This document shows positions 1 through 64,000 of a DNA stretch of 64,000 bases, in pieces. The DNA lies in the NCBI GenBank assembly GCA_017656265.1, contig JACDOD010000001.1, forward strand, positions 186,001 through 250,000. Reading direction: 5' to 3'. Position 1 is the first letter of the stretch. Each line of letters begins with the position of its first letter. The stretch comes from Bacillaceae bacterium. Its GTDB lineage: Bacteria > Bacillota > Bacilli > Bacillales > Alkalibacillaceae. The position numbers were made by a program, and so were the translations under genes. The notes under the pieces were generated by a model. The model did no database searches. It saw only the letters and a program-made list of their open reading frames with translations, and was not told the origin of the DNA.

Positions 1-26
1 AAGCTGAACGATTAAGGGGGATTATC

Positions 27-983
27 ATGAGCAAAAGTGAACAGGAATATCTTAACCTTTGCCGCCATGTGCTGGAAAACGGACATACAAAAGATGACCG
101 GACCAGAACAGGAACCATTTCTGTTTTCGGACACCAGATGCGTTTTGACCTTCAGGAAGGCTTTCCGTTGCTGACAACGAAGCGGGTGCCTTTTAAGCTG
201 GTTGCCAGTGAGCTGCTCTGGTTTATCAAAGGGGATACGAATATACGCTATCTCTTGAAGCACAATAATAATATATGGAATGAATGGGCTTTTAAAAAAT
301 GGGTGGAAAGCGATGAATATAATGGTCCGGATATGACGGATTTCGGTCTGCGCTCTCAGCAGGATAAACAATTTAACCAGGAATATGAAAAGCAAATGAA
401 TATGTTTAAACAACGAATTTTAGAAGATGATGAATTTGCTGATCAATATGGTGATTTGGGAAATGTTTATGGCAGCCAGTGGCGGGCGTGGAAAACCTCA
501 ACAGGTGAAACCATTGACCAATTGAAAGATGTCATTGAAACCATTAAACATCATCCTTATTCCAGAAGATTAATTGTGTCAGCCTGGAATCCCGAAGATG
601 TGCCGAACATGGCACTGCCGCCATGTCATACGTTGTTTCAGTTTTACGTAGCAGATGGTAAGCTGTCCTGTCAGCTTTATCAGCGAAGCGGAGATATTTT
701 CCTCGGCATACCGTTTAATATCGCGAGCTATTCGTTATTGACCCATCTCATTGCCCATGAAACAGGACTTGAAGTTGGCGAATTCGTTCATACGATTGGG
801 GATGCCCATATTTACTCGAATCACGTAGAGCAGGTCAAAACCCAGCTCAGCCGACAACCGCTGAAATTACCGACGTTAACGATTAATTCTGATGTTAAAT
901 CTGTCTTTGATATTGAACTGGATGACCTCTCGATTGAAGGGTATGACCCCCATCCAGCGATCAAAGCCCCAGTTGCTGTATAA
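27..983 (+). CDS. thyA: Thymidylate synthase (long, L. casei-like form)
   Basis: This cytoplasmic enzyme makes dTMP from dUMP with methylene-tetrahydrofolate as carbon and hydride donor. The 318-residue protein has the catalytic motif [12 protein letters not shown] with Cys200, and the phosphate-binding [14 protein letters not shown] stretch just before it. It carries the roughly 50-residue insertion around residues 90-140 typical of Lactobacillus casei-type enzymes, so it is longer than the 264-residue E. coli form. The ATG follows an AAGGGGGA ribosome site. The stop codon TAA shares bases with an upstream in-frame ATG of dfrA, so both genes form one operon, matching their coupled roles: ThyA oxidises the folate that DfrA reduces. 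Confidence 0.97.
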
Positions 984-1006
984 TGGATTTGCAAAGGAGA
1001 AGCGCG

Positions 1007-1495
1007 ATGATTTCATTACTTGTTGCTATGGATAAGAACCAGTTGATTGGAAAGGATAATCAGCTGCCCTGGCATTTGCCCGAGGATCTAAAATACTTTA
1101 AGAAAACAACTCTTGGACATACTGTTGTGATGGGAAGAAAAACCTTTGAATCCATCGGAAGACCCTTGCCTCAGCGGGAAAATGTGGTGATGACAAGAAA
1201 CAAAGATTTTCAGGCAGAAGGCTGTGCTGTCATTCATTCCTGGGATCCGGTTCTCGAATGGAACGAAGAAGAACCTGAACGGGAAATTTTCGTCATCGGC
1301 GGTCAGGGGCTGTTTGATAAAGCTATTGAGTTCGCTGATCGGCTGTACATAACCAGGATTGATGATGAGTTCGAGGGGGATACGTATTTCCCTGATTTTG
1401 ATGACTCCGACTGGAAGCTAGTTTCAAAAGAAAAGGGCATCAAAGACGAAAAAAATCCTTATGATTACTACTTTTGTGTCTATGATAGAAAATGA
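1007..1495 (+). CDS. dfrA: Dihydrofolate reductase
   Basis: It reduces dihydrofolate to tetrahydrofolate with NADPH, recycling the folate oxidised by the adjacent ThyA. The 162-residue protein starts MISLLVAMDKNQLIGKDNQLPWHLPEDL, with the typical Trp of the Met20 loop, the acidic active-site residue in LPEDLKYFK, VVMGRKTFESIGRPLP and the NADPH-binding FVIGGQGLFDKA. An ATG at 983 would give eight extra residues, but AAAGGAGA at 993-1000 sits correctly for the ATG at 1007, and known DHFRs begin here. No clear terminator follows; the next gene has its own promoter-like sequence. Confidence 0.95.
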   Translation: MISLLVAMDKNQLIGKDNQLPWHLPEDLKYFKKTTLGHTVVMGRKTFESIGRPLPQRENVVMTRNKDFQAEGCAVIHSWDPVLEWNEEEPEREIFVIGGQGLFDKAIEFADRLYITRIDDEFEGDTYFPDFDDSDWKLVSKEKGIKDEKNPYDYYFCVYDRK

Positions 1496-1566
1496 ACAAT
1501 TTGTAAACTTTTAAAAAGAATATTTGCAAATCAGCTAAAAATTCGCGAAAATAGAGAAAGAACGTG

Positions 1567-1572
1567 TATAAT
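1567..1572 (+). promoter_or_regulatory. Likely -10 element upstream of tatA
   Basis: A perfect TATAAT lies about 50 bases before the first tatA start. No good -35 hexamer sits 17 bases upstream; TTCGCG at 19 bases is the nearest. This is an inferred weak or activator-dependent sigma-A promoter. Confidence 0.4.
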
Positions 1573-1624
1573 CAAGTTGATGGCTTTGAGAATCCAACCT
1601 CGTTTATACGGAAGGTGATTATTC

Positions 1625-1825
1625 ATGCAAGTTGGAGTACCGGGACTGATTTTAATTCTGGTTATTGCCTTGATTATTTTTGGTCCGAAAAAGCTGCCGG
1701 AATTGGGACGAGCTGCCGGCCAAACCTTAAAAGAGTTTAAACATTCAACAAGAGAACTGACTGGTGATGTAACCGACGAAGTGAAAGAAGTTAAAGAAAC
1801 GTTCACGGATAAAAAGAACTCATAA
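1625..1825 (+). CDS. tatA: Twin-arginine translocase TatA/E subunit (copy 1)
   Basis: This small subunit forms the pore or channel part of the Tat system, which exports folded proteins. The 66 residues show the family plan: one N-terminal transmembrane helix (about residues 4-20), the hinge [11 protein letters not shown], an amphipathic helix to about residue 40, and a charged tail. A GGAAGGTGA ribosome site precedes the ATG. It is first of three consecutive tat genes (tatA-tatA-tatC). No Tat substrate such as phoD or a DyP peroxidase lies next to the cluster, unlike the two Bacillus subtilis tat loci. Confidence 0.93.
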
Positions 1826-1851
1826 CTGAACACAGATTTGAGGTGAAGGAA

Positions 1852-2055
1852 ATGGGTATCGCACAAATTGGCGTTCCCGGGTTAATTTTAATTTTGATTA
1901 TTGCCCTGGTTATTTTCGGCCCATCCAAACTGCCTGAAATCGGAAAAGCCTTTGGTTCATCCCTGAGGGAATTTAAACAGGCTGCAACCAATGTGTCTTC
2001 AGATCAGGAGGATGAGCAGAAGAAACTTGAGGCAGGCGATAAGAAAATTAACTAA
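1852..2055 (+). CDS. tatA: Twin-arginine translocase TatA/E subunit (copy 2)
   Basis: This is a second TatA-type subunit of 67 residues, 26 bases after the first. It has the same order of parts: transmembrane helix [17 protein letters not shown], hinge FGPSKLPEIGKAFG, amphipathic helix and charged tail. An in-frame GTG at 1843 lies inside the ribosome site GAGGTG, so the ATG at 1852 is the better start. The two copies are clearly paralogous in the first 40 residues and differ in the tail, which suggests a local duplication. Whether the second copy takes a TatB-like role cannot be told from sequence. Confidence 0.92.
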   Translation: MGIAQIGVPGLILILIIALVIFGPSKLPEIGKAFGSSLREFKQAATNVSSDQEDEQKKLEAGDKKIN

Positions 2056-2068
2056 CGTATGCTTGAAG

Positions 2069-2100
2069 GTGTAAGGTAAAAACTGCCTTACACTTTCTTC
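2069..2100 (+). terminator. Hairpin between tatA and tatC, weak terminator or attenuator
   Basis: GTGTAAGG (2069-2076) pairs perfectly with CCTTACAC (2086-2093), followed by TTTCTTCTT. The T tract is interrupted, so partial read-through into tatC is likely. This would give more TatA than TatC, in line with the known excess of TatA in the complex. Confidence 0.5.
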
Positions 2101-2135
2101 TTGCACGAGTTGATCGCAGGAATGGAGGGCATATC

Positions 2136-2888
2136 ATGTCAGAACAAAATCGCCCATATGATCAGGAAATGGAAGTTACCGAACATTTAAGCGAACTCAG
2201 GAAGCGTCTATTGTGGAGCTTCCTGGTTTTTGTTCTATTTTTTATCGTAGGATTTATTTATGTTGAGGATATTTTTCGTTTTTTTGAAAATGATGCCCAA
2301 TTTGAATTTATTGTTTTAGGTCCAGGTGAAATTTTATGGATTTATATGATAATCGCCAGCATAGTGGCTGTTGCCCTGACGCTGCCATTTTTGTCACTGC
2401 AGATCTGGCTGTTTGTTAAGCCTGGCTTAACGCCAAAAGAAAGAAGGGTAACCATTACATATATTCCTGCAATCTTTTTATTATTTGTAGGGGGATTGTT
2501 TTTTGGCTATTTTGTCATTAAGGATTTAATATTAAACTTCCTGTTATCGTTAAATGAAGGTATGTTTGAAGAAATGTTTACCGCCGAAAAATATTTCCGC
2601 TTCATCATGCAGGTTACCCTGCCATTTGCCTTTTTCTTTGAAATACCAATTATTTCAATGTTCCTCACCAGTTTAGGCATAATCAATCCGATGGTGCTAA
2701 AGAAAGTGAGAAAATACGCTTACTTTGTTCTTGTTATTCTGGGGACTATGCTGTCACCGCCGGACTTTATTCTTCAGCTGGTTGTAGCCATTCCTCTCAT
2801 TGTTCTTTATGAGGTAGCTATTGTGACATCCCAGGTAGTGTATCGGCGAAAGCTGGCGGAAGAAGACGAGCTGCCGATGGATTCGTAA
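2136..2888 (+). CDS. tatC: Twin-arginine translocase subunit TatC
   Basis: TatC is the membrane receptor that recognises twin-arginine signal peptides. The 250-residue protein has the expected N-terminal motif HLSELRKRLLWS near residue 17, six hydrophobic segments, and the conserved loop with a family-typical Phe and Glu (TLPFAFFFEIP) before the fourth helix. The start follows a GGAGGG ribosome site. It lies 80 bases after the second tatA, separated by a small hairpin, and is followed by a strong terminator, so it closes the tat operon. Confidence 0.95.
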   Translation: MSEQNRPYDQEMEVTEHLSELRKRLLWSFLVFVLFFIVGFIYVEDIFRFFENDAQFEFIVLGPGEILWIYMIIASIVAVALTLPFLSLQIWLFVKPGLTPKERRVTITYIPAIFLLFVGGLFFGYFVIKDLILNFLLSLNEGMFEEMFTAEKYFRFIMQVTLPFAFFFEIPIISMFLTSLGIINPMVLKKVRKYAYFVLVILGTMLSPPDFILQLVVAIPLIVLYEVAIVTSQVVYRRKLAEEDELPMDS

Positions 2889-2908
2889 TAAAAGATGGAT
2901 GTTTTGGC

Positions 2909-2940
2909 AAGCCCCCGTGAGTTTCTCTGGGGGCTTTTTA
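2909..2940 (+). terminator. Rho-independent terminator after tatC
   Basis: AAGCCCCC (2909-2916) pairs with GGGGGCTT (2929-2936), ending in a short T run. Confidence 0.85.
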
Positions 2941-3077
2941 GATTCATTTCATGTTGAGGATTCATATAACGATCCCCATATTCATGTGAGTTCATGGTCC
3001 CCTTCTATTTCATTTGCAATTTCATCACTTTGTCCCTACAATGTCAATACATACGTCTAGTCAAAGGAGAGTAAACG

Positions 3078-3299
3078 GTGCGTTCATTTTACCATTATAT
3101 GATGCGATATAGAGGGAACAAAGGAAGCAATGATGAAAAAAAACTGGCCGACTGGATGTTTAAGGATTATGATTTTCCTAAACACTCCACATCTTATGAC
3201 GAAATCAGCCGCTATCTGGAGTGGAACATCCCATTTTCTGATGCACTCCGGGTATTTGACCGGGTATGGGAAGAGTACGAAATGAATGAGCTGGAATAA
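3078..3299 (+). CDS. yozE: YozE family protein (UPF0346)
   Basis: This is a 73-residue conserved Bacillaceae protein of unknown function. The start MRSFYHYMMRYRG, the middle FPKHSTSYDEISRYLE and the end FDRVWEEYE match the YozE/SAM-like fold family as I remember it. The GTG start is set by AAAGGAG at 3063-3069. It is a single-gene unit with its own terminator. YozE has a SAM-domain-like fold, but no role is established. Confidence 0.85.
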   Translation: MRSFYHYMMRYRGNKGSNDEKKLADWMFKDYDFPKHSTSYDEISRYLEWNIPFSDALRVFDRVWEEYEMNELE

Positions 3300-3307
3300 G
3301 ATCAGAG

Positions 3308-3350
3308 GGCTGGGACAATTGCAAAAGGGATTTGTCCCAGCCTTTTTCTT
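3308..3350 (+). terminator. Rho-independent terminator after yozE
   Basis: The perfect 11-bp stem GGCTGGGACAA (3308-3318) / TTGTCCCAGCC (3332-3342) is followed by TTTTTCTT. It lies exactly between yozE and the convergent YolD-like gene. Confidence 0.9.
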
Positions 3351-3684
3351 ATTTATGGATGATCTCGAGATGAATAATATCACTGACAGGGATAATAAGG
3401 GAATCTTCTTTTGACTGGAGTGTAATCCTCTGACTGACAGCATCAAGCTTTTCAACGTTTCCGGTCAAGGTTGCCTCCGTCCCGTTCTGGTAAATGGTGA
3501 CCTCTATGAGGCTGCTGAATTTAAAAGCTTCCAGGAGCTGTGTATTGAGTACTTCCAGTTTTTGTTCATCGAGAATGGGGCGGGGTTTTCTGGATTCGTC
3601 TTTCCACATCCTTTTTAATTCCTTCACATGTTCGGGAAGCATGAGCGATGTCCATTTGATGGAACCCCGATCTCTTATCATCAT
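3349..3684 (-). CDS. YolD-like protein, LexA-controlled
   Basis: This 111-residue protein begins MMIRDRGSIKWTSLMLPEHV, the hallmark start of the YolD-like family. Family members sit next to Y-family DNA polymerases of the UvrX/YqjW type in Bacillus and its phages and are thought to serve the SOS response. No polymerase gene is next to it here. The frame stays open upstream to 3966, but the ribosome site GAGGTG and the family N-terminus place the start at 3684 (or the next ATG, 3681). Its TTGAAA-18-TATAAT promoter contains a LexA-like box at 3708-3721. The molecular function is unknown. Confidence 0.85.
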   Translation of the reverse strand: MMIRDRGSIKWTSLMLPEHVKELKRMWKDESRKPRPILDEQKLEVLNTQLLEAFKFSSLIEVTIYQNGTEATLTGNVEKLDAVSQRITLQSKEDSLIIPVSDIIHLEIIHK

Positions 3685-3699
3685 AATCACCTCATTCTT

Positions 3700-3729
3700 A
3701 TTATATACGAACATACATTCGATTTTCAA
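3700..3729 (-). promoter_or_regulatory. YolD-like gene promoter with LexA-like box 1
   Basis: On the minus strand, TTGAAA (3729-3724) and TATAAT (3705-3700) are spaced by 18 bases. The spacer contains CGAACATACATTCG (3708-3721), which differs from the Gram-positive LexA core CGAAC-N4-GTTCG at one of ten fixed positions. Repressor bound here would block the promoter. Confidence 0.7.
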
Positions 3730-3758
3730 TTGAAAAAGAACAGATGTTCGTGTATAAT
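3730..3758 (+). promoter_or_regulatory. Promoter of the WYL-like gene with LexA-like box 2
   Basis: TTGAAA (3730-3735), a 17-base spacer and TATAAT (3753-3758) form a near-ideal sigma-A promoter. The spacer holds AGAACAGATGTTCG (3737-3750), which also matches the LexA core at nine of ten positions. Confidence 0.72.
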
Positions 3759-3780
3759 GTTGCCTGAGGAGGTGATGAGT

Positions 3781-3984
3781 ATGCATTTTCATCAAAAACC
3801 ATCTGAACTGGCTGATATTATTTATATCAACAAAAATAATGAAATTACCCAGCGAAGAATTAAAATTTACGGTGAAAACAGAGAACGGATTATTGCCTAT
3901 TGTTATCTTCGGAAAGGCATCAGAAGCTTTACGAAAGAACAGATCCTCGCTCAATTCCCCGTTCAAAACAGAAAATTGGGCTAA
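3781..3984 (+). CDS. Small WYL-like protein, partner of the YolD-like gene
   Basis: This 67-residue protein follows a strong GAGGAGGTGAT ribosome site and is transcribed divergently from the YolD-like gene. The segment IIYINKNNEITQRRIKIYG followed by RIIAYCYLRKGIRSFTKEQIL resembles the small beta-barrel core of WYL domains, with an RxxFxxxxI-like end. There is no DNA-binding domain, so it is not a normal WYL regulator. WYL domains often bind nucleic-acid ligands in DNA damage or defence contexts, and the LexA-like box in its promoter supports a damage-linked role. Longer reading frames that begin upstream overlap the promoter and are not credible. Confidence 0.7.
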   Translation: MHFHQKPSELADIIYINKNNEITQRRIKIYGENRERIIAYCYLRKGIRSFTKEQILAQFPVQNRKLG

Positions 3985-4113
3985 TCTTCAAATATATACC
4001 ATCCCTATGATATTCCATGATATGATGATAGAAGACCTCATTTTGATTCCCACCTGAATATGAATTCAAGAATATTCATATGATATAAACTTTTAGAAGA
4101 TGGAGTGGATGAC

Positions 4114-5262
4114 ATGAAAATTGTCCATACAGCAGACTGGCATCTCGGTAAAATTGTTCACAATGTCTATATGACAGATGATCAGAGATATGTATTACAG
4201 CAATTTTTAGATGAGCTGGCTCGCATTCAACCAGACGCAGTGATTATTGCCGGTGATTTATATGATCGGGCGATTCCTCCAAGAGAAGCAGTAAAATTGC
4301 TAAATGATACATTAACAGCCATTGTCCAGGAGATGAACATTCCAGTGCTTGCCATAACAGGAAATCATGACAGCCCGGAACGGATGGACTTTGTGTCCCG
4401 TCTGCTGAAGGAGCATCAATTATTTATTCAAGCTAAGCTGGACCCGGATCTTGAAGCGGTTGTGCTGGAAGATGAGCATGGGCCTGTCCATTTTCATCTA
4501 ATTCCATATCTGGAACCAGGTGAAGCGAGAATAATGTTAGAAGAAGATTCCATCGGGAGCCACCAGGAAATGATGGAAGTGATTGTCCAAAACATTTCCG
4601 AGAAATACGACCTGAAAAAGGGGCGCCATATTTTTGTGGGACATGCATTTCTGGCAGGGGGCATGGAATCGGAATCAGAGGAGCGGCTGTCGGTCATTGG
4701 AGGAGCTCCGTATGTAGATGCATCTCTATTTGAACCCTTTACATATACGGCCCTTGGTCATCTGCATCAGTCCCAGAAAGTGAAACATAACCACATCCGT
4801 TATTCAGGTTCTATTTTAAAATATTCCTTTTCAGAGGCTAATCATAATAAGTCTTTTACCTTGCTGGAATTAAATGAAAACGGAATCAAAAGCATGGATA
4901 AAATCCCGCTTAAGCCGCTTCGGGATGTACGGGTTGCAGAGGGGTTCATGGACGAACTGCTGGATCCTGATCTGGCCAGCGAGGATTACCTGCATCTGCG
5001 GCTGCTGGATGATGGACAGCTGATGGATCCGATCGGCAAGCTGCGAAAAAATTACCCCAATATATTACGTCTTGAACGGGTGGGACGAAGGGGACAATCC
5101 TTAAATAAACTGGAACAGGCGAAAAAACGTCAGCATATGGATCACCTGGAACTGTTTGTCTCATTCTATGAAAATATGAAGGGTCAGCCCATATCAGAAA
5201 AACGAAAAGAAATGGTTGCTGAAGTTATACAGGAATTGATCGAAGAAGAGAGGAGAAAATAA
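4114..5262 (+). CDS. sbcD: Exonuclease subunit SbcD (Mre11 homologue)
   Basis: SbcD is the nuclease half of the SbcCD complex, which trims hairpins and double-strand ends, including protein-blocked ones. The 382-residue protein has the phosphodiesterase motifs in order: ADWHLG (Asp8, His10), GDLYDR near residue 47, GNHDSPER near 84, GHAF near 176 and GHLH near 214. The ATG at 4114 lies eight bases after GGAG; an in-frame GTG at 4105 overlaps this site and is less likely. The stop lies one base before the sbcC ATG, so the two are translationally coupled. Confidence 0.96.
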   Translation: MKIVHTADWHLGKIVHNVYMTDDQRYVLQQFLDELARIQPDAVIIAGDLYDRAIPPREAVKLLNDTLTAIVQEMNIPVLAITGNHDSPERMDFVSRLLKEHQLFIQAKLDPDLEAVVLEDEHGPVHFHLIPYLEPGEARIMLEEDSIGSHQEMMEVIVQNISEKYDLKKGRHIFVGHAFLAGGMESESEERLSVIGGAPYVDASLFEPFTYTALGHLHQSQKVKHNHIRYSGSILKYSFSEANHNKSFTLLELNENGIKSMDKIPLKPLRDVRVAEGFMDELLDPDLASEDYLHLRLLDDGQLMDPIGKLRKNYPNILRLERVGRRGQSLNKLEQAKKRQHMDHLELFVSFYENMKGQPISEKRKEMVAEVIQELIEEERRK

Positions 5263-5263
5263 C

Positions 5264-8200
5264 ATGCGGGCGATGCAACTGAGCATTTCTGCGTTTGGTC
5301 CATATAAGGACGTACAAATGATCGATTTCGAAAAATTAGCCGGAGACGCGTTATTTCTCATTACCGGCCCAACAGGCGCGGGTAAAACTACGATCTTTGA
5401 CGCTATGTGTTATGCCCTTTACGGACGGGCATCGGGAAGTGACCGGGATCACGACACTTTCCGCAGTCATTTTGCTGCCCCGGATGAACAGACCGAGGTT
5501 ACCTTTCGCTTTCAATTGCAGAACAAAGAATATGAGGTTAGCCGCTCACCCAAACAGCTCAAGCGAAAAGAGCGCGGTGAAGGGTTTACGGAGCAGCCGC
5601 CTAAAGCAGAATTATATGAATATATCCATGGGAAAAAGCAGCTGTTATATTCCCGTATTAAAGATGTTAATGAAGCAATTGAAAACTTACTGCAGTTGGA
5701 TTACGAACAGTTTCGCAAAATGGTCATGATTCCTCAGGGAGAATTCCGCCGTCTCATCTCAGAAAACAGCCGGGAGCGGGAAGCGATTCTTCAGAAAATA
5801 TTCCGTACGTATTTTTATAAAGATATGACAAATCGGTTGTCGGACAAGAGCAAAAAGCTGGAAGAGAGCATTCGGGATATTCAGAAAATAGAAGAAATGG
5901 AAATTCAGCAGTATGAGTGGGATACAGAGGGAGAAAATGCGGCACCAGATACAGATGAGGCCATCAGCAGGCTGAAAAGCTTCCAACATGATGAGAAAGA
6001 GCAGTTGCGCATCAAGAAGGAAGAACTGGAAGGGGCTAAAAAGAAGTTCGAGCAAAAACAGACAGACTATTATGCTGCAAAGGAAATTGATCAGCTTTTT
6101 CAAGAAAAGAATCAGCTGAAATCCAGGCTGGAAGAATTACATGCTAAACAAGAGACCATTAACCAAAAAAGAGAACAGCTGAAAAGTGCGGGAAGGGCAG
6201 AATTGTTGACCGGATATGAAAAACAGGTGAATCAGAGAAGACATGAATTGAATCAGCTGATGGAAGAAGAAAAGAAAAAGGAACATGAAGTTCAGACACT
6301 GGAAAAACAGTTTGAAGAGATCAAGATTGAGTTTGAAAAGGAAAAAGGGGCAGAATCCGAACGGGAAAAGATAAAGGAACAAATCAAGCGCCTGGAAGAA
6401 GAATACAAGCTTATTGATCAATACCATCAGGCGGATGAGCAGGCAAGACAACTAAAACAGCAGCTTGAAGATAAGCAATCTTTGATCAAAAGGGCTGAAC
6501 TGAAATCAGCAAAGCTGGAAGAGGAACAGGAGCAGCTCGAAGAAGAGAGCAGCCGATATGACGAACTGACCAGGCATTATTATGAGCAGGAAGCTCGAGT
6601 GAAGGAACAAAATCAACAGATTGACAGAGCGCAGCAAGTGATCAAAGAGTATCGTAAACTAAACAACCTGAGAGAGGAATATAAACGAGTTAAAAACAAG
6701 TATCTGGAAGTCCGTCAAAAGCGTGAAGACCTGGAAAAACAGCTTTCCCTGCTTGAAGAGCAGCAAATGCAGCAGCAGGCAGCATTTTTAGCACATTCAT
6801 TGCAGTCAAATGATCCCTGTCCCGTCTGCGGTTCAACCCATCATCCGAATAAAGCTGAATTTGAAGGAAATCAGGTAACAGAAGAAGAAATTAAACATAT
6901 CCGGAAGACGCTGAGTTTAACGGAAAAAGATGAGGAGCAGTGGCAGCGGGAGTGTTTAAGAATTGAATCCCAGGGACAGAGCCAAAAACAGCTTATTGAT
7001 AACATGACACGAGAAATAAGCACCAAAGAGGATCAGCTGTCCCTTTCGTCCATCGAACAGCTGGCAACGGATCTGATCAATCAGCATAAGGCCAGTCAGC
7101 AGGAGCTGCTGAGGATTAAACAGCAGCTTGAAACGATGAAACAAAAAAATAGTCGAAAAAAAGAAGTCAAAAAACAGCTGACTGAATTAAAGAAGAAGCT
7201 TGAAGAACAGAAGAAGGAAGCAGATGAGCTGAGAGAAAAATGGATTCGACGGGAATCAGATTTGGAGAATATCCGAAGGCAGCTGTCCCGCCAGCCTGTT
7301 TCTGCACCAGAATTTAAACAGACCGTGGAACAAGAAAAAGCAAAATATCAAGTGATGGTTGACAAATGGAATCAGATACAAGAACAATATGAGCGCCAAA
7401 AAGAGAATCTGAATAAAGGTAAAGTGGAACTTTCTTCCTTACAGAGCCAAATCGTCCAAGAGAAAGAAAAACTAAAGCAGGCGCAGCGGCAATTCCATGA
7501 ACAATTAATTGAAAAAGGATTTCAAACCTATGATGAATACCTGAAAGCCAGGATGTCTCCAGAATTGCAGGATACAGTGGAAAACGAAATTAAAAGCTTT
7601 GAGGAGCAATGGTATGCATCTAAAGAACGATTTCAGGTACTGGAGGATAAGTTAAAAGAAAAGGATCAACCAGATTTAGAGTTCATTAAACAAGAGTTAG
7701 AAAGACTGAATTCGGAAATTGAACTACTTAATAAATCGATTCAGCAATGTGAAATGAAACTGGAACGATATGACAACAGCATTAAGCGGTTAATGGAGTT
7801 ACGAAAAAAGAGGAAATCACTGGAAGAGAGATATTTTGATATTGGAGAACTGGCGCGTCTGGCCAGGGGAGATAATGACCAGCGGTTATCCTTTGAACGT
7901 TTTGTCTTATCTGCCTTTTTAGATGAAATTTTACTTCAGGCAAATATTCGGCTGGATCGAATGACCGATCACCGCTTTGAGCTGATTCGCAGTGACCAGA
8001 TAGCGAAACGTGGGGCACAGAGCGGCCTTGATCTTGAAGTGATGGATCATTATACAGGGCAGCAACGCTCAGTCCGAACTCTTTCTGGAGGCGAAGGATT
8101 TAAAGCAGCACTAAGTTTAGCGTTAGGAATGGCGGATGTGGTACAGGCACATGCCGGAGGAGTAGAGCTTGACACCCTGTTTATTGATGAAGGATTTGGC

Positions 8201-8374
8201 ACCCTTGATGAACTGTCAGTAGAACAGGCACTTGGGTGTTTACACGACTTGCAAAACGGCAATCGGGTGCTGGGCATCATATCCCATGTACCTAAGCTGA
8301 AGGAAGAGATTAAAGCTAAGCTGCAAATTCATCCTTCCCCGGCTGGATCAACTGTCACCCTTTCTCTATCATGA
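5264..8374 (+). CDS. sbcC: Exonuclease subunit SbcC (Rad50 homologue)
   Basis: This is the SMC-like ATPase partner of SbcD. In 1036 residues it has an N-terminal Walker A GPTGAGKTT (residues 35-43), two long coiled-coil arms rich in Gln, Glu and Lys, a zinc hook CPVC at residues 519-522, the ABC signature LSGGE near residue 940 and a Walker B with LFIDEGFGTLDE near 975. The order and length match Rad50-type proteins. GAGAGGAG before the ATG sets the start; the next ATG at 5273 is possible. It forms an operon with sbcD and probably reads through to the DUF2584 gene 28 bases downstream. Confidence 0.96.
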   Translation: MRAMQLSISAFGPYKDVQMIDFEKLAGDALFLITGPTGAGKTTIFDAMCYALYGRASGSDRDHDTFRSHFAAPDEQTEVTFRFQLQNKEYEVSRSPKQLKRKERGEGFTEQPPKAELYEYIHGKKQLLYSRIKDVNEAIENLLQLDYEQFRKMVMIPQGEFRRLISENSREREAILQKIFRTYFYKDMTNRLSDKSKKLEESIRDIQKIEEMEIQQYEWDTEGENAAPDTDEAISRLKSFQHDEKEQLRIKKEELEGAKKKFEQKQTDYYAAKEIDQLFQEKNQLKSRLEELHAKQETINQKREQLKSAGRAELLTGYEKQVNQRRHELNQLMEEEKKKEHEVQTLEKQFEEIKIEFEKEKGAESEREKIKEQIKRLEEEYKLIDQYHQADEQARQLKQQLEDKQSLIKRAELKSAKLEEEQEQLEEESSRYDELTRHYYEQEARVKEQNQQIDRAQQVIKEYRKLNNLREEYKRVKNKYLEVRQKREDLEKQLSLLEEQQMQQQAAFLAHSLQSNDPCPVCGSTHHPNKAEFEGNQVTEEEIKHIRKTLSLTEKDEEQWQRECLRIESQGQSQKQLIDNMTREISTKEDQLSLSSIEQLATDLINQHKASQQELLRIKQQLETMKQKNSRKKEVKKQLTELKKKLEEQKKEADELREKWIRRESDLENIRRQLSRQPVSAPEFKQTVEQEKAKYQVMVDKWNQIQEQYERQKENLNKGKVELSSLQSQIVQEKEKLKQAQRQFHEQLIEKGFQTYDEYLKARMSPELQDTVENEIKSFEEQWYASKERFQVLEDKLKEKDQPDLEFIKQELERLNSEIELLNKSIQQCEMKLERYDNSIKRLMELRKKRKSLEERYFDIGELARLARGDNDQRLSFERFVLSAFLDEILLQANIRLDRMTDHRFELIRSDQIAKRGAQSGLDLEVMDHYTGQQRSVRTLSGGEGFKAALSLALGMADVVQAHAGGVELDTLFIDEGFGTLDELSVEQALGCLHDLQNGNRVLGIISHVPKLKEEIKAKLQIHPSPAGSTVTLSLS

Positions 8375-8402
8375 TGTAAATACCAAAGGAGGAGTATATC
8401 CC

Positions 8403-8651
8403 ATGTCAGTACCATTTTCAATGGAATGGCGAATCATTACAGAGGGCAGAGAAAGACGTATTGATGAAACCAATAACACATTTGAAATTGAATTTGATGG
8501 ATACAAATTATTTCCCATTGATGAGCCTATTGATGTTAAACGGTATCCATCTTCGGAACAGATCGGCACCGCGAAAGTTGTAAAAATCTCACTTTACGAA
8601 AACCGGACGATCTGCACTTATCAATTAATTTCTTTGCATAATGTCAATTAA
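8403..8651 (+). CDS. DUF2584 family protein
   Basis: This 82-residue protein starts MSVPFSMEWRIITEGRE and contains DGYKLFPIDEPIDVKRYP and ICTYQLISLHNVN near the end, a pattern I recognise as the DUF2584 family of Bacillaceae. It has no signal peptide or membrane segment and is predicted to be beta-rich. An AAAGGAGGAG ribosome site precedes the ATG. The short gap after sbcC suggests co-transcription, but no function is known and a link to SbcCD is only positional. Confidence 0.75.
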   Translation: MSVPFSMEWRIITEGRERRIDETNNTFEIEFDGYKLFPIDEPIDVKRYPSSEQIGTAKVVKISLYENRTICTYQLISLHNVN

Positions 8652-8882
8652 CGACAAAAGAATGATTGAACAACGAGAATGCAATGTCGCAATTTATTGT
8701 TTTGTGCGCTTTCCCGGGAAATATAAACCCCTGTTTATTTCCCATAACAGACAGGGTATATTCCTTGCCGCACAATGCCCAAAACCTTGAAAAGAGTTCA
8801 TAAAATCGCCAAATGTGAACCCTCCGGCAGGGTGATTTTCCCTTTATACTATAAGTGTAAGAATCATATTGGGGGGATTCAC

Positions 8883-8960
8883 ATGTTTGCGACTATGTTG
8901 TTAGGGTTAATTCTTTGTGGGTTTATTGGTACTGTTATTTATGCAGAAGTTACAGCCTAA
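8883..8960 (+). CDS. Very small single-pass membrane protein (25 aa)
   Basis: An ATG eight bases after GGGGGG opens a 25-codon frame, MFATMLLGLILCGFIGTVIY followed by AEVTA. This is one hydrophobic helix with almost no soluble part. A TATACT at about 8842 could be the -10 of its own promoter, and a clean terminator follows at 8998-9031, so it looks like an independent transcription unit. A longer frame starting at 8775 has no ribosome site. I do not recognise a family. Function is unknown; small membrane proteins of this type often modulate larger membrane complexes. Confidence 0.6.
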   Translation: MFATMLLGLILCGFIGTVIYAEVTA

Positions 8961-8997
8961 GATAACGTTAAACATAATCGATTCTGTACATCTTTAG

Positions 8998-9031
8998 TCC
9001 CTTGCTATACTATTATGGCAAGGGATTTTTT
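8998..9031 (+). terminator. Rho-independent terminator
   Basis: The stem TCCCTTGC (8998-9005) / GCAAGGGA (9018-9025) is followed by TTTTTT. It closes the small membrane protein unit and separates it from ung. Confidence 0.88.
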
Positions 9032-9112
9032 ATACACAAAAAAATCCCAGCCTGTTTGGATATTTTTTTCGAAAGCGAGATTCTCAGAAACATGCAGCGG
9101 GGAGGAGAATAC

Positions 9113-9799
9113 GTGGGACAAATATTAAAAAATGACTGGCATACATACTTGAATGAAGAGTTTAACAAACCGTATTATCAGAAACTACGTCAATATTTAA
9201 TGAAGGAATATAAAACGAACACGATTTATCCAGATATGTATGATATTTATAATGCCTTTCACTATACCCCCTATCAGAAAACTAAGGTTGTTATTCTTGG
9301 GCAGGACCCATATCATGGTCCAAATCAGGCACACGGATTCAGTTTTTCCGTTAAACCCGGAGTAGACATCCCTCCATCACTAAAAAACATCTATAAGGAA
9401 TTACAGGATGATATTGGATTTCAAATTCCTGATCATGGTTATCTGATTCACTGGGCCAAACAGGGGGTTTTACTCCTAAATGCTGTTCTTACAGTCAGGG
9501 CACATCAGCCTAACTCTCATCGAGGTATAGGCTGGGAGAATTTCACAGATCGAGTAATAGAAGTACTGAATAACCGTGACGAACCAGTGGTATTCATTTT
9601 ATGGGGACGAAACGCCAGGGAAAAAGCAAGGGTAGTGGACCGGAATCGGCACTTTGTGATTGAGTCACCTCATCCAAGTCCCCTGTCAGCCCATCGGGGA
9701 TTTTTCGGAAGTCGCCCATTCTCTAAAACCAATGAGTTTTTACATTCCATAGGAGCAGAACCCATTGACTGGCAACTCCCTATGAACCCCAACTCATAG
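9113..9799 (+). CDS. ung: Uracil-DNA glycosylase
   Basis: Ung removes uracil from DNA as the first step of base excision repair. The 228-residue protein carries GQDPYHGP (residues 63-70, catalytic Asp65), the [11 protein letters not shown] motif near residue 187 with the catalytic His, and [11 protein letters not shown] in between. The frame is open upstream to 9002, but that part runs through a terminator. The GTG at 9113 follows GGGGAGGAG and gives the normal family length, so I use it. Confidence 0.96.
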
Positions 9800-9916
9800 A
9801 GCGCCATTATGGTGCCTGTCACTTGTCGAAAAATCTTTACATATGAAACGAATGCGTTCTGGATAAAAATTTAGCCCATTTATCCATGATGGTTAGCACT
9901 TCCACCTCCCTGATCT

Positions 9917-9935
9917 CGTACTCTAAAGTAGTACG
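9917..9935. repeat. Short dyad before the YqfQ-like gene
   Basis: CGTACT (9917-9922) and AGTACG (9930-9935) form a small inverted repeat just upstream of the ribosome site. It may be an operator or a small mRNA hairpin; nothing identifies a regulator. Confidence 0.3.
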
Positions 9936-9958
9936 TTCGTTGAGAAAAGGAGGTAATG

Positions 9959-10609
9959 ATGGTGCCACCAAATATGATGGGACCTAATCCGATGATGGGC
10001 GGCGGGAACCGGGGAGGCGGTCTTTTGAATCTATTTAATGGCAATCAGCCCCCACCGGGACCGGGGGGCTTCCCGTTTATGCCTGGAGCAGGCAAGCAGC
10101 AAATGGCCCCTTTTGGATTCCCCCAGCAGGGAGCAAGACAGGGTAACTTCCTGCAGCGATTATTTCAGGGCTTTGGGTCCAGTAATACAGGAATGCCAGG
10201 AGGAATGCCTGGAGTTATGCCCGGTGGAATGTCAGCCGGTGGAATGGCCGGTGGTCAGGGAGCAAATATGCTAAGTAACATTCAGCAGGCGCTCAAACTG
10301 GCGCAGCAGGTCACGCCCATTGTTCGTCAATATGGACCAATGGTAAAAAATCTCCCTGCCATGATTAAAATGTTGAAGGCATTAAATGAATCAGAGGATA
10401 TAGGTGATGAACAAGAAGAGAGTGAAGATGCAAAAGAGGAAAAGGATGCATTTGAGTCGAAGTATGAGCATGATTCGTACTGGGAAAGTTACGAAGAGGA
10501 TGATTTAGATCACTATCTGCAATCGTTAGAAGTTCCGGATGAAGTGGATCAACCTAAGCGCAGACGGCGTTCAGGTGATGGCAAATCTACACCAAAACTT
10601 TTCATCTAA
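9959..10609 (+). CDS. YqfQ/VrrA-like low-complexity protein
   Basis: The N-terminal half of this 216-residue protein is extremely rich in Met, Gly and Pro, with repeats around GMPGGMPG and GGMSAGGMAGG. A helical segment (about residues 100-140, QQALKLAQQVTPIVRQYGPM), an acidic stretch and a basic end RRRRSGDGK follow. The layout recalls the YqfQ (VrrA) family of Bacillus, in which the repeat region varies between strains. AAAGGAGG at 9946-9953 is too close for the ATG at 9956 and fits the one at 9959. A spore-coat-like role is plausible from composition but unproven. Confidence 0.65.
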   Translation: MVPPNMMGPNPMMGGGNRGGGLLNLFNGNQPPPGPGGFPFMPGAGKQQMAPFGFPQQGARQGNFLQRLFQGFGSSNTGMPGGMPGVMPGGMSAGGMAGGQGANMLSNIQQALKLAQQVTPIVRQYGPMVKNLPAMIKMLKALNESEDIGDEQEESEDAKEEKDAFESKYEHDSYWESYEEDDLDHYLQSLEVPDEVDQPKRRRRSGDGKSTPKLFI

Positions 10610-10689
10610 TTGATAAATCTTGATTTTTTCCTAAAATCCATCAACAATGGAATAAACGAATCGCACAGATCTCAAAGGAGGAAATCACA

Positions 10690-11652
10690 TTGCCAGATAA
10701 GAATCATGAACTTGCTACCTTTGCCGGAGGATGTTTCTGGTGTATGGTTGAGCCATTTGACGCTCAGCCAGGCATTTACGACATAGTTTCAGGTTACACA
10801 GGAGGGCATACCGAAAAACCCACATATAAGGAAGTATGCTCTGGTAATACCGGGCATTATGAAGCCGTCCAGATTACATTTGACCCAGAAGTATTCCCCT
10901 ATGAAAAATTGTTGGACTTATTCTGGCGCTCCATCGACCCAACAGACCCTGGAGGACAATTTAACGACCGGGGCTCCCAGTACAAAACAGCTATCTTTTA
11001 TCACAATGAAAAACAGAAAAAATTAGCGGAAAAATCAAAAGAAGAACTTACAAAGAGCGGAGTCTTCAGCAAACCGATTGCAACGGAAATTTTGCCTGCA
11101 GCTCCATTTTACCCGGCAGAAGAAGAACATCAGGATTATTACAAAAAAAACCCATTCCACTACCGTTTATATAAAAAAGGTTCCGGACGCCAGGATTTCA
11201 TTCTAAACACCTGGGGGCCTAAAAAGGACCCTGAAAAATTAAAGAAGCAATTGACACCTATGCAATACACAGTAACACAGGAAAACGGAACTGAACCACC
11301 CTTTCAAAATGAGTACTGGGATCATTTTGAAGAAGGAATTTATGTTGATGTGGTTTCCGGCGAGCCGTTATTCTCATCAAAAGATAAATACGATGCAGGA
11401 TGCGGCTGGCCAAGCTTCACCAGACCGATTGATCAGTCACATATTACAGAAGCTCTGGATACATCCCATGGAATGAGACGCATCGAAGTCAGAAGCCTGC
11501 AGGGGGATTCCCATCTTGGGCATGTGTTCGACGATGGTCCGAAAGATCTGGGAGGTTTTCGATACTGCATTAATTCCGCAGCCCTAAGATTTGTGCCGAA
11601 AGAGAAGATGAAAGAAGAAGGCTATGGACACCTGCTGCATTTATTCGATTAG
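10690..11652 (+). CDS. msrAB: Fused methionine sulfoxide reductase MsrA-MsrB
   Basis: This bifunctional enzyme repairs both the S- and R-forms of oxidised methionine. Residues 1 to about 160 are MsrA, with catalytic Cys15 in [10 protein letters not shown]. Residues about 180-320 are MsrB, with [14 protein letters not shown] and the catalytic Cys293 in [12 protein letters not shown] see no CxxC pairs, so the MsrB part is the zinc-free type. The TTG start follows AAAGGAGG. A separate second MsrA is encoded at 51360-51893. MsrA and MsrB are often separate genes in bacilli, so the fusion is notable but known elsewhere. Confidence 0.95.
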
Positions 11653-11993
11653 GTGTTTCGTGTTCATTCATTCAAAAAAATAATGAATCTAGGTATTCTG
11701 TGATAGAAAAGGAACCGTTAAAAACAAGCAGGACCACACATTTCTGTATCGTCTAATTGGAGGCTGGATCACAAAAAGAAATGAATAGTGAACAAAACGA
11801 GCAAAACGATCCGAATGATTCATTCATGTGACGAATATGTCAAGTTCGGATCGTTTGCCGCTTTTGCACGTTTTCCAGCCTCTTAATTTCTTCATCCATT
11901 CTCCTGTTCTATAAATAAATGGTATGTATTTCAATCCCCGGGCAAACCAGTTATAATTTGAAGTGTATGCCAACCAGGATTGGAGCTTATATC
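11653..11993. other. Non-coding stretch with a large imperfect inverted repeat
   Basis: This 341-base gap has outer arms GAGGCTGGA (11760-11768) and TCCAGCCTC (11874-11882). Inner arms are AAACGATCCGAA (11804-11815) and TTCGGATCGTTT (11845-11856). The sequence between the arm pairs is also partly complementary, so RNA from either strand would fold into a long hairpin. It could be a bidirectional terminator region, a small RNA or a decayed mobile repeat. On the minus strand a 19-codon frame with an AGGAG site begins inside it (ATG near 11901). The gap ends with the promoter of the next gene. Confidence 0.45.
11929..11957 (+). promoter_or_regulatory. Promoter of the AbrB-family gene
   Basis: TTTCAA (11929-11934), 17 bases and TATAAT (11952-11957) give a likely sigma-A promoter. 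It places transcription start near 11964, which excludes the longer reading frame that begins at 11919. Confidence 0.55.
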
Positions 11994-13046
11994 ATGCCTT
12001 CCTACCTTAGCAAACTATTATTTTCATATACCTTAGGGATTGTAGGCGGACTGTTGTTTAATTTTCTTCACCTGCCGCTGCCATGGATTTTAGGGTCATT
12101 AACAGGAGTGATGGTATATAAATTTACAGGGGCAAATCAAGTTGTGTATTCCCCATTTTTAAAAACGCTCAGTTACGTCATACTTGGAATCCAGATTGGA
12201 AACACCTTTACAAGTCAAACATTTCAGCAGGTAACACCATACTTTTTTCCCTATCTGATTTTGTCTGTATTGTTGATTGCATTCAGTCTGATCAGTGGAT
12301 ACATCCTATCTAAAAAAATTAGGGTGGATTCAGTGACAGGCATGTTAGGAGCTGTCCCAGGCGGACTGTCAGCGATGATAGCCCTCAGTGACTCGATGAA
12401 AGGGAATACGGTGTACGTCACCATTTTTCATACGGTACGGCTGCTGACGGTATTATTTATTGTTCCATTTGCTGCACTGCATATATTTGCTCATAAGACA
12501 GCCAGCCAGGCAGGTTTTGAGGCGATTCACACGGGTGAGCCTTTGATAGGGACGGTGCTTGCTTACCCGATCTTTTTTTATTCTGCTTATTTGTTGAGAA
12601 AGCGGGTACCGGCAAATTACATATTGATTCCGATGCTGGGCACTGCGTTTCTAAATGTGGTAGACCTCACTGCTATCCCGCTTCCGGATCTATTTAGCGT
12701 TGGAGCACAAATTACTCTGGGAATTTATCTCGGCCATTCGGTTTCGGTCAAAGAATTGGTTAAAGCCGGGCCATATGTACTGATATACCTTATTCTTTCT
12801 ATTGTCATAATTGGCGTTTCTTTTGTATTTGGCTATCTGTTTCATGCTGTCACGTCACTGGATATAGCCACATCGATGCTGAGTATTGCACCTGGTGGTC
12901 TGATTGAAATGGCGCTCACAGCACAATCGGCAGGAGGAGACCCATCTATTGTAAGCTCACTGCAGACGATTCGGGTTCTGATGATTGTGCTTTTGCTGCC
13001 TCTGGTGCTGCAAAAGATGCTGCCTAGAATACGAGAGAGGGATTGA
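11994..13046 (+). CDS. AbrB-family membrane protein (COG3180)
   Basis: This 350-residue integral membrane protein has about ten hydrophobic segments arranged as two similar halves. Each half has a PGGL motif after a Gly-rich segment (GAVPGGLSAMIALS and SIAPGGLIEMAL). This matches the AbrB / putative ammonia monooxygenase family (PF05145); both names are historical and it is neither the transition-state regulator nor a proven monooxygenase. It is likely a transporter. The ATG at 11994 follows TTGGAG with correct spacing and lies downstream of the promoter. The GNAT gene follows by seven bases and is probably co-transcribed. Confidence 0.8.
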   Translation: MPSYLSKLLFSYTLGIVGGLLFNFLHLPLPWILGSLTGVMVYKFTGANQVVYSPFLKTLSYVILGIQIGNTFTSQTFQQVTPYFFPYLILSVLLIAFSLISGYILSKKIRVDSVTGMLGAVPGGLSAMIALSDSMKGNTVYVTIFHTVRLLTVLFIVPFAALHIFAHKTASQAGFEAIHTGEPLIGTVLAYPIFFYSAYLLRKRVPANYILIPMLGTAFLNVVDLTAIPLPDLFSVGAQITLGIYLGHSVSVKELVKAGPYVLIYLILSIVIIGVSFVFGYLFHAVTSLDIATSMLSIAPGGLIEMALTAQSAGGDPSIVSSLQTIRVLMIVLLLPLVLQKMLPRIRERD

Positions 13047-13052
13047 TGAAAG

Positions 13053-13541
13053 TTGAATTTTAGATCCTTTCAAGATTACTCCATAGATAAGATTGAACAG
13101 TTTTTTATCGATCAGTGGTCCTCACCGGAAATCGTCGTATCCACTGGAATTTACCATATTCGCAATCTGGATGGATTTGTGTGTGTGAATGAATGCGGAA
13201 AGATTACTGGACTTGTTTCTACTCAAATTCATGAAGACAGAAAGACCATTGAAATCGTTTCACTGGACAGTTTGGATGAAGGGAAAGGTATTGGAACAAA
13301 GCTCATCCAGCTCGTTGAACAGACAGCCAGGAAAAAGGGCTGCAAGGGAATTGAGCTCATTTCGACCAATGATAATTTGCATGCCGTACGGTTTTATCAA
13401 AAAAGAGGTTTTCGGCTGGTCAAGGTGCATCTCAATGCGGTTGAGAAGGCCAGAAAATACAAACCTTCTATTCCATTGACTGGAGATAACGGTATTCCGA
13501 TCCAGGATGAATGGGAATTTTATAAGCCGCTGGATGAATGA
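13053..13541 (+). CDS. GNAT family N-acetyltransferase
   Basis: This is a 162-residue acetyltransferase-fold protein. The acetyl-CoA binding motif A reads VSLDSLDEGKGIGTKLIQLV near residues 68-87, and the C-terminal FYQKRGFRLVKV is the usual motif B end. The substrate is not identifiable. The TTG start lies after GAGAGAGGG at long spacing. It is sandwiched between the membrane protein and sfsA in what looks like one operon (gaps of 6 and 18 bases). Confidence 0.8.
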   Translation: MNFRSFQDYSIDKIEQFFIDQWSSPEIVVSTGIYHIRNLDGFVCVNECGKITGLVSTQIHEDRKTIEIVSLDSLDEGKGIGTKLIQLVEQTARKKGCKGIELISTNDNLHAVRFYQKRGFRLVKVHLNAVEKARKYKPSIPLTGDNGIPIQDEWEFYKPLDE

Positions 13542-13559
13542 GCCAAAAGGAGGATACCT

Positions 13560-14279
13560 GTGTTTCTGCCATTCGAACAGAATTTGCACGAAGCTGTATT
13601 TTTGGATCGGGAAAATCGCTTTATTTTAACCTGTCAATTAAAAGAATCTAATGAAAAGATCACAGTTCACCTTCAGGATCCTGGCCGGTTAAAGGAGCTG
13701 CTGATTCCCGGCAATACGATTTATGTTTCTTATCATGATGTGCCTCACCGGAAGACAAAGTGGACCGCGGAGCTGGTTAGAAAACCTGATTCAGATGTGC
13801 TCGTTTCACTCCGGTCAACGCTGCCCAACCGGCTGGTTGAACAGGCGTTAAAACAAGAGCGGCTGCCTGAGTTTAGCCCTTATCAATTAGTCAAGCGGGA
13901 GTATACCTATCATGGATCAAGGTGGGACTTCCTGTTAAATCACCAGGGCAAAAAGTATATACTGGAAGTGAAGAGTGTAACTTTTGAACAGGAAGGGACC
14001 GGTTATTTTCCTGATGCCCCGACCAAAAGGGGAACCCGCCATGTTCAGGAACTCGCCCAAATCTGCAAAAGCACAGCTATCAAAACCGGTATTTTATTTG
14101 TCTGTCAGCGTGATGACATTCACTCTGTAAGACCGGCTCACTGGATTGATCCTAATTTTACAGCAGCTCTCCATGATGCCAGAGCGAATGGGGTGGACCT
14201 ATACGCCCGAATTTGTCAGGTGAACCTGGATGGGATTACTTTAAAAGATTCCATACCCGTTCAGGTTAAAAAGGATTAA
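13560..14279 (+). CDS. sfsA: Sugar fermentation stimulation protein A homologue
   Basis: This 239-residue SfsA family protein has the OB-fold-like N-terminus with HLQDPGRLKELLIPGN and a nuclease-like core: WDFLLNHQGKKYILEVKSVT, FPDAPTKRGTRHVQEL, then IKTGILFVCQRDD. The E-V-K triad resembles PD-(D/E)XK nucleases, and the E. coli protein binds DNA; the physiological role is unclear. The GTG start follows AAAAGGAGG. It is likely the last gene of the unit starting at 11994. Confidence 0.92.
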   Translation: MFLPFEQNLHEAVFLDRENRFILTCQLKESNEKITVHLQDPGRLKELLIPGNTIYVSYHDVPHRKTKWTAELVRKPDSDVLVSLRSTLPNRLVEQALKQERLPEFSPYQLVKREYTYHGSRWDFLLNHQGKKYILEVKSVTFEQEGTGYFPDAPTKRGTRHVQELAQICKSTAIKTGILFVCQRDDIHSVRPAHWIDPNFTAALHDARANGVDLYARICQVNLDGITLKDSIPVQVKKD

Positions 14280-14368
14280 GAAACAGAAAATTCTCCGGGA
14301 TAATGATAATTTATTTATTTTATGGTAATTTAAAAATAAATGATGCTGAAAAAAAGGAGGACAATCAC

Positions 14369-14575
14369 ATGATCCACAAAACCTGGTATGACAATGAGAC
14401 GATTAAACAAATTAAATGTGTACATACAAATGCTAAAAAGTATATGGTGAAAAATGTACTGACCGAGGGCAAGGTATATGACGTTAAAAATGAAACCGAT
14501 GAATTTTATTTTATCGTAGATGATTCTGGCAAAATGGCCGGATTCAGAAAGGATTACTTTGAAGAAGTTAAGTAA
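14369..14575 (+). CDS. DUF6501 family small protein
   Basis: This 68-residue soluble protein starts MIHKTWYDNETIKQIKCVHT and ends DDSGKMAGFRKDYFEEV. It fits a small family common in Bacillaceae that I recall as DUF6501. AAAAAGGAGG precedes the ATG at 14369; the longer frame from 14303 has no ribosome site. It looks like a small SH3-like beta-barrel. Function is unknown. Confidence 0.7.
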   Translation: MIHKTWYDNETIKQIKCVHTNAKKYMVKNVLTEGKVYDVKNETDEFYFIVDDSGKMAGFRKDYFEEVK

Positions 14576-14621
14576 ATAGTTTCCATTATTGAGGTTATAT
14601 GGGGAAAAGGGAGAGGATCAT

Positions 14622-14993
14622 ATGGGCTATGCATTTAGAGGAATTGACCATATCCAGTTAGCGGCACCTCCTGAATGTGAAGGGAAGGCACGTGAGTTTT
14701 TTCATGATATTCTCGGAATGACGGAAATTGAAAAACCGGAAGCACTGAAGAAAAATGGCGGAGTCTGGTTTCAGTGCGGCTCCCAGGAAATCCACATTGG
14801 AGTTGAAAACGATTTCCGGCCGGCCAAAAAAGCTCACCCGGCTATTTATGTGGAGAATCTAATGGAGTTAAGAAGTCATTTAATCGAACGAGGTATTGAA
14901 ATCAAAGATGATGATAAGCTTCCAGGTGCGAAACGTTTTTACGCCTATGATCCCTTTGGCAACCGCCTGGAATTTATGGAACGAATCCAATAG
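14622..14993 (+). CDS. VOC (glyoxalase/bleomycin resistance) family protein
   Basis: This 123-residue single-module vicinal-oxygen-chelate protein has the expected metal-ligand pattern: His in IDHIQLA, His in QEIHIGVE, and Glu in the C-terminal YDPFGNRLEFME. Such proteins act as dioxygenases, isomerases or drug-binding proteins, and sequence alone does not tell which. The ATG follows GGGAGAGG. It sits 46 bases after the DUF6501 gene and may be co-transcribed. Confidence 0.85.
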   Translation: MGYAFRGIDHIQLAAPPECEGKAREFFHDILGMTEIEKPEALKKNGGVWFQCGSQEIHIGVENDFRPAKKAHPAIYVENLMELRSHLIERGIEIKDDDKLPGAKRFYAYDPFGNRLEFMERIQ

Positions 14994-15108
14994 CTGATCC
15001 TTGTCCTAAAATGATAAAAGGTACTTTTATTTAGTTTAAAGTTTTTCAAAAAAACCAAGTGGATTCGTCATTCTATTCGATAACAAGAGATTCAATATTT
15101 TTTACATG

Positions 15109-15139
15109 AAAAGGAGCCCTGGAATTTCCGGCTCCTTTT
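15109..15139. terminator. Bidirectional rho-independent terminator
   Basis: AAAAGGAGCC (15109-15118) pairs perfectly with GGCTCCTTTT (15130-15139). The A/T ends give a T run on both strands, so it serves the VOC gene and the convergent peptidase gene. Confidence 0.88.
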
Positions 15140-15203
15140 AAATATGTCTTCTTTCATTTATTCCTCTTTTTTTGTTGCTCTTATACCAGTTGGAATAACC
15201 AGA

Positions 15204-16394
15204 CTATAGGTATAGGTTAGCCAGAAATATTCCAAGGCTTTCTTCATAAATTTCATTGAATTGGGTGAGTGGAAGCGGATTAATTCCTCTCCCGAGTTCA
15301 ACGGTAAATCCAGGGCGTCTCCATTCCTGAATGAACCAGTCTTTGTAGCCCGCATAACTGTCCACATACTGAATCGGACGATAGCCGCTTACCCGGGCAA
15401 ACTCATTGACAATCGTTTCAGATTCAGGCGGCTCTAATCCTAAAAACCCCCAAAAAATAACTTCACCCTGAGTATGAAAAGCGAGAGCTCTCCGAAAATC
15501 TCTCCTCCGGGTCAGTTCCGCCATAGCAATAGCCTCAGGCTCGGTTAAAGGGGCCTCACCTGGATAGTCCCTCGGGGCCGGCTCTTGTTCTTTTCGTTCT
15601 TTTTCAATTTCCCAGCGGGCGGGGTACTGATTATTTAAATCCACCCCACGTATGTTTGCTTTCCAATTAGAAAAATTGGTGTTTCCATTATTAATCTGCA
15701 GAACAAGGTCACGATACGGCTGCTCTTGCGGAGGACCCTGCTGTACGAGGTTCACTCCATCCGGATTCACCATCGGAACAAGGGACAAAAAGGTTTGTTC
15801 GTAAAATGGATTGACATATAACCCTCTGATCGGCTGGTTATTGGTGAGGGCAATCAAGTAATCATTTAAAAAGGTCATCATGATTGGAGTCGTAATCCAT
15901 TCATTGGCGTGGAAAGAAGCATTGGCATGAACACGCTTGACCCCCGTGCCAACAGTTACTTCCGGTATGGATTTTCCCATTACTGACTGCCCAATGGTAT
16001 TGGTTCGGATAAAAGGGTAAATGGTTCTTAATTCGTTCAAATCATTCATCATATCCTCATAGCTGTATGCTTGTTTTCCCTGGACCACACGCCAGATTAC
16101 TTTCCGCGGCAGCAGAATCACCTGGCCTGGTCGAAGCTGGTAAGGGTTGATCTGTCGGTTTTTATACTGAATTCGGGTTAAGGGAATATTTTGCCGCTGA
16201 GAAATTCTCCATAATGTATCCCCAGGACGGATAACATATCTTTCTTCCACATACCCCGGTATCCGAATCGTTTGGCCAACCATAAGGCTATTAGGATTAA
16301 CATTTGGATTGGAATCAATGATTAACCGCAGGGGTACGTTGAAGATCTGACTAAAGAGCCAGAGGGTATCTCCGGAAAATATTTGTATTCTCAT
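15204..16394 (-). CDS. LysM-M14 peptidase, gamma-D-glutamyl-diamino acid endopeptidase I type
   Basis: This 396-residue protein has two N-terminal LysM repeats (about residues 1-47 and 52-97, each with a GDTLW core) that bind peptidoglycan. A zinc carboxypeptidase M14 domain follows, with His162 and Glu165 in SFHANEW, a third His ligand in AFHTQGE and catalytic Glu in FTVELGRG. This order matches endopeptidase I of Lysinibacillus sphaericus and B. subtilis YqgT, which cut cortex stem peptides. There is no signal peptide, as in that enzyme. GGAGGGA sets the start at 16394. A sigma-E-like promoter lies upstream, fitting expression in sporulation. Confidence 0.88.
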   Translation of the reverse strand: MRIQIFSGDTLWLFSQIFNVPLRLIIDSNPNVNPNSLMVGQTIRIPGYVEERYVIRPGDTLWRISQRQNIPLTRIQYKNRQINPYQLRPGQVILLPRKVIWRVVQGKQAYSYEDMMNDLNELRTIYPFIRTNTIGQSVMGKSIPEVTVGTGVKRVHANASFHANEWITTPIMMTFLNDYLIALTNNQPIRGLYVNPFYEQTFLSLVPMVNPDGVNLVQQGPPQEQPYRDLVLQINNGNTNFSNWKANIRGVDLNNQYPARWEIEKERKEQEPAPRDYPGEAPLTEPEAIAMAELTRRRDFRRALAFHTQGEVIFWGFLGLEPPESETIVNEFARVSGYRPIQYVDSYAGYKDWFIQEWRRPGFTVELGRGINPLPLTQFNEIYEESLGIFLANLYL

Positions 16395-16427
16395 GTTCGG
16401 TCCCTCCAAAAGATTTCCCTTCTATAA

Positions 16428-16456
16428 AAGGTATGTATAGAGTCATCGTCATATTT
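16428..16456 (-). promoter_or_regulatory. Candidate sporulation (sigma-E-like) promoter
   Basis: On the minus strand, AAATATG (16456-16450), 14 bases and CATACCTT (16435-16428) match the sigma-E pattern (about kmATATT-N14-CATACAHT) well. It lies about 35 bases before the peptidase start codon. This is inference from consensus only. Confidence 0.42.
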
Positions 16457-16566
16457 ATGAAAAACCTGTTAAAAATAAAAAATGTAGTGAAAAAAAGGAT
16501 TTTCGGGCATGTACAGCTAAATATATACTTATATATGTAGTAAAAATATATAAAGGAGGGCTCATT

Positions 16567-16803
16567 TTGGCATTTGTTATTACATCACCATGTAAGGATG
16601 AAAAGGCTGCTGAATGTGTAGAAGTTTGTCCGGTTGAATGTATTGAAGAAGGCGAAGATATGTACTACATCGACCCTGATATTTGCATCGACTGCGGTGC
16701 CTGCGAAGCGGTTTGCCCGGTAGAAGCGATTTATCATGAGGACGATGTGCCTGATGAAGAAAAAGAGTATATAGAATTAAATCGTAAGTTTTTCCAATCT
16801 TAA
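16567..16803 (+). CDS. fer: Ferredoxin with two iron-sulfur clusters
   Basis: This 78-residue acidic electron carrier has eight cysteines: Cys9, Cys17, Cys21 and Cys25 in the first half, then CIDCGACEAVCP (Cys40, 43, 46, 50). The wide CX7CX3C spacing at the N-terminus with CPVEC is typical of seven- or eight-iron ferredoxins; the cluster content cannot be fixed from sequence. The TTG start follows AAAGGAGGG. It is a single-gene unit with its own terminator, as fer is in Bacillus. Confidence 0.93.
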   Translation: MAFVITSPCKDEKAAECVEVCPVECIEEGEDMYYIDPDICIDCGACEAVCPVEAIYHEDDVPDEEKEYIELNRKFFQS

Positions 16804-16812
16804 AGCAATGAG

Positions 16813-16850
16813 AGAGACTGTTTCTTCCGGGAAGCAGTCTCTTATTTAGT
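16813..16850 (+). terminator. Terminator after fer
   Basis: AGAGACTG (16813-16820) pairs with CAGTCTCT (16835-16842). The T-rich tail is TATTTAGTT. Confidence 0.7.
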
Positions 16851-16879
16851 TCTAAACGTTTTTTTTGGAGGTGATAGGA

Positions 16880-17845
16880 GTGAAAGAGATATCGATCCAT
16901 GATGTAGAAGGATTTATGATTGGCAATGCCCAGAACGAAGAAGCTGCAACCGGCTGTACTGCCATCATGTGCAAAAAGGGAGCTGTAGGAGGTGTGGATG
17001 TTCGGGGAGGCTCTCCTGGAACGAGGGAGACGGATTTGCTGGATCCCCGAAATTTAGTGGAAGAAGTGCATGGCGTATTTTTGGCAGGGGGAAGTGCCTT
17101 TGGACTGGATGTTGGAAGCGGTCTGATGGAGTATCTGGAAGAGCAGCAGGCAGGGTTCGATGTTCAGGTGGCCCGGGTTCCCATTGTGACTGGGGCTATT
17201 TTGTTTGATCTGTATCCTGGTGATGCAAGTGTTCGTCCAGATCAAAAGATGGGTTATGAAGCATGCAAAAATGCCGAAATACGAGAAAAACTTGATGGAA
17301 GCAAAGGAGCCGGATGCGGGGCAACGGTCGGGAAATGTCTGGGGTTTGATTATGCGATGAAAGGCGGTCTAGGAACCTTTGCAGTGCAGGCCGGGGATCT
17401 CAAAATCGGAGCTGTTGTAGCTGTAAACGGGTTTGGGGATATCATTGATCCGAATACCGGAAAACGGCTGGCAGGTGTATACGACCGTGAAAACCAGACG
17501 TTTCTCCAATCAGAACAAATGCTGCTAAATCAAATGGATAACCAGACTAATCGGTTTCAAGGAAATACCACTATCGGAGTGGTAATCACAAATGCCCGAA
17601 TGCATAAGGGACAGGCGAGTAAACTGGCATCCATTGCCCATGATGGCCTGGCACGGACCATGCGTCCTTCTCATACCTTTGTGGATGGGGATACAATCTT
17701 TGCACTGAGTACCAGCCAGGTGGAGACGGATCTAAATGTGGTAGGCTATCTTGCTGCACATGTGATGGAGCAGGCTGTCATCAAAGGGATTAAAGAAGCG
17801 AAGGGTATACATGACATTCCATCATTCAAGGACATCCACCCATGA
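16880..17845 (+). CDS. P1 family peptidase (DmpA-like, N-terminal nucleophile)
   Basis: This 321-residue protein is of the COG3191/S58 family, which autocleaves into two chains and then works as an aminopeptidase or beta-peptidyl hydrolase. The self-cleavage site is GNTTIG (228-233), where Thr230 would become the N-terminal nucleophile. The N-terminal GNAQNEEAATGCTAIMC and the Gly-rich FLAGGSAFGLD are also typical. The GTG at 16880 fits GGAGG at 16867-16871; an earlier TTG lies inside that site. The true substrate is unknown. Confidence 0.88.
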   Translation: MKEISIHDVEGFMIGNAQNEEAATGCTAIMCKKGAVGGVDVRGGSPGTRETDLLDPRNLVEEVHGVFLAGGSAFGLDVGSGLMEYLEEQQAGFDVQVARVPIVTGAILFDLYPGDASVRPDQKMGYEACKNAEIREKLDGSKGAGCGATVGKCLGFDYAMKGGLGTFAVQAGDLKIGAVVAVNGFGDIIDPNTGKRLAGVYDRENQTFLQSEQMLLNQMDNQTNRFQGNTTIGVVITNARMHKGQASKLASIAHDGLARTMRPSHTFVDGDTIFALSTSQVETDLNVVGYLAAHVMEQAVIKGIKEAKGIHDIPSFKDIHP

Positions 17846-17936
17846 ATTCTTGAACAGAATAGTACTTTGACTTGAGGAATTGGCCCATCTTTCAGTAAAA
17901 TAGAAAGGAATGTTTAAACAAAGGGGAAAAGACAGA

Positions 17937-20900
17937 ATGACGCTAACGAAAGAAGCAGCTTCACAGGAGTTAACGATCAATCATCTGATCGCTTTGTATA
18001 ATGAATTTAAACAAGACTATAACAATCGGCAGGCCGCTCAAACCATTGATTTAATTAAAAAAATGAAAACGGATGAATTCATGATTGGGTTTTCCGGACA
18101 TTTTTCAGCTGGAAAATCGACCATGATCAATCGGTTGCTCAATCATGAGATTCTGCCTTCCAGTCCCATTCCCACAAGTGCCAATGTGGTCAAAATCAAT
18201 CGGGGAGACGGCTTTGCTCGAATCTATTATACAGAGGAAGGCCCAGTAGAATACGAAGAGCCATATGACCTGGAGTCACTGAAAGAATTCTGTAAGGATG
18301 GGGACTCTATCTCAAGGATTGATATCCATCATTCAGCGGTAGATCTGCCAGACGGGGTAGCCATTCTGGATACACCTGGAATTGATTCGGCTAATGATGC
18401 GGATCGGGTGATGACCGAATCCAACATGCATCTGATTGATGTCCTGGTTTATGTTATGGACTACAATCATGTGCAGTCAGAAGTCAATCTATCATTTTTA
18501 CTGGAAATGTCCAGACGGAACAAACCGATTTATATTGTGGTGAACCAGATTGACAAACATCAGGATCAGGAAATTTCTTTTGCTTCTTTTCGATCCAGCC
18601 TGCTGGATACCCTTGAAAAATGGAATATTTCTTATGAAGGTGTGTTTTTTACATCTCTAAAACAGGACGACCACCGTTACAATGAATTTGCTGCCCTGAA
18701 TCAGGAAATTCAGCAACTGTTTCGGGAAAAACATAAATGGGTTAAGTCTACGATTTTTCATTCTGCCAGAAGTCTAGTCGATGAACATATGGAAGTTTAT
18801 GAGCAATCCTTTGATGAAGAACGAATGAAACTGTCTGATCAGCTTGAACGGCTGCAAGGAGACCTAACGTATGAACAGGATGTAAAACAACTGAAGGATA
18901 CGATAGGAGAACTGAAAAGCTTATCGGAAAAACTTGAGCAGGAATTCAGAGAAGAGCTTCAGACCATTTTAAAAAACGCCTACCTGATGCCTTTTGAAGT
19001 TCGGGAGCAGGCCAAACACTATTTAGAGTCCAGACAGCAGGGCTTTAAAGTCGGACTATTTTTTTCAAAAAAGAAAACGGTACAGGAACAGGAAAAGCGG
19101 CTGAAAGAGTTTTATCAGCCCCTGCAAAAACAGGCAGAATCCCAGATTCAGTGGCACATAAGGGATTGGTTTGTTCAGAAAACGAAAGAATATCAGGTCT
19201 ATGACGATGAGCTTTCCAGACAGATCCAGCAGTTTTCTGTTCAATATGAAGAGGAGCGGCTCCAAAAGCTTGTGAAACCTGGAGCGCAGGTGACCGGAGA
19301 TTATGTACTTGTTTACACAAAAGATGTAGCAGAAGATATTAAAAATGTTTATAAATCAGCTGCCCGCAATTTGTTAGAGCAGCTGGTGAATCGCGTTGAA
19401 CAGCAAAACAAAGGTATTCTGGAAAAGAGAGAAGAAGAACTGGCTAAAGAAGAGCAGGCAGTAAAGTATCGTGAACGGCTTAAAGAAATCGTAAACCAGA
19501 TTAATGACCGAATGCAGGAACTTCAAACATTGCTGCAGGAAGAAACCAATGTCACCAGAGAACAGGCAGACCATGTGTATCGCCTCATAGATAAGCAGGA
19601 ACAGAACGTGAAAAAAGGAAGCTGGGATGTTAAAGAGGAACCGAAAAAGGAGCAAAATCAGAATAAACAGACACGTTCGAGTCAATTAAAAGAAGAACAG
19701 TCATTATCCGCAGAAGAAACCATTGCCAGGCTGAAAAAGGCGGAAGAACTTTTACAAGGAATGAAGGGATTTGGTTCCCTGCTGGCTGATTTAAAGGAGA
19801 AAAGCAAACGGTTAAAAGAGAGGCATTTTACTGTAGCGTTATTCGGGGCGTTCAGTGCTGGTAAATCTTCCTTTGCCAACGCACTGTTGGGCAAATCAAT
19901 TTTACCGGTATCACCGAATCCGACTACAGCAGCTATCAATAAAATCAGTCCGCCTGATTCCGAACACCCGGATCAGTCAGCACGTGTCATTTTAAAATCT
20001 GAGAAAGATTTATGGGAGGATCTGAAGCTGGCCATCGATCAGATTCCAGATTCGGTGAACACGGTCGAACAGCTTCACACCTGGTTATCCAAAACCAGTT
20101 TAAGCAAGGTCGCCAAAAACCATCAACATGTACACCTTTCCTTTCTGCAGGCATTTTTAAACGGCTATGAAGAGATGAAGGATCATATAGGTAAAGAGAT
20201 ACTGGTTTCCATGGAGGAAAGCAGCAGGTACATTGCGGAAGAAGAAAAGGCATGCTTTGTAGAGTCCATTGAATTGTTCTATGACTGTGAATTAACGAGA
20301 AGCAATATTACCCTCGTGGATACACCGGGTGCGGACTCGATAAACGCAAGACATACCGATGTGTCCTTTGACTATATTAAGAATTCCGATGCTATTTTAT
20401 TTGTAACGTATTACAATCATCCATTCTCCAGGGCGGATCGGGAATTCCTTATGCAGCTGGGAAGGGTAAAGGATGTCTTCACCCTGGATAAGATGTTTTT
20501 CGTCGTCAATGCAGCTGACCTGGCAGAAACTGAAGACGATTTGAGGCTTGTCCTTTCGTATATTGAAGAACAGCTGGCGATTCACGGCATTCGCAATCCT
20601 AGAATCTACCCCGTGTCCAGTAAATGGGCGATGGAAGGGAAAATGGGGGATGAAAAACGACTTCATTCATCCAATATTGCCGCTTTTGAATCGTCTTTCT
20701 ATGAGTTTATTCAGCAGGATCTCACCGGTTTATTAACCCAGTCTGCTGTGCATGATTTGAAACGAACTTATCAGACACTGAACGAATTTATCAAGTCTGC
20801 CTCACTCAATAAACAGGAAAAAGAAGAGCGAAGAAATATGTATCAGGAAAATCTGAGGAAGATGACAGATGTTATCCATCGTTTTGAAGGGAGCTCTTAT

Positions 20901-21581
20901 GAGCAATCATTAAAGCATGAACTCAAGGAGCTATTGTACTATATCCAGCAGCGGGTGTTTCTCGGTTTTTCTGATTTATTTAAAGAGTCCTTCCATCCAT
21001 CGGTGATTCAATCGACCGGCAAAAAAGGAAAAGAAGAAATAGCAGGGGCATTTGAAGAATTGATCAGCTACCTGAGGAAACAGATGATTCAGGAACTGCA
21101 GGCCACAACACTGCGAATGGAACGGTTCATCAGTCAGAGACTAGCAGATGCCAATGACGAATTGCTGAAGGAGATCCGTGCTGTTGATGAACATATGAGT
21201 TTTCCAGAGATTGGGGAGTCAGCGTTTCAGCCGGTCACGTTTAAATCGATGCTGGACGACATTCAGACCGATTCCTTTAAGAAGGCCTTAAGTCTATATA
21301 AAAACCCAAAATCATTTTTTGAACAGAATCAGAAGGAAATGATGAAAGAAGAACTGCAAAAAGCTCTGGAGCCTCTTGCAGAAGCAGCGCTGGAACAGGA
21401 AAGAGAGCGACTGGCTGAACATTATATCCAGGAGTGGAAACTAAAAGTTACCCAATTTAAAGAACAAAGACAGATTGCTGTACAAGAATATATAAACTCC
21501 CTGATGGAAAGTTTATCAGATCAAATTGATGTTGAAGACCTGAAAGAAAAGAAAGAAAAATTTAAGCAGCTCATTTTTTGA
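17937..21581 (+). CDS. dynA: Double dynamin-like GTPase DynA
   Basis: This 1214-residue protein is made of two fused bacterial dynamin units, as in B. subtilis DynA (YpbR), which fuses membranes and protects against membrane stress and phage. The first P-loop is GHFSAGKST (54-62, Lys60) with DTPGIDS further on; the second is GAFSAGKSS (637-645, Lys643) with DTPGADS. Long helical stalk segments follow each GTPase, with short hydrophobic paddles. The ATG at 17910 is only one base from AAAGG, so the ATG at 17937, after AAGGGG, is preferred. A strong terminator follows directly. Confidence 0.94.
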   Translation: MTLTKEAASQELTINHLIALYNEFKQDYNNRQAAQTIDLIKKMKTDEFMIGFSGHFSAGKSTMINRLLNHEILPSSPIPTSANVVKINRGDGFARIYYTEEGPVEYEEPYDLESLKEFCKDGDSISRIDIHHSAVDLPDGVAILDTPGIDSANDADRVMTESNMHLIDVLVYVMDYNHVQSEVNLSFLLEMSRRNKPIYIVVNQIDKHQDQEISFASFRSSLLDTLEKWNISYEGVFFTSLKQDDHRYNEFAALNQEIQQLFREKHKWVKSTIFHSARSLVDEHMEVYEQSFDEERMKLSDQLERLQGDLTYEQDVKQLKDTIGELKSLSEKLEQEFREELQTILKNAYLMPFEVREQAKHYLESRQQGFKVGLFFSKKKTVQEQEKRLKEFYQPLQKQAESQIQWHIRDWFVQKTKEYQVYDDELSRQIQQFSVQYEEERLQKLVKPGAQVTGDYVLVYTKDVAEDIKNVYKSAARNLLEQLVNRVEQQNKGILEKREEELAKEEQAVKYRERLKEIVNQINDRMQELQTLLQEETNVTREQADHVYRLIDKQEQNVKKGSWDVKEEPKKEQNQNKQTRSSQLKEEQSLSAEETIARLKKAEELLQGMKGFGSLLADLKEKSKRLKERHFTVALFGAFSAGKSSFANALLGKSILPVSPNPTTAAINKISPPDSEHPDQSARVILKSEKDLWEDLKLAIDQIPDSVNTVEQLHTWLSKTSLSKVAKNHQHVHLSFLQAFLNGYEEMKDHIGKEILVSMEESSRYIAEEEKACFVESIELFYDCELTRSNITLVDTPGADSINARHTDVSFDYIKNSDAILFVTYYNHPFSRADREFLMQLGRVKDVFTLDKMFFVVNAADLAETEDDLRLVLSYIEEQLAIHGIRNPRIYPVSSKWAMEGKMGDEKRLHSSNIAAFESSFYEFIQQDLTGLLTQSAVHDLKRTYQTLNEFIKSASLNKQEKEERRNMYQENLRKMTDVIHRFEGSSYEQSLKHELKELLYYIQQRVFLGFSDLFKESFHPSVIQSTGKKGKEEIAGAFEELISYLRKQMIQELQATTLRMERFISQRLADANDELLKEIRAVDEHMSFPEIGESAFQPVTFKSMLDDIQTDSFKKALSLYKNPKSFFEQNQKEMMKEELQKALEPLAEAALEQERERLAEHYIQEWKLKVTQFKEQRQIAVQEYINSLMESLSDQIDVEDLKEKKEKFKQLIF

Positions 21582-21588
21582 ATTAATC

Positions 21589-21630
21589 GCGCGTGATTTC
21601 ATAAAAACGTTATGAAACCACGCGCTTTTA
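21589..21630 (+). terminator. Terminator after dynA
   Basis: The stem GCGCGTG / CACGCGC (21589-21595 / 21619-21625) extends inward with TTTCATAA / TTATGAAA. It is followed by TTTTA. Confidence 0.85.
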
Positions 21631-21708
21631 CATAATTATCCAGAACATTTAAGGAAGATGTGAAACCTGGTGTCACTTTTAGCGTATAACAGGTAATGAG
21701 GTGATTCC

Positions 21709-22254
21709 ATGAAAAGGTATTTTATTACGTTTGCCTTACTAGTTCTATTGTTTGGCTGTTCAAACAAGGCTGAGGAGCCGAAAGCCACAGAGAGTCTATC
21801 ATTAGAACAACAAATCACCAGGATCATGTCAGAAAACAGATTAAGCAGTGAAGAAATCATTGATTATGATATCAAGGACGATTTTATTTACGCCATTTTT
21901 AAAAACAGGCATGAATATGGGAATGGGCATAATCCAGATCTGGTTATTTTAAAGATTGATGACGGGTCGCTAGCGTGGGTGGCAGGGCCAGATGACCGTA
22001 CCATGTCAATTAGCTTTAAGGAAGGATACGCAATGATTTTTGGCAGGGAAGAGGGTCCTTCCGTTACGATTTTCCTGCCAGATGAAAAAATAAAGGAAAT
22101 AAAAGTAATGGGAGAATCAGCCAAAGCGATCACTTACACAGACTATTTAACAGATAACTTTTCCAAACCATTTATGTATTGGATTGCCTTCACAGACAAA
22201 GAGCCTTCAGCCGATGATTTTGAATTTATCTTGCAGTCAGTGGATGTTGAGTGA
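21709..22254 (+). CDS. Lipoprotein of unknown function
   Basis: This 181-residue protein has a lipoprotein signal peptide: MKRY, a hydrophobic core and the lipobox LFGC, with Cys17 as lipid anchor. The rest is soluble, acidic and probably beta-rich, with repeating hydrophobic strands such as DFIYAIFKN and LVILKIDDGSLAWV. GAGGTGATTCC before the ATG is a clear ribosome site. I do not recognise a family. It is a single-gene unit between dynA and the inverted repeat at 22308. Confidence 0.75.
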   Translation: MKRYFITFALLVLLFGCSNKAEEPKATESLSLEQQITRIMSENRLSSEEIIDYDIKDDFIYAIFKNRHEYGNGHNPDLVILKIDDGSLAWVAGPDDRTMSISFKEGYAMIFGREEGPSVTIFLPDEKIKEIKVMGESAKAITYTDYLTDNFSKPFMYWIAFTDKEPSADDFEFILQSVDVE

Positions 22255-22307
22255 ACATGCCCTATTCCATAAAGGTGATCCTTTTTTATCATTACCTCTA
22301 TGTTTAT

Positions 22308-22360
22308 ACCCCAGTTTGGGGACTGATTAAAAAGTTCCCAAACTGGGGTTATAATCTTTA
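22308..22360. repeat. 16-bp inverted repeat, probable terminator
   Basis: ACCCCAGTTTGGGGAC (22308-22323) pairs with GTTCCCAAACTGGGGT (22334-22349), with one G-T pair and an A-rich loop. The following TTATAATCTTT is a poor T tract. It probably ends the lipoprotein transcript and may also act on the convergent hisJ side. Confidence 0.55.
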
Positions 22361-22417
22361 ACTGTAATAGAGAAACAAGCTGAGTTGAAAAATAATCAGC
22401 TGGAGTTGCATAATTTA

Positions 22418-23203
22418 CTAGATGTTATGAAAGACAGGCTTTCGGTTTTTGAATGTTGTGATATAGTTAAAACCAATATCCTTTAATAAATCTGCTGTTT
22501 TTTGAAAACCGTATCCAAGGGTGCCAGTAACGTGTGAGTCAGACCCGATTGTAATGATCTCTCCATTCAAATCTTTATACAGCTCTAATATGTCCCTGCT
22601 CGGCATTCCGCTATCAAGGCCGCTTCTGTATCCAGATGTATTGACTTCAATTCCTTTTCCATCTGCAATAATCGTTTTTAATATTTCTTCAATTATCTCA
22701 TGAAAATGATGAACACCGGGTTCATACCTGTACCGTTTTACCAGATCAAGATGTCCCAGAACGGAATAATTTTTAAAGGTTTTAATACAGTCATAAAGTT
22801 CAGTGTAATAAGTTTCATAGGCCTCATTCAGACTTTTTCCTTCAAAAAACTTTCCGGAGTGAAGGTCATAACCATCTGTTGAATGCATGGAACAAATAAT
22901 AAAATCAAAAGATTCCTGATTTAACAAAGTGTTATAACGGTCTAAAAGGTGAGGCTGAATACCGATTTCTACACCTTTTTTGATGGAAATGTGATTTTGA
23001 TAATGTTCCTTCATATGTTGAATGCTGTGATCGTATTCTTTTAAATTAAATTCGAATATAAAATCAGGATCTGGATAATCATAGTCAATATGATCAGTAA
23101 AACAAACTTCTTTGATTCCTTTTTTGATTGCACTCTGTATCATGTCTTCCATCGCTGTATCGCAATCGGCAGAAAAATGACTGTGGATATGGTAGTCAAA
23201 CAT
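22418..23203 (-). CDS. hisJ: Histidinol-phosphatase, PHP family
   Basis: This enzyme dephosphorylates L-histidinol phosphate, the step before HisD. The 261-residue protein has PHP-domain metal motifs: DYHIHSHFSADCD at the N-terminus, CFTDHIDYD near residue 35, GVEIG near 78, CSMHSTD near 105, LGHLDLVKR near 150 and GSDSHVT near 220. HisB in the neighbouring operon lacks the phosphatase domain, so this gene completes the pathway. It is divergent from hisZ, with a 185-base shared control region. AAAGGGG precedes the ATG. Confidence 0.9.
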   Translation of the reverse strand: MFDYHIHSHFSADCDTAMEDMIQSAIKKGIKEVCFTDHIDYDYPDPDFIFEFNLKEYDHSIQHMKEHYQNHISIKKGVEIGIQPHLLDRYNTLLNQESFDFIICSMHSTDGYDLHSGKFFEGKSLNEAYETYYTELYDCIKTFKNYSVLGHLDLVKRYRYEPGVHHFHEIIEEILKTIIADGKGIEVNTSGYRSGLDSGMPSRDILELYKDLNGEIITIGSDSHVTGTLGYGFQKTADLLKDIGFNYITTFKNRKPVFHNI

Positions 23204-23279
23204 GACAAAACCCCTTTCTGCTTACTGTATAACATTCATTACTTCCTGTAACCTGTACAGTCAGAAATTTAGAAATCAG

Positions 23280-23308
23280 TTGACTTTTTCACCTTTCCCT
23301 TATACAAT
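23280..23308 (+). promoter_or_regulatory. his operon promoter
   Basis: TTGACT (23280-23285), 17 bases and TACAAT (23303-23308) form a strong sigma-A promoter. Transcription would start near 23315, leaving a leader of about 75 bases with no room for a T-box. Confidence 0.8.
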
Positions 23309-23325
23309 ACACTATAACTTCATTT

Positions 23326-23357
23326 TGATAAAGTGATAAATTGATAAATCGATAATA
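23326..23357. repeat. Tandem TGATAAA repeats in the his leader
   Basis: TGATAAA occurs at 23326, 23334 and 23342, with a degenerate fourth copy (CGATAATA) at 23350, so the period is exactly 8 bases. It lies just downstream of the promoter. It could bind a regulator or simply be a slippage product. Confidence 0.5.
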
Positions 23358-23388
23358 AAATAAAGAAATTCATAAAGGGCTGATAATT

Positions 23389-24657
23389 GTGATGAATAGA
23401 GCCTATCACGTTCCGGAGGGAGCAGCAAATCTCCAGGCGAATGAACTGGAATTGAAAGAGAAGAAAATCTATGTAATTAATGAGCTGTTTAAACGGTATG
23501 GATACCAGCCGGTTCAAACCCCAACTTTTGAATATTATGATTTGTTTTCCGACATCGAAGGTACCATTGATGTGGATAAAATGATTAAATTGATTGACCA
23601 TGAAGGAAAAATTCTAGTTCTTCGCCCGGACGCCACGATTCCAATCGCGAGAATTGCTGCTCAAAATAACGGAAATCAATCCTATTATAAATTCTCATAT
23701 ACTACGAAAGTATTTCGCATGAATGAAAGTTTCCAGAGCCCTCAGAGCCGGGAGTTTACCCAGGCTGGTGTTGAGTTTTTTGGAAGAAAAGGACTGGAAG
23801 CAGATCTGGAGGTCATAACCCTGGCGGTTCAATCGCTGGAAAAAACAGGTTTTGAACAGATAACCCTGGATATGGGACAGGCGAAATTTTTTAAAGAATT
23901 TATGAACCATATCGACATTCCAGGACAGGCATCCATTGAGATTCAGAAGCTCATTGAGAACAAAAATTTCTTTGAGCTGGAACAGAAATTGGAACAGTTA
24001 AATATGGAGAGCCGGTTTAAAGATATTATCCTTACATTCCCGACACTATATGGACAGCCGGAAAAAGTATTTGCAAAAGCAGAAAATCTGCTGGTCAATA
24101 AGCAGATGGAACTGGAACTGGATAAGTTAAAACATCTGTACAAAATGCTGTCTGAATTAGGGTACCAGAAATACGTCTCCATCGATCTTGGCTTGATTAA
24201 TCATCTGAATTATTATACAGGCATCATTTTTCAGGGATATGTTCAGGGATATGGGAAGCCGGTGGTGGTTGGAGGCAGATATGACCACTTGTCCCGGCAA
24301 TTCGGAAGGGATCTTCCTGCAACTGGATTCGGTATATATATTGATGCCCTTCTGGATGCCCAGAGAAGTTTTCAAAAAGCCCCTGATCATGGTACGGATT
24401 TTTTAATTCTACACCACGAAGAGCATTTGAAAGATGGAATGGGTATTGCAAATCAGCTTAGAGAACAGGGCTTTGTGGTGGAGACGGATTTGATTAGACA
24501 GGAATCCTATGAAGAAAACTTGAAAGAGATGAAGGTAAAAAACATTCACTATATAGTTGTTCTTCAAGAGGATCAACTCGTCATTGTTCAGCAGGGCCAG
24601 GAGAAGAAAGTTTATCAGGATCTTGATTCATTGAAGCGTGATGTTTTGCGGAAATAG
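23389..24657 (+). CDS. hisZ: ATP phosphoribosyltransferase regulatory subunit
   Basis: HisZ is a histidyl-tRNA synthetase paralogue that activates the short-form HisG in the first step of histidine synthesis. The 422-residue protein has class II synthetase motifs without charging capacity: PVQTPTFEYYDLF, VLRPDATIPIARI, SREFTQAGVEFFG and GGRYDHLSRQFG. It begins GTG-ATG; AAAGGG at 23373-23378 suits the GTG at 23389 better than the ATG at 23392. It is the first gene of the his operon. Confidence 0.94.
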   Translation: MMNRAYHVPEGAANLQANELELKEKKIYVINELFKRYGYQPVQTPTFEYYDLFSDIEGTIDVDKMIKLIDHEGKILVLRPDATIPIARIAAQNNGNQSYYKFSYTTKVFRMNESFQSPQSREFTQAGVEFFGRKGLEADLEVITLAVQSLEKTGFEQITLDMGQAKFFKEFMNHIDIPGQASIEIQKLIENKNFFELEQKLEQLNMESRFKDIILTFPTLYGQPEKVFAKAENLLVNKQMELELDKLKHLYKMLSELGYQKYVSIDLGLINHLNYYTGIIFQGYVQGYGKPVVVGGRYDHLSRQFGRDLPATGFGIYIDALLDAQRSFQKAPDHGTDFLILHHEEHLKDGMGIANQLREQGFVVETDLIRQESYEENLKEMKVKNIHYIVVLQEDQLVIVQQGQEKKVYQDLDSLKRDVLRK

Positions 24658-24667
24658 GAGGCATACT

Positions 24668-25333
24668 ATGGAATACATTAATATTGCTTTAGCGAAAGGT
24701 CGTTTAGCCAGGGAGACCATTGATCTCTTAAGTGAGGTAGGCATTCAGTTTAATGGCTGGAGTGAAAAAAGCAGAAAATTGATTTTTGAAGAAGCCGAAC
24801 ATAAGCTGAAAATTGTACTCGTGAAGGCTAACGATGTTCCTACTTATGTTGAAAAGGGAGCGGCTGATGTGGGCATTGTAGGCAAAGACACATTGCTTGA
24901 GAAAGCTGCCGATGTGTATGAAATTATGGACCTAGGTTTTGGAAAATGTAAATTTGCCGTAGCCGGGTTAAATCAGGTTCATTTAGCCTCCTATCATAAG
25001 TTAACGGTTGCCACAAAATATCCAAATGTAGCAAAAGACCACTTCTATAAGAAAGGAATTGCTGTAGATACAATTTATTTAAATGGTTCGGTTGAGCTTG
25101 CTCCATTGATGGGCCTGTCAGATGTCATTGTAGATATCGTTGAGACAGGCCGTACACTGAAAGAAAATGGTCTAAAAGTGATTGAAGATATCACGGATAT
25201 CAGTGCAAAACTAATCGTCAATAAGGCCAGTTTTAAAACGAAATCTGAACGAATTCATCAGCTGGTGAATGATATGAGAAATGTGTTAGCTGCAAAGGGG
25301 GAAGGGGAACGTGCAGGAACTTATCAGAGTTAA
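24668..25333 (+). CDS. hisG: ATP phosphoribosyltransferase, short form
   Basis: It joins ATP and PRPP to start histidine synthesis and is the target of histidine feedback. The 221-residue catalytic subunit lacks the C-terminal ACT-like domain, so it needs HisZ, the preceding gene. Motifs: NIALAKGRLARET at the start, ADVGIVGKDTLLE, and the PRPP site VDIVETGRTLKENGL. The ATG at 24668 follows AGGAGGC over the hisZ stop; the frame from 24638 overlaps hisZ and is not used. Confidence 0.96.
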   Translation: MEYINIALAKGRLARETIDLLSEVGIQFNGWSEKSRKLIFEEAEHKLKIVLVKANDVPTYVEKGAADVGIVGKDTLLEKAADVYEIMDLGFGKCKFAVAGLNQVHLASYHKLTVATKYPNVAKDHFYKKGIAVDTIYLNGSVELAPLMGLSDVIVDIVETGRTLKENGLKVIEDITDISAKLIVNKASFKTKSERIHQLVNDMRNVLAAKGEGERAGTYQS

Positions 25334-26600
25334 CGAACAAAATTTGACTCAAGTCACATCCCGTCATTTCAAAAGGGATTACGACTCCTTTGAAGATATT
25401 GATCACGCTGTCCAGGTTATTTTAAAAGACGTAAGACAAAAGGGAGATCAGGCCCTTTTGGACTATACAAAAAAGTTTGATGGTGTCATGCTTGAAGAAA
25501 TAAAGGTTACGGAAGATGAAATCTGTGAGGCACTGGAACAGGTGAATGAACGGGAAAAAGCTGTTCTGCAAAAGGCAGCTTACAATATTAGAAGATTCCA
25601 TCAAAAACAGCTGGAAAAGACCTGGCTGGATGACCAAAACGAAGGAGTCATTCTCGGACAACTAGTAAGACCCATAGAGCGGGCCGGACTGTATATTCCC
25701 GGTGGTAAAGCCGTTTACCCTTCATCGGTTTTAATGAACGCTATCCCGGCTAAAGTGGCAGGTGTAGAAAAGATTGTCATGGTTACTCCTCCTGATCAGA
25801 CAGGCAGCATACATCCATATACACTGGCAGCTGCCAGAATTGCAGGGGTGGATGAAATCTATAAAGTAGGCGGAGCCCAGGCAATAGGGGCTTTGGCTTT
25901 TGGTACAGAAACCATTCCATCTGTTCATAAAATCGTAGGTCCCGGTAATATTTTTGTGGCCAGGGCAAAGCGTATGGTATTTGGCCATGTGGATATTGAT
26001 ATGGTGGCCGGTCCAAGCGAGGTCTGTGTGATTGCGGAAGAAGGGGCCAAACCAGAGTACATTGCTGCTGATCTGCTGTCACAGGCGGAACATGATGAAG
26101 AAGCAAGTGCCATATTAATAACAGATTCTGTCAAACTGGCAGAGGCTGTTCGTAAGGAAGTGGAAAAGCAGCTTGATCAGCTGCCTCGAAAAGAAATTGC
26201 ATCCGCATCCATACAAAACAACGGGAAACTGTTTATCGTAGAACATCTTGATCTGGCCTTTCAGCTGGCGAATGAGATTGCACCCGAGCATCTGGAGCTT
26301 ATGATTGCAGAACCTGCAGCACATTTGTCGAAAATTAAGCATGCAGGAGCTGTATTTTTAGGAGAATTCTCACCTGAGCCGCTTGGTGATTACTTTGCCG
26401 GACCGAATCATACCCTGCCGACGAGCGGAACGGCTAAATTTTCATCCCCGCTCGGTGTCTATGATTTTCTAAAGAAATCAAGTGTTATTTTTTACAGCAG
26501 AGAGAAATTGTACAAAGCACAGGAAGATATCACTACGCTAGCCAGAATGGAAGGGTTAACTGCCCACGCTAGCTCCATCGATATCCGCTTTCAAAAATAA
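25311..26600 (+). CDS. hisD: Histidinol dehydrogenase
   Basis: It oxidises L-histidinol to histidine in two NAD-dependent steps. The 429-residue protein has [20 protein letters not shown], the NAD-binding [24 protein letters not shown], the zinc and catalytic region [11 protein letters not shown] and the later [14 protein letters not shown]. The GTG start follows GGGGAAGGGGAAC, inside the last codons of hisG (23-base overlap), so translation is coupled. Confidence 0.96.
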
Positions 26601-26642
26601 GCAGGATTTAAATAACCGTTTAAAGGGAAAGGGGAATTTACC

Positions 26643-27227
26643 TTGCGGAAAGCAAGCATCAATCGGCAAACGACTGAAACAACTATTGACGTAAAATTGA
26701 ATTTAGATGAAGCCGGTCAGCCTGAAGTCAAGACAGGTATTGGTTTTTTCGATCATATGCTGACCCTCTTTGCGAGTCACGGGCAGTTCGATCTTGCCAT
26801 CTCCTGTGAAGGCGACTTGCATGTGGATGATCATCACACAGTGGAAGATTCAGGGATTGTCCTGGGACAGGCATTTCGTCAAGCCATTGGCACAAAAAAG
26901 GGCATCAAGCGGTATGCGACCGCTTTTACACCGATGGATGAATCCCTCTCCATGGTATCCGTCGATATCAGCGGCCGACCATATCTTCATTTTAACGCAG
27001 ATATGCCGGTTGAGAAGGTCGGCCAGTTTGATACCCAGCTGGTGGAAGAGTTTTTCCGGGCTTTCGTCAATCATGCCATGATTACACTACACATTCAATT
27101 GCAATATGGAAAAAATGGCCATCATATCATCGAATCGATGTTTAAAGGGTTTGGAAGAGCTCTGTCAGAGGCAAGCCAGATTGATGAAAATCAAAAAGGA
27201 GTTCCTTCTACTAAGGGAATGTTGTAG
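26643..27227 (+). CDS. hisB: Imidazoleglycerol-phosphate dehydratase
   Basis: It dehydrates imidazole-glycerol phosphate. The 194-residue protein is the monofunctional form without a phosphatase domain. The manganese-binding His clusters are HVDDHHTVEDSGI near residue 60 and the later FFRAFVNHAMITLHI. GFFDHMLTLFASHGQFDL is also typical. The TTG start follows AAAGGGGAA. Confidence 0.95.
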   Translation: MRKASINRQTTETTIDVKLNLDEAGQPEVKTGIGFFDHMLTLFASHGQFDLAISCEGDLHVDDHHTVEDSGIVLGQAFRQAIGTKKGIKRYATAFTPMDESLSMVSVDISGRPYLHFNADMPVEKVGQFDTQLVEEFFRAFVNHAMITLHIQLQYGKNGHHIIESMFKGFGRALSEASQIDENQKGVPSTKGML

Positions 27228-27266
27228 GACCATCATTTTCCATCCGGATAGAAAGAGGAGAAAGCG

Positions 27267-27878
27267 ATGATTACCATTATTGATTATGGTGCGGGTAACT
27301 TAAAAAATGTGAAGCACGCATTAGGAAAACTTGACGTTCAGGCGAACATCAGCTCAAATCCAGAGGAATTAAGAAAAAGTAATGCACTTATTTTGCCCGG
27401 TGTAGGGGCTTTCAAGGACGCCATGGATACCCTTTATAAACTGAAGCTGGTGAATCCGATTAAGGAACATGCGGAACAGGGAAAGCCCCTTCTCGGCATA
27501 TGCCTGGGCTATCAGCTCTTATATGATAAAAGTTTCGAAGACGGTGAATGGGAAGGACTGGGTTTGTTAAAAGGAGAAGTTGTCCCCTTTACTCATGATT
27601 TAAAAGTGCCCCATATGGGCTGGAATCAATTGATTAAAAATCCGAATAACGCTGATCCCATGACGAAAAACATCGGCGGTGAAGAATATGTCTATTTTGT
27701 TCATTCCTATTTTGTCAAACCAGAGAATAAAGAAGAGACGATTTTTTATACCGATTATGGCATCACTTTTTCGGCCGCTTCTCGAAAGGAAAATATCATC
27801 GGTATGCAATTTCATCCTGAAAAAAGCGGTGAAACAGGAACAAAACTGCTGAAAAATTTTGTGGAGTTGATTTCATGA
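27267..27878 (+). CDS. hisH: Imidazole glycerol phosphate synthase, glutaminase subunit
   Basis: HisH hydrolyses glutamine and channels ammonia to HisF. The 203-residue class I amidotransferase has DYGAGNLKNV, LPGVGAFKDAM, the nucleophile in GICLGYQLL near residue 80 and the His-Glu pair in MQFHPEKSG near 178. AGAGGAG precedes the ATG. Its stop overlaps the hisA ATG by four bases. Confidence 0.95.
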   Translation: MITIIDYGAGNLKNVKHALGKLDVQANISSNPEELRKSNALILPGVGAFKDAMDTLYKLKLVNPIKEHAEQGKPLLGICLGYQLLYDKSFEDGEWEGLGLLKGEVVPFTHDLKVPHMGWNQLIKNPNNADPMTKNIGGEEYVYFVHSYFVKPENKEETIFYTDYGITFSAASRKENIIGMQFHPEKSGETGTKLLKNFVELIS

Positions 27879-28582
27879 TTATTTTTCCGGCAATTGATAT
27901 ACGAAATGGCAAATGTGTACGTCTTAAGCAGGGACAATACGATCAGGAACAGGTATATGGTGATCCGGTGGAAATGGCTCAAAAATGGGAGAGCAAGGGA
28001 GCCGAATACTTGCACCTGGTGGACCTGGATGGTGCACTGAACGGCACAGCCGAAAATTTACCGGTTATCGAATCCATTGTGGAAGCCGTTCATATCCCGA
28101 TTCAGGTAGGGGGAGGCATCCGCAGTATTGAACGTGTTGAAAATTATATTAAAATTGGAGTTCAGCGCGTCATCATTGGAACACAAGCTCTGCATAATGA
28201 GTCTTTTATTGAACAGGCCATACAGGATTATTCTTTTCAGATTGCTGTATCCATTGATGCGAAAAACGGGCTGGTGGCTACGGACGGATGGACGAAAACC
28301 AGTGATGTGAAAGCTCTGGACTTTGCCAGAAAATTAGAGAGCTTTGGACTCCAAACGATCATTTATACCGATATCGCAAAGGACGGCATGCTGTCGGGGC
28401 CAAACATTAAGGAACTCGAAACCATCAACGAGGCGGTCAACATGAATGTCATTGCTTCCGGAGGCATTTCCTCAAGAGAGGATGTGCTGAAGGTTAAGGA
28501 ACTGGATGTTTATGGAGCTATAATTGGCAAGGCCCTTTATACGGGAAATATAGAACTGGAAGAAATTTTGAAGGAAGTGTAG
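27875..28582 (+). CDS. hisA: Phosphoribosylformimino-AICAR ribotide isomerase
   Basis: This TIM-barrel isomerase opens the ribose ring (Amadori rearrangement). The 235-residue protein has [14 protein letters not shown] with the catalytic Asp8, VQVGGGIRS for phosphate binding, the second Asp in [12 protein letters not shown] and VIASGGIS. It overlaps hisH by ATGA. It is a paralogue of HisF two genes on. Confidence 0.95.
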
Positions 28583-28585
28583 CAG

Positions 28586-29347
28586 ATGCTGGCTAAACGA
28601 ATCATACCCTGCCTGGATGTAAAAAATGGACGCGTAGTCAAAGGACAAAAATTTAAAAACATCGTGGATGTCAATGATCCGGTTGTTCTCGCCAAACAAT
28701 ACAGTGATCTTGGAGCTGATGAGTTAGTGTTTTATGATATCACAGCTTCCAATGAGGAAAGAAATATTTTTCTGGACGTGGTGGAACAGACTGCTGAAGA
28801 AGTACACATTCCTTTTACCGTCGGCGGGGGAATCCGAACCATTGAAGATTTTCGCAAAGTGCTGAAGGCGGGTGCTGATAAAGTTTCCGTTAACAGTGCG
28901 GCGGTCAAAAATCCACAGATCATTACCGAAGCAGCAAGGAAATTTGGCAGGCAGTGTGTTGTCTTATCGATCGATGCCAGGCAAACTGATCATGGGAACT
29001 GGCACGTCTATATAAACGGCGGAAGAGTAGATACCGGCATGGACGCCATTGAATGGGCGATGAAGGGCGAAGAGCTGGGAGCAGGTGAAATTGTTCTCAA
29101 TGCGATGGATACCGACGGCGTAAAGACTGGATATAGTGTTGACATTACGAGAGCCATATCTGAGCGGGTTAAAATACCGGTCGTTGCCTCCGGGGGTGCA
29201 GGGAAACAAGAACATTTTCTGGAAGTGCTGAAGGACGGAAAAGCGGATGCTGCGCTGGCTGCATCGGTTTTTCACTACAATGAAATAGACATACCCGAAT
29301 TAAAAGAATATTTGCACGAAAATGGCGTGGAAGTGAGGCGTGTATAA
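28586..29347 (+). CDS. hisF: Imidazole glycerol phosphate synthase, cyclase subunit
   Basis: HisF makes imidazole-glycerol phosphate and AICAR with ammonia from HisH. The 253-residue TIM barrel has [13 protein letters not shown] with catalytic Asp11, [17 protein letters not shown] with the second Asp near 130, [13 protein letters not shown] and VVASGGAGK. It starts three bases after hisA. Confidence 0.96.
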
Positions 29348-29349
29348 AG

Positions 29350-29994
29350 ATGAACTTTGATGTGAACGAACTGTCCTTCAATGAACAGGGGTTAATCCCG
29401 GCAATTATACAGGATTATTATACCAATCAGGTTTTAATGCTCGGTTACATGAATAAAGAATCATTAATGAAAACACTTGAAACAGAAACAACCTGGTTTT
29501 ACAGCCGCAGCAGACAAAAACTCTGGAATAAAGGGGAAACCTCAGGTCATGTTCAACATGTAAAACACATGAAGTATGACTGTGACAGGGACACTCTTTT
29601 AGTGCAGGTAGAACAAGTTGGGGCTGCCTGTCATACCGGTAATCGAAGCTGCTTTTATCGGGATTTGTATACAGATGATTCAGAAGAAGGATATAACCCT
29701 GATATTGTGCCAGATTTATATGAGTTTTTGCAATATCGTAAAGACAATCCGGAAGAAGGATCTTATACGAGCTACTTATTCCGTGAAGGCTTGGATAAAA
29801 TCTTGAAAAAAGTGGGGGAGGAAACAAGTGAGGTTATTATCGGTGCAAAAAATCATGACCGGGATGAACTAATATATGAACTATCCGACTTGATCTATCA
29901 TTCCCTGGTATTAATGGTCGAACAGGGTGTAAAACCGGTTGATTTGAAAAAAGAACTGTCCAAACGGCATGCCAAAAAGAAAGAGTCTAAATAG
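29350..29994 (+). CDS. hisIE: Bifunctional phosphoribosyl-AMP cyclohydrolase / phosphoribosyl-ATP pyrophosphatase
   Basis: This fused enzyme does steps two and three of the pathway. Residues 1 to about 110 are HisI, with [13 protein letters not shown], the metal site [12 protein letters not shown] and HTGNRSCFY. Residues about 120-214 are HisE, with the pyrophosphatase helices [16 protein letters not shown] and [17 protein letters not shown]. The start follows hisF by two bases. Confidence 0.95.
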
Positions 29995-30011
29995 GAAAGC
30001 GGGGAATCACG

Positions 30012-31073
30012 TTGAGCAAATACTGGAGTCAACTGGTGAAGAAGACGGTCCCGTATGTTCCGGGTGAACAGCCGCTGTCTTCTGATATTATAAAATTAAA
30101 TACGAATGAAAATCCATATCCCCCGTCTCCGGACGTAATCAAGGCAATCTCTCAGCAGCTTAATGATACATTACGCAAGTATCCGCCTCCGTCTGTGGAA
30201 TCTTTGCGGAAGACGATTGGAAATTATTATGGAGTCCATCAAGATCAGGTGTTTATTGGCAACGGTTCGGATGAAGTGCTTGCGTTTTCTTTCATGGCTT
30301 TCTTTGATCCTGGAAAGCCAATCCTGTTTCCTGACATCACGTACAGTTTTTATCCAGTCTATGCCAGTCTGTTTCAGCTGGATTATCAAACGGTTCCCCT
30401 GACAAAGAATTTTTCCATTCCAGAAGATGGTTTTTATCATTCTGAGGGTGGCGTTATTTTTCCTAATCCAAATGCACCTACGGGGAAATACTTAAGCCTT
30501 GATCAGATCGAAAACATTTTGAAACATAATCCGGATCAGGTTGTAATCATCGATGAGGCCTATATTGACTTTGGCGGGGAGTCAGCTGTCAGGCTGATTG
30601 ATCGATATGAACAGCTCCTCGTGATCCAGACTCTATCAAAGTCCCGTTCTCTGGCAGGACTCAGGGTTGGTTATGCGATCGGCAGTCAACCCTTAATTGA
30701 AGGGCTCAACCGCATCAAAAATTCATTTAACTCTTATACTATAGACCGTTTAGCTCTTGCAGGGGCCGAGGCGTCTTTTCGGGATGAGTATTATTTTCAG
30801 GAGACCTGCTCCAAAATTGTTAATACCAGAAAGCGGGTGGTTCAGGAATTGGAGGAATTAGGGTTTGACGTCCTGAACTCCAAAACTAACTTTGTTTTTA
30901 TTACTCATCAGAAATATGATGCAGAAAAGCTTTACCAGGAGCTAAAGGCAAAACATATATTTGTCCGTTATTTTAATCAACCGCGGATCAATCAATATTT
31001 AAGGGTAAGCATTGGTACAGACGAGGAAATGAACAGGTTTATGAAAGAATTAAAACACATCCTGGGAAATTAG
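30012..31073 (+). CDS. hisC: Histidinol-phosphate aminotransferase
   Basis: This PLP enzyme transaminates imidazole-acetol phosphate with glutamate. The 353-residue class I/II protein has KLNTNENPYPPSP, VFIGNGSDEVLAF, FPNPNAPTGKY, VIIDEAYIDFG and the PLP lysine in TLSKSRSLAGLRVG. The TTG start follows AGCGGGGAA. It is the last gene of the his operon, before a terminator. In some bacilli hisC sits in the trp region instead, so this is a compact all-in-one operon. Confidence 0.95.
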   Translation: MSKYWSQLVKKTVPYVPGEQPLSSDIIKLNTNENPYPPSPDVIKAISQQLNDTLRKYPPPSVESLRKTIGNYYGVHQDQVFIGNGSDEVLAFSFMAFFDPGKPILFPDITYSFYPVYASLFQLDYQTVPLTKNFSIPEDGFYHSEGGVIFPNPNAPTGKYLSLDQIENILKHNPDQVVIIDEAYIDFGGESAVRLIDRYEQLLVIQTLSKSRSLAGLRVGYAIGSQPLIEGLNRIKNSFNSYTIDRLALAGAEASFRDEYYFQETCSKIVNTRKRVVQELEELGFDVLNSKTNFVFITHQKYDAEKLYQELKAKHIFVRYFNQPRINQYLRVSIGTDEEMNRFMKELKHILGN

Positions 31074-31087
31074 GTTTTAACCCATTT

Positions 31088-31137
31088 AAGGGGCTGTCCT
31101 GTAACCCAATTAAATCGGACAACAGGCCAGCCCTTTT
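31088..31137 (+). terminator. his operon terminator
   Basis: AAGGGGCTG (31088-31096) pairs with CAGCCCTTT (31128-31136), with further pairing inside. It is followed by TTTT. Confidence 0.75.
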
Positions 31138-31208
31138 AATTAACAAGCACAACATGATAAGTCGATTAGGCCCATTGCTTTCAGTTCAGGCATGCGATTG
31201 AACATATT

Positions 31209-32234
31209 TTACGTAAAGTACTCAACGTTTGCATCAGGGAAGTAACGATGAACTAAATCGGATAAATGATCTTTTATTTCTTGCGCCTGTACTTTAGGAT
31301 ACACATATTTGACTCTTCCATAACGCCCATATTTTTTCTGCCGCTCACTTTCCACCATACGAAGTTTCGTATTCGGGTAACGGGATTCGATGACTTTTTT
31401 GGCTGACATTGTATATCGGTGTTGAATCAGTTCGAATGTCAAATCATTGACTGCAGTGTAATTTAAACCGCTCTTCAGTTTTTGGAATAATGTTTCATAA
31501 TCCTCCATCCAGCCGTCATATCGGATGATGGGCGCTACGATAAACCCAAGGGGATAGTCCGCTTCCGCCACCTTATTCGCTGCTTCAATACGTCCATCTA
31601 ACCGGGAAGTACCAGGTTCTAAATATTTAATGACATAATCGGTATTGATACTAAAGCGGAAACGGGTATGTCCGTTGTGTTTGGCATCCAGCAATGAATC
31701 CACATTCTCAAATTTCGTGACAAACCGCAGACGTCCGTAGGGCTGCTCTCCCATAAATTCTATCGCTTTTTTTAAGGAACCGGTTATATGTTCAACTCCT
31801 ACAATATCTGAGGTACACGAAGCGTCAAATCGGGTTATCTCCGGTTCCCGTTCCTGAATATATTTTTTGGCTTTATCCAATATCTCATCCACATTGACAT
31901 AAACCCGAATGTACGGTTTTTTACCGAGGGTTGTCTGCAGATAGCAATAGTGGCAATGCGCCATGCACCCTGTTGCCAGAGGGAGGGCATATTCTGCAGA
32001 AGGAAGCGAGGGCTCGAATTTTAATGATTTTTTTAATCCAACTACAAGGGTCCGCTTCGCATTGCGGTAAGCCTCAAGCTCTGTATCACCGGGTATTCCT
32101 CTCACTTGATTATGGGATGTGGTCTCTTTAATGGGAATATTTAAATCCTGGTAGTATTCAAATAATTTCTGGCCCAGCGGATATTCCAATGCTCTAGGTT
32201 CAAAAAACACGAAGTCTGGAACAAATGGTTTCAT
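31209..32234 (-). CDS. splB: Spore photoproduct lyase
   Basis: This radical-SAM enzyme reverses the thymine dimer typical of UV-irradiated spores (5-thyminyl-5,6-dihydrothymine) during germination. The 341-residue protein has the cluster motif CMAHCHYC (Cys90, Cys94, Cys97) and Cys140 in RFDASCTSD, the position matching the hydrogen-donor Cys141 of B. subtilis SplB. RYTMSAKKVIESRYP and the end DANVEYF also match the family. B. subtilis has splA in front; I see none here. A good ribosome site (GGAGG) precedes the ATG. Confidence 0.95.
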   Translation of the reverse strand: MKPFVPDFVFFEPRALEYPLGQKLFEYYQDLNIPIKETTSHNQVRGIPGDTELEAYRNAKRTLVVGLKKSLKFEPSLPSAEYALPLATGCMAHCHYCYLQTTLGKKPYIRVYVNVDEILDKAKKYIQEREPEITRFDASCTSDIVGVEHITGSLKKAIEFMGEQPYGRLRFVTKFENVDSLLDAKHNGHTRFRFSINTDYVIKYLEPGTSRLDGRIEAANKVAEADYPLGFIVAPIIRYDGWMEDYETLFQKLKSGLNYTAVNDLTFELIQHRYTMSAKKVIESRYPNTKLRMVESERQKKYGRYGRVKYVYPKVQAQEIKDHLSDLVHRYFPDANVEYFT

Positions 32235-32327
32235 ACGTTAAATCCTCCATGTAAGATCAAATAATGTCTATTTTCGTATATTTTTGCGCTTGCCCGGGAA
32301 ATGATTGACCTTCTGGTAAAAGTTATT

Positions 32328-32522
32328 TTATAAATTTTCGTTTTGCTGTTTAATCTCATCACCAGTGAGCTGTTCATTGGCGGCTTCGAGGTCTTTATGA
32401 TCCTTTACTGAATCTCCTGGATAAGTCTTTCGCCTGTCTGAAAAAATACCTGTTGCCTGTACATTGTATTCAGGCTCAGCAGGAGCATTCGTTTTCATTT
32501 CTTTATATTTCCGGTCACTCAT
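32328..32522 (-). CDS. Small hydrophilic protein of unknown function
   Basis: This is a 64-residue, very polar protein with no hydrophobic core, starting MSDRKYKEMKTNAPAEPEYN and containing TGIFSDRRKTYPGDSVKDHK. It is probably disordered. AAGGAG sits correctly for the ATG at 32522 and too close for the one at 32528. The composition recalls minor small acid-soluble spore proteins, but I do not recognise a named family. It is divergent from the aminotransferase gene. Confidence 0.6.
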   Translation of the reverse strand: MSDRKYKEMKTNAPAEPEYNVQATGIFSDRRKTYPGDSVKDHKDLEAANEQLTGDEIKQQNENL

Positions 32523-32569
32523 TTTCATTCTCCTTTTTTATCATAGCTTTTGTTAATTCATCATAAATA

Positions 32570-32591
32570 TTATGAAAAAAATATTTCATAA
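32570..32591. promoter_or_regulatory. Candidate operator (inverted repeat TTATGAAA / TTTCATAA)
   Basis: TTATGAAA (32570-32577) and TTTCATAA (32584-32591) are perfect 8-bp arms around six A/T bases. TTTCAT recurs at 32635 and 32667. It lies between two divergent genes, one of them followed by an RpiR-type regulator. That regulator is the obvious candidate to bind here. Confidence 0.45.
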
Positions 32592-32616
32592 ATGGTTGAA
32601 AAATTAAACAAAATCA

Positions 32617-32645
32617 TTCAAAATGTAATAAACATTTCATATAAT
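32617..32645 (+). promoter_or_regulatory. Promoter of the aminotransferase-rpiR operon
   Basis: TTCAAA (32617-32622), 17 bases and TATAAT (32640-32645) form a sigma-A-like promoter about 40 bases before the start codon. Confidence 0.55.
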
Positions 32646-32692
32646 GTATAAAAAAGAAACAATACATTTCATTTATCAGGAGGAGAATGACG

Positions 32693-34057
32693 TTGGCAAA
32701 GGTATATGATCCGTATATTTACGGGCAAACCGGGAAGTCAGAGGAATTGTATCTGGAGGCAAAAAAGGTGATTCCAGGTGGTGTGACGGCCAATATTAAG
32801 TTTTTTGAACCTCACCCCATAATGATGGAAAAAGGAAGCGGCAGTAAACTGTATGATGTTGACGGGAACGAGTACATTGATTATCTGTTGTGTTATGGTG
32901 CTCTTATTCTGGGACATGGACATGAAAACGTGTTTGATGCTGTCTTTCATCAGATGCGAGAATCAGGTACAACCATTTTTGGAACCCCTCATATACTGGA
33001 AACAAAAATGGCTAATAAGCTGGTGGATTTAATTCCAGGTATCGAAATGGTCCGTTATACGAATTCAGGACTGGAAGCGACCTTACTCGCGATCCGTCTG
33101 GCAATGGCTTATACAGAAAAACCGAAGATTGCAAAATTTGAAGGTCACTATCATGGCGGAACCAATGAATTTCTGTTAAGTGTCAATCCTGATTTAGAAG
33201 AAGCCGGATCAGAAGATAAACCAAATGCTGTCCCTGAATCGAAGGGGATTCCCGACTATTTCAGGGAAAATACCATTGTGCTTCCGTTTAACAATTTAGA
33301 AGCCGCAGCACAGATTTTAGAGAGACACAAAGATGAATTGGCAGCGGTAATTTTGGAGCCTGTTCAGGCAGGTTTTATTCCTGCTGATCCTGAATTTATG
33401 GAAGGCATTCGTACCGTAACGGAAAAGCTGGGAATTTTGCTGATTTTTGATGAAGTAAAAACCGGTTTCCGCATTTCATTGGGTGGCGCTCAGGAAACTT
33501 ATGGCATAACTCCTGATTTAACGGCATTAGGGAAAGTGCTGGGCGGCGGTTTCCCAGTTGGTGCTGTTGGCGGCAAAAAAGAAATCATGATGGTCAGTGC
33601 TCCTGAGGGCGGAAAGGACATATTAACAACCGGAAGCTCTTTAGGTAAGAAGGAAGTGCTATTCCACAGCGGGACTTACAACGGTCACCCAACTGTACTG
33701 GCTGCAGGTATGGCAACCATCGAAGTGCTGGAAAAGGAAATGGAACAGCTTCTTGCCAGTACGCAGACCTTGAGAAATCAGCTTGAATTGGTATATGCTA
33801 AATATGGTTTTGATATGCAAACCGTTGGAATGGGCAGTATCTTTAATATTATGTTGACGAAAGAGCCAATAAAAAATTATCGGGATACGAAAAAAGCGAA
33901 TGCAGAGCTGCGGAAAATGATTGATGAGAAGCTGCTGCGACTGGGTATTTACACGAAACCGTTAAACCGTTATTCCATGTCTACAGCTCATTCTCAGCAG
34001 GATATTGCTCGCACGGTAGAAGCGCATGAAACCGTTCTAAAACAATTGAGGAGGTAA
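32693..34057 (+). CDS. Class III aminotransferase, glutamate-1-semialdehyde aminomutase-like
   Basis: This 454-residue PLP enzyme is related to HemL, with VIPGGVTANIKFFEPHPI near the N-terminus, GHYHGGTNEFLLS, LIFDEVKTGFR and the PLP lysine Lys281 in TALGKVLGGGFPVGA. The RpiR-type gene next door and the absence of heme genes argue against a role in heme synthesis; a catabolic or amino-sugar/amino-acid transaminase is more likely. The TTG at 32693 fits AGGAGG better than the ATG at 32687, which overlaps that site. It probably forms an operon with the regulator. Confidence 0.8.
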   Translation: MAKVYDPYIYGQTGKSEELYLEAKKVIPGGVTANIKFFEPHPIMMEKGSGSKLYDVDGNEYIDYLLCYGALILGHGHENVFDAVFHQMRESGTTIFGTPHILETKMANKLVDLIPGIEMVRYTNSGLEATLLAIRLAMAYTEKPKIAKFEGHYHGGTNEFLLSVNPDLEEAGSEDKPNAVPESKGIPDYFRENTIVLPFNNLEAAAQILERHKDELAAVILEPVQAGFIPADPEFMEGIRTVTEKLGILLIFDEVKTGFRISLGGAQETYGITPDLTALGKVLGGGFPVGAVGGKKEIMMVSAPEGGKDILTTGSSLGKKEVLFHSGTYNGHPTVLAAGMATIEVLEKEMEQLLASTQTLRNQLELVYAKYGFDMQTVGMGSIFNIMLTKEPIKNYRDTKKANAELRKMIDEKLLRLGIYTKPLNRYSMSTAHSQQDIARTVEAHETVLKQLRR

Positions 34058-34067
34058 TAAATGTTTC

Positions 34068-34922
34068 ATGAATTATGTCTACCGTTATATAGCTGAAAAG
34101 ATCCCTTCGATGAGCAAATCACAGGAAAAAATCGCAAAATTCATTTTGAAAAATCCGAATACAGTCCCGTTTTTGACTGTGGGCAAGCTTGCTAAAATGG
34201 TTGGTGTCAGTGAAGCAACTGTTGTACGATTTGCCACATTTTTAGGCTATTCAGGCTTTCCGGAGTTTCAGCAGGATCTTCAAGATTCTTTGCAAAAGCA
34301 GATGACAACGACTGAGCGCCTGCAAATGTCAGACCATATCTATAATGATAATCACGCTGAAAAAATGATTTATGAAATTTTTCAGGATGACATTACCAAT
34401 ATCAATACGACCCTTGAACAGCTTGATTTTCAATCTTTTGAAAAAGCGGTTCAGGCACTGCTCGATGCCCGAAAAATTTATATTGTAGCCAACCGCAGTG
34501 CCATGTCACTCGGAATTTTTCTTGAGTATTATTTAAGAATTATGCTTGATAATGTGGAATTTATAACATCCTATGAATTAATATCAGAAAAATTTAACAG
34601 TCTGAACAAAACAGATGTTGTCGTGGGAATCAGTTTTCCCAGATACACGAAAAGCACCGTCAATAGTTTTTCCTTTGCCAAAGAGAGAGGGGCAACAACC
34701 ATCGCTATAACAGATAATTTATTGTCTCCGCTAATTCCGAATGCAGACATTCCGCTGACGGCATCGAGCCGGATGCCATCGTTTATTGATTCATTTGTTG
34801 CTCCCCTCAGCTTGCTGAACGCACTCATATCACAGATTGGCCGGAGCAAAAAAGTGGATATCAGCAAAAAATTGGATGACCTTGAGAATATGTGGGAACA
34901 TTTCGATATTTTTTATCAGTAA
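34068..34922 (+). CDS. MurR/RpiR family transcriptional regulator
   Basis: This 284-residue protein has an N-terminal HTH_6 domain (about 1-77, with LTVGKLAKMVGVSEATVVRF as recognition region) and a C-terminal SIS sugar-isomerase-like ligand domain (about 110-250, with IYIVANRSAMSLG and DVVVGISFPRYTKSTV). Such regulators respond to phosphosugars. It lies 10 bases after the aminotransferase and likely controls that operon. The start is odd: GAGGAGG is 12 bases from the in-frame ATG, while an out-of-frame ATG at 34061 is better placed and would read only 11 codons. Confidence 0.85.
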   Translation: MNYVYRYIAEKIPSMSKSQEKIAKFILKNPNTVPFLTVGKLAKMVGVSEATVVRFATFLGYSGFPEFQQDLQDSLQKQMTTTERLQMSDHIYNDNHAEKMIYEIFQDDITNINTTLEQLDFQSFEKAVQALLDARKIYIVANRSAMSLGIFLEYYLRIMLDNVEFITSYELISEKFNSLNKTDVVVGISFPRYTKSTVNSFSFAKERGATTIAITDNLLSPLIPNADIPLTASSRMPSFIDSFVAPLSLLNALISQIGRSKKVDISKKLDDLENMWEHFDIFYQ

Positions 34923-34934
34923 TCACTATTCTGT

Positions 34935-34976
34935 AAAAACCTCTGTTGTATAAAGGGAGCAGCAGAGGTTTTTTGT
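34935..34976 (+). terminator. Terminator after the rpiR-type gene
   Basis: AAAAACCTCTG (34935-34945) pairs with CAGAGGTTTTTT (34963-34974), giving a strong U tract. Confidence 0.85.
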
Positions 34977-35066
34977 GTTTTCATTAAGAAACTGAACCAT
35001 TCATTCATACTTTTGACAGAATAAGAAAAAATAGAAAAGGACACTTCTTTTTCAGGAGGAGTTAAG

Positions 35067-36530
35067 TTGAAAAAGCCAGGCCCTATTGACACCCGAGTCA
35101 TGTTGATACAGCAGCAATTAGGAAACACGGAGGATTTCAAGGTCCGCAGATTTCAGACGTTGTACGGACAGAAAGGGGCACTCATATACATCAACAACAT
35201 TTCAGACCCTAAAGAAATAAACCGACTGATTTTTCCCAGGATTTATGAAGAAGGAAAAACGCAAATACTGCAAAGCCGATGGATTCAGGAAACGTTACCA
35301 TTGAGAGAAATTGAAGTAACGGATGACGATGCAAAAATTGTTGAAAATCTTTTACTCGGAAAGGTCATCCTGATGCTTGAACAGGATCCTGATGTATGCG
35401 TTTTCCAGGCAGAAAACTTTCCGTTCAGACAGCCGGAGCAGCCTACTGTAGAGACGACCGTTAAAGGGACAAAAGAAGGCTTCGTAGAGTCATTATCCAC
35501 AAACATCGCTCTGATAAGAAGGTATGTACCGGAAAAGGATTTACAGGTAGAACATATGGAAGCAGGATCTCTTACTAAAACGAAGGTGGCCTTAGTGTAT
35601 TTAAATCATGTCCATCTGCCTGAAGTGCTGGAGGAAGTTAAACAACGTCTTAAAAGCATAGAAACAGACAGCATTCTTTCCTCGAGTGAAATTAAACAAT
35701 GGATTGAAGATAATGAATGGTCTATATTTCCTGCATCCAGACTTACAGAACGACCAGATTCTGCAGCACAGTCCATTAATGATGGAAAAATTGCCATTTT
35801 AACACAAAATTCACCATTTGCCATATTGGTTCCATTTACCTTTTTTGAAACCATTCAAAATATGGATGACTACTATGAAAAATGGTATGTCAGTTCCATG
35901 ATTCGCTTAGTCAGGCTCATTGCCTTTTTTATCAGCATTTTTTTACCTGGTTTATACGTGGCTCTTATTCATTATAATCCCGGATTAATTCCTTCAGATT
36001 TATTAGTTTCAATTGCCCAGTCACGTACACAGGTACCCTTCCCGGTCATATGGGAATTACTAATCATGGAAGTGACCATCGAAATTTTCAGGGAAGCAGG
36101 TATTCGCCTTCCCAAACCTCTGGGACAGACAGTAGGAATTGTTGGAGGTATTGTTATAGGTGAATCGGCCGTTCAAGCCAATCTCGTAAGTCCCATTACA
36201 TTAATTGTTGTCGCCATTACAACGATGGCTTCCTTTAGTTCTCCGCAATATTCAATGGCCTATTCTTTTCGCCTGCTGCGTTTTCTCCTGATAGGTGCTG
36301 CCGGAATGATGGGGCTCTATGGATTTATATTAGGATCACTCGTATTGACCGTTCATCTGGCAAGCCAAAAAAGCTTCGGTATTCCCTATTTATCGCCATT
36401 TGCACCTGCACAATACCGAAACTGGATCGATCAGTTCATTATCCTGCCATTGCGCTGGAGGAATGTAAAGCCTTCCTATCTGACGAAAAAGAAGAGAAAA
36501 GGGGATTGGAAGCCGCTAAAAAGAGGTTAG
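35067..36530 (+). CDS. gerAA: Spore germination receptor subunit GerAA type
   Basis: This is the A subunit of a GerA-family germinant receptor in the spore inner membrane. The 487-residue protein has a large soluble N-terminal part (about 1-270) with the family segment KGTKEGFVESLSTNIALIRR near residue 135. About five membrane segments follow (280-430), with PLGQTVGIVGGIVIGESAVQ. The TTG start follows AGGAGGAG. A CATACTT at 35006 is close to a sigma-G -10 box, but no good -35 is visible. It is first of the gerAA-AB-AC operon. The germinant cannot be predicted. Confidence 0.94.
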   Translation: MKKPGPIDTRVMLIQQQLGNTEDFKVRRFQTLYGQKGALIYINNISDPKEINRLIFPRIYEEGKTQILQSRWIQETLPLREIEVTDDDAKIVENLLLGKVILMLEQDPDVCVFQAENFPFRQPEQPTVETTVKGTKEGFVESLSTNIALIRRYVPEKDLQVEHMEAGSLTKTKVALVYLNHVHLPEVLEEVKQRLKSIETDSILSSSEIKQWIEDNEWSIFPASRLTERPDSAAQSINDGKIAILTQNSPFAILVPFTFFETIQNMDDYYEKWYVSSMIRLVRLIAFFISIFLPGLYVALIHYNPGLIPSDLLVSIAQSRTQVPFPVIWELLIMEVTIEIFREAGIRLPKPLGQTVGIVGGIVIGESAVQANLVSPITLIVVAITTMASFSSPQYSMAYSFRLLRFLLIGAAGMMGLYGFILGSLVLTVHLASQKSFGIPYLSPFAPAQYRNWIDQFIILPLRWRNVKPSYLTKKKRKGDWKPLKRG

Positions 36531-36543
36531 GTGAAAATGTTAT

Positions 36544-37623
36544 ATGAACCGAAACTTTTCTTTATCCACAACACAGGTTACGTGGCTGATTGTTGCTTCA
36601 GCCCCGGTTGGCATTAATACTCTGCCGAGAGTATTAAATGAACAGACCCAGCAGACAGGTTGGCTTTTTCTCATGGCATCTGCGCTGTTGGTATATCTTT
36701 TTATGAGAATTATCATCATTCTCCCAGCCAGGTATCCTGGACAGACAATCTTTGAAATTTCAAGTCATGTACTTGGGAGGTGGGTCGGAGGCCTGTTTAT
36801 TTTGTTTGTCACAGTCATGATGATTCTTGGAACCGGATTAAGTTTGAGGCTGCTGGCTGACGGAGTAATCAATTATATTTTGTTTCACACACCCAGATTT
36901 GCAGTCATTTTTTCAATGTTAATGGTTGTGATTTACGCGTTATCCCGTGGGGTTGAAACGATTGCTTATATAAATGAAATTTTTCAGCCTTTGATTCTGT
37001 TGAGCATGACTTTGATTTTGTTGCTGGTCATAAACAAGGCTGATTTTTCTGAATTGACCCCAATTCTTTCGGATGAAATGAATATAGCACAGGGTGCAGC
37101 GGCTTCCTTTTATCCTTATGTCTTTATTTTAACGATCGTGTATTTCTTTCCTTATATAAAAGACCATACCGTTTTGAAAAGGGGATTGATATTTGGGATT
37201 ATCACTATTTTGTGGATTGTTATTAAATTATTTATTCTCTCTGTTACACTTTTCGGGACAGTGGAACTAAATTATATTGAATATCCCAGTATTGAATTTG
37301 CCAGACTTATTCAATTCCCCATCCTGGAACGGTTTCATATTCTATATTTAATTTATTGGGTTATTTACTCCTTTACGGTTCATACGGTGAGCCTACATGT
37401 TGGAGCTACAGGAATTAACTATTTTATGCCTAAAGCACCTTTGATGACCGGTGTATTGATTGCAAGTGTAATCGCTGTCTCTTTTTCTCTATACCCTGAC
37501 AATATAGAGAGAGTGCGTGAATATGCAACTTATCTAAATTATGTAAATACTGGGCTGGTATTTATGGCATTTCCACTACTTGTTCTAATTGACACGATTA
37601 AGCGAAAGGTGAAGCCCCAATGA
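36544..37623 (+). CDS. gerAB: Spore germination receptor subunit GerAB type
   Basis: This 359-residue protein has ten membrane helices and belongs to the GerAB subgroup of the APC transporter superfamily; in GerA receptors it is the subunit that binds the amino-acid germinant. It begins MNRNFSLSTTQVTWLIV and has RYPGQTIFEISSHVLGRWVG near residue 60, as usual. The ribosome site AGGTGA is 11 bases upstream. Its stop overlaps the gerAC ATG (ATGA), so the three subunits are translated together. Confidence 0.94.
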   Translation: MNRNFSLSTTQVTWLIVASAPVGINTLPRVLNEQTQQTGWLFLMASALLVYLFMRIIIILPARYPGQTIFEISSHVLGRWVGGLFILFVTVMMILGTGLSLRLLADGVINYILFHTPRFAVIFSMLMVVIYALSRGVETIAYINEIFQPLILLSMTLILLLVINKADFSELTPILSDEMNIAQGAAASFYPYVFILTIVYFFPYIKDHTVLKRGLIFGIITILWIVIKLFILSVTLFGTVELNYIEYPSIEFARLIQFPILERFHILYLIYWVIYSFTVHTVSLHVGATGINYFMPKAPLMTGVLIASVIAVSFSLYPDNIERVREYATYLNYVNTGLVFMAFPLLVLIDTIKRKVKPQ

Positions 37624-38753
37624 AAAGGTTATGGATCATAAGCACCTCTGTTATATTGGCTATGCTGTTGTCGGGATGTTGGGACTATGAGCGTCTCAGA
37701 GATCGGATGATTATCACAGGTCTTGCAATTGCGGAAAATGATGGAGGGTACCGTATCGGCATAGAATATATGGCGTTTTCCGGGGGATCAACCTCTCAGC
37801 AGCAGGAAGCAGCTGGTCAGCAGACGAAAGTTGCCGACCAGGCATTTAATCATCCATCTATTGAAATTCCATTACATTTTGTCCAGTCAAAAATTCTCGG
37901 TGATCCGTTTTATGCCAACTTACACCTTTTAGTAATTGGTAAAGAACAGGCCAAAAAAGGAATTGGTGATGTCATCAGCCATTTTATCCGGGATCCGGAT
38001 ATGAGAAGAACAACGGAAGTAGTCATTTCAGAAGGCGATCCCATTGAATTATTGAGGATGAAGGGGGTCGAATCCAATTTTGTATCCAAATATATTGAAA
38101 GTATGATTTTGCATACCGAGCATTCAGGGAGGGTGATTACAGCAGATATTGGGGATATTTCAAAGGCCATCCATGAAGAAAAAGATTTTTTTATTCCATT
38201 AGTTCAGCAAAAGGGAAATAAGAAAGAAACGGAAGTCATCGGTACAGCTGTGTTTAAGGGTGATCAATATGCGGGAGAATTAACTACTATAGAATCTTTA
38301 CTGATCTCATACCTGTCAAAAAAGGTTGATCATGCTAGTGCCTACATGAGCTGTCCCCAATCGAAAAAGGGTTCAGTTTCACTGGATGTAGTAAAAAATA
38401 AACCGAAGCTAAAGCCGAAAATTGATGGTGAGAGACTGATTATTGAAGGCAACGTTGAACTGGAAGCTTACTTATCTGAATATACGTGCGGGGATGGGAA
38501 AATTAAAAATAAACTTCCATTAAAATCACTGGAAAAAGAGTTTGAACAGAGCTTCCAAAAACAAATTCATAACAAAATTCCCGAATTGTTAAGCCGTACG
38601 GAAGCTGATTTGCTAGATTTGCGCAGCAAGCTTGAAAAGGAAAACCCGGATCAATGGAAGGAAATCAGTGAATCATTTGAAGCGTTTCTTAAAAATGCTG
38701 AAATGAAGACGACCGTTGATTTCGAAATTAAGTTAAAGGGAGCAGAAACGTAA
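37620..38753 (+). CDS. gerAC: Spore germination receptor lipoprotein GerAC type
   Basis: This is the C subunit, a lipoprotein on the outer face of the spore inner membrane. The 377-residue protein has signal peptide MKRLWIISTSVILAMLLSGC with Cys20 as lipid anchor, then WDYERLRDRMIITGLAIA, the standard GerAC start. The three-domain soluble part follows. Four-base overlap with gerAB and a terminator directly after it complete the operon. Confidence 0.94.
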   Translation: MKRLWIISTSVILAMLLSGCWDYERLRDRMIITGLAIAENDGGYRIGIEYMAFSGGSTSQQQEAAGQQTKVADQAFNHPSIEIPLHFVQSKILGDPFYANLHLLVIGKEQAKKGIGDVISHFIRDPDMRRTTEVVISEGDPIELLRMKGVESNFVSKYIESMILHTEHSGRVITADIGDISKAIHEEKDFFIPLVQQKGNKKETEVIGTAVFKGDQYAGELTTIESLLISYLSKKVDHASAYMSCPQSKKGSVSLDVVKNKPKLKPKIDGERLIIEGNVELEAYLSEYTCGDGKIKNKLPLKSLEKEFEQSFQKQIHNKIPELLSRTEADLLDLRSKLEKENPDQWKEISESFEAFLKNAEMKTTVDFEIKLKGAET

Positions 38754-38775
38754 GAGAATTGTTCCATACTGTTTT

Positions 38776-38812
38776 AGGGTTTGCCGTACAAGGGGCAGAC
38801 CCTTTTTCTTGT
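38776..38812 (+). terminator. Terminator after gerAC
   Basis: AGGGTTTGCC (38776-38785) pairs with GGCAGACCCT (38794-38803), with one mismatch. It is followed by TTTTCTTG. Confidence 0.78.
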
Positions 38813-38884
38813 TCTTTAGCTGATGGTACATACTTATCTGATATGAACGCAAACTAATTAAAAATGGCGGTAAAAGGTGATTTG

Positions 38885-39532
38885 ATGAAGAAAATATTTT
38901 TGGCCGCTTTTATTATGGCAGTTATAACGGTAATTCATTTTACAGCTGCGAAAATTTCTGCTTTGCCAGAGAAAAATCAAGTTCATTTATATGTAAACCT
39001 ATGGAAAAATACGCTTTATTTAAAGGAGGGGGAGTACATTATTGAGCAATATCCGATTTCACCAGGGAAAGAAGATTCTCCCACCCCCATCGGTGAATTT
39101 AAAATCATCGAGAAGTCTTCCGGATGGGGCGGAGGATTTGGTTCACGATGGATAGGGCTAAATGTCCCCTGGGGAAATTACGGAATACACGGAACGAATA
39201 AACCCTGGCTGATCGGCAAACGTGTCAGCAGCGGCTGTATTCGCATGAAAAATAAAGATGTAGAAAATTTGTTTGAAAAAGTAACGATTGGTACACCTGT
39301 TAAAATTACCGGACCTATACAGTTTCGAAACCTTTCAAAGGGATCAAAAGGATATCTAGTTGTCCTGATTCAGCAGCGTTTGCGGGGAGAAGGGTATTTT
39401 GAAGGGGAGATAAACGGCATATATGGTTCGCAAACTGAACTTGGTGTTAAACGATTTCAGCAGGATCATCATTTGCCTCAGACAGGTGGCATTACAGCAA
39501 GGGAGTTCAGATTACTAGGCCTAATTGAATAG
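38885..39532 (+). CDS. L,D-transpeptidase (YkuD) with C-terminal peptidoglycan-binding domain
   Basis: This 215-residue exported protein has an N-terminal signal or anchor helix (about 4-24), a YkuD domain (about 33-145) with the catalytic motif His102 in IHGTNKPW and Cys118 in SSGCIRMKN, and a peptidoglycan-binding type 1 domain (about 155-215, ending AREFRLLGLI). It makes or edits 3-3 cross-links or lipoprotein attachments in the wall, possibly in the spore coat or cortex as for B. subtilis YkuD. The ATG at 38885 follows AAAGGTGA; the longer frame from 38864 lacks a site. uvsE follows by 37 bases. Confidence 0.9.
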   Translation: MKKIFLAAFIMAVITVIHFTAAKISALPEKNQVHLYVNLWKNTLYLKEGEYIIEQYPISPGKEDSPTPIGEFKIIEKSSGWGGGFGSRWIGLNVPWGNYGIHGTNKPWLIGKRVSSGCIRMKNKDVENLFEKVTIGTPVKITGPIQFRNLSKGSKGYLVVLIQQRLRGEGYFEGEINGIYGSQTELGVKRFQQDHHLPQTGGITAREFRLLGLIE

Positions 39533-39569
39533 GGGTTCATGCAGCAAAATAATTATACAGGTGATAAAC

Positions 39570-40544
39570 ATGCAAACATTATTTCGTCTTGGCTATGTAG
39601 CTATGAGTGTTCATGTAAAAAATTGCTCACCATCTCAAACCATGACATACTCCACATTTCAAAAAATTCCTGATAAAGACAGTGCCATGATCCGGCTTGA
39701 ACAAATTGCTAAATCCAACATTACAAACTCATTGCGATTATTGAAGCATAACCGGGCTCATGATATTTATTTCTTTCGTTTAAGTTCCAGGCTAATTCCG
39801 CTCGCTACCCATGAAGATCTACGGGATTGGAACTATATAAGTGGAGTCAAGAGAGAGCTGGAAGAACTGGGCAGTTACGCAAAAAAGCATGAAATGAGAA
39901 TAGATTTTCATCCGGATCATTTTGTTGTCTTAAACACACCTAAAAAAGACGTTTTTAAACAGGCTGTCCAAACACTTATTTACCATCATCGGTTGCTTCG
40001 GGGTATGAAGGTCGATCCTGTTCACCGATGTGTCATACATTTAGGAGGTAAGTATGGCAGCAAGGAAGAATCTCTTGAGCGTTTTGTAGATAATTGGGGA
40101 AAAATTCCTAATGCCATTCAAAAGATGATTATGCTGGAGAATGACGATAAAACCTTTCATATAGATGATGTACTGTATGTCTGTGAAAAATTAAATATCC
40201 CCATGGTCTTTGATATCCATCATCATTTGGCTAATCAACGGACAAAAAATTGGGGTAATCAATGGAATAGAATAATAAAGACCTGGTCTGGATCACCTCG
40301 TCCTGTTAAAATCCATATTTCAAGTCCAAAAAGCAATAAACAGTTCAGGCATCACGCAGATTATATAGATATCGGCCAGTTTTTAAATTTTATACAGCAA
40401 ATCAATGGGACAGTAAAGCAGGTTGATTGTATGATTGAAGCTAAGAAAAAAGATGATGCACTATTTCGCCTGACAGAGGAATTAAGGACAAATAATATGA
40501 TAAAATGGAATAATAAAGCTTCTTTTTACTTAGAAAGTGTATAA
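39570..40544 (+). CDS. uvsE: UV damage endonuclease UvsE (UVDE)
   Basis: UvsE nicks DNA 5' of UV photoproducts, starting an alternative excision repair route. The 324-residue TIM-barrel protein begins MQTLFRLGYVAMSVHVKN and continues with SPSQTMTYSTFQ, TNSLRLLKHNRAHDIYFFRLSSRL, RIDFHPDHFVVLN, HLGGKYGSK, MLENDD, VFDIHHHLAN and KIHISSPK, which are family motifs carrying the metal ligands. AGGTGAT precedes the ATG; the frame from 39525 overlaps the ykuD stop. Together with splB it gives two UV repair routes outside UvrABC. Confidence 0.93.
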   Translation: MQTLFRLGYVAMSVHVKNCSPSQTMTYSTFQKIPDKDSAMIRLEQIAKSNITNSLRLLKHNRAHDIYFFRLSSRLIPLATHEDLRDWNYISGVKRELEELGSYAKKHEMRIDFHPDHFVVLNTPKKDVFKQAVQTLIYHHRLLRGMKVDPVHRCVIHLGGKYGSKEESLERFVDNWGKIPNAIQKMIMLENDDKTFHIDDVLYVCEKLNIPMVFDIHHHLANQRTKNWGNQWNRIIKTWSGSPRPVKIHISSPKSNKQFRHHADYIDIGQFLNFIQQINGTVKQVDCMIEAKKKDDALFRLTEELRTNNMIKWNNKASFYLESV

Positions 40545-40592
40545 TTTTAAACGATTGGCACTGTAAAAATTGTAAAATATTCAAAAAATTAA

Positions 40593-40621
40593 TTGTAGAA
40601 CTACCTAAAAAGTGGTAAAAT
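40593..40621 (+). promoter_or_regulatory. Promoter of riboswitch-controlled GGDEF gene
   Basis: TTGTAG (40593-40598), 17 bases and TAAAAT (40616-40621) with a preceding TG give a sigma-A promoter. Transcription would start near 40628, just before the riboswitch. Confidence 0.6.
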
Positions 40622-40650
40622 AGACCCAGGTTAATATTTCGATAATTATC

Positions 40651-40738
40651 CAGATAAAGGCAAACCTGTTGAAAGGCAGGGGCGCAAAACCTACGGGCCT
40701 AAGGTATGACATTGCTATGGTGGCCGGGTTGCCGGAGA
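40651..40738 (+). ncRNA. Cyclic di-GMP-I (GEMM-I) riboswitch 1
   Basis: The RNA shows the class I plan: GGCAAACC, a hairpin CCTG-TTGAAAGG-CAGG with a GAAA tetraloop, the conserved GGCGCAAAACC joint, a second arm with the tetraloop receptor CCTAAG...CTATGG, and the closing GCCGGGTTGCC that pairs with the 5' GGCAA. A terminator follows at once (40752-40781), so ligand binding would decide read-through. The downstream gene makes c-di-GMP, the presumed ligand, so it is a feedback loop. Confidence 0.92.
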
Positions 40739-40751
40739 AGGTGTTACGATG

Positions 40752-40786
40752 AGCCCATCTTTTTCGGATGGGCTTTTATTCTTTTC
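40752..40786 (+). terminator. Riboswitch 1 expression platform terminator
   Basis: AGCCCATC (40752-40759) pairs with GATGGGCT (40767-40774), followed by TTTATTCTTTT. Confidence 0.85.
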
Positions 40787-40896
40787 CACAAAACCCGTCA
40801 TACATTAGAATATATACAGGGATTATGCCCTATGCCTATTATTTCTGTATAAATTTATACCAGTTTTGTATTTTAGCAATAGTGAAGGGGATATGA

Positions 40897-42615
40897 ATGG
40901 TAAAACAGAGGGATTCAATCATTGGTAAAGAAAAAGGAATACTGATTTTATCTATTTTCTTTGCCTTGCTGTATCTTTTTATTTTATTTTTGCGCCCTGG
41001 TCTATTTATTAATGACTTCAGGGGTATGCATATTTTTCTTCAATTTTTAAGTGTATCGGTAGCTTATGCGATAGCGTTCGAAGGATGGCTGTCCTATCCA
41101 TTTTCTTATTCGCAGCATCGGTTATATGTTGCTGCTATGTTTCTTGCCATAGGAACGTTCGATTTATTATATATTATGACTTTTATTACGGAACGTCCGC
41201 AGATCTTATCTTTTTTGACAGAAATGAATCATGATTGGCTCTGGATCATAGCACGGCTGACTGTGGCAGTATTCCTTCTGGTCATTTTTAACCTAAAAGA
41301 TACCAGTACTATTGTGATTAACCGGAATCTGGTATTCAGTTTTTCCATTTTATTCATATCCATTGTTGTATTATCAGTTATCAATATTCAATTTCCGCCA
41401 CTATTTCATGAAAATCAGCGTCCTACACTTATAAAAATCGGAATGGAAATTCTTATAGCATCCATACATTTTCTTACAACCATTATTTTGATCCTTCAAT
41501 ACAAAAAAACAAAAGAAGATGCAAGGTTATACTTTATCATGTCCTTGTTATTGCTTTCTTTAAGCGAACCCTCTTATATGTTTCTAAATGAAGGAACCTG
41601 GCTGAACGTGCTTGGAGATATCTATAAGATTTTTGGATACTATTTCTTCCTGAAAGGGCTGCACACATCTACCATTAAAGAACCCTATGAAAAGGAACGA
41701 AAAACTCAGGAAGAACTGTTCCAGAGTGAAGCGAGATATAAGCGATTAATTGAAGATTCACCAGACGCAAATATCGTTCACAGGAATGGAAAAATCATTT
41801 ATGTTAATAAAAATGCTGTAAAATTAATAAAAGCAAAAGATCGAATGGAACTGATCGGCCAGTCCATTTATGATTTCCTGCCAGAAAAATATCACGATTT
41901 AATCAGGGAAAATATGCAAAGAATGATTGTTAACAACCAGATTTTTGAACAGACAGAGCTCACCATCTATGATTTTGAAAAAAATAAAATGGTCATTGAG
42001 GTGTCTGCTATCCCAACAGTTTTCGGGGTAGAACCGGCTGTTCACATTATTTTCCGGGATATTACTAGACGGAAAGAGCTGGAAAAAGAATTAAAGGAAA
42101 AGAACGAGATATTAAGGCATCTTTCTTCCATCGATGGTTTAACCGGAATACCCAATCGCCGATCATTTGAGGAAGTTCTCACAAAAGAATGGAATCGAAA
42201 TATGAGGGAAGACAGTCCCTTATCAGCCTTAATGGTGGACATTGATTATTTTAAAAATTTCAATGACCATTATGGCCACTTAGCAGGAGATGATTGCCTA
42301 AAACAGGTAGCCAGGACCCTAAAAAGCCAGCTGAAACGATCCAGTGACTTTATTGCTCGATACGGCGGAGAAGAATTTGTGATCTTGCTTCCCGGAACTG
42401 ATCAATCTGGGGCTTACACAGTAGCGAAAGAACTATGCAATAGTGTGAAGAACCTAAAAATACCCCACGAAAAATCGGAAAGCGGGCAATATTTAACGGT
42501 CAGTGTTGGCGCTGCTACGTTAATCCCGGATGACAGTCATGAACCAAAAGATTTAATCAATCTTGCTGACCAGTCATTATATATACGAAAGCAGAGCAGG
42601 CCATGTAATTCATAG
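40897..42615 (+). CDS. Membrane-bound PAS-GGDEF diguanylate cyclase
   Basis: This 572-residue protein should make c-di-GMP from two GTP at the inner membrane face. Seven hydrophobic segments (about 10-250) resemble a MASE3-type sensor, then a PAS domain (about 280-395, IEDSPDANIVHRNGKIIYVN) and a GGDEF domain (about 405-572) with active site RYGGEEF (490-494 GGEEF). An inhibitory I-site RSSD sits at 481-484, exactly five residues before GGEEF, so the product should inhibit the enzyme. Control by riboswitch 1 adds feedback at the RNA level. GAAGGGGAT precedes the ATG. Confidence 0.92.
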   Translation: MVKQRDSIIGKEKGILILSIFFALLYLFILFLRPGLFINDFRGMHIFLQFLSVSVAYAIAFEGWLSYPFSYSQHRLYVAAMFLAIGTFDLLYIMTFITERPQILSFLTEMNHDWLWIIARLTVAVFLLVIFNLKDTSTIVINRNLVFSFSILFISIVVLSVINIQFPPLFHENQRPTLIKIGMEILIASIHFLTTIILILQYKKTKEDARLYFIMSLLLLSLSEPSYMFLNEGTWLNVLGDIYKIFGYYFFLKGLHTSTIKEPYEKERKTQEELFQSEARYKRLIEDSPDANIVHRNGKIIYVNKNAVKLIKAKDRMELIGQSIYDFLPEKYHDLIRENMQRMIVNNQIFEQTELTIYDFEKNKMVIEVSAIPTVFGVEPAVHIIFRDITRRKELEKELKEKNEILRHLSSIDGLTGIPNRRSFEEVLTKEWNRNMREDSPLSALMVDIDYFKNFNDHYGHLAGDDCLKQVARTLKSQLKRSSDFIARYGGEEFVILLPGTDQSGAYTVAKELCNSVKNLKIPHEKSESGQYLTVSVGAATLIPDDSHEPKDLINLADQSLYIRKQSRPCNS

Positions 42616-42753
42616 GATTAGGAAAATGTTGAAGTGACGATTCCAGAGAGAAAAGTCCATTATTCAACAAAATTAGTATAATTGTCCAGACAATTCATGA
42701 CAATGTTTTTTGCATCCATCATATATAATGAGTCTAAAAAAGTGGTGAAATGT

Positions 42754-43677
42754 ATGATGGACAGGCATTACAGAATTATCCAGATCAAGCATTTTCATTT
42801 TGATAAACAAAAGACGGAAATTGAAAACTTAACCGAAAATGATATTTGTTTTTACCATTTTATTGGCGGGAACTCGGATGATACAGACGTGCTTTTGGAG
42901 CGGATTGGTAATATAAAAGAAAAGCGCTCTCTGATTATCGGAATTTTCCGCTTTCCACATCGGTTTGAAGGGAAAAGGCGTCTGCGGATTGCCATCAATC
43001 AATACTACATGTTTAAGAAACTGTGTGATGGATTAATCTACTTTCTGAGTGACGGCATGATGGAAAAAATCGAATCGGGAACACCCATTAATGAGGCTCA
43101 TAATCAGTTTATGGCCTATGAAGAGAGCTGCATTAAAGCTATGGAGGAAATGATTGATAACCCCGGGGACATCAATATTGATGTAAGGGACATTCAATCT
43201 TTCGTCAAAAGAAGGACCAGCCCGTTATTCCTCCATATCATTGAACGGGATGATTTTGATGAACCATTGAAGCATATCATTGAAAAGCCCTATTTGCCTG
43301 CGGATTTCACAGATGGTGAGGAAATGATGATGAATATTGGCTATTCCCGGGATATTGATATGAATACGTATCAGCAGATTAACCTGCGTATGAATGATTT
43401 ATTTCATAAAGCAGACCTGGTTAAACTGGGTACATACTTTATCAATGAGCCCGGTAAAAAAATGAGGATAACCCTATTCGTGAACGGTCTGGGTGATCCT
43501 TACCCTCCATCCGAACACCTTAATTTTCTGTTTTTTAAAATGGTGAAGCAAAAATGCAAATCGCTCTTGCAAAAAGGAACATCAGAGTGGCTAAGGAAAA
43601 CGAACCATTCAAAAAATGAAACGTATGTGGATCAACAGGGACAGGAAATTAAGGAACAAAAGGAAAAAATACTATAA
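42754..43677 (+). CDS. Divergent, N-terminally reduced FtsZ-like protein
   Basis: This 307-residue protein aligns by eye with the second half of FtsZ. IIGIFRFPHRFEGKRR (61-76) matches the VGVVTxPFxFEGxxR strand-loop, and INEAHNQFM the helix with TPMLEAFREAD. GDINIDVRDIQSF (139-151) keeps the T7-loop Asn141, Asp143 and Asp146. EKPYLP...GEEMMMNI and GTYFINEP...ITLFVNGLG match the C-terminal domain. The first 100 residues of FtsZ, with the GTP-binding glycine loops, are missing, and the tubulin signature GGGTGTG is reduced to FIGGNSDD (37-44). It therefore should not bind GTP normally. The ATG at 42754 is my choice; a weak site GTGGTG precedes it, and the longer frame from 42682 runs into promoter-like DNA. 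Confidence 0.65.
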   Translation: MMDRHYRIIQIKHFHFDKQKTEIENLTENDICFYHFIGGNSDDTDVLLERIGNIKEKRSLIIGIFRFPHRFEGKRRLRIAINQYYMFKKLCDGLIYFLSDGMMEKIESGTPINEAHNQFMAYEESCIKAMEEMIDNPGDINIDVRDIQSFVKRRTSPLFLHIIERDDFDEPLKHIIEKPYLPADFTDGEEMMMNIGYSRDIDMNTYQQINLRMNDLFHKADLVKLGTYFINEPGKKMRITLFVNGLGDPYPPSEHLNFLFFKMVKQKCKSLLQKGTSEWLRKTNHSKNETYVDQQGQEIKEQKEKIL

Positions 43678-43711
43678 CCAAAAGAATCTGTGACAAAACT
43701 GTAATAAGAGC

Positions 43712-43767
43712 AAAAAATCCGAACTATATTCAATCGTCATATGAATGAATATATTTCGGATTTTTTT
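43712..43767 (+). terminator. Terminator after the FtsZ-like gene
   Basis: AAAAAATCCGAA (43712-43723) pairs with TTCGGATTTTTT (43755-43766), and an inner ATATTCA/TGAATAT extends it. The outer A/T ends give T runs in both directions. Confidence 0.85.
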
Positions 43768-43850
43768 ATTTAAAAAGATCATAATTTCAATCGAGGATTA
43801 TATGGATAGATGAACGGGAGATGACCAAACTATTATGGGAGGTGTTCAGC

Positions 43851-43991
43851 ATGACCAAAAACGAAAATCATCGAAATCGCGGGAAAAGGGCTTCTAGTGT
43901 AAATCCACAGGGACTATCGGAAGATGAAGCTGACCAGCAGCCAAAATCACAACTGGAACAGCGTGCGAAAAAGAGACACACAAGAGGGTGA
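43851..43991 (+). CDS. Small basic hydrophilic protein (46 aa), possible spore protein
   Basis: An ATG after GGGAGGTG opens 46 codons: MTKNENHRNRGKRASSVNPQ, then GLSEDEADQQPKSQLEQRAK and KRHTRG. It is very polar and rich in Arg, Lys, Gln and Asn, with no hydrophobic core. Its own terminator follows at 44026-44061. Composition and size recall minor small acid-soluble spore proteins (SspK/O/P group), but I cannot match one. It could also be a small nucleic-acid-binding protein. Confidence 0.6.
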   Translation: MTKNENHRNRGKRASSVNPQGLSEDEADQQPKSQLEQRAKKRHTRG

Positions 43992-44025
43992 TGTTTAGGT
44001 GCCATATTAACCCATCAGGATTAGG

Positions 44026-44061
44026 ACCCAGTTATGACATATCCTTCATGACTGGGTTTTT
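44026..44061 (+). terminator. Terminator after the 46-aa gene
   Basis: ACCCAGT (44026-44032) pairs with ACTGGGT (44051-44057), extended by ATGA/TCAT, then TTTT. Confidence 0.8.
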
Positions 44062-44107
44062 ACATGATTTTCTCTACCCACTGGAATGTTTGCTGCTCTC
44101 TTGCCAT

Positions 44108-45010
44108 TTACTGATAACGCTCCAGAACGTTGAAGAATTCCTTTGCAAATTGATAAAACAATTTAACAGAAGGAGCCAGTTCGCTGTTTTTTAAAACAAT
44201 GATACCAACATTGCGCTTGACATGCGGGATGTTAATGGGCATTTTAACTGTACTGCGCGGAATAGATTCGTGAAAGGCACTTTCAGGCAATAAGGTGATA
44301 CCAATTTCTGCTGAAACCAGACCTTTAATCACATCCAGATCTTCCCCTTCTGACGTGATCCTGGGCTGAAATCCAGCCTGCTTACACGCATCCAGAACAA
44401 TTTTCCGCAATATAAATCCATCGGGAAACATCACAAATGATTCCTGCCTTAGTTCGTGCAAATCAATATGTGTTCGGCCAGCCAGTCTATGGTTGGCAGG
44501 CAACAATGCTACAAAAGATTCTGTGAACAAAATATCACCTTTTAAATCCGGTTCATCTCCAGGAACAGGTCCAATAAAAGCAAGGTCCAGTGTTCTGTTC
44601 TTGATTGAATCAATTAAAAAACGATAGGTTCCCTGACGCAAATGAAAGGATACATTCGGATGCTGACTTTTAAAAGCCGAAATAACAGACGGCAGAGTAT
44701 GGCTTGCCAGACTGGTTGGAAAACCGATTTTAATGGTACCTCGTTCAGGATCCAAATATTCGTCTACTTGCTGTTTTGCGTGGTCAATAGCTTTTAGTGC
44801 TTCCTCTACATAGTTAAGAAAATGTTTTCCGATGGGTGTCAGTTTCACATTTCTTCCTTCCCGAATAAAAAGGTCCACCCCTAATTCAGCTTCTAAATTG
44901 GCAATCTGACGGCTGATGGCCGATTGAGCAACGTGCAGATCCTTTGCGGCCTCTGAAACATGTTCTCTTCTGGCGACTTCCACAAAATATTGTAACTGTC
45001 TCAGTTCCAT
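44108..45010 (-). CDS. gltC: LysR-type activator of glutamate synthase
   Basis: GltC activates gltAB and represses its own gene in B. subtilis, responding to 2-oxoglutarate and glutamate. The 300-residue protein starts MELRQLQYFVEVARREHVSE with the HTH in HVAQSAISRQIANLEAELG. The effector domain has IKIGFPTSLASHTLPSVISAF and EGEDLDVIKGLVSAEIGITL, close to the B. subtilis sequence as I remember it. It is divergent from gltA, with a 140-base shared control region that holds two GltC-box-like sites. Confidence 0.94.
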   Translation of the reverse strand: MELRQLQYFVEVARREHVSEAAKDLHVAQSAISRQIANLEAELGVDLFIREGRNVKLTPIGKHFLNYVEEALKAIDHAKQQVDEYLDPERGTIKIGFPTSLASHTLPSVISAFKSQHPNVSFHLRQGTYRFLIDSIKNRTLDLAFIGPVPGDEPDLKGDILFTESFVALLPANHRLAGRTHIDLHELRQESFVMFPDGFILRKIVLDACKQAGFQPRITSEGEDLDVIKGLVSAEIGITLLPESAFHESIPRSTVKMPINIPHVKRNVGIIVLKNSELAPSVKLFYQFAKEFFNVLERYQ

Positions 45011-45035
45011 ATAAACAGCCCCTCCAAATCAATTA

Positions 45036-45105
45036 ATCTCAAAATGAGAATGGTTTAATATAAATTATATATTGTTTATATCAATTTTTAAATCTAAAAT
45101 GAAAG
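45036..45105. promoter_or_regulatory. gltC-gltA control region with two GltC-box-like sites
   Basis: ATCTCAAAATGAGA (45036-45049) is a near-perfect palindrome and ATCTAAAATGAAAG (45092-45105) a weaker copy. TTGTTT (45072-45077), 17 bases and TAAAAT (45095-45100) may be the gltA promoter, overlapping the second box. The first box lies near the gltC start, which fits autorepression. Confidence 0.6.
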
Positions 45106-45150
45106 TACAGTCTTTTAAAGCGATAAAATCTTTAGAGGGGGGAGATGCAT

Positions 45151-48100
45151 ATGACTGAAAAAAGACTTCATACACACCAGAACCTCTACCGTCCTGAATT
45201 TGAACATGATGCCTGCGGGATCGGTATGTATGCTCATTTAAAGGGGAAGCCTTCCCATGATATTGTCCAAAAATCTCTTGAAATGCTCTGCAAAATGGAC
45301 CATCGGGGAGGACAGGGAAGTGATAATCAAACCGGTGATGGTTCAGGAATCATGTTACAAATTCCCCACGATTATTTTCAGAGTGTCTTAGGGGATATTC
45401 AGCTTCCTGAGCCCGGAACTTACGGTGTCGGAATGATTTTTCTCCCTCAGGACAAAACTGAACGTCAAACTATTGAAAAGCAAATCGAGAATATGATCGA
45501 AAAAGAGGGACAAAAGCTTCTCGGCTGGCGTACGGTTCCTGTAGCTGATGAGAAACTCGGACTTCTGGCTAAAAAGAGCCAGCCATGCATTCGACAGTTA
45601 TTTGTTGGAAGAAGCGATCACATAAATACTGATATGGATTTTGAACGGAAATTATATGTCATCCGCAAGCAACTGGAAAACCATTTCAGTGAAGATCAGT
45701 CATTGTATTTTGCTAGTTTTTCAAGTAAAACCATTGTTTACAAAGGTTTGTTAACTCCTGAACAATTGGGTCAGTTTTATATCGATTTACAGAATGAACG
45801 TTTTCAGTCTGCCTTTGCACTGGTTCACAATCGGTTCAGTACGAACACTTTCCCCAGCTGGGAGCGCGCTCATCCTAACCGTTTTCTGGTTCATAACGGT
45901 GAGATTAATACACTTCGCGGAAATGTGAACTGGATGAGAGCACGTGAAAAACAATTTAAGTCAACGGCTTTTGGAGAAGAACTGGAAAAAGTTAAACCGA
46001 TTATGGATTTAAATGGAAGCGACTCTTCCATATTGGATAATGCCTTTGAATTTTTTGTCCTGGCTGGAAGAAAACCAGCCCATGTGGCGATGATGTTAAT
46101 TCCAGAGCCATGGACAGAAACAGAAATGGAACAAAAGAAAAAGTCTTTTTATGAGTATCACAGCTGTTTGATGGAGCCGTGGGACGGACCAACGGCCATT
46201 TCATTCACAGATGGAAAGCAAATTGGTGCTATTTTAGACAGAAACGGGCTGCGACCAGCACGCTATTATGTGACCAAGGATGATCATATCATTTTTTCTT
46301 CCGAAGTTGGTGTTATTGATATCGAACCACAGCAAGTATTGTATAAAGACCGCCTAAGTCCCGGAAAAATGCTGCTGGTAGATTTAGAAAAAGGACGGAT
46401 CGTTTCTGATCAGGAAATTAAAGATCAAATGGCACAGGAACAACCTTATGATCAGTGGCTTTCCAGACAGATGGTGGATGCAAAAGAGCTTCCAAAGGGG
46501 GCTGTTAAGAAAAGTACAGCTAATTTAATTAAAGCACAAAAAGCATTTGGATACACCTATGAAGATTTATCCAAAACCATTGTTGCCATGATTGAGGAAG
46601 GAAAGGATCCAATCGGATCGATGGGTAATGATGTGCCGCTGGCCGTGCTGTCAGACAGGCCACAAAGTTTATTTAATTACTTCAAACAGATTTTTGCCCA
46701 GGTGACCAATCCTCCAATTGATGCCATCCGTGAAAAACTGGTGACATCAACCATGACGCTGCTTGGCAGTGAAGGAAACATCCTGCATCCTGATGAACAA
46801 AACTGCCGCAGAATCAGACTGGACTCACCGTTTATATCCAACGAACAGCTCGCCGCACTAATCGCGAATCCTTATCCAGAATTCCAATGCACAACACTTC
46901 CGATTGTATTTAAAGAAAAGCTTGAAGATGCACTGGAGCAGTTATTTGAAAAAGCAGACGAGGCAATCGATAATGGTTCATCGATCTTAATTTTATCGGA
47001 CCGAAACATGGATGAGAACCATATTGCCATTCCTTCTCTGTTAGCAGGAAGCGCCCTGCATCAGCACCTGGTGCGTCAGGGCACACGCACAAAAGCCAGT
47101 ATCATTATGGAAACAGGAGAAGTTCGGGAAGTTCACCATTTTGCTGCATTAATAGGATATGGTGTCGATGCTGTTAATCCTTATCTGTCACTGGAAACCA
47201 TCGATGAACTTGCCAAAGACGGTACGATCAGTATCAGTAAAGAGGAAGCCGTCGCAAAATATTTGCAAGTCACAACGGATGGGGTTGTCAAAGTATTATC
47301 CAAAATGGGCATTTCAACGATTCAAAGTTACAGAGGAGCGCAGATTTTTGAAGCACTGGGCATTGGCGAAAAAGTAATTGACAGATACTTTACCGGCACA
47401 CCTTCACAGCTTGGCGGCATTACGTTAGAAGTCATTGAAAAAGAAGCGAAACTTCGCCACGAAAAAGCCTATAAAGAAAAACAGGAAAATCCATCCCTTG
47501 ACACCGGTAGCGAACTGCAGTGGAGAAAAACAGGCGAACATCATGCCTTTAATCCAAAAACGATTCATACTCTTCAGCAGGCTTGCAGAAGAAATGATTA
47601 TCGCCTGTTTAAAGAATTCTCAACATTAGCAAATGAAGAAAGAATCACATTTTTGCGCAATTTATTTGAATTTAACGGCAAGCGAAAACCTGTTCCCCTC
47701 GAGGAAGTGGAATCGCCTGAATCGATCGTGCGCCGCTTTAAAACCGGGGCCATGTCTTTCGGAGCGTTAAGTGAAGAAGCTCACGAAGCACTCGCCATTG
47801 CGATGAACCGCCTCGGAGCCAAAAGTAACAGTGGTGAGGGCGGGGAAGACCCTGATCGATTTACTCCTGATGAAAATGGAGATTTAAGAAGAAGTGCCAT
47901 TAAACAGATTGCTTCAGGGCGATTTGGTGTCAAAAGCCACTATCTGGTGAATGCAGATGAACTACAGATCAAAATGGCACAGGGAGCTAAGCCAGGTGAA
48001 GGGGGGCAACTTCCAGGGAAAAAAGTGTATCCATGGGTTGCGAAAGTCCGAGGTTCTACACCAGGGGTAGAATTAATTTCACCACCGCCGCACCATGATA

Positions 48101-49713
48101 TTTATTCCATTGAAGACCTTGCCCAATTAATTCATGATTTAAAAAATGCCAATCGCAATGCCCGTATCAGCGTTAAGCTTGTGTCGAAGTCCGGTGTAGG
48201 AACCATAGCAGCCGGTGTTGCGAAGGGAAATGCTGATGTGATTGTTGTCAGCGGTTATGACGGCGGTACGGGTGCTTCTCCAAAAACAAGTATTAAGCAT
48301 GCAGGACTCCCATGGGAGCTGGGGCTTGCTGAAACCCATCAGACCCTGATGCTTAATGGTTTAAGAGATCGAGTTGTCCTGGAAACAGATGGTAAGCTGA
48401 TGACTGGACGTGATGTTGTAATGGCTGCCCTGTTAGGAGCCGAAGAATTCGCGTTCGCTACTGCACCGCTAGTTGTGCTGGGGTGTGTCATGATGAGGGC
48501 GTGTCATTTAGACACCTGTCCGGTTGGGATAGCGACACAGAACCCTGAACTTCGGAAAAAATTTATGGGAAGTCCAGATCACATAGTTAATTATATGATG
48601 TTTATAGCAGAAGAAGTAAGAGAGATCATGGCAGAATTAGGTTTCCGAACTATCGATGAGATGGTGGGCCGAACAGATGTGCTGAATGTCAGCGAGCGTG
48701 CAAAACAGCACTGGAAGGCAAGATATCTGGACTTATCCAGATTATTGTATCAGCCGGAAGGACCGCGTACGTTCCAGCGTCCACAGGATCATAAAATCGA
48801 AAATTCTCTGGATGTCAAGCATATTCTGCCAGCGATTCAGCCGGCACTGGAAAACAAAAAGCCTGTCACCGGCTACTTTAGAATAAATAACACTCATCGT
48901 GTGGTCGGGACCGCTGCTGGAAGCGAAGTGACCAAACGCTATGGAGAAGAGGGACTGCGGGATGATACGATCCGTCTCCATTTTACCGGCTCTGCGGGTC
49001 AAAGTTTTGGCGCCTATGTACCAAAAGGAATGACCTTGGATCTGACCGGAGACGCCAATGACTATGTCGGAAAAGGACTGTCCGGCGGAAAGATTATTGT
49101 CAAAGCACCGAAAGAATCATCCTTTATCCCAGAAGAAAATGTCATCATCGGGAACGTTGCATTTTATGGAGCTACTTCGGGTGAAGCCTACATTCAAGGT
49201 CTTGCAGGGGAAAGATTCTGCGTGCGAAACAGTGGAGTAAAAGCCGTAGTTGAAGGTGTCGGTGACCATGGCTGTGAGTATATGACAGGAGGTCGAGTTG
49301 TAATCCTTGGATCCGTCGGCAAAAACTTTGCTGCCGGGATGTCCGGAGGGGTCGCTTATGTGTACGCAGAAGACCAGCAAGCCTTTAAGGAGCTCTGCAA
49401 TACTGAATTGGTACTGTTTGAGACACTTGAGGATCAAGAGGAAATGAGAGAAGTACAGCAGATGATTCAAAATCACTATAAATACACGGAAAGCCAGAAG
49501 GCAGCCAGAATTCTTGCCAACTGGCACAAATCCATTACTCGTTTTATCAAGGTCATCCCGAAAAATTATAAACAGATGATCGAAAATATTGAACGCATGA
49601 AGGAGATGGGTCTTTCTGATGATGAAGCTGCACTGGCGGCATATGAAGAAAGCTTTAAAAAGCCTGCAGCGCAAGGAACAGCTCAGAAGAAATTAGCACC
49701 CGTCGCAAATTAA
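45151..49713 (+). CDS. gltA: Glutamate synthase (NADPH) large subunit
   Basis: This subunit hydrolyses glutamine and transfers ammonia to 2-oxoglutarate, giving glutamate. The 1520-residue protein has an N-terminal class II glutaminase starting at Cys22 (FEHDACGIGMY; the leader would be removed), a central domain, an FMN-binding TIM barrel (about 820-1180, with KSNSGEGGEDPDRF and VVSGYDGGTGASPKTS) and the 3Fe-4S ligands in MMRACHLDTCPVGIATQ. A C-terminal GXGXG beta-helix follows (about 1260-1500). The ATG at 45145 is inside the ribosome site; 45151 is better placed. Confidence 0.96.
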   Translation: MTEKRLHTHQNLYRPEFEHDACGIGMYAHLKGKPSHDIVQKSLEMLCKMDHRGGQGSDNQTGDGSGIMLQIPHDYFQSVLGDIQLPEPGTYGVGMIFLPQDKTERQTIEKQIENMIEKEGQKLLGWRTVPVADEKLGLLAKKSQPCIRQLFVGRSDHINTDMDFERKLYVIRKQLENHFSEDQSLYFASFSSKTIVYKGLLTPEQLGQFYIDLQNERFQSAFALVHNRFSTNTFPSWERAHPNRFLVHNGEINTLRGNVNWMRAREKQFKSTAFGEELEKVKPIMDLNGSDSSILDNAFEFFVLAGRKPAHVAMMLIPEPWTETEMEQKKKSFYEYHSCLMEPWDGPTAISFTDGKQIGAILDRNGLRPARYYVTKDDHIIFSSEVGVIDIEPQQVLYKDRLSPGKMLLVDLEKGRIVSDQEIKDQMAQEQPYDQWLSRQMVDAKELPKGAVKKSTANLIKAQKAFGYTYEDLSKTIVAMIEEGKDPIGSMGNDVPLAVLSDRPQSLFNYFKQIFAQVTNPPIDAIREKLVTSTMTLLGSEGNILHPDEQNCRRIRLDSPFISNEQLAALIANPYPEFQCTTLPIVFKEKLEDALEQLFEKADEAIDNGSSILILSDRNMDENHIAIPSLLAGSALHQHLVRQGTRTKASIIMETGEVREVHHFAALIGYGVDAVNPYLSLETIDELAKDGTISISKEEAVAKYLQVTTDGVVKVLSKMGISTIQSYRGAQIFEALGIGEKVIDRYFTGTPSQLGGITLEVIEKEAKLRHEKAYKEKQENPSLDTGSELQWRKTGEHHAFNPKTIHTLQQACRRNDYRLFKEFSTLANEERITFLRNLFEFNGKRKPVPLEEVESPESIVRRFKTGAMSFGALSEEAHEALAIAMNRLGAKSNSGEGGEDPDRFTPDENGDLRRSAIKQIASGRFGVKSHYLVNADELQIKMAQGAKPGEGGQLPGKKVYPWVAKVRGSTPGVELISPPPHHDIYSIEDLAQLIHDLKNANRNARISVKLVSKSGVGTIAAGVAKGNADVIVVSGYDGGTGASPKTSIKHAGLPWELGLAETHQTLMLNGLRDRVVLETDGKLMTGRDVVMAALLGAEEFAFATAPLVVLGCVMMRACHLDTCPVGIATQNPELRKKFMGSPDHIVNYMMFIAEEVREIMAELGFRTIDEMVGRTDVLNVSERAKQHWKARYLDLSRLLYQPEGPRTFQRPQDHKIENSLDVKHILPAIQPALENKKPVTGYFRINNTHRVVGTAAGSEVTKRYGEEGLRDDTIRLHFTGSAGQSFGAYVPKGMTLDLTGDANDYVGKGLSGGKIIVKAPKESSFIPEENVIIGNVAFYGATSGEAYIQGLAGERFCVRNSGVKAVVEGVGDHGCEYMTGGRVVILGSVGKNFAAGMSGGVAYVYAEDQQAFKELCNTELVLFETLEDQEEMREVQQMIQNHYKYTESQKAARILANWHKSITRFIKVIPKNYKQMIENIERMKEMGLSDDEAALAAYEESFKKPAAQGTAQKKLAPVAN

Positions 49714-49727
49714 GGGAGGGGGAGAAC

Positions 49728-51209
49728 ATGGGAAAAAAGACAGGATTCATGGAGTATGTCCGTGAAGAAGAACAAAAGCGAAATCCTCTTTCTCGACAGA
49801 ATGACTGGAAAGAATACAGCCAGCGATTTTCTGAAGACACATTGAAAAAACAGGGTGCCCGCTGCATGGACTGCGGGACCCCATTTTGCCATATGGGATT
49901 AGAACTAAACGGGTTGACATCAGGGTGTCCCATTAATAATTTGATACCTGAGTGGAATGACCTCGTTTATCGGGGACGCTGGAAAGAAGCATTAGACCGG
50001 CTCCTTTTGACGAACAATTTCCCGGAATTTACAGGCAGGGTTTGTCCAGCACCATGTGAAGGTTCCTGTACGGTAGCTATTTCTGATCCCGCTGTTGCCA
50101 TCAAGGGAATTGAGCGGGCCATCATTGATAAAGGTTTTGAAGAGGGCTGGATTACACCTCGCATCCCCAAAGACCGAACTGGCAAAAAAGTAGCAATCGT
50201 TGGAAGCGGACCTGCTGGACTTGCCTGTGCAGATCAGTTAAACCAGGCTGGTCATACAGTTACGGTTTATGAACGTGAAGACCGTGCCGGCGGATTGCTG
50301 ATGTATGGCATTCCGAATATGAAACTGGAAAAGGATGTTGTTGAAAGAAGAATCAACTTATTATCAGAAGAAGGAATCGAATTTATTACCAGTACGGAAG
50401 TAGGAAGAGATGTTGACGCAGAAACACTTCAGGCCGAGTATGATGCAGTTGTTCTTTGTACCGGTGCACAGAAACATCGTGATCTAAGCATTGAGGGACG
50501 GGAATTAAAAGGTGTACATTTTGCGATGGATTATTTAACGGGAGCCACTAAAAACCTGCTGGATTCGGAATCTGAAGCTGATGAGTACATTGTTGCTGAA
50601 GGGAAAAATGTCATTGTCATCGGAGGAGGAGATACCGGTGCTGACTGTGTAGCAACCGCACTTCGTCAAAAATGTAAAAGTGTCGTTCAATTCGGTAAAC
50701 ACCCGCAACTTCCAGAATCACGGACAGATGATAATCCCTGGCCAGAGTATCCGCTTGTATTTTCACTGGATTATGCCTATGAAGAAGCAGCGGCAAAATA
50801 CGGCAAAGATATCCGGGAATACTGCATTCAGACAAAAAAGATTGTTGGAGATGAAAACGGTCGTGTCAAAGAACTCCATACCATTCAGATGGAAAAAACA
50901 TTTGATGATAACGGCAGGGCAGTATTTCATGAAATTCCAGGAACTGAAAAAGTATGGCCTTGTGATCATGTGTTTATTGCCATTGGCTTTGAAGGCGCGG
51001 AACATCCCGTATTGGAAGCCTTTGGAGTAAAAACAAAACAGAATAAGGTAGATGCGCCATATGGAACCTATACGACAAACGTTGAAGGAGTCTTTGCAGC
51101 AGGAGATGCACGGAGGGGTCAGAGCTTAATCGTCTGGGCTATTCATGAAGGAAGAGAAGCAGCACGGGAAGTAGACCGCTTTTTAATGGGGTCAACCGTA
51201 TTGCCATAA
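49728..51209 (+). CDS. gltB: Glutamate synthase (NADPH) small subunit
   Basis: This subunit passes electrons from NADPH through FAD and two 4Fe-4S clusters to GltA. In 493 residues: N-terminal cysteines GARCMDCGTPFCH, GCPINNLIPEWNDL and CPAPCEGSC for the clusters; the FAD motif VGSGPAGLACADQL near residue 155; the NADPH motif IGGGDTGADC near 303; and VFAAGDARRGQSLIVWAI at the end. GGGAGGGGGAG precedes the ATG, 14 bases after gltA. Confidence 0.96.
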   Translation: MGKKTGFMEYVREEEQKRNPLSRQNDWKEYSQRFSEDTLKKQGARCMDCGTPFCHMGLELNGLTSGCPINNLIPEWNDLVYRGRWKEALDRLLLTNNFPEFTGRVCPAPCEGSCTVAISDPAVAIKGIERAIIDKGFEEGWITPRIPKDRTGKKVAIVGSGPAGLACADQLNQAGHTVTVYEREDRAGGLLMYGIPNMKLEKDVVERRINLLSEEGIEFITSTEVGRDVDAETLQAEYDAVVLCTGAQKHRDLSIEGRELKGVHFAMDYLTGATKNLLDSESEADEYIVAEGKNVIVIGGGDTGADCVATALRQKCKSVVQFGKHPQLPESRTDDNPWPEYPLVFSLDYAYEEAAAKYGKDIREYCIQTKKIVGDENGRVKELHTIQMEKTFDDNGRAVFHEIPGTEKVWPCDHVFIAIGFEGAEHPVLEAFGVKTKQNKVDAPYGTYTTNVEGVFAAGDARRGQSLIVWAIHEGREAAREVDRFLMGSTVLP

Positions 51210-51281
51210 TAATTAGCTGCGTTATCTTTCCTGGCAGATTTACTACTTTATACACGCAGGATCCTCAGAATATTGAAGTTA

Positions 51282-51336
51282 AAAAAAGGGCTGTCGCTTA
51301 GACAAAATTGTCTATTGAGACAGTCCCTTTTTATGT
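51282..51336 (+). terminator. Terminator after gltAB
   Basis: AAAGGGCTGTC pairs with GACAGTCCCTTT (one bulge), with an A run before and TTTTTAT after. The A/T ends may also serve the convergent msrA. Confidence 0.78.
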
Positions 51337-51359
51337 AAACGTTGTTAATATTCTAATCT

Positions 51360-51893
51360 TCACTTCCAATGTTCCTGAATAAATTCATCACGTCCTGATT
51401 TTGCCCGATCTTCTTTATATTTCTCCGGCTCCTTCTGATAAAATTTCTGGTGATATTCTTCTGCAGGATAAAAAGTGGAAGCCGGCAAGATTTTCGTAAC
51501 TATAGGCTTCGAAAATTTCCCGCTTTCTTCTATTTTATTCTTTGATTGTAAAGCTTTTTCCTTCTGTTCCTCATGATGATAAAAAATGGCTGTCCGGTAC
51601 TGAGGTCCGCGGTCATGAAACTGTCCGCCATCATCGGTAGGATCAATCTGGCGCCAGTAAATGTCCAGAATTTCTTCATATGGGAATATTTCAGGATCAA
51701 AGGTGATCTGTACCGCTTCATAATGGCCGGTTGTTCCGGATTTCACCTGTTCATATGTAGGATTTTCCACATGCCCTCCGGTATAACCAGAAATAACCTC
51801 GTGGATGCCGTCCCACTGGTCAAAAGGCTTGACCATGCACCAAAAACATCCCCCGGCAAAGGTGGCTTTCTCTAATCTATCGCTCGCCAACAC
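51360..51893 (-). CDS. msrA: Peptide methionine sulfoxide reductase MsrA (second copy)
   Basis: This stand-alone MsrA of 177 residues reduces the S-form of methionine sulfoxide. Its catalytic Cys16 lies in [50 protein letters not shown] and the end SGRDEFIQEHW closely parallel the MsrA half of MsrAB at 10690. The GTG start lies six bases after AAGGAG; TTG at 51890 is an alternative. It has no MsrB partner here. Confidence 0.93.
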   Translation of the reverse strand: MLASDRLEKATFAGGCFWCMVKPFDQWDGIHEVISGYTGGHVENPTYEQVKSGTTGHYEAVQITFDPEIFPYEEILDIYWRQIDPTDDGGQFHDRGPQYRTAIFYHHEEQKEKALQSKNKIEESGKFSKPIVTKILPASTFYPAEEYHQKFYQKEPEKYKEDRAKSGRDEFIQEHWK

Positions 51894-52012
51894 TCATCTC
51901 TCCTTAACTTGCGATTGGTTTGAAAACATTATATAACTGTATAGATTTTGTTTGCAATACATAAACCTTCAGACATAGCTTGAAGCCTGCTGTTTCATCC
52001 TATACATACAAA

Positions 52013-52042
52013 GATCATCCCCCGCCTCTGTGAGGGATGATC
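52013..52042. terminator. Hairpin, possible terminator of the GerPF-like gene
   Basis: GATCATCCC (52013-52021) pairs with GGGATGATC (52034-52042). The flanks are only mildly T-rich on either strand. It lies between msrA and the GerPF-like gene, both on the minus strand. Confidence 0.45.
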
Positions 52043-52162
52043 CTCATTTATTCCGTTCTAAATGATAATCTTATCTCTTTATAAAAAGGAACGAAGTATG
52101 AGAGTCCAGTGGTTAGCCCGCCTGCTTGATTTACAATCCGGGGAATGAGCATCTGCAGCTCT

Positions 52163-52381
52163 CTAAACATTTTCTCTCACAATGGAATCAACCACATCTG
52201 GATCCACCGAATGAATGGGAGTGAAACCATTGTTGTTCAAAATATGAAATCCTGTGTTAAAGGCACCTGACCCAGCTATAACTTTACTTGTATTGGTCGG
52301 GGCAATATAAAAAGCGCCACCGGTGACAATCGTCCCCTCATTACTATTAATTTTCACAAGCGGATTTGGATACAAACTCAA
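52163..52381 (-). CDS. GerPA/GerPF family spore protein
   Basis: This 72-residue protein begins MSLYPNPLVKINSNEGTIVT and contains SKVIAGSGAFNTGFHILNNN and HSVDPDVVDS. The SGSGxxNTG and DxDVVD pattern is that of the GerPA/GerPF family (PF10676), small proteins that help germinants pass the spore coat. It is alone, not in a gerPA-F operon, as seen for some extra copies in bacilli. The TTG start follows GAGGGG. CATACAATA at 52421-52413 (minus strand) matches the -10 box of mother-cell sigma factors E and K. Confidence 0.75.
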   Translation of the reverse strand: MSLYPNPLVKINSNEGTIVTGGAFYIAPTNTSKVIAGSGAFNTGFHILNNNGFTPIHSVDPDVVDSIVRENV

Positions 52382-52412
52382 AATATCCCCTCACTTTCCT
52401 TTTGCATACTAC

Positions 52413-52421
52413 TATTGTATG
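52413..52421 (-). promoter_or_regulatory. Candidate mother-cell sigma -10 element
   Basis: CATACAATA on the minus strand fits CATANNNTA (sigma-K) and CATACAAT (sigma-E). No clear -35 is visible, so the assignment is tentative. Confidence 0.35.
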
Positions 52422-52596
52422 AACGTCGGCATACACCAATCAATGCAAATAACTACCAATGATTGAAGTTAAGCAAGGTGTCCAGGTACATCCTGATTCT
52501 CTACATGTTTTCAAGATTAACAAAAAATTTACGTTTCTTCTGAGGATAAAATTACCATGTCTATTGATATGTTAGAAAAAAATGTTATAATTGCTA
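52422..52596. other. Intergenic stretch without recognised features
   Basis: This is the first part of a 552-base gap. I see no reading frame with a ribosome site and no strong hairpin before the riboswitch promoter. Confidence 0.5.
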
Positions 52597-52626
52597 TTGT
52601 GCAAAATTTGTCTGATTTTGTATAAT
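52597..52626 (+). promoter_or_regulatory. Promoter of riboswitch 2 transcript
   Basis: TTGTGC (52597-52602), 18 bases and a perfect TATAAT (52621-52626). Transcription would start near 52633. Confidence 0.65.
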
Positions 52627-52655
52627 GATGGAATTACAAGAAAAATATACTGTTT

Positions 52656-52742
52656 CGAAAAAGGCAAACCCATTGAAAAGTGGGGACGCAAAGCTACAGA
52701 TCTAAAGCAGATTGTCTGCCAGGATGGCTGAGCTGCCGTAGG
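52656..52742 (+). ncRNA. Cyclic di-GMP-I (GEMM-I) riboswitch 2
   Basis: GGCAAACC is followed by the hairpin CCCATT-GAAA-AGTGGG with a GAAA tetraloop, the consensus joint GGACGCAAAGC, the second arm with receptor bases TCTAAAGCAGA...TCTGCCAGGATGG, and GAGCTGCC closing on the 5' GGCA. A 14-bp terminator follows. The 3' strand reads GCTGAGCTGCC rather than the GCCGGGTTGCC of riboswitch 1, so ligand preference (c-di-GMP or a related dinucleotide) should be tested. It precedes an ATP-grasp gene and a chemoreceptor. Confidence 0.9.
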
Positions 52743-52752
52743 AAGAGTAAAT

Positions 52753-52804
52753 AACTCTTTTTATCATGTCTTTGTCTTTTTCGTGATAAAAAGAGTTTTT
52801 TATA
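52753..52804 (+). terminator. Riboswitch 2 expression platform terminator
   Basis: The perfect 14-bp stem AACTCTTTTTATCA (52753-52766) / TGATAAAAAGAGTT (52784-52797) is followed by TTTTATA. Confidence 0.9.
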
Positions 52805-52933
52805 TGGAAGTTATGGAAAGGAGGACTGATCGAATATAAAAACAGTTAAATTTAAGCAAATAAAAATAAGAACATTCTTTTGATTGAATCCAGCTTTCAT
52901 AACAGAAAATTAACATAGGCAGGTGTAGCAGGC

Positions 52934-54103
52934 ATGATACTACTAGACGAAGAAATTGTTTCACCTCTTTTGATTGAAACCATCAATCAATTACATGTGC
53001 CCGTATTCAAAAAACAAAATACGCAGGAAGCTATTGGCGGAATGAGTAAAGAAGAATTTTTGTCGCAGATTAATGAAAACAAAAAAATCTTAACGAATTC
53101 GGAAAGCTGTTTATCCTGGCTTGAAACCTATGCTCCAGACAGCGAACAAAATCGGTGGTCGAAACAGCTTAAGGATAAAGGAATGTTCCGTCAGCTTCTT
53201 TCAAAGATGTATCCGGACTATTTCTATAAAGTCATTCAACTTGATGAGCTTGAAAACATGACACCGGTGGATATTCCGTTTCCTGTCGTGATCAAGCCGG
53301 CTAAAGGGTATTCAAGCGTTGGGGTACATAAGATTAAAACAAAAGATCAATGGAAGTCATCCATTGACCGATTTATGTCTGATTTATTAATGGCAAAAAA
53401 CATTTATGGAAAAGAAGTGGTTGACGGAGAAAGAATCCTGATTGAGAAATGGATTCATGGTGATGAGTATGCCGTAGATGGTTACTATGATTCGAAGGGC
53501 AATCCAGTCATTTTAAACATCTTTAAGCATTTGTACAAGGATGAGTATGATACGTCAGATCGAATTTATTTTACATCCAGAAAAATGATTCGTGAAGTAC
53601 TAAATGACATGTATTTGTTTATGGAGAAATTTAAGGAAATCTTTCCTGTTAAAAATTTTCCGATTCATTTTGAAGTCAGGAAGCATCATGATTCGATTAT
53701 TCCTATTGAAATGAATCCACTGCGTTTTGCCGGAGCAGGCACTACAGATCTCGGCTATTATGCTTACCAAACTAACGGGTATAAACACTATTTTGAAGAA
53801 ACGATTCCCGATTGGGAAGCTATACTTGATAGCCAGGATGAGAACATCTATGGCTTTTGTTGTGCAGAAGTACCGATAGATGTTTCGTTGAATTTGATCG
53901 AGTCCATTGATCATGAATCCTTTAAAGAACAATTTACAACCATTCTGGATTACAGAGAGATACACGCAGCGAATGATAGAACTTTTGCGATTGTCTTTTT
54001 CAAAAGTGAAAACATGAAAGAACTGGACCACCTATTAAAAATGGATTTACGTCCGTATATTAAACTGAAGGATGTGAAAAGCGCTAAATTACTGAACAAG
54101 TGA
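52934..54103 (+). CDS. ATP-grasp ligase family protein of unknown substrate
   Basis: This 389-residue protein has a pre-ATP-grasp N-terminus (about 1-85) and an ATP-grasp fold (about 85-280). VVIKPAKGYSSVGVHKI near residue 118 is the ATP lysine and glycine loop, RILIEKWIHGDEYAVDGYYD near 175 a binding strand, and HFEVRKH...IIPIEMNPLRFAGAG (about 245-275) holds the magnesium-binding Glu and Asn. It should join a carboxylate to an amine, like carnosine-type or L-amino-acid ligases. The RNA leader is a c-di-GMP-I riboswitch. The chemoreceptor 58 bases downstream, with no terminator between, is likely co-transcribed. Confidence 0.82.
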   Translation: MILLDEEIVSPLLIETINQLHVPVFKKQNTQEAIGGMSKEEFLSQINENKKILTNSESCLSWLETYAPDSEQNRWSKQLKDKGMFRQLLSKMYPDYFYKVIQLDELENMTPVDIPFPVVIKPAKGYSSVGVHKIKTKDQWKSSIDRFMSDLLMAKNIYGKEVVDGERILIEKWIHGDEYAVDGYYDSKGNPVILNIFKHLYKDEYDTSDRIYFTSRKMIREVLNDMYLFMEKFKEIFPVKNFPIHFEVRKHHDSIIPIEMNPLRFAGAGTTDLGYYAYQTNGYKHYFEETIPDWEAILDSQDENIYGFCCAEVPIDVSLNLIESIDHESFKEQFTTILDYREIHAANDRTFAIVFFKSENMKELDHLLKMDLRPYIKLKDVKSAKLLNK

Positions 54104-54161
54104 TCTTGTTTCAAATGTTAAAGCATACTACAACTAGCTGATACAGGGGAGAGAGAAACAG

Positions 54162-55853
54162 ATGAAACTATGGAGAAAATCAATTAAAGCCCAGTTAATT
54201 ATAAGTTTCTTAGTGCCATTTTTGCTTTTATCACTCGTTCTATTTGGGTTTGCCCGTTATGTATCCAACTATATAATAGATGAACATGTCATTCCTCAGT
54301 TTGAAGAACGCTTAAAAGAAAATGGTCATTCACTGGCCGGAATGTTGGATCCAGGTCTAATTCAGAATACCATGAATGATCCGGCAGCTTACGGAAATGA
54401 ATTAAAAGAAATTCTCGATTCCTTTATGGAAACGAAAAACGGGATAGAATATGTATATGTTTTATCAAGAATGGATGGAAAAGATGTAATCGTTGCCCTC
54501 AATGGTACAGATGATTATTTAATGGAAAACCCTTTTACGGAGGATCAGAAAACATCCTTTGAAAATCAAGAATCTGTAATGAGCTCTATCTACCGTGATG
54601 AGTGGGGTGTTCACAAATCCTATTTTATGCCGGTAGAAGGGTCAGATGCGATTATTGGAATAGACATGAGTGCCAAATTTATTGATTCTATTGAACGGAA
54701 AATATTAATTCTGTCACTAATTTTTACAGCAGTGTTGATTGCAATAGGTGTAGCACTGGCACTATTTATTGGAAACAGCATCTCTAAACCATTAAACCGA
54801 CTGGTAGAATACACAAAAACCTTTTCTACCGGTGATCTGAGCCAATCTGTCCAGATTAAACGTAAAGATGAAATTGGTATTCTGGCAAACAGTTTTGAAG
54901 AAATGCGGGAAAACTTAAGCCATATTATTAATACCGTACGGAATAAGTCTGAGGCGATTCACCAGACAGGCCAGTCTCTGCTGGAATCCTTTGAAGAATT
55001 GGCACAATCTTCGAGACAAATAGCAGTGAGTACCGATGAAGAAGCAAGAGGATCCGAGGAGCGGGCGAATCATATTGACCGGATGTCTAACCGTATGTCT
55101 GAAGTGACGGAATCCATATCCAATGTAGATGAACAAACCAAACTGATCAAAACCTTGACCGAAGAGACCAGTGATCAGGCTGAAAAAGGAAACGAACAGG
55201 TTCAAATGATCACCAGACAGATGAACAAAATGAAAGACAATGGCAAAATCAGCAGGGAAAACTTACAGAATCTGGGGGCAAAATTAAAGGACATTAATGA
55301 AATCATCCATATTATCCAGGATATTTCATCCCAGATCAATCTGCTGTCCTTAAATGCATCCATCGAAGCGGCCAGAGCAGGAGAAGCTGGAAAGGGATTT
55401 TCGGTCGTTGCCCAGGAAGTGCAAAAGCTTGCCAGTGAGACGGATGAATCCATTAAGACCATTTCAGATGCGATTGAAGAAATCAACACCCAGGCCAATG
55501 TTGTCCTGAACTTAAACGAACAGGACTTTAATGAAATGGTCAAAGGCGTCGAAATGGTTGAAGAAAATGGCCGACTGTTTAACGCTATTTTCGAGTCTGT
55601 CGGAAAGCTGACAGAAGGCATTGAAACCATTGCCAATAGTACAGCTGACCTGCATCAAACATCAGATGAAATTTTAGAATCCACACAGGAAATTGCAGCC
55701 ATTTCCGAACAGGGAGTCGCTGCTACCCAGGAAATTTCCGCTTCAGCTGAACAGCAGAATGATACGATTGATTATCTTAAACAGCAGAATACAGAGCTGA
55801 AAGTGCTTGCAGATGATTTGCAAAACCTTATCAAACGTTTTAAAACGGAGTAA
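54162..55853 (+). CDS. Methyl-accepting chemotaxis protein
   Basis: This 563-residue chemoreceptor has an N-terminal membrane helix (about 11-33), an extracellular sensor (about 34-180, probably a single Cache-type domain), a second helix (about 183-207), a HAMP domain (about 208-260, NSISKPLNRLVEYTKTFSTG) and a long signalling coiled coil. The CheA/CheW-binding tip is near residue 395 (LNASIEAARAGEAGKGF). The ligand is unknown. GGGGAGAGAG precedes the ATG. It probably shares the riboswitch 2 transcript with the ATP-grasp gene. Confidence 0.93.
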   Translation: MKLWRKSIKAQLIISFLVPFLLLSLVLFGFARYVSNYIIDEHVIPQFEERLKENGHSLAGMLDPGLIQNTMNDPAAYGNELKEILDSFMETKNGIEYVYVLSRMDGKDVIVALNGTDDYLMENPFTEDQKTSFENQESVMSSIYRDEWGVHKSYFMPVEGSDAIIGIDMSAKFIDSIERKILILSLIFTAVLIAIGVALALFIGNSISKPLNRLVEYTKTFSTGDLSQSVQIKRKDEIGILANSFEEMRENLSHIINTVRNKSEAIHQTGQSLLESFEELAQSSRQIAVSTDEEARGSEERANHIDRMSNRMSEVTESISNVDEQTKLIKTLTEETSDQAEKGNEQVQMITRQMNKMKDNGKISRENLQNLGAKLKDINEIIHIIQDISSQINLLSLNASIEAARAGEAGKGFSVVAQEVQKLASETDESIKTISDAIEEINTQANVVLNLNEQDFNEMVKGVEMVEENGRLFNAIFESVGKLTEGIETIANSTADLHQTSDEILESTQEIAAISEQGVAATQEISASAEQQNDTIDYLKQQNTELKVLADDLQNLIKRFKTE

Positions 55854-55867
55854 TTCTTTCAAAAATG

Positions 55868-55902
55868 GCGTTGTCTGTTATTTAATAGACAGCGCTTTTT
55901 TA
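55868..55902 (+). terminator. Terminator after the chemoreceptor
   Basis: GCGTTGTCT (55868-55876) pairs with AGACAGCGC (55887-55895) through one G-T pair, then TTTTTTAT. Confidence 0.85.
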
Positions 55903-56028
55903 TTGTCATACAAACCATTATCACGATGAGATTCACATATTTACTTCATAATTACTACATCCGCCTTGTCCTCTCAGCAAGAAAAACAATAAATATAATG
56001 TAGAACAACATAAGGAGGTGAACAGCTC

Positions 56029-56127
56029 ATGGGTTATTCAGGTGGATATGGAAACAGCTTTACGTTGATCGTCGTATTATTCATTCTGTTAATCATTGTT
56101 GGTAACTTCTACGGTTACGGCTACTAA
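56029..56127 (+). CDS. YjcZ family sporulation miniprotein (32 aa)
   Basis: AAGGAGGTGA precedes an ATG opening 32 codons: MGYSGGYGNSFTLIVVLFIL then LIIVGNFYGYGY. The Gly/Tyr-rich head, one hydrophobic helix with LIVVLFILLIIVG and short tail are the YjcZ family pattern as I know it; these proteins occur in many spore formers in several copies. TATAAT at 55994 may be its -10. A terminator follows. Confidence 0.85.
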   Translation: MGYSGGYGNSFTLIVVLFILLIIVGNFYGYGY

Positions 56128-56137
56128 TGGTCATTCA

Positions 56138-56170
56138 TTGCATGGGGTCCATTCCCCGTGCAATTTATAG
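56138..56170 (+). terminator. Terminator after the YjcZ-like gene
   Basis: TTGCATGGGG (56138-56147) pairs with CCCCGTGCAA (56154-56163) through one G-T pair, then TTTATAG. Confidence 0.75.
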
Positions 56171-56286
56171 AAACCACATTTAACGTTATACGATGAATAC
56201 CTCTCAATGTTTAATAGGAAAAACACTACCATTCGTCATACGCCTTCCGCTTTTTTAGCCCACTAAAATTCCTCTATAAACTTTTT

Positions 56287-56326
56287 TGGCGGGATGATCA
56301 ATCTTTTGATTACCCGCCATTTGTTT
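56287..56326 (+). terminator. Hairpin in the gap before the lipoprotein gene
   Basis: TGGCGGG (56287-56293) pairs with CCCGCCA (56313-56319), with ATCA/TGAT inside and TTTGTTTTA after. No gene lies directly before it, so its role is unclear. Confidence 0.5.
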
Positions 56327-56424
56327 TATAAAACAATAATCATTTAAGTCTGCACCGTGTTTGTTAAAATCTGGTATAATGAATAAAAAGCCTTGACTGA
56401 ATTTCCATGTAAGAAAGGAGAGGA

Positions 56425-56985
56425 ATGTTGATACGTTTTATATGTACATGTGATGTTGTGAATAAATCGATTCTATCTCTGTTTATGATACTGATTTCAG
56501 GTATGTTGATGGCCTGTACTTCTGTAACTCAACATAAAAAAGAAGCCAACCAAAAGCAGGAAATTCAAGAACATACAGAAGGGATCGATCATCATATACA
56601 GGCCGAATGGGATTTGACGCCTTCGTTTGAACATCCGATTACCTATGAAGGCGGTAGAGAAGGCTCTTATACGATTATTGGAAATCAACATACAGTGGGA
56701 TTTACCGGGCCATTTCCTTTAGAAGCGGGGAAAGGCAATAAATATATGTGGTTTTATTTCGGGGACGAACAAATATACGATCAGCCAGTGAAAATAAAAG
56801 CGATCAAAAAAGATACAGAGAAACTGATTACTTTGCATTCGGGTTCATTTTTTCAGGGAGCAGAAGTAAGCCCGGATAGTGTAAATATGCCATCCATTTT
56901 AAAATTCCCCTCTGCGGGGAGGTGGAAAATACTAGTATATATTGACGGAGAACTTTTTGAACGTCTTGTGGTGGATGTTGAGTAG
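56425..56985 (+). CDS. Lipoprotein, DUF4871-like
   Basis: This 186-residue protein has a long lipoprotein signal peptide ending LISGMLMAC (lipid Cys31). The body WDLTPSFEHPITY, GFTGPFPLEAGKGNKYMWFY, FPSAGRWKILVYIDGELFE has the beta-sandwich look of the DUF4871 family as I remember it. AAAGGAGAGG sets the ATG at 56425; a GTG at 56458 would give a shorter signal peptide. An extended -10 TGGTATAAT lies at 56372-56380. Function is unknown. Confidence 0.7.
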   Translation: MLIRFICTCDVVNKSILSLFMILISGMLMACTSVTQHKKEANQKQEIQEHTEGIDHHIQAEWDLTPSFEHPITYEGGREGSYTIIGNQHTVGFTGPFPLEAGKGNKYMWFYFGDEQIYDQPVKIKAIKKDTEKLITLHSGSFFQGAEVSPDSVNMPSILKFPSAGRWKILVYIDGELFERLVVDVE

Positions 56986-57087
56986 AAAACGAATTTTTCC
57001 AGCTTTACACATTGAATGAAGTGCAGTTTTGTGTACCCGCTCTGTCTGGTCCGCTGCCTAAATGATTAGAGAAGGGAGAATTTCTTC

Positions 57088-57270
57088 ATGCCGAAAAAGT
57101 TAACGAAATCTCCAGCTGACAGGGCAATATACGGCGTTTGCGGAGGTATAGCCGAGTTTTTTGGTATTTCTTCTTTCGTAGTGAGATTAGTTTTTCTGTT
57201 TACAGTTTCCGTTTCTTTTTGGGTGTATATACTGCTAGTTTGGTCGTTAGACGATAAACCTTCATTATAA
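57088..57270 (+). CDS. PspC domain protein
   Basis: This 60-residue protein is almost only a PspC domain: KSPADRAIYGVCGGIAEFFG then a membrane helix VVRLVFLFTVSVSFWVYILL. Such proteins take part in membrane-stress (phage-shock-like) responses, often with LiaI/PspA partners, none of which is adjacent. AAGGGAGAA precedes the ATG. Confidence 0.9.
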   Translation: MPKKLTKSPADRAIYGVCGGIAEFFGISSFVVRLVFLFTVSVSFWVYILLVWSLDDKPSL

Positions 57271-57320
57271 TTATAGATTGTTTTCTTGAGAGAACGTTCT
57301 AAATCTAGTTGAGAAAAATA

Positions 57321-57443
57321 ATGAGGAAGAGAGCCGGGCTAGCTATTATACTTACATCTATTGTGGTTGGTCTGATCATGATAGAAATATGTATGAGACA
57401 TGACAATAAAAGAAAAATTCATTTATATTCAATACTAAAATAG
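57321..57443 (+). CDS. Possible small membrane protein (40 aa)
   Basis: An ATG at 57321 opens 40 codons, MRKRAGLAIILTSIVVGLIM then IEICMRHDNK and a short tail: positive N-terminus, one hydrophobic helix, polar end. No proper ribosome site is visible (GAGAAAAATA), so it may not be translated. No family recognised. Confidence 0.3.
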   Translation: MRKRAGLAIILTSIVVGLIMIEICMRHDNKRKIHLYSILK

Positions 57444-57467
57444 ACTAATATTTCGAGGTGATAGAGC

Positions 57468-57941
57468 TTGAACCATCAACCTCCCAAACATATTATTGCT
57501 GTTTCTGCTTGTGTTACAAATGAAAACGAGGAAGTGTTATTAGTGAAAACACATTGGCGTTCTGATACATGGGAGCTGCCAGGTGGACAGGTGGAGGAAG
57601 GGGAGCCGCTGGATCGAGCTGTGTGCAGGGAAGTGTTAGAGGAGACTGGCATCGTGGTTTCACCTATCGGGATTACAGGTGTTTATTACAATACAACCAA
57701 GAATATCCTTTCAATTGTTTTTAAAGCCAACTATGAAAGAGGTCACATAAAGATCCAGCCAGAAGAAATCCAGGAGGCTGCATTTATTAACTTGACTGAA
57801 GATAATATAGATCAATACATTACTCGCCCACATATGAAATCTCGTACATTGGATTGTATCAAAGCAACACGTTTTGTGCCATACGAAACATGGGAAGTAA
57901 ACCCTTATAACTTGTTGGGAAGATTAGCAGAGTACGATTAA
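57468..57941 (+). CDS. Nudix hydrolase
   Basis: This 157-residue enzyme has the Nudix box GGQVEEGEPLDRAVCREVLEETGI near residues 39-62 with all magnesium-binding Glu residues. It cleaves a nucleoside diphosphate linked to something else; the substrate is not predictable. The TTG start follows GAGGTGAT. It begins a run of small enzyme genes with no recognised operon terminators. Confidence 0.92.
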   Translation: MNHQPPKHIIAVSACVTNENEEVLLVKTHWRSDTWELPGGQVEEGEPLDRAVCREVLEETGIVVSPIGITGVYYNTTKNILSIVFKANYERGHIKIQPEEIQEAAFINLTEDNIDQYITRPHMKSRTLDCIKATRFVPYETWEVNPYNLLGRLAEYD

Positions 57942-57990
57942 TTAAAGCGAAATAAAATCTGAATGAGAATCATTTTGGAGGAATGCATGA

Positions 57991-58473
57991 ATGCATCATT
58001 TAACATTAAAAAAATTTCAATCAACTGATTTTAAAAAATATTTCCTTCTTGTGTCAGACGAACAAGTAATGAAAATGATAACCGAGCGGGCTATTCCAAT
58101 AGAAGAGGCTCGAAAGAAATTTGAGAAGATAGTAAACCGAAATAATCAGTTTGAGATATTTGGCTCTTATAAAGTTTATAATGATACGAATGAATATATT
58201 GGAACTGGCAGCTTAATTTTGAACGAAGAGAAGAAAGATGAAGCAGAAATAGGTTACATGCTTCTGCCAGAATATTGGGGTAAGGGATTTGGGAGTAAGA
58301 TAGCGGATGTATTAATTGAAAAAGCTAAACAAACATCTGTCAAACGGCTAACGGCAGTCATTGATCCTAATAATATACCATCTAGAAATATTCTAATAAA
58401 GAGAGGCTTCCGTTCAGAAAAAATATGTGAAATCGATGGCTTGCCAGGAGAAATATTGAGTAGACCCTTATAA
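57991..58473 (+). CDS. GNAT family N-acetyltransferase (RimJ-like)
   Basis: This 160-residue protein has the RimJ/RimL layout: HLTLKKFQSTDFKKYF, SLILNEEKKDEAEIGYMLLP, the acetyl-CoA loop EYWGKGFGSKIADVLIEKA and VIDPNNIPSRNILIKRGF. The substrate is unknown. GGAGGAA before the ATG at 57991 supports this start. The next gene lies 25 bases away. Confidence 0.9.
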   Translation: MHHLTLKKFQSTDFKKYFLLVSDEQVMKMITERAIPIEEARKKFEKIVNRNNQFEIFGSYKVYNDTNEYIGTGSLILNEEKKDEAEIGYMLLPEYWGKGFGSKIADVLIEKAKQTSVKRLTAVIDPNNIPSRNILIKRGFRSEKICEIDGLPGEILSRPL

Positions 58474-58498
58474 AAAACGAGTGAAAAGGAGCACGTAT

Positions 58499-58903
58499 AT
58501 GAATAGTGATGCAGAAATTCGCTGGAGACAGATTTTTGAGAATTACGAAAAAGCATACAAAGAATTAAATAAGTATAAAGACAGGATATTCGAAACTGAC
58601 CTTGAAAAAGCGGGATACATCCATTATTTCGAAATTGCACTGGAATTTGCGGCTAAGGTCATGATTGCTTATTTAGATGCAAAAGGTAAACCTATTGAAG
58701 ATCCCCGTAAAGCGGTTATGGAATTAGCCCGGCTCGGCTTAATACAAAATAAACGAACCTGGTTCAGAGCCCAGAACCGAAAGAAATTACCGCTATATTT
58801 ACATAAAAACGAAAAATTATTCGATGAGCTTATTCTCGACATTCATAATACATATTTGCCTGAGCTGGAGACTTTTTGGGAGAGGTTGAATGAAATCAGG
58901 TAA
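58499..58903 (+). CDS. HI0074-type nucleotidyltransferase substrate-binding protein, orphan
   Basis: This 134-residue all-helical protein begins MNSDAEIRWRQIFENYEKAY and has GYIHYFEIALEFAAKVMIAY and KPIEDPRKAVMELARLGLIQ, as in HEPN/HI0074 partners of minimal nucleotidyltransferases (MNT). Usual family members have RN...H near residue 100; here NRKKLPLYLH keeps Arg and His at a changed distance. Normally an MNT gene lies next to it; none is present, so the pair is broken or the protein works alone. AAAAGGAG fits the ATG at 58499. Confidence 0.75.
   Translation: MNSDAEIRWRQIFENYEKAYKELNKYKDRIFETDLEKAGYIHYFEIALEFAAKVMIAYLDAKGKPIEDPRKAVMELARLGLIQNKRTWFRAQNRKKLPLYLHKNEKLFDELILDIHNTYLPELETFWERLNEIR
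58586..58606 (+). repeat. 21-base segment repeated at 58968 (copy inside the HI0074-type gene)
   Basis: ATATT, C, GAAACTGACCTTGAA inside the gene (coding IFETDLE) recurs at 58968-58988 with one change. Confidence 0.8.
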
Positions 58904-58967
58904 TGTGATCTAAATCCTTCAAATAATTGATTATAAATTCTGGAGCACTTATTTTGGATTAAGACAC

Positions 58968-58988
58968 CATATTTGAAACTGACCTTGA
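58968..58988 (+). repeat. Second copy of the 21-base segment, downstream relic
   Basis: It is identical to 58586-58606 except for T instead of C at the sixth base. It still reads IFETDLE in one frame, with stops on both sides. It looks like a relic of a duplicated gene end. Confidence 0.7.
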
Positions 58989-59011
58989 AGACATGATTTA
59001 AACTTTTAAAT

Positions 59012-59044
59012 AAGGATTGAATGATCGATAATTCAGTCCCTTTC
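59012..59044 (+). terminator. Terminator-like hairpin
   Basis: GGATTGAAT (59013-59021) pairs with ATTCAGTCC (59030-59038) with one G-T pair, then CTTTCC. It probably ends the HI0074-type transcript. Confidence 0.5.
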
Positions 59045-59107
59045 CAAACAAGAGCAGAGATATAGAAGTGGATCGGGAATCATTAATGTTAAGGTTGGAG
59101 GAATTGA

Positions 59108-59287
59108 ATGAAGGGATACTATCTGGGTGGCCTGGCTTTTATAATTTTTTGGTTAATTTTAGTTGTTGTAATATGGGCAACGGCACAAGAAGGAGAAATA
59201 TTATTATTAATCCCAATTGTATTTTTTGGTGGCATAGGAGTAGTAGTATATTTTTTGATTGGCTATCTTCTTTCACTGAAAAAATAA
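59108..59287 (+). CDS. Small two-helix membrane protein (59 aa)
   Basis: TTGGAGG six bases before the ATG opens 59 codons: MKGYYLGGLAFIIFWLILVV, then VIWATAQEGEILLLIPIVFF, then GGIGVVVYFLIGYLLSLKK. Two or three hydrophobic segments with few charged residues make an integral membrane protein. A longer frame in another register (59068-59349) lacks a ribosome site and looks non-coding. No family recognised. Confidence 0.7.
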   Translation: MKGYYLGGLAFIIFWLILVVVIWATAQEGEILLLIPIVFFGGIGVVVYFLIGYLLSLKK

Positions 59288-59396
59288 GGGGGTTAAGTTT
59301 GGATATTTTAAGGAGAAAGAAAGTTTGCAGGTTCACATGTTATTATTGAATTTTTAATCCGGGTTGGTAAATGGTGCTAAGAGGGGGATTTAGGAC

Positions 59397-60185
59397 ATGA
59401 TTGCTTATGTTCGCAACAAAGACATTCTAGGAGAACTGTACATTCCAAGTGAGGAACAAAATAATCACATTGGAATTGTATGGTTGCCTGGTTTACCAAA
59501 TAAACCAATGGCGGATGATATGGGTAAGCCCCTTTCTGATTTAGGTTTTACTGTACTTCAAGCACGTTATCCCGGAAGCTGGCAAAGCTATGGTAATTTT
59601 GGTCCAACTTCCTCACTAGAGGGAGCAATATTAGGATTGGAGTTACTCTCTAAAGGTAAAACCATTAATTTAAATAATCAGCTAGAAGTAGAATGGGATA
59701 TCAGACATTTAGTATTAGTGGGTCATAGTTATGGTGGAGCAATAGCTGTATCTGTATTGGGGTTGTCTAATTTAGCTGATGCTGCTGTCGCGTTATGTCC
59801 TTTACTGGAACCTGAAATGCAGAATGCTAATCACTCACTCCCGGAAGATGATTTATCGACACTTTATCCTTATTTAAAGAGATGTCACGAGAATGTATTC
59901 AGAAATTTGGATGATGACGAATGGAATAATTTTATCAGTGGGAGGCATCCTGCAGTCCCATCAAATTATTTGGATTTGTTAAAGGATAAAAACTTACTAT
60001 TAATTCATGGAAGTGAAGACAAATCAATACGCCCTTATCATACTGAAAATTTTTATAGAGCACTAAAAAATAATGGAGGAACAAAAGTAGAACTTCATAT
60101 AGAAAAAGGAATTGGTCATGGAAAAAGTTTGCGTGTAAAAACCAGAGAAAAGTGGATTGCATGGGTAAATGGATTATTCAACTAA
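59397..60185 (+). CDS. Alpha/beta hydrolase
   Basis: This 262-residue protein has the nucleophile elbow GHSYGG (Ser near residue 112), a downstream acidic residue in IHGSEDKSIRPY near 205 and the catalytic His in KGIGHGKS near 240, in the order of dienelactone-hydrolase or prolyl-oligopeptidase-like enzymes. No signal peptide, so cytoplasmic. The substrate is unknown. GAGGGGGAT precedes the ATG. Confidence 0.88.
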   Translation: MIAYVRNKDILGELYIPSEEQNNHIGIVWLPGLPNKPMADDMGKPLSDLGFTVLQARYPGSWQSYGNFGPTSSLEGAILGLELLSKGKTINLNNQLEVEWDIRHLVLVGHSYGGAIAVSVLGLSNLADAAVALCPLLEPEMQNANHSLPEDDLSTLYPYLKRCHENVFRNLDDDEWNNFISGRHPAVPSNYLDLLKDKNLLLIHGSEDKSIRPYHTENFYRALKNNGGTKVELHIEKGIGHGKSLRVKTREKWIAWVNGLFN

Positions 60186-60430
60186 GCGGGCAAGTATGAA
60201 AAAACGAACGGTATGAAGAAAAGCCGTTTGCAATTACAATATAAAAGCTAAAAAGTCAATGAATTCTATCCAAAACCTTGTTGGAAGTAAATTATATTTA
60301 ATTACATGAGGAGAATGGGTACAGCATATAAAAACCTTGTAAAAGGTATCTGAATAAATTGGTAAATTGTTTAGCGTTTTGGTTATTGGTTCTTGCTTAA
60401 AGGAGTAAACTATTCTGGGAGTGATTTTAA

Positions 60431-61345
60431 GTGAAAGCCGTTGTATGTACCAAGTATGGAGAACCTGATGTTTTAGAGCTTATGGAAATAAAAAAACCAT
60501 CTCCCAAGGACAACGAAATACTCATCAAAATTCATGCGACTACTGTTACATCAGGGGATGTAAGGGTCAGAAAATTTGAAAGTCCCATTTTATTGTGGAT
60601 TCCAATGAGATTATTTCTTGGGATTAGAAAACCTAGAAAGCCTGTCCTTGGAGTGGAGTTAGCTGGAAAAGTTGAGGCAGTTGGAAAGGATGTCAGCAGA
60701 TTTAAGAAAGGAGACAGGGTTTTTGCTATGACGGGAATGAAATTTGGCGCCCATGCTGAATACATCTGCTTAGCTGAAGACAGTACCGTTGAGAAGATGC
60801 CTGGCAACCTAACCTATGATGAAGCAGCTGCTGTTCTATTTGGCGGGACTACAGCACTTCATTTTTTAAGAAAGACAAATCTGAAAAAGGGACATAAAGT
60901 TCTTATTTATGGGGCGTCCGGTTCTGTTGGGACATCTGCAGTGCAGATTGCCAGACACTTTGGAGCGACAGTTACAGGCGTATGCAGTGCGGTTAATTTT
61001 GATCTGGTAAAATCTCTGGGAGCATCTCATGTCATTAACTATAGGACAGAGGAATTTACAGAACAGGAAGAACAATATGATGTTATTTTTGATGCCGTAG
61101 GAAAAATATCAAAAGCTAAATGCAAGAAATTATTAACCCCAGATGGATCATATGTTTCCGTTAAAGGACAGGGGATAGCGAAAGTGTTAAATGAAGATTT
61201 GATTCTGCTTAAAGAACTCATTGAAGCAGGAAAAATCAAGGCTGTTATAGACAAAACATACACTTTAGGGGAAATCCCTGAAGCTCACAGGTATGTTGAA
61301 CAGGGCCATAAGAAGGGTAATGTCGTGATTTCCGTTCAAAATTAA
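60431..61345 (+). CDS. Zinc-independent MDR oxidoreductase (quinone oxidoreductase-like)
   Basis: This 304-residue medium-chain reductase has a GroES-like N-terminal domain (1-120, with GVELAGKVEAVGKDVSRFKK) and a Rossmann domain with LIYGASGSVGTSAVQIARHFGA near residue 158. The zinc cysteines of alcohol dehydrogenases are absent, as in NADPH quinone reductases. The GTG start lies eight bases after GGGAGTGAT. The substrate is unknown. Confidence 0.9.
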   Translation: MKAVVCTKYGEPDVLELMEIKKPSPKDNEILIKIHATTVTSGDVRVRKFESPILLWIPMRLFLGIRKPRKPVLGVELAGKVEAVGKDVSRFKKGDRVFAMTGMKFGAHAEYICLAEDSTVEKMPGNLTYDEAAAVLFGGTTALHFLRKTNLKKGHKVLIYGASGSVGTSAVQIARHFGATVTGVCSAVNFDLVKSLGASHVINYRTEEFTEQEEQYDVIFDAVGKISKAKCKKLLTPDGSYVSVKGQGIAKVLNEDLILLKELIEAGKIKAVIDKTYTLGEIPEAHRYVEQGHKKGNVVISVQN

Positions 61346-61443
61346 AGTAGCAAATAGGTATATGTAGGTCAAAGTACAGCAGTTCCTTAGAATTTCCCAT
61401 TAATGCAGAGCAAGCTGGCGGGCGAAAGCTAAATAAAACAGTA

Positions 61444-61472
61444 AAGTCTCTTCAGTTGGAGAGGCTTTTTTC
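61444..61472 (+). terminator. Terminator after the MDR gene
   Basis: AAGTCTCT (61444-61451) pairs with AGAGGCTT (61460-61467) through one G-T pair, followed by TTTTT. Confidence 0.8.
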
Positions 61473-61585
61473 AATCTCCTTTCAACTGTTGAATCTATAC
61501 AAAATATGGTTTTTATTTTTACATAATATTATAATTATTTAGAATCGTTATTTTTAAAGACAATTAAAAAAGGGTGTGCAAACCT

Positions 61586-63160
61586 ATGTATAATTTTCGC
61601 GATAACCATAATTTATATCCGTGGATGAATAGAAAAACAATATATGAAGTAATTAAGGAACAAGTAGACCAGCATGGAAGAGTAGTGGATGACAAACTGC
61701 CTGACGATGAGGATTTTTGGTCAGACGAACCTGTTCGCTGGGTAGCAGGTGGGCTGGATAATATATTCGGTCATCATGTATCTAATAATAAGCAGGCTGA
61801 TGTATCAAAGCTAGTAAGTTTGTTTTTAAAACAATGTAAAAAGCCAACAAACAGGAACAGAAAAAAATTATACCTAAGTCTATTGGAAGAACATGCGGTC
61901 AGCATAATAGATGATTTCCTGGATGCCTTACGAGCTAAGGAAACATTCATTAATGTTGAAAACCTGTATAACGAAGCTTACTGGCTTGCAGAAAGAGGTA
62001 CCCACCGAAATCCTGTAAAGTTCGGAATTGCTATACTTGGTTTATTTCAAACGGATCATCATTTAGAGCTCATCACAACACTGGGAGTGCATGATGAATT
62101 CACTTTATTTTCAGCAGTTGCGATACAAAATAGCACTGATAAATCCAATGACTATTTATTTCAACTGGCTAAAAGTGTGGATGGCTGGGGCAAAATTAAC
62201 CTGGTAGAACGAATAAAACCAGAAACCAAAGAAATCAAAGATTGGCTAATAAGAGAAGGCTATAAGAATAATATCATGTACGAGTATCTTGCATACACGT
62301 GTGCCGTGAATGGTGAGCTTCACAATGCTTTATCAGCGGAACGAATTGACCGTCCTTTATTCGATGGGGCAGGAGATATTATTTCTGCATTAATTGCGGG
62401 CGGTCCCGCAGAAAACATCGATGATTATGAAAAAGCACCGATTGTAATAAAAGAATTCTTGCGGCATTCCGCTACAATGTGCACTACTGTAAAACACTTA
62501 AACGATATGATCAATATTTATCAATTTTTAAAAGATGACGAAGATTGGGAGAATAGATTGGCAGAAGGGTGGACCCCTGAACAAAGAGATCAATTCTTGT
62601 TGTCTAGCGAAGAACTCATATTTAACGAGAAGTGGGAACACCAAATTTGGGAAGGGTTAAAGTCAAAAGATTCCTTTACACACTGGAACTCAATGCGTGC
62701 AGCAAGATTTTTGGACATAGACATCTGGGATGAGCTATTTAATCAGCTGGGAGATCATCCTGTAAATAGTATCTTATATCAGGAGCTTATGAGAACAGAC
62801 AAAAAGGATCGGATTCAAAGATTAGTTGATTTTGCAGAACAGCATCTTCCGTTAATGGAGATTGCAACTGGTCCTGCAGAGGAGATGGGCTTAGGAAAAG
62901 ATTTTGAAGCCCACTCTTGCCTAGATATTATCTTACAGGACTTAGACAAATATAATGGGGTTGGGAAGGAACTAGTTGCTGCTGGACTGCAAAGCCCAGT
63001 AATTAGAAACCGCAATATGGCCATAAAAGTTCTCAAAGCATGGACAGCAGCAGAATGGGGTGAAAAATTAATCGAAGCAATCAAAATGCTTGCGGAAATT
63101 GAACCTGTTACTGATGTAAAAGAAGAATTACTAAAAATTATTCAAGAAAAGGAAATATGA
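61586..63160 (+). CDS. Large conserved helical protein of unknown function
   Basis: This 524-residue soluble protein is almost all helical. It begins MYNFRDNHNLYPWMNRKTIY and has DEDFWSDEPVRWVAGGLDNI and VKFGIAILGLF. The C-terminal part has regular helix pairs that could be HEAT-like repeats. I believe homologues in bacilli carry the unsupported name limonene hydroxylase; I see no motif for that or any other enzyme. AAAAAGGG lies 12 bases before the ATG and too close to an in-frame GTG at 61574, so the start is uncertain. It ends at a hairpin shared with the convergent lipoprotein gene. Confidence 0.65.
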   Translation: MYNFRDNHNLYPWMNRKTIYEVIKEQVDQHGRVVDDKLPDDEDFWSDEPVRWVAGGLDNIFGHHVSNNKQADVSKLVSLFLKQCKKPTNRNRKKLYLSLLEEHAVSIIDDFLDALRAKETFINVENLYNEAYWLAERGTHRNPVKFGIAILGLFQTDHHLELITTLGVHDEFTLFSAVAIQNSTDKSNDYLFQLAKSVDGWGKINLVERIKPETKEIKDWLIREGYKNNIMYEYLAYTCAVNGELHNALSAERIDRPLFDGAGDIISALIAGGPAENIDDYEKAPIVIKEFLRHSATMCTTVKHLNDMINIYQFLKDDEDWENRLAEGWTPEQRDQFLLSSEELIFNEKWEHQIWEGLKSKDSFTHWNSMRAARFLDIDIWDELFNQLGDHPVNSILYQELMRTDKKDRIQRLVDFAEQHLPLMEIATGPAEEMGLGKDFEAHSCLDIILQDLDKYNGVGKELVAAGLQSPVIRNRNMAIKVLKAWTAAEWGEKLIEAIKMLAEIEPVTDVKEELLKIIQEKEI

Positions 63161-63225
63161 TAATTGTAGGATTGATCAGGATACTAACAGCTTTATTGCA
63201 TTTTGTATTTCTATACGGAAAAGCA

Positions 63226-63254
63226 GAAAGAGCATGTGTTTACATGCCCTTTCT
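63226..63254. terminator. Hairpin between convergent genes
   Basis: AGAAAGAGCATGT (63226-63238) pairs with ACATGCCCTTTCT (63242-63254) with one mismatch and a three-base loop. T tracts are weak on both strands. Confidence 0.6.
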
Positions 63255-63263
63255 CTACGTTTA

Positions 63264-64000
63264 CTAATATGTCCTTGCATTATTTACAATATTATCTGGT
63301 ACTGAAAAAGCCTTGACATTATTAAAATTCTTGTAGTTTACATTAATTTCTACGATGAAATTGTCGATCTTCTCTCCAAACTTTAACTCTGTGTCAATTG
63401 TTGATTCAGCGGACTTTAAAAGATAATTTTTATCTAATGTAATTTCATAATCGAAAGAATTAAGATTGGTAATTTCAAAATCAGTATCACCGGCTGCATC
63501 CACTATTATGTTTTTTACCAATTCAATTTCTTGATCATCTGCTGATTCATTTAATTTAACTTTTAATATGTAATCATCGCCTGCCTTTTCAAGTTCATAC
63601 AAATTTATAAAATCATGAAGCCGCTCAAATTCTTTTTTTAAGGAATTATCACTTGCCATCGCAGCAAGTTCAGGTACACTTTTGGTTTGAACTTTTAACC
63701 ACTGATTCATATCCGGTGACTTCATGTAGGTTGTATCTTCATCAATATACAGTTCCAATTTCCCGTCAATTGTGTTTAGCTTCATATAAGATAAAAAAGG
63801 TTCCTGAATGAACTTCATATGTAAATCCATTGATTGTGTCATAAATTGATTTTGGGAACTAACTTTCACATGTACGGTTCCATTCAACTCAACACTGTTT
63901 ATATCTTTATTGACTGCATTTGTTATTATTTCTTCTTTTGAAATCTTGTTACCACAACCCGCTGTAATCAAAATCGAGAGCCAAACGACATATAATACAA
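63264..64000 (-). CDS. Lipoprotein, N-terminus beyond the window (partial)
   Basis: The frame stays open to the window end. Its last visible residues before the mature part, VVWLSILITAGC, are the hydrophobic core and lipobox of a signal peptide, with the lipid Cys in TAGCGN. About 230 mature residues follow, with alternating beta strands (TVHVKVSSQNQFMTQSMDLH, YMKLNTIDGKLELYIDEDTT). This resembles LolA/LppX-like or DUF6612-type lipoproteins of bacilli, but the match is from memory. The true start lies beyond 64000. Confidence 0.7.
   Translation of the reverse strand, partial: VLYVVWLSILITAGCGNKISKEEIITNAVNKDINSVELNGTVHVKVSSQNQFMTQSMDLHMKFIQEPFLSYMKLNTIDGKLELYIDEDTTYMKSPDMNQWLKVQTKSVPELAAMASDNSLKKEFERLHDFINLYELEKAGDDYILKVKLNESADDQEIELVKNIIVDAAGDTDFEITNLNSFDYEITLDKNYLLKSAESTIDTELKFGEKIDNFIVEINVNYKNFNNVKAFSVPDNIVNNARTY

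What the first reader, a model, noticed from the sequence alone, without database searches (positions are those of the whole stretch)
42754..43677. A chromosomal FtsZ-like protein that lacks the GTP-binding half but keeps the T7 loop
Seen: the order of segments follows FtsZ from its middle strand to its C-terminal domain, including GDINIDVRDIQSF with Asn141, Asp143 and Asp146 at the catalytic T7-loop positions. The first 100 residues of FtsZ are absent and the glycine signature is degenerate (FIGGNSDD). Known: in FtsZ filaments the T7 loop of one subunit contacts the GTP of the next. Inference: this protein could dock on the GTP face of a terminal FtsZ but could not accept a further subunit, making it a natural one-sided cap or poison, in the manner proposed for MciZ. 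Its neighbour is a c-di-GMP synthase and the organism sporulates, so a role in division control at a life-style switch is possible.
Basis: partly seen in the sequence, partly recalled or inferred. Interest (0 to 1): 0.85.

Follow-up and report, generated by a model that had tools for sequence, protein, structure and literature searches.

The report
Sporulation-linked FtsZ paralogue without GTP site
A spore-forming bacterium carries a cut-down relative of the division protein FtsZ that has lost its own GTP pocket but kept the part that touches a neighbour's GTP, and its gene has the kind of promoter that starts sporulation genes, so it may help re-set cell division when a spore is made.

Summary
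Window 42754-43677 encodes a 307-aa FtsZ paralogue (TIGR00065 E 2e-14; model against FtsZ, Z about 21). The GTP loops T1-T3 are gone and T4 is degenerate, but the T7 set (N208, D210, D213) is invariant in 33 of 33 distinct members. The loss looks like an internal deletion of about 60 residues. Members occur in 13 of 22 genomes of the host's family and in 8 genomes of other families among 397 sampled from the order.

New evidence is the promoter. An NGACA-N21-TATAAT-like promoter (at most one mismatch in the -10) stands before 34 of 36 distinct members. The stricter ACA-N5-TGACA-N21-TATAMT hits 17 places in 22 genomes: 10 at this gene, 7 at spoIIGA, none elsewhere. In a wider sample some sirA genes, and others, carry it too. 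spoIIG and sirA are Spo0A~P targets in Bacillus subtilis, so I infer expression at the onset of sporulation.

Best guess: it docks by its T7 face on the GTP face of FtsZ and remodels the Z ring for polar division; that is the opposite face to MciZ's. Docking and effect are inferred. The c-di-GMP neighbour is not conserved.

The parts
42663..42677 (+). Upstream element TTCAACAAAATTAGT; TTCAACA is a 6/7 match to the reversed core of a Spo0A (0A) box
   Evidence: at the same place in many relatives; 0A core TGTCGAA from PMC3485338 (passage)
42690..42702 (+). ACA-N5-TGACA, a repeat with a 10-base period that overlaps the -35 (TGACA 42698-42702)
42724..42729 (+). -10 box TATAAT, 21 bases after TGACA
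   Evidence: same spacing in 34 of 36 distinct upstream regions
42740..42748 (+). likely ribosome-binding stretch AAGTGGTGA, shared by close relatives
   Evidence: sequence
42754..43677 (+). coding sequence of the GTP-site-less FtsZ paralogue, 307 aa (P0001)
42946..42981 (+). T5 loop and start of H5 (residues 65-76); E72 = FtsZ E139 (33 of 33), R76 = R143 (32 of 33)
43159..43191 (+). T7 loop NPGDINIDVRD (residues 136-146); G138, N141, D143, D146 invariant in 33 of 33
43360..43440 (+). H10 and S9 (residues 203-229), which in FtsZ belong to the same longitudinal face as T7
   Evidence: model; contact regions from PMC8936486 (passages)
43501..43674 (+). C-terminal tail (residues 250-307) in place of the FtsZ linker and C-terminal peptide; tail net positive in 32 of 33 members
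43712..43767 (+). inverted repeat AAAAAATCCGAA ... TTCGGATTTTTTT, possible terminator
   Evidence: seen by eye; the scan (loops of 3-8 only) found no terminator here

Best explanation
It is a chromosomal, single-gene FtsZ paralogue made at the onset of sporulation under a Spo0A~P-type sigma-A promoter. It cannot bind GTP in the usual way. It most likely uses its T7-H8-H10-S9 face to dock as the 'top' subunit on the GTP-bearing face of an FtsZ subunit, and its two T7 aspartates act on that subunit's GTP. This would block or hydrolyse the exposed GTP end of FtsZ filaments, shortening or destabilising them when the Z ring moves from mid-cell to the pole. Shown by computation: homology, fold, loss of T1-T3, invariant T7, one clade, promoter shared with spoIIG and some sirA genes. 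Inferred: Spo0A control, binding to FtsZ, the end that is bound, trans-hydrolysis, the role in polar division.
For: FtsZ homology and fold. T1-T3 absent, T4 degenerate, T7 N/D/D invariant in 33 of 33 although members share only 41-76% identity with the first rows of their alignments. In FtsZ D210 and D213 hold the water that attacks the neighbour's GTP (PMC8936486 passages), so their upkeep in a protein without a GTP site fits action in trans. A canonical ftsZ is in the same genome. Promoter: 21-base spacer in 34 of 36 upstream regions; ACA-N5-TGACA-N21-TATAMT hits only this gene (10) and spoIIGA (7) in 22 genomes, reversed control 2. SirA genes also carry it in the wider sample. spoIIG is stimulated by Spo0A~P (PMC12090719, PMC3485338 passages) and SirA is made under Spo0A~P regulation (PMC4285326 passage).
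Against: No complex with FtsZ was modelled or measured. T5/H5 of the top face is conserved as strongly as T7, which a pure one-sided cap does not need. H10 lies on the docking face, yet 0 of its 7 columns conserved at 90% equal FtsZ. The upstream 0A-like box differs from TGTCGAA at a contacted base (C4) in 18 of the 21 regions with a 6/7 match, and the upstream element by itself is not specific: its pattern gave 23 hits in 22 genomes against 8 in the reversed control, of which 9 are this gene, 1 sirA, 1 spoIIGA and 12 unidentified. The strict promoter pattern is met at 10 of the 13 family members and 7 of 22 spoIIGA genes. In the wider order it also precedes unrelated genes. The gene is missing from 9 of 22 family genomes although SpoIIGA is in 22 of 22, so sporulation as such does not need it.
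Confidence: 0.5

Rival explanations
1. It co-assembles inside FtsZ filaments as an inactive subunit, using both faces (T7 side below, T5 and the H6-H7 loop above), and so makes weak points or alters curvature, rather than capping one end.
For: T5 and H5 together hold 8 columns that are conserved at 90% or more and equal FtsZ; in T5 5 of 6 columns. In FtsZ the top-face contacts include T5 and the H6-H7 loop (PMC8936486 passages), both present here.
Against: T3, H1 and H2, the other top-face contacts, appear deleted; only 1 of 13 columns of H6 and the H6-H7 loop is conserved at 90%; the nucleotide that strengthens the interface cannot be bound in the usual way.
Confidence: 0.2
2. It no longer touches FtsZ polymers. 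The fold serves another sporulation-time task, for example a membrane or septum scaffold working through its basic C-terminal tail, and T7 is kept for structural or ion-binding reasons.
For: Very long branch to FtsZ (about 7 changes per column); basic tail, net positive in 32 of 33; invariant family-specific stretches such as PYL(P) and FxGGN.
Against: Exactly the FtsZ catalytic acids are invariant, hard to explain without a GTP partner. The tail's amphipathic moment beats shuffled tails at p < 0.05 in only 7 of 33 members.
Confidence: 0.22
3. It is made at sporulation and stabilises or recruits FtsZ at the pole (a helper of the polar ring), not an inhibitor.
For: Same promoter evidence. In B. 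subtilis SpoIIE shapes the FtsAZ filaments of the sporulation septum, and the authors suspect further unidentified factors for septum thickness (PMC8192124 passages).
Against: A T7-only subunit is expected to end a filament rather than extend it (inference). Membrane segments were not tested.
Confidence: 0.15
4. A decaying ftsZ copy with no function.
For: Broken copies exist in two records (L061, L062) and the gene is absent from many genomes.
Against: 31 of the first 249 columns are invariant in 33 members, the promoter spacing is conserved, and the open frame is kept over many genera.
Confidence: 0.02

Closest known systems
FtsZ (TIGR00065), Bacillaceae
   Same: Fold from S4 to S10, T5-H5, T7 with N208/D210/D213, order of elements
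   Different: No T1-T3, degenerate T4, no C-terminal FtsZ peptide, basic tail, 25% identity to the host's FtsZ, separate clade
MciZ, sporulation inhibitor of FtsZ (B. subtilis)
   Same: Proposed role: FtsZ regulator in sporulation
   Different: MciZ is a small peptide with a sigma-E promoter (both recalled) that binds the bottom (T7) face (PMC8936486 passage); this protein is itself an FtsZ paralogue, would bind the opposite face and has a spoIIG-type promoter
FtsZl1 and FtsZl2 (Makarova and Koonin 2010, PMC2875224)
   Same: FtsZ paralogues found beside a normal FtsZ
   Different: Those keep the nucleotide-binding core and differ in the C-terminal part; this one is the reverse (passages)
TubZ/RepX
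   Same: FtsZ/tubulin fold (4ei7, Z 18.1, rmsd 3.6, 248 aligned)
   Different: TubZ is a plasmid GTPase; no close member of this family was found in 72,556 plasmid records
SirA (PF10747)
   Same: Sporulation-onset inhibitor of a core cell-cycle machine; the same promoter type in some related genomes
   Different: Unrelated protein; acts on DnaA

Membership tests
FtsZ (orthologue-level) | Score above the curated cut-off of TIGR00065 (295.2 bits) | tested here: not met
   53.6 bits
FtsZ (orthologue-level) | Nucleotide site: T1 GxGGxG, T3, T4 GGGTGTG | tested here: not met
   T1-T3 absent, T4 reduced to GGN
FtsZ (orthologue-level) | Conserved C-terminal peptide | tested here: not met
   basic tail instead
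FtsZ/tubulin superfamily | FtsZ fold from S4 to S10 | tested here: met
   Z 21.6, rmsd 2.9, 243 aligned; second member Z 20.6, rmsd 2.6, 241 aligned
FtsZ/tubulin superfamily | T7 synergy loop NxDxxD | tested here: met
   33 of 33
FtsZ/tubulin superfamily | Polymerisation or longitudinal contact | not testable with these tools
   needs assay or complex prediction
FtsZl1/FtsZl2 | Nucleotide-binding core kept, C-terminal part divergent | tested here: not met
   core incomplete, C-terminal domain FtsZ-like (definition from PMC2875224 passages)
TubZ/RepX | Plasmid-borne GTPase | tested here: not met
   contig of 765,815 bases, no conserved neighbour, no close member in plasmids, no T1-T3
MciZ-like FtsZ cap | Binds FtsZ and blocks assembly | not testable with these tools
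   function only inferred
Spo0A~P-activated sigma-A promoters (spoIIG type) | Architecture shared with spoIIG of the same genomes, 21-base spacer | tested here: met
Spo0A~P-activated sigma-A promoters (spoIIG type) | 0A boxes upstream of the -35 | tested here: inconclusive
   6/7 core match in 21 of 32 regions, 1.3 expected from mononucleotide shuffles, but in 18 of the 21 the mismatch is at a contacted base
Spo0A~P-activated sigma-A promoters (spoIIG type) | Binding and activation by Spo0A~P | not testable with these tools
   needs footprint or reporter

The most novel reading that the evidence does not exclude
A Spo0A-induced natural 'half FtsZ' that works as a trans-acting GTPase activator and cap of the GTP-exposing filament end, taking down the medial Z ring and letting polar rings form. 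It would be the division counterpart of SirA and the mirror image of MciZ.
Probability: 0.3. Interest if true: 0.92.

Novelty: new variant of a known kind. Interest (0 to 1): 0.78.

Why it matters
How division is re-set for the polar septum in sporulation is not fully explained: in B. [quoted passage not shown] Here is a family of FtsZ paralogues with the GTP loops cut out, the catalytic T7 loop held constant and a promoter of the spoIIG kind. It gives a directly testable case of a natural T7-only subunit, which would also test filament polarity and trans-activation of GTP hydrolysis in FtsZ.

Tried and rejected
Neighbourhood: in 24 loci (mostly about 16 kb) no gene cluster recurs widely near the gene (largest: 7 of 24), so the GGDEF gene next door (MASE3-PAS-GGDEF) is taken as coincidence. 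Proteins that cluster with it by blastp lie near the gene in 2 other loci (L049, L058), at other places and strands; I did not study them.

Mobile origin: no close member in plasmids or phages; the rows listed are 20-26% identical and none covers 80% of the query (12 plasmid rows not listed).

Amphipathic membrane helix in the tail: suggestive only, better than shuffled tails at p < 0.05 in 7 of 33 members.

WalR, PhoP, ComK and other known boxes for the upstream element were considered from memory and dropped because spacing or core did not fit; no call.

Gene against sporulation pathway: SpoIIGA is in 22 of 22 family genomes, so the pathway does not explain the patchy distribution.

Prior description: the paper searches listed no paper whose title or abstract start describes such a protein; the library holds open-licence papers only.

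TGACA-N21-TATAMT alone is not specific: 4 hits in the host's genome, 5 in the reversed control.

Rows dropped: L016, L061 and L062 (partial or broken copies; T7 is intact in L016) and same-genome duplicates before the 33-row counts; 7 duplicate upstream regions before the count of 36, which still holds L061, L062 and both L033 and L044 (same promoter). The two regions without a 21-base hit, L044 and L059, were cut short by a start codon chosen too early (my reading). In 6 of the 34 another spacer also matched. In one search four regions were skipped (L044, L059, L061, L010). Of the 43 promoter hits read, six (L188-L193) were chosen by me because their genomes hold the gene; 3 of the 4 SirA cases are among these six. 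Without them: 37 hits, 20 spoIIGA, 11 this gene, 1 SirA, 5 other.

Full report
OBSERVATION. The reading frame at window 42754-43677 (+) encodes 307 residues. It is related to FtsZ well beyond chance: TIGR00065 E 2.2e-14 over residues 55-249, FtsZ chains of the PDB at 1e-10 by single sequence and 1e-21 by family profile; Pfam FtsZ_C alone is weak (0.025, below its cut-off). The genome has one canonical ftsZ, 25% identical to this protein over residues 48-207.

FAMILY. With the single protein as query, close members (E below 1e-70) occur in 2 of 2 genomes of the genus, 13 of 22 of the family and 18 of 397 sampled from the order, 8 of them outside the host's family; by profile, in 3 of 398 sampled from the class, the host included. 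The profile also found 23 named loci, among them Salirhabdus, Salinibacillus, Oceanobacillus, Ornithinibacillus, Paucisalibacillus, Filobacillus, Alkalibacillus, Evansella and Brevibacillus migulae; the next matches, at 1e-14, are far weaker. I picked 12 of these for the tree and 10 gave a readable FtsZ with its glycine signature. No close member was found in 72,556 plasmid or 50,697 phage records. A tree of 33 members with 20 FtsZs puts the members on one side of a fully supported branch about 7 changes per column long (no outside root). The members are thus a family of their own, not recent copies of ftsZ.

ANATOMY. The AlphaFold model (pLDDT 82.9; only two of its five models reached 75) and a second one for the Oceanobacillus limi member (83.8, all five 78.6-83.8) give the same order of elements. 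Both overlay solved FtsZ: 240 residues of the window protein match FtsZ 9-315 at Z 21.2, rmsd 2.8; O. limi: Z 20.6, rmsd 2.6, 241 aligned. The first strand falls on FtsZ from residue 9, so the loss looks internal: about 60 residues that in FtsZ carry the T1-T3 loops. By sequence alone the placing of this strand is weak; the profile match starts at FtsZ 85. T4 is cut to FxGGN. T7 (G205, N208, D210, D213) is invariant in 33 of 33; E139 in 33 of 33; R143 in 32 of 33. The FtsZ tail is replaced by a basic tail, net positive in 32 of 33.

HOW T7 BEARS ON MECHANISM. In S. aureus FtsZ, D210 and D213 of the top subunit hold the water before the GTP of the subunit below, and mutation of N208, D210 or D213 suppresses assembly (PMC8936486, passages). 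A protein without its own GTP has no evident use for these residues except on a partner's GTP; the FtsZ of the same cell is the plain candidate (inference). The same paper places H10, S9, H8 and T7 on the docking face, tentatively takes the T7-exposing end as the growing end, and says that MciZ binds that bottom face. Against a simple cap: T5 (5 of 6 columns conserved at 90% and equal to FtsZ) is as well kept as T7, and T5 belongs to the opposite face; H10 keeps none of FtsZ's letters in its conserved columns.

PROMOTER. Upstream regions of the family share NGACA-N21-TATAAT with at most one mismatch in the -10: a scan of spacers 14-24 found 21 in 34 of 36 distinct regions; both misses look like stretches cut short, and 6 regions had another spacer as well. 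Further up lies TTCNACAAAANTAGT. Its TTCNACA resembles the reversed Spo0A-box core TGTCGAA (PMC3485338 passage): a 6 of 7 match in 21 of 32 regions, 1.3 expected from simple shuffles. The regions are related, so this is no probability, and in 18 of the 21 the mismatch is at a contacted base. The upstream element with a TGACA behind it gave 23 hits in 22 genomes, 8 in the reversed control; 9 are this gene, one sirA, one spoIIGA, 12 were not identified. In the host's genome TGACA-N21-TATAMT occurs 4 times, no more than its reversed control (5), but one is this gene and one spoIIGA. With ACA-N5 in front, 22 family genomes give 17 hits: 10 at this gene, 7 at spoIIGA, no other; reversed control 2 (checked by tblastn). 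The pattern is strict: it misses 3 of 13 members and 15 of 22 spoIIGA genes. In 397 genomes of the order 98 have hits; hits are well over a hundred and control hits about thirty, both by eye. Of 43 hits read (the 17, 20 more with loci, 6 picked by me) 20 precede spoIIGA, 11 this gene and 12 something else, of which 4 are SirA by Pfam, 3 of these 4 being my picks. So in the wider order the pattern is not exclusive. A fifth SirA promoter, in the other genome of the genus, has the upstream element. spoIIG and SirA are under Spo0A~P in B. subtilis (PMC12090719, PMC3485338, PMC4285326; passages). I infer that this gene is switched on with spoIIG at the onset of sporulation.

SURROUNDINGS. Neighbouring genes differ between loci, and an inverted repeat follows the gene (seen, not reported), so it is probably transcribed alone. 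The GGDEF gene upstream is not a conserved partner.

CONCLUSION. A real, conserved FtsZ paralogue family of spore formers, not described in the papers my searches listed, without the usual GTP site, with an invariant T7 loop and a spoIIG-like promoter. Action on FtsZ at the switch to polar division is the best reading (0.5); inhibition by docking on the GTP face is the most likely form; the exact mode needs biochemistry.

Noticed in passing
L188 (G115:C5:137424-137463, - strand) against G115:C2:3352-3391: A near copy (38 of 40 bases) of this gene's promoter stands before an LCP/LytR-like gene (name by eye) in the same genome, as if the promoter had been copied to a cell-wall gene.
   Followed up: partly
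L061 (Piscibacillus salipiscarius) and L062 (Virgibacillus sp. YIM 98842): Copies of the gene with a broken reading frame; in L061 several neighbouring frames look split too, so assembly error is possible.
   Followed up: partly
L176 (G360:C110:302610-302649, - strand): The promoter pattern with CGACAAAACTAGT upstream precedes a gene that looks like a 3-methyladenine DNA glycosylase (by eye); possible further sporulation-onset gene.
   Followed up: no
L187, L189, L190, L192, L129: Some sirA genes share the long-spacer promoter (first four) or the upstream element (L129) with spoIIG and this gene; the pattern could help to find Spo0A targets in these little-studied bacteria.
   Followed up: partly
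window 43851-43991 (+): 46-residue charged ORF without a Pfam match at 0.001, between this gene and a LysR-type regulator.
   Followed up: partly
window 40897-42615 (+): MASE3-PAS-GGDEF diguanylate cyclase just upstream; not a conserved neighbour.
   Followed up: yes
window 42865-42873 and 43288-43299 (protein residues 38-40 and 179-182), and the same places in relatives: The FxGGN and PYLP stretches, invariant or nearly so in the family, may mark a new ligand or partner site.
   Followed up: no
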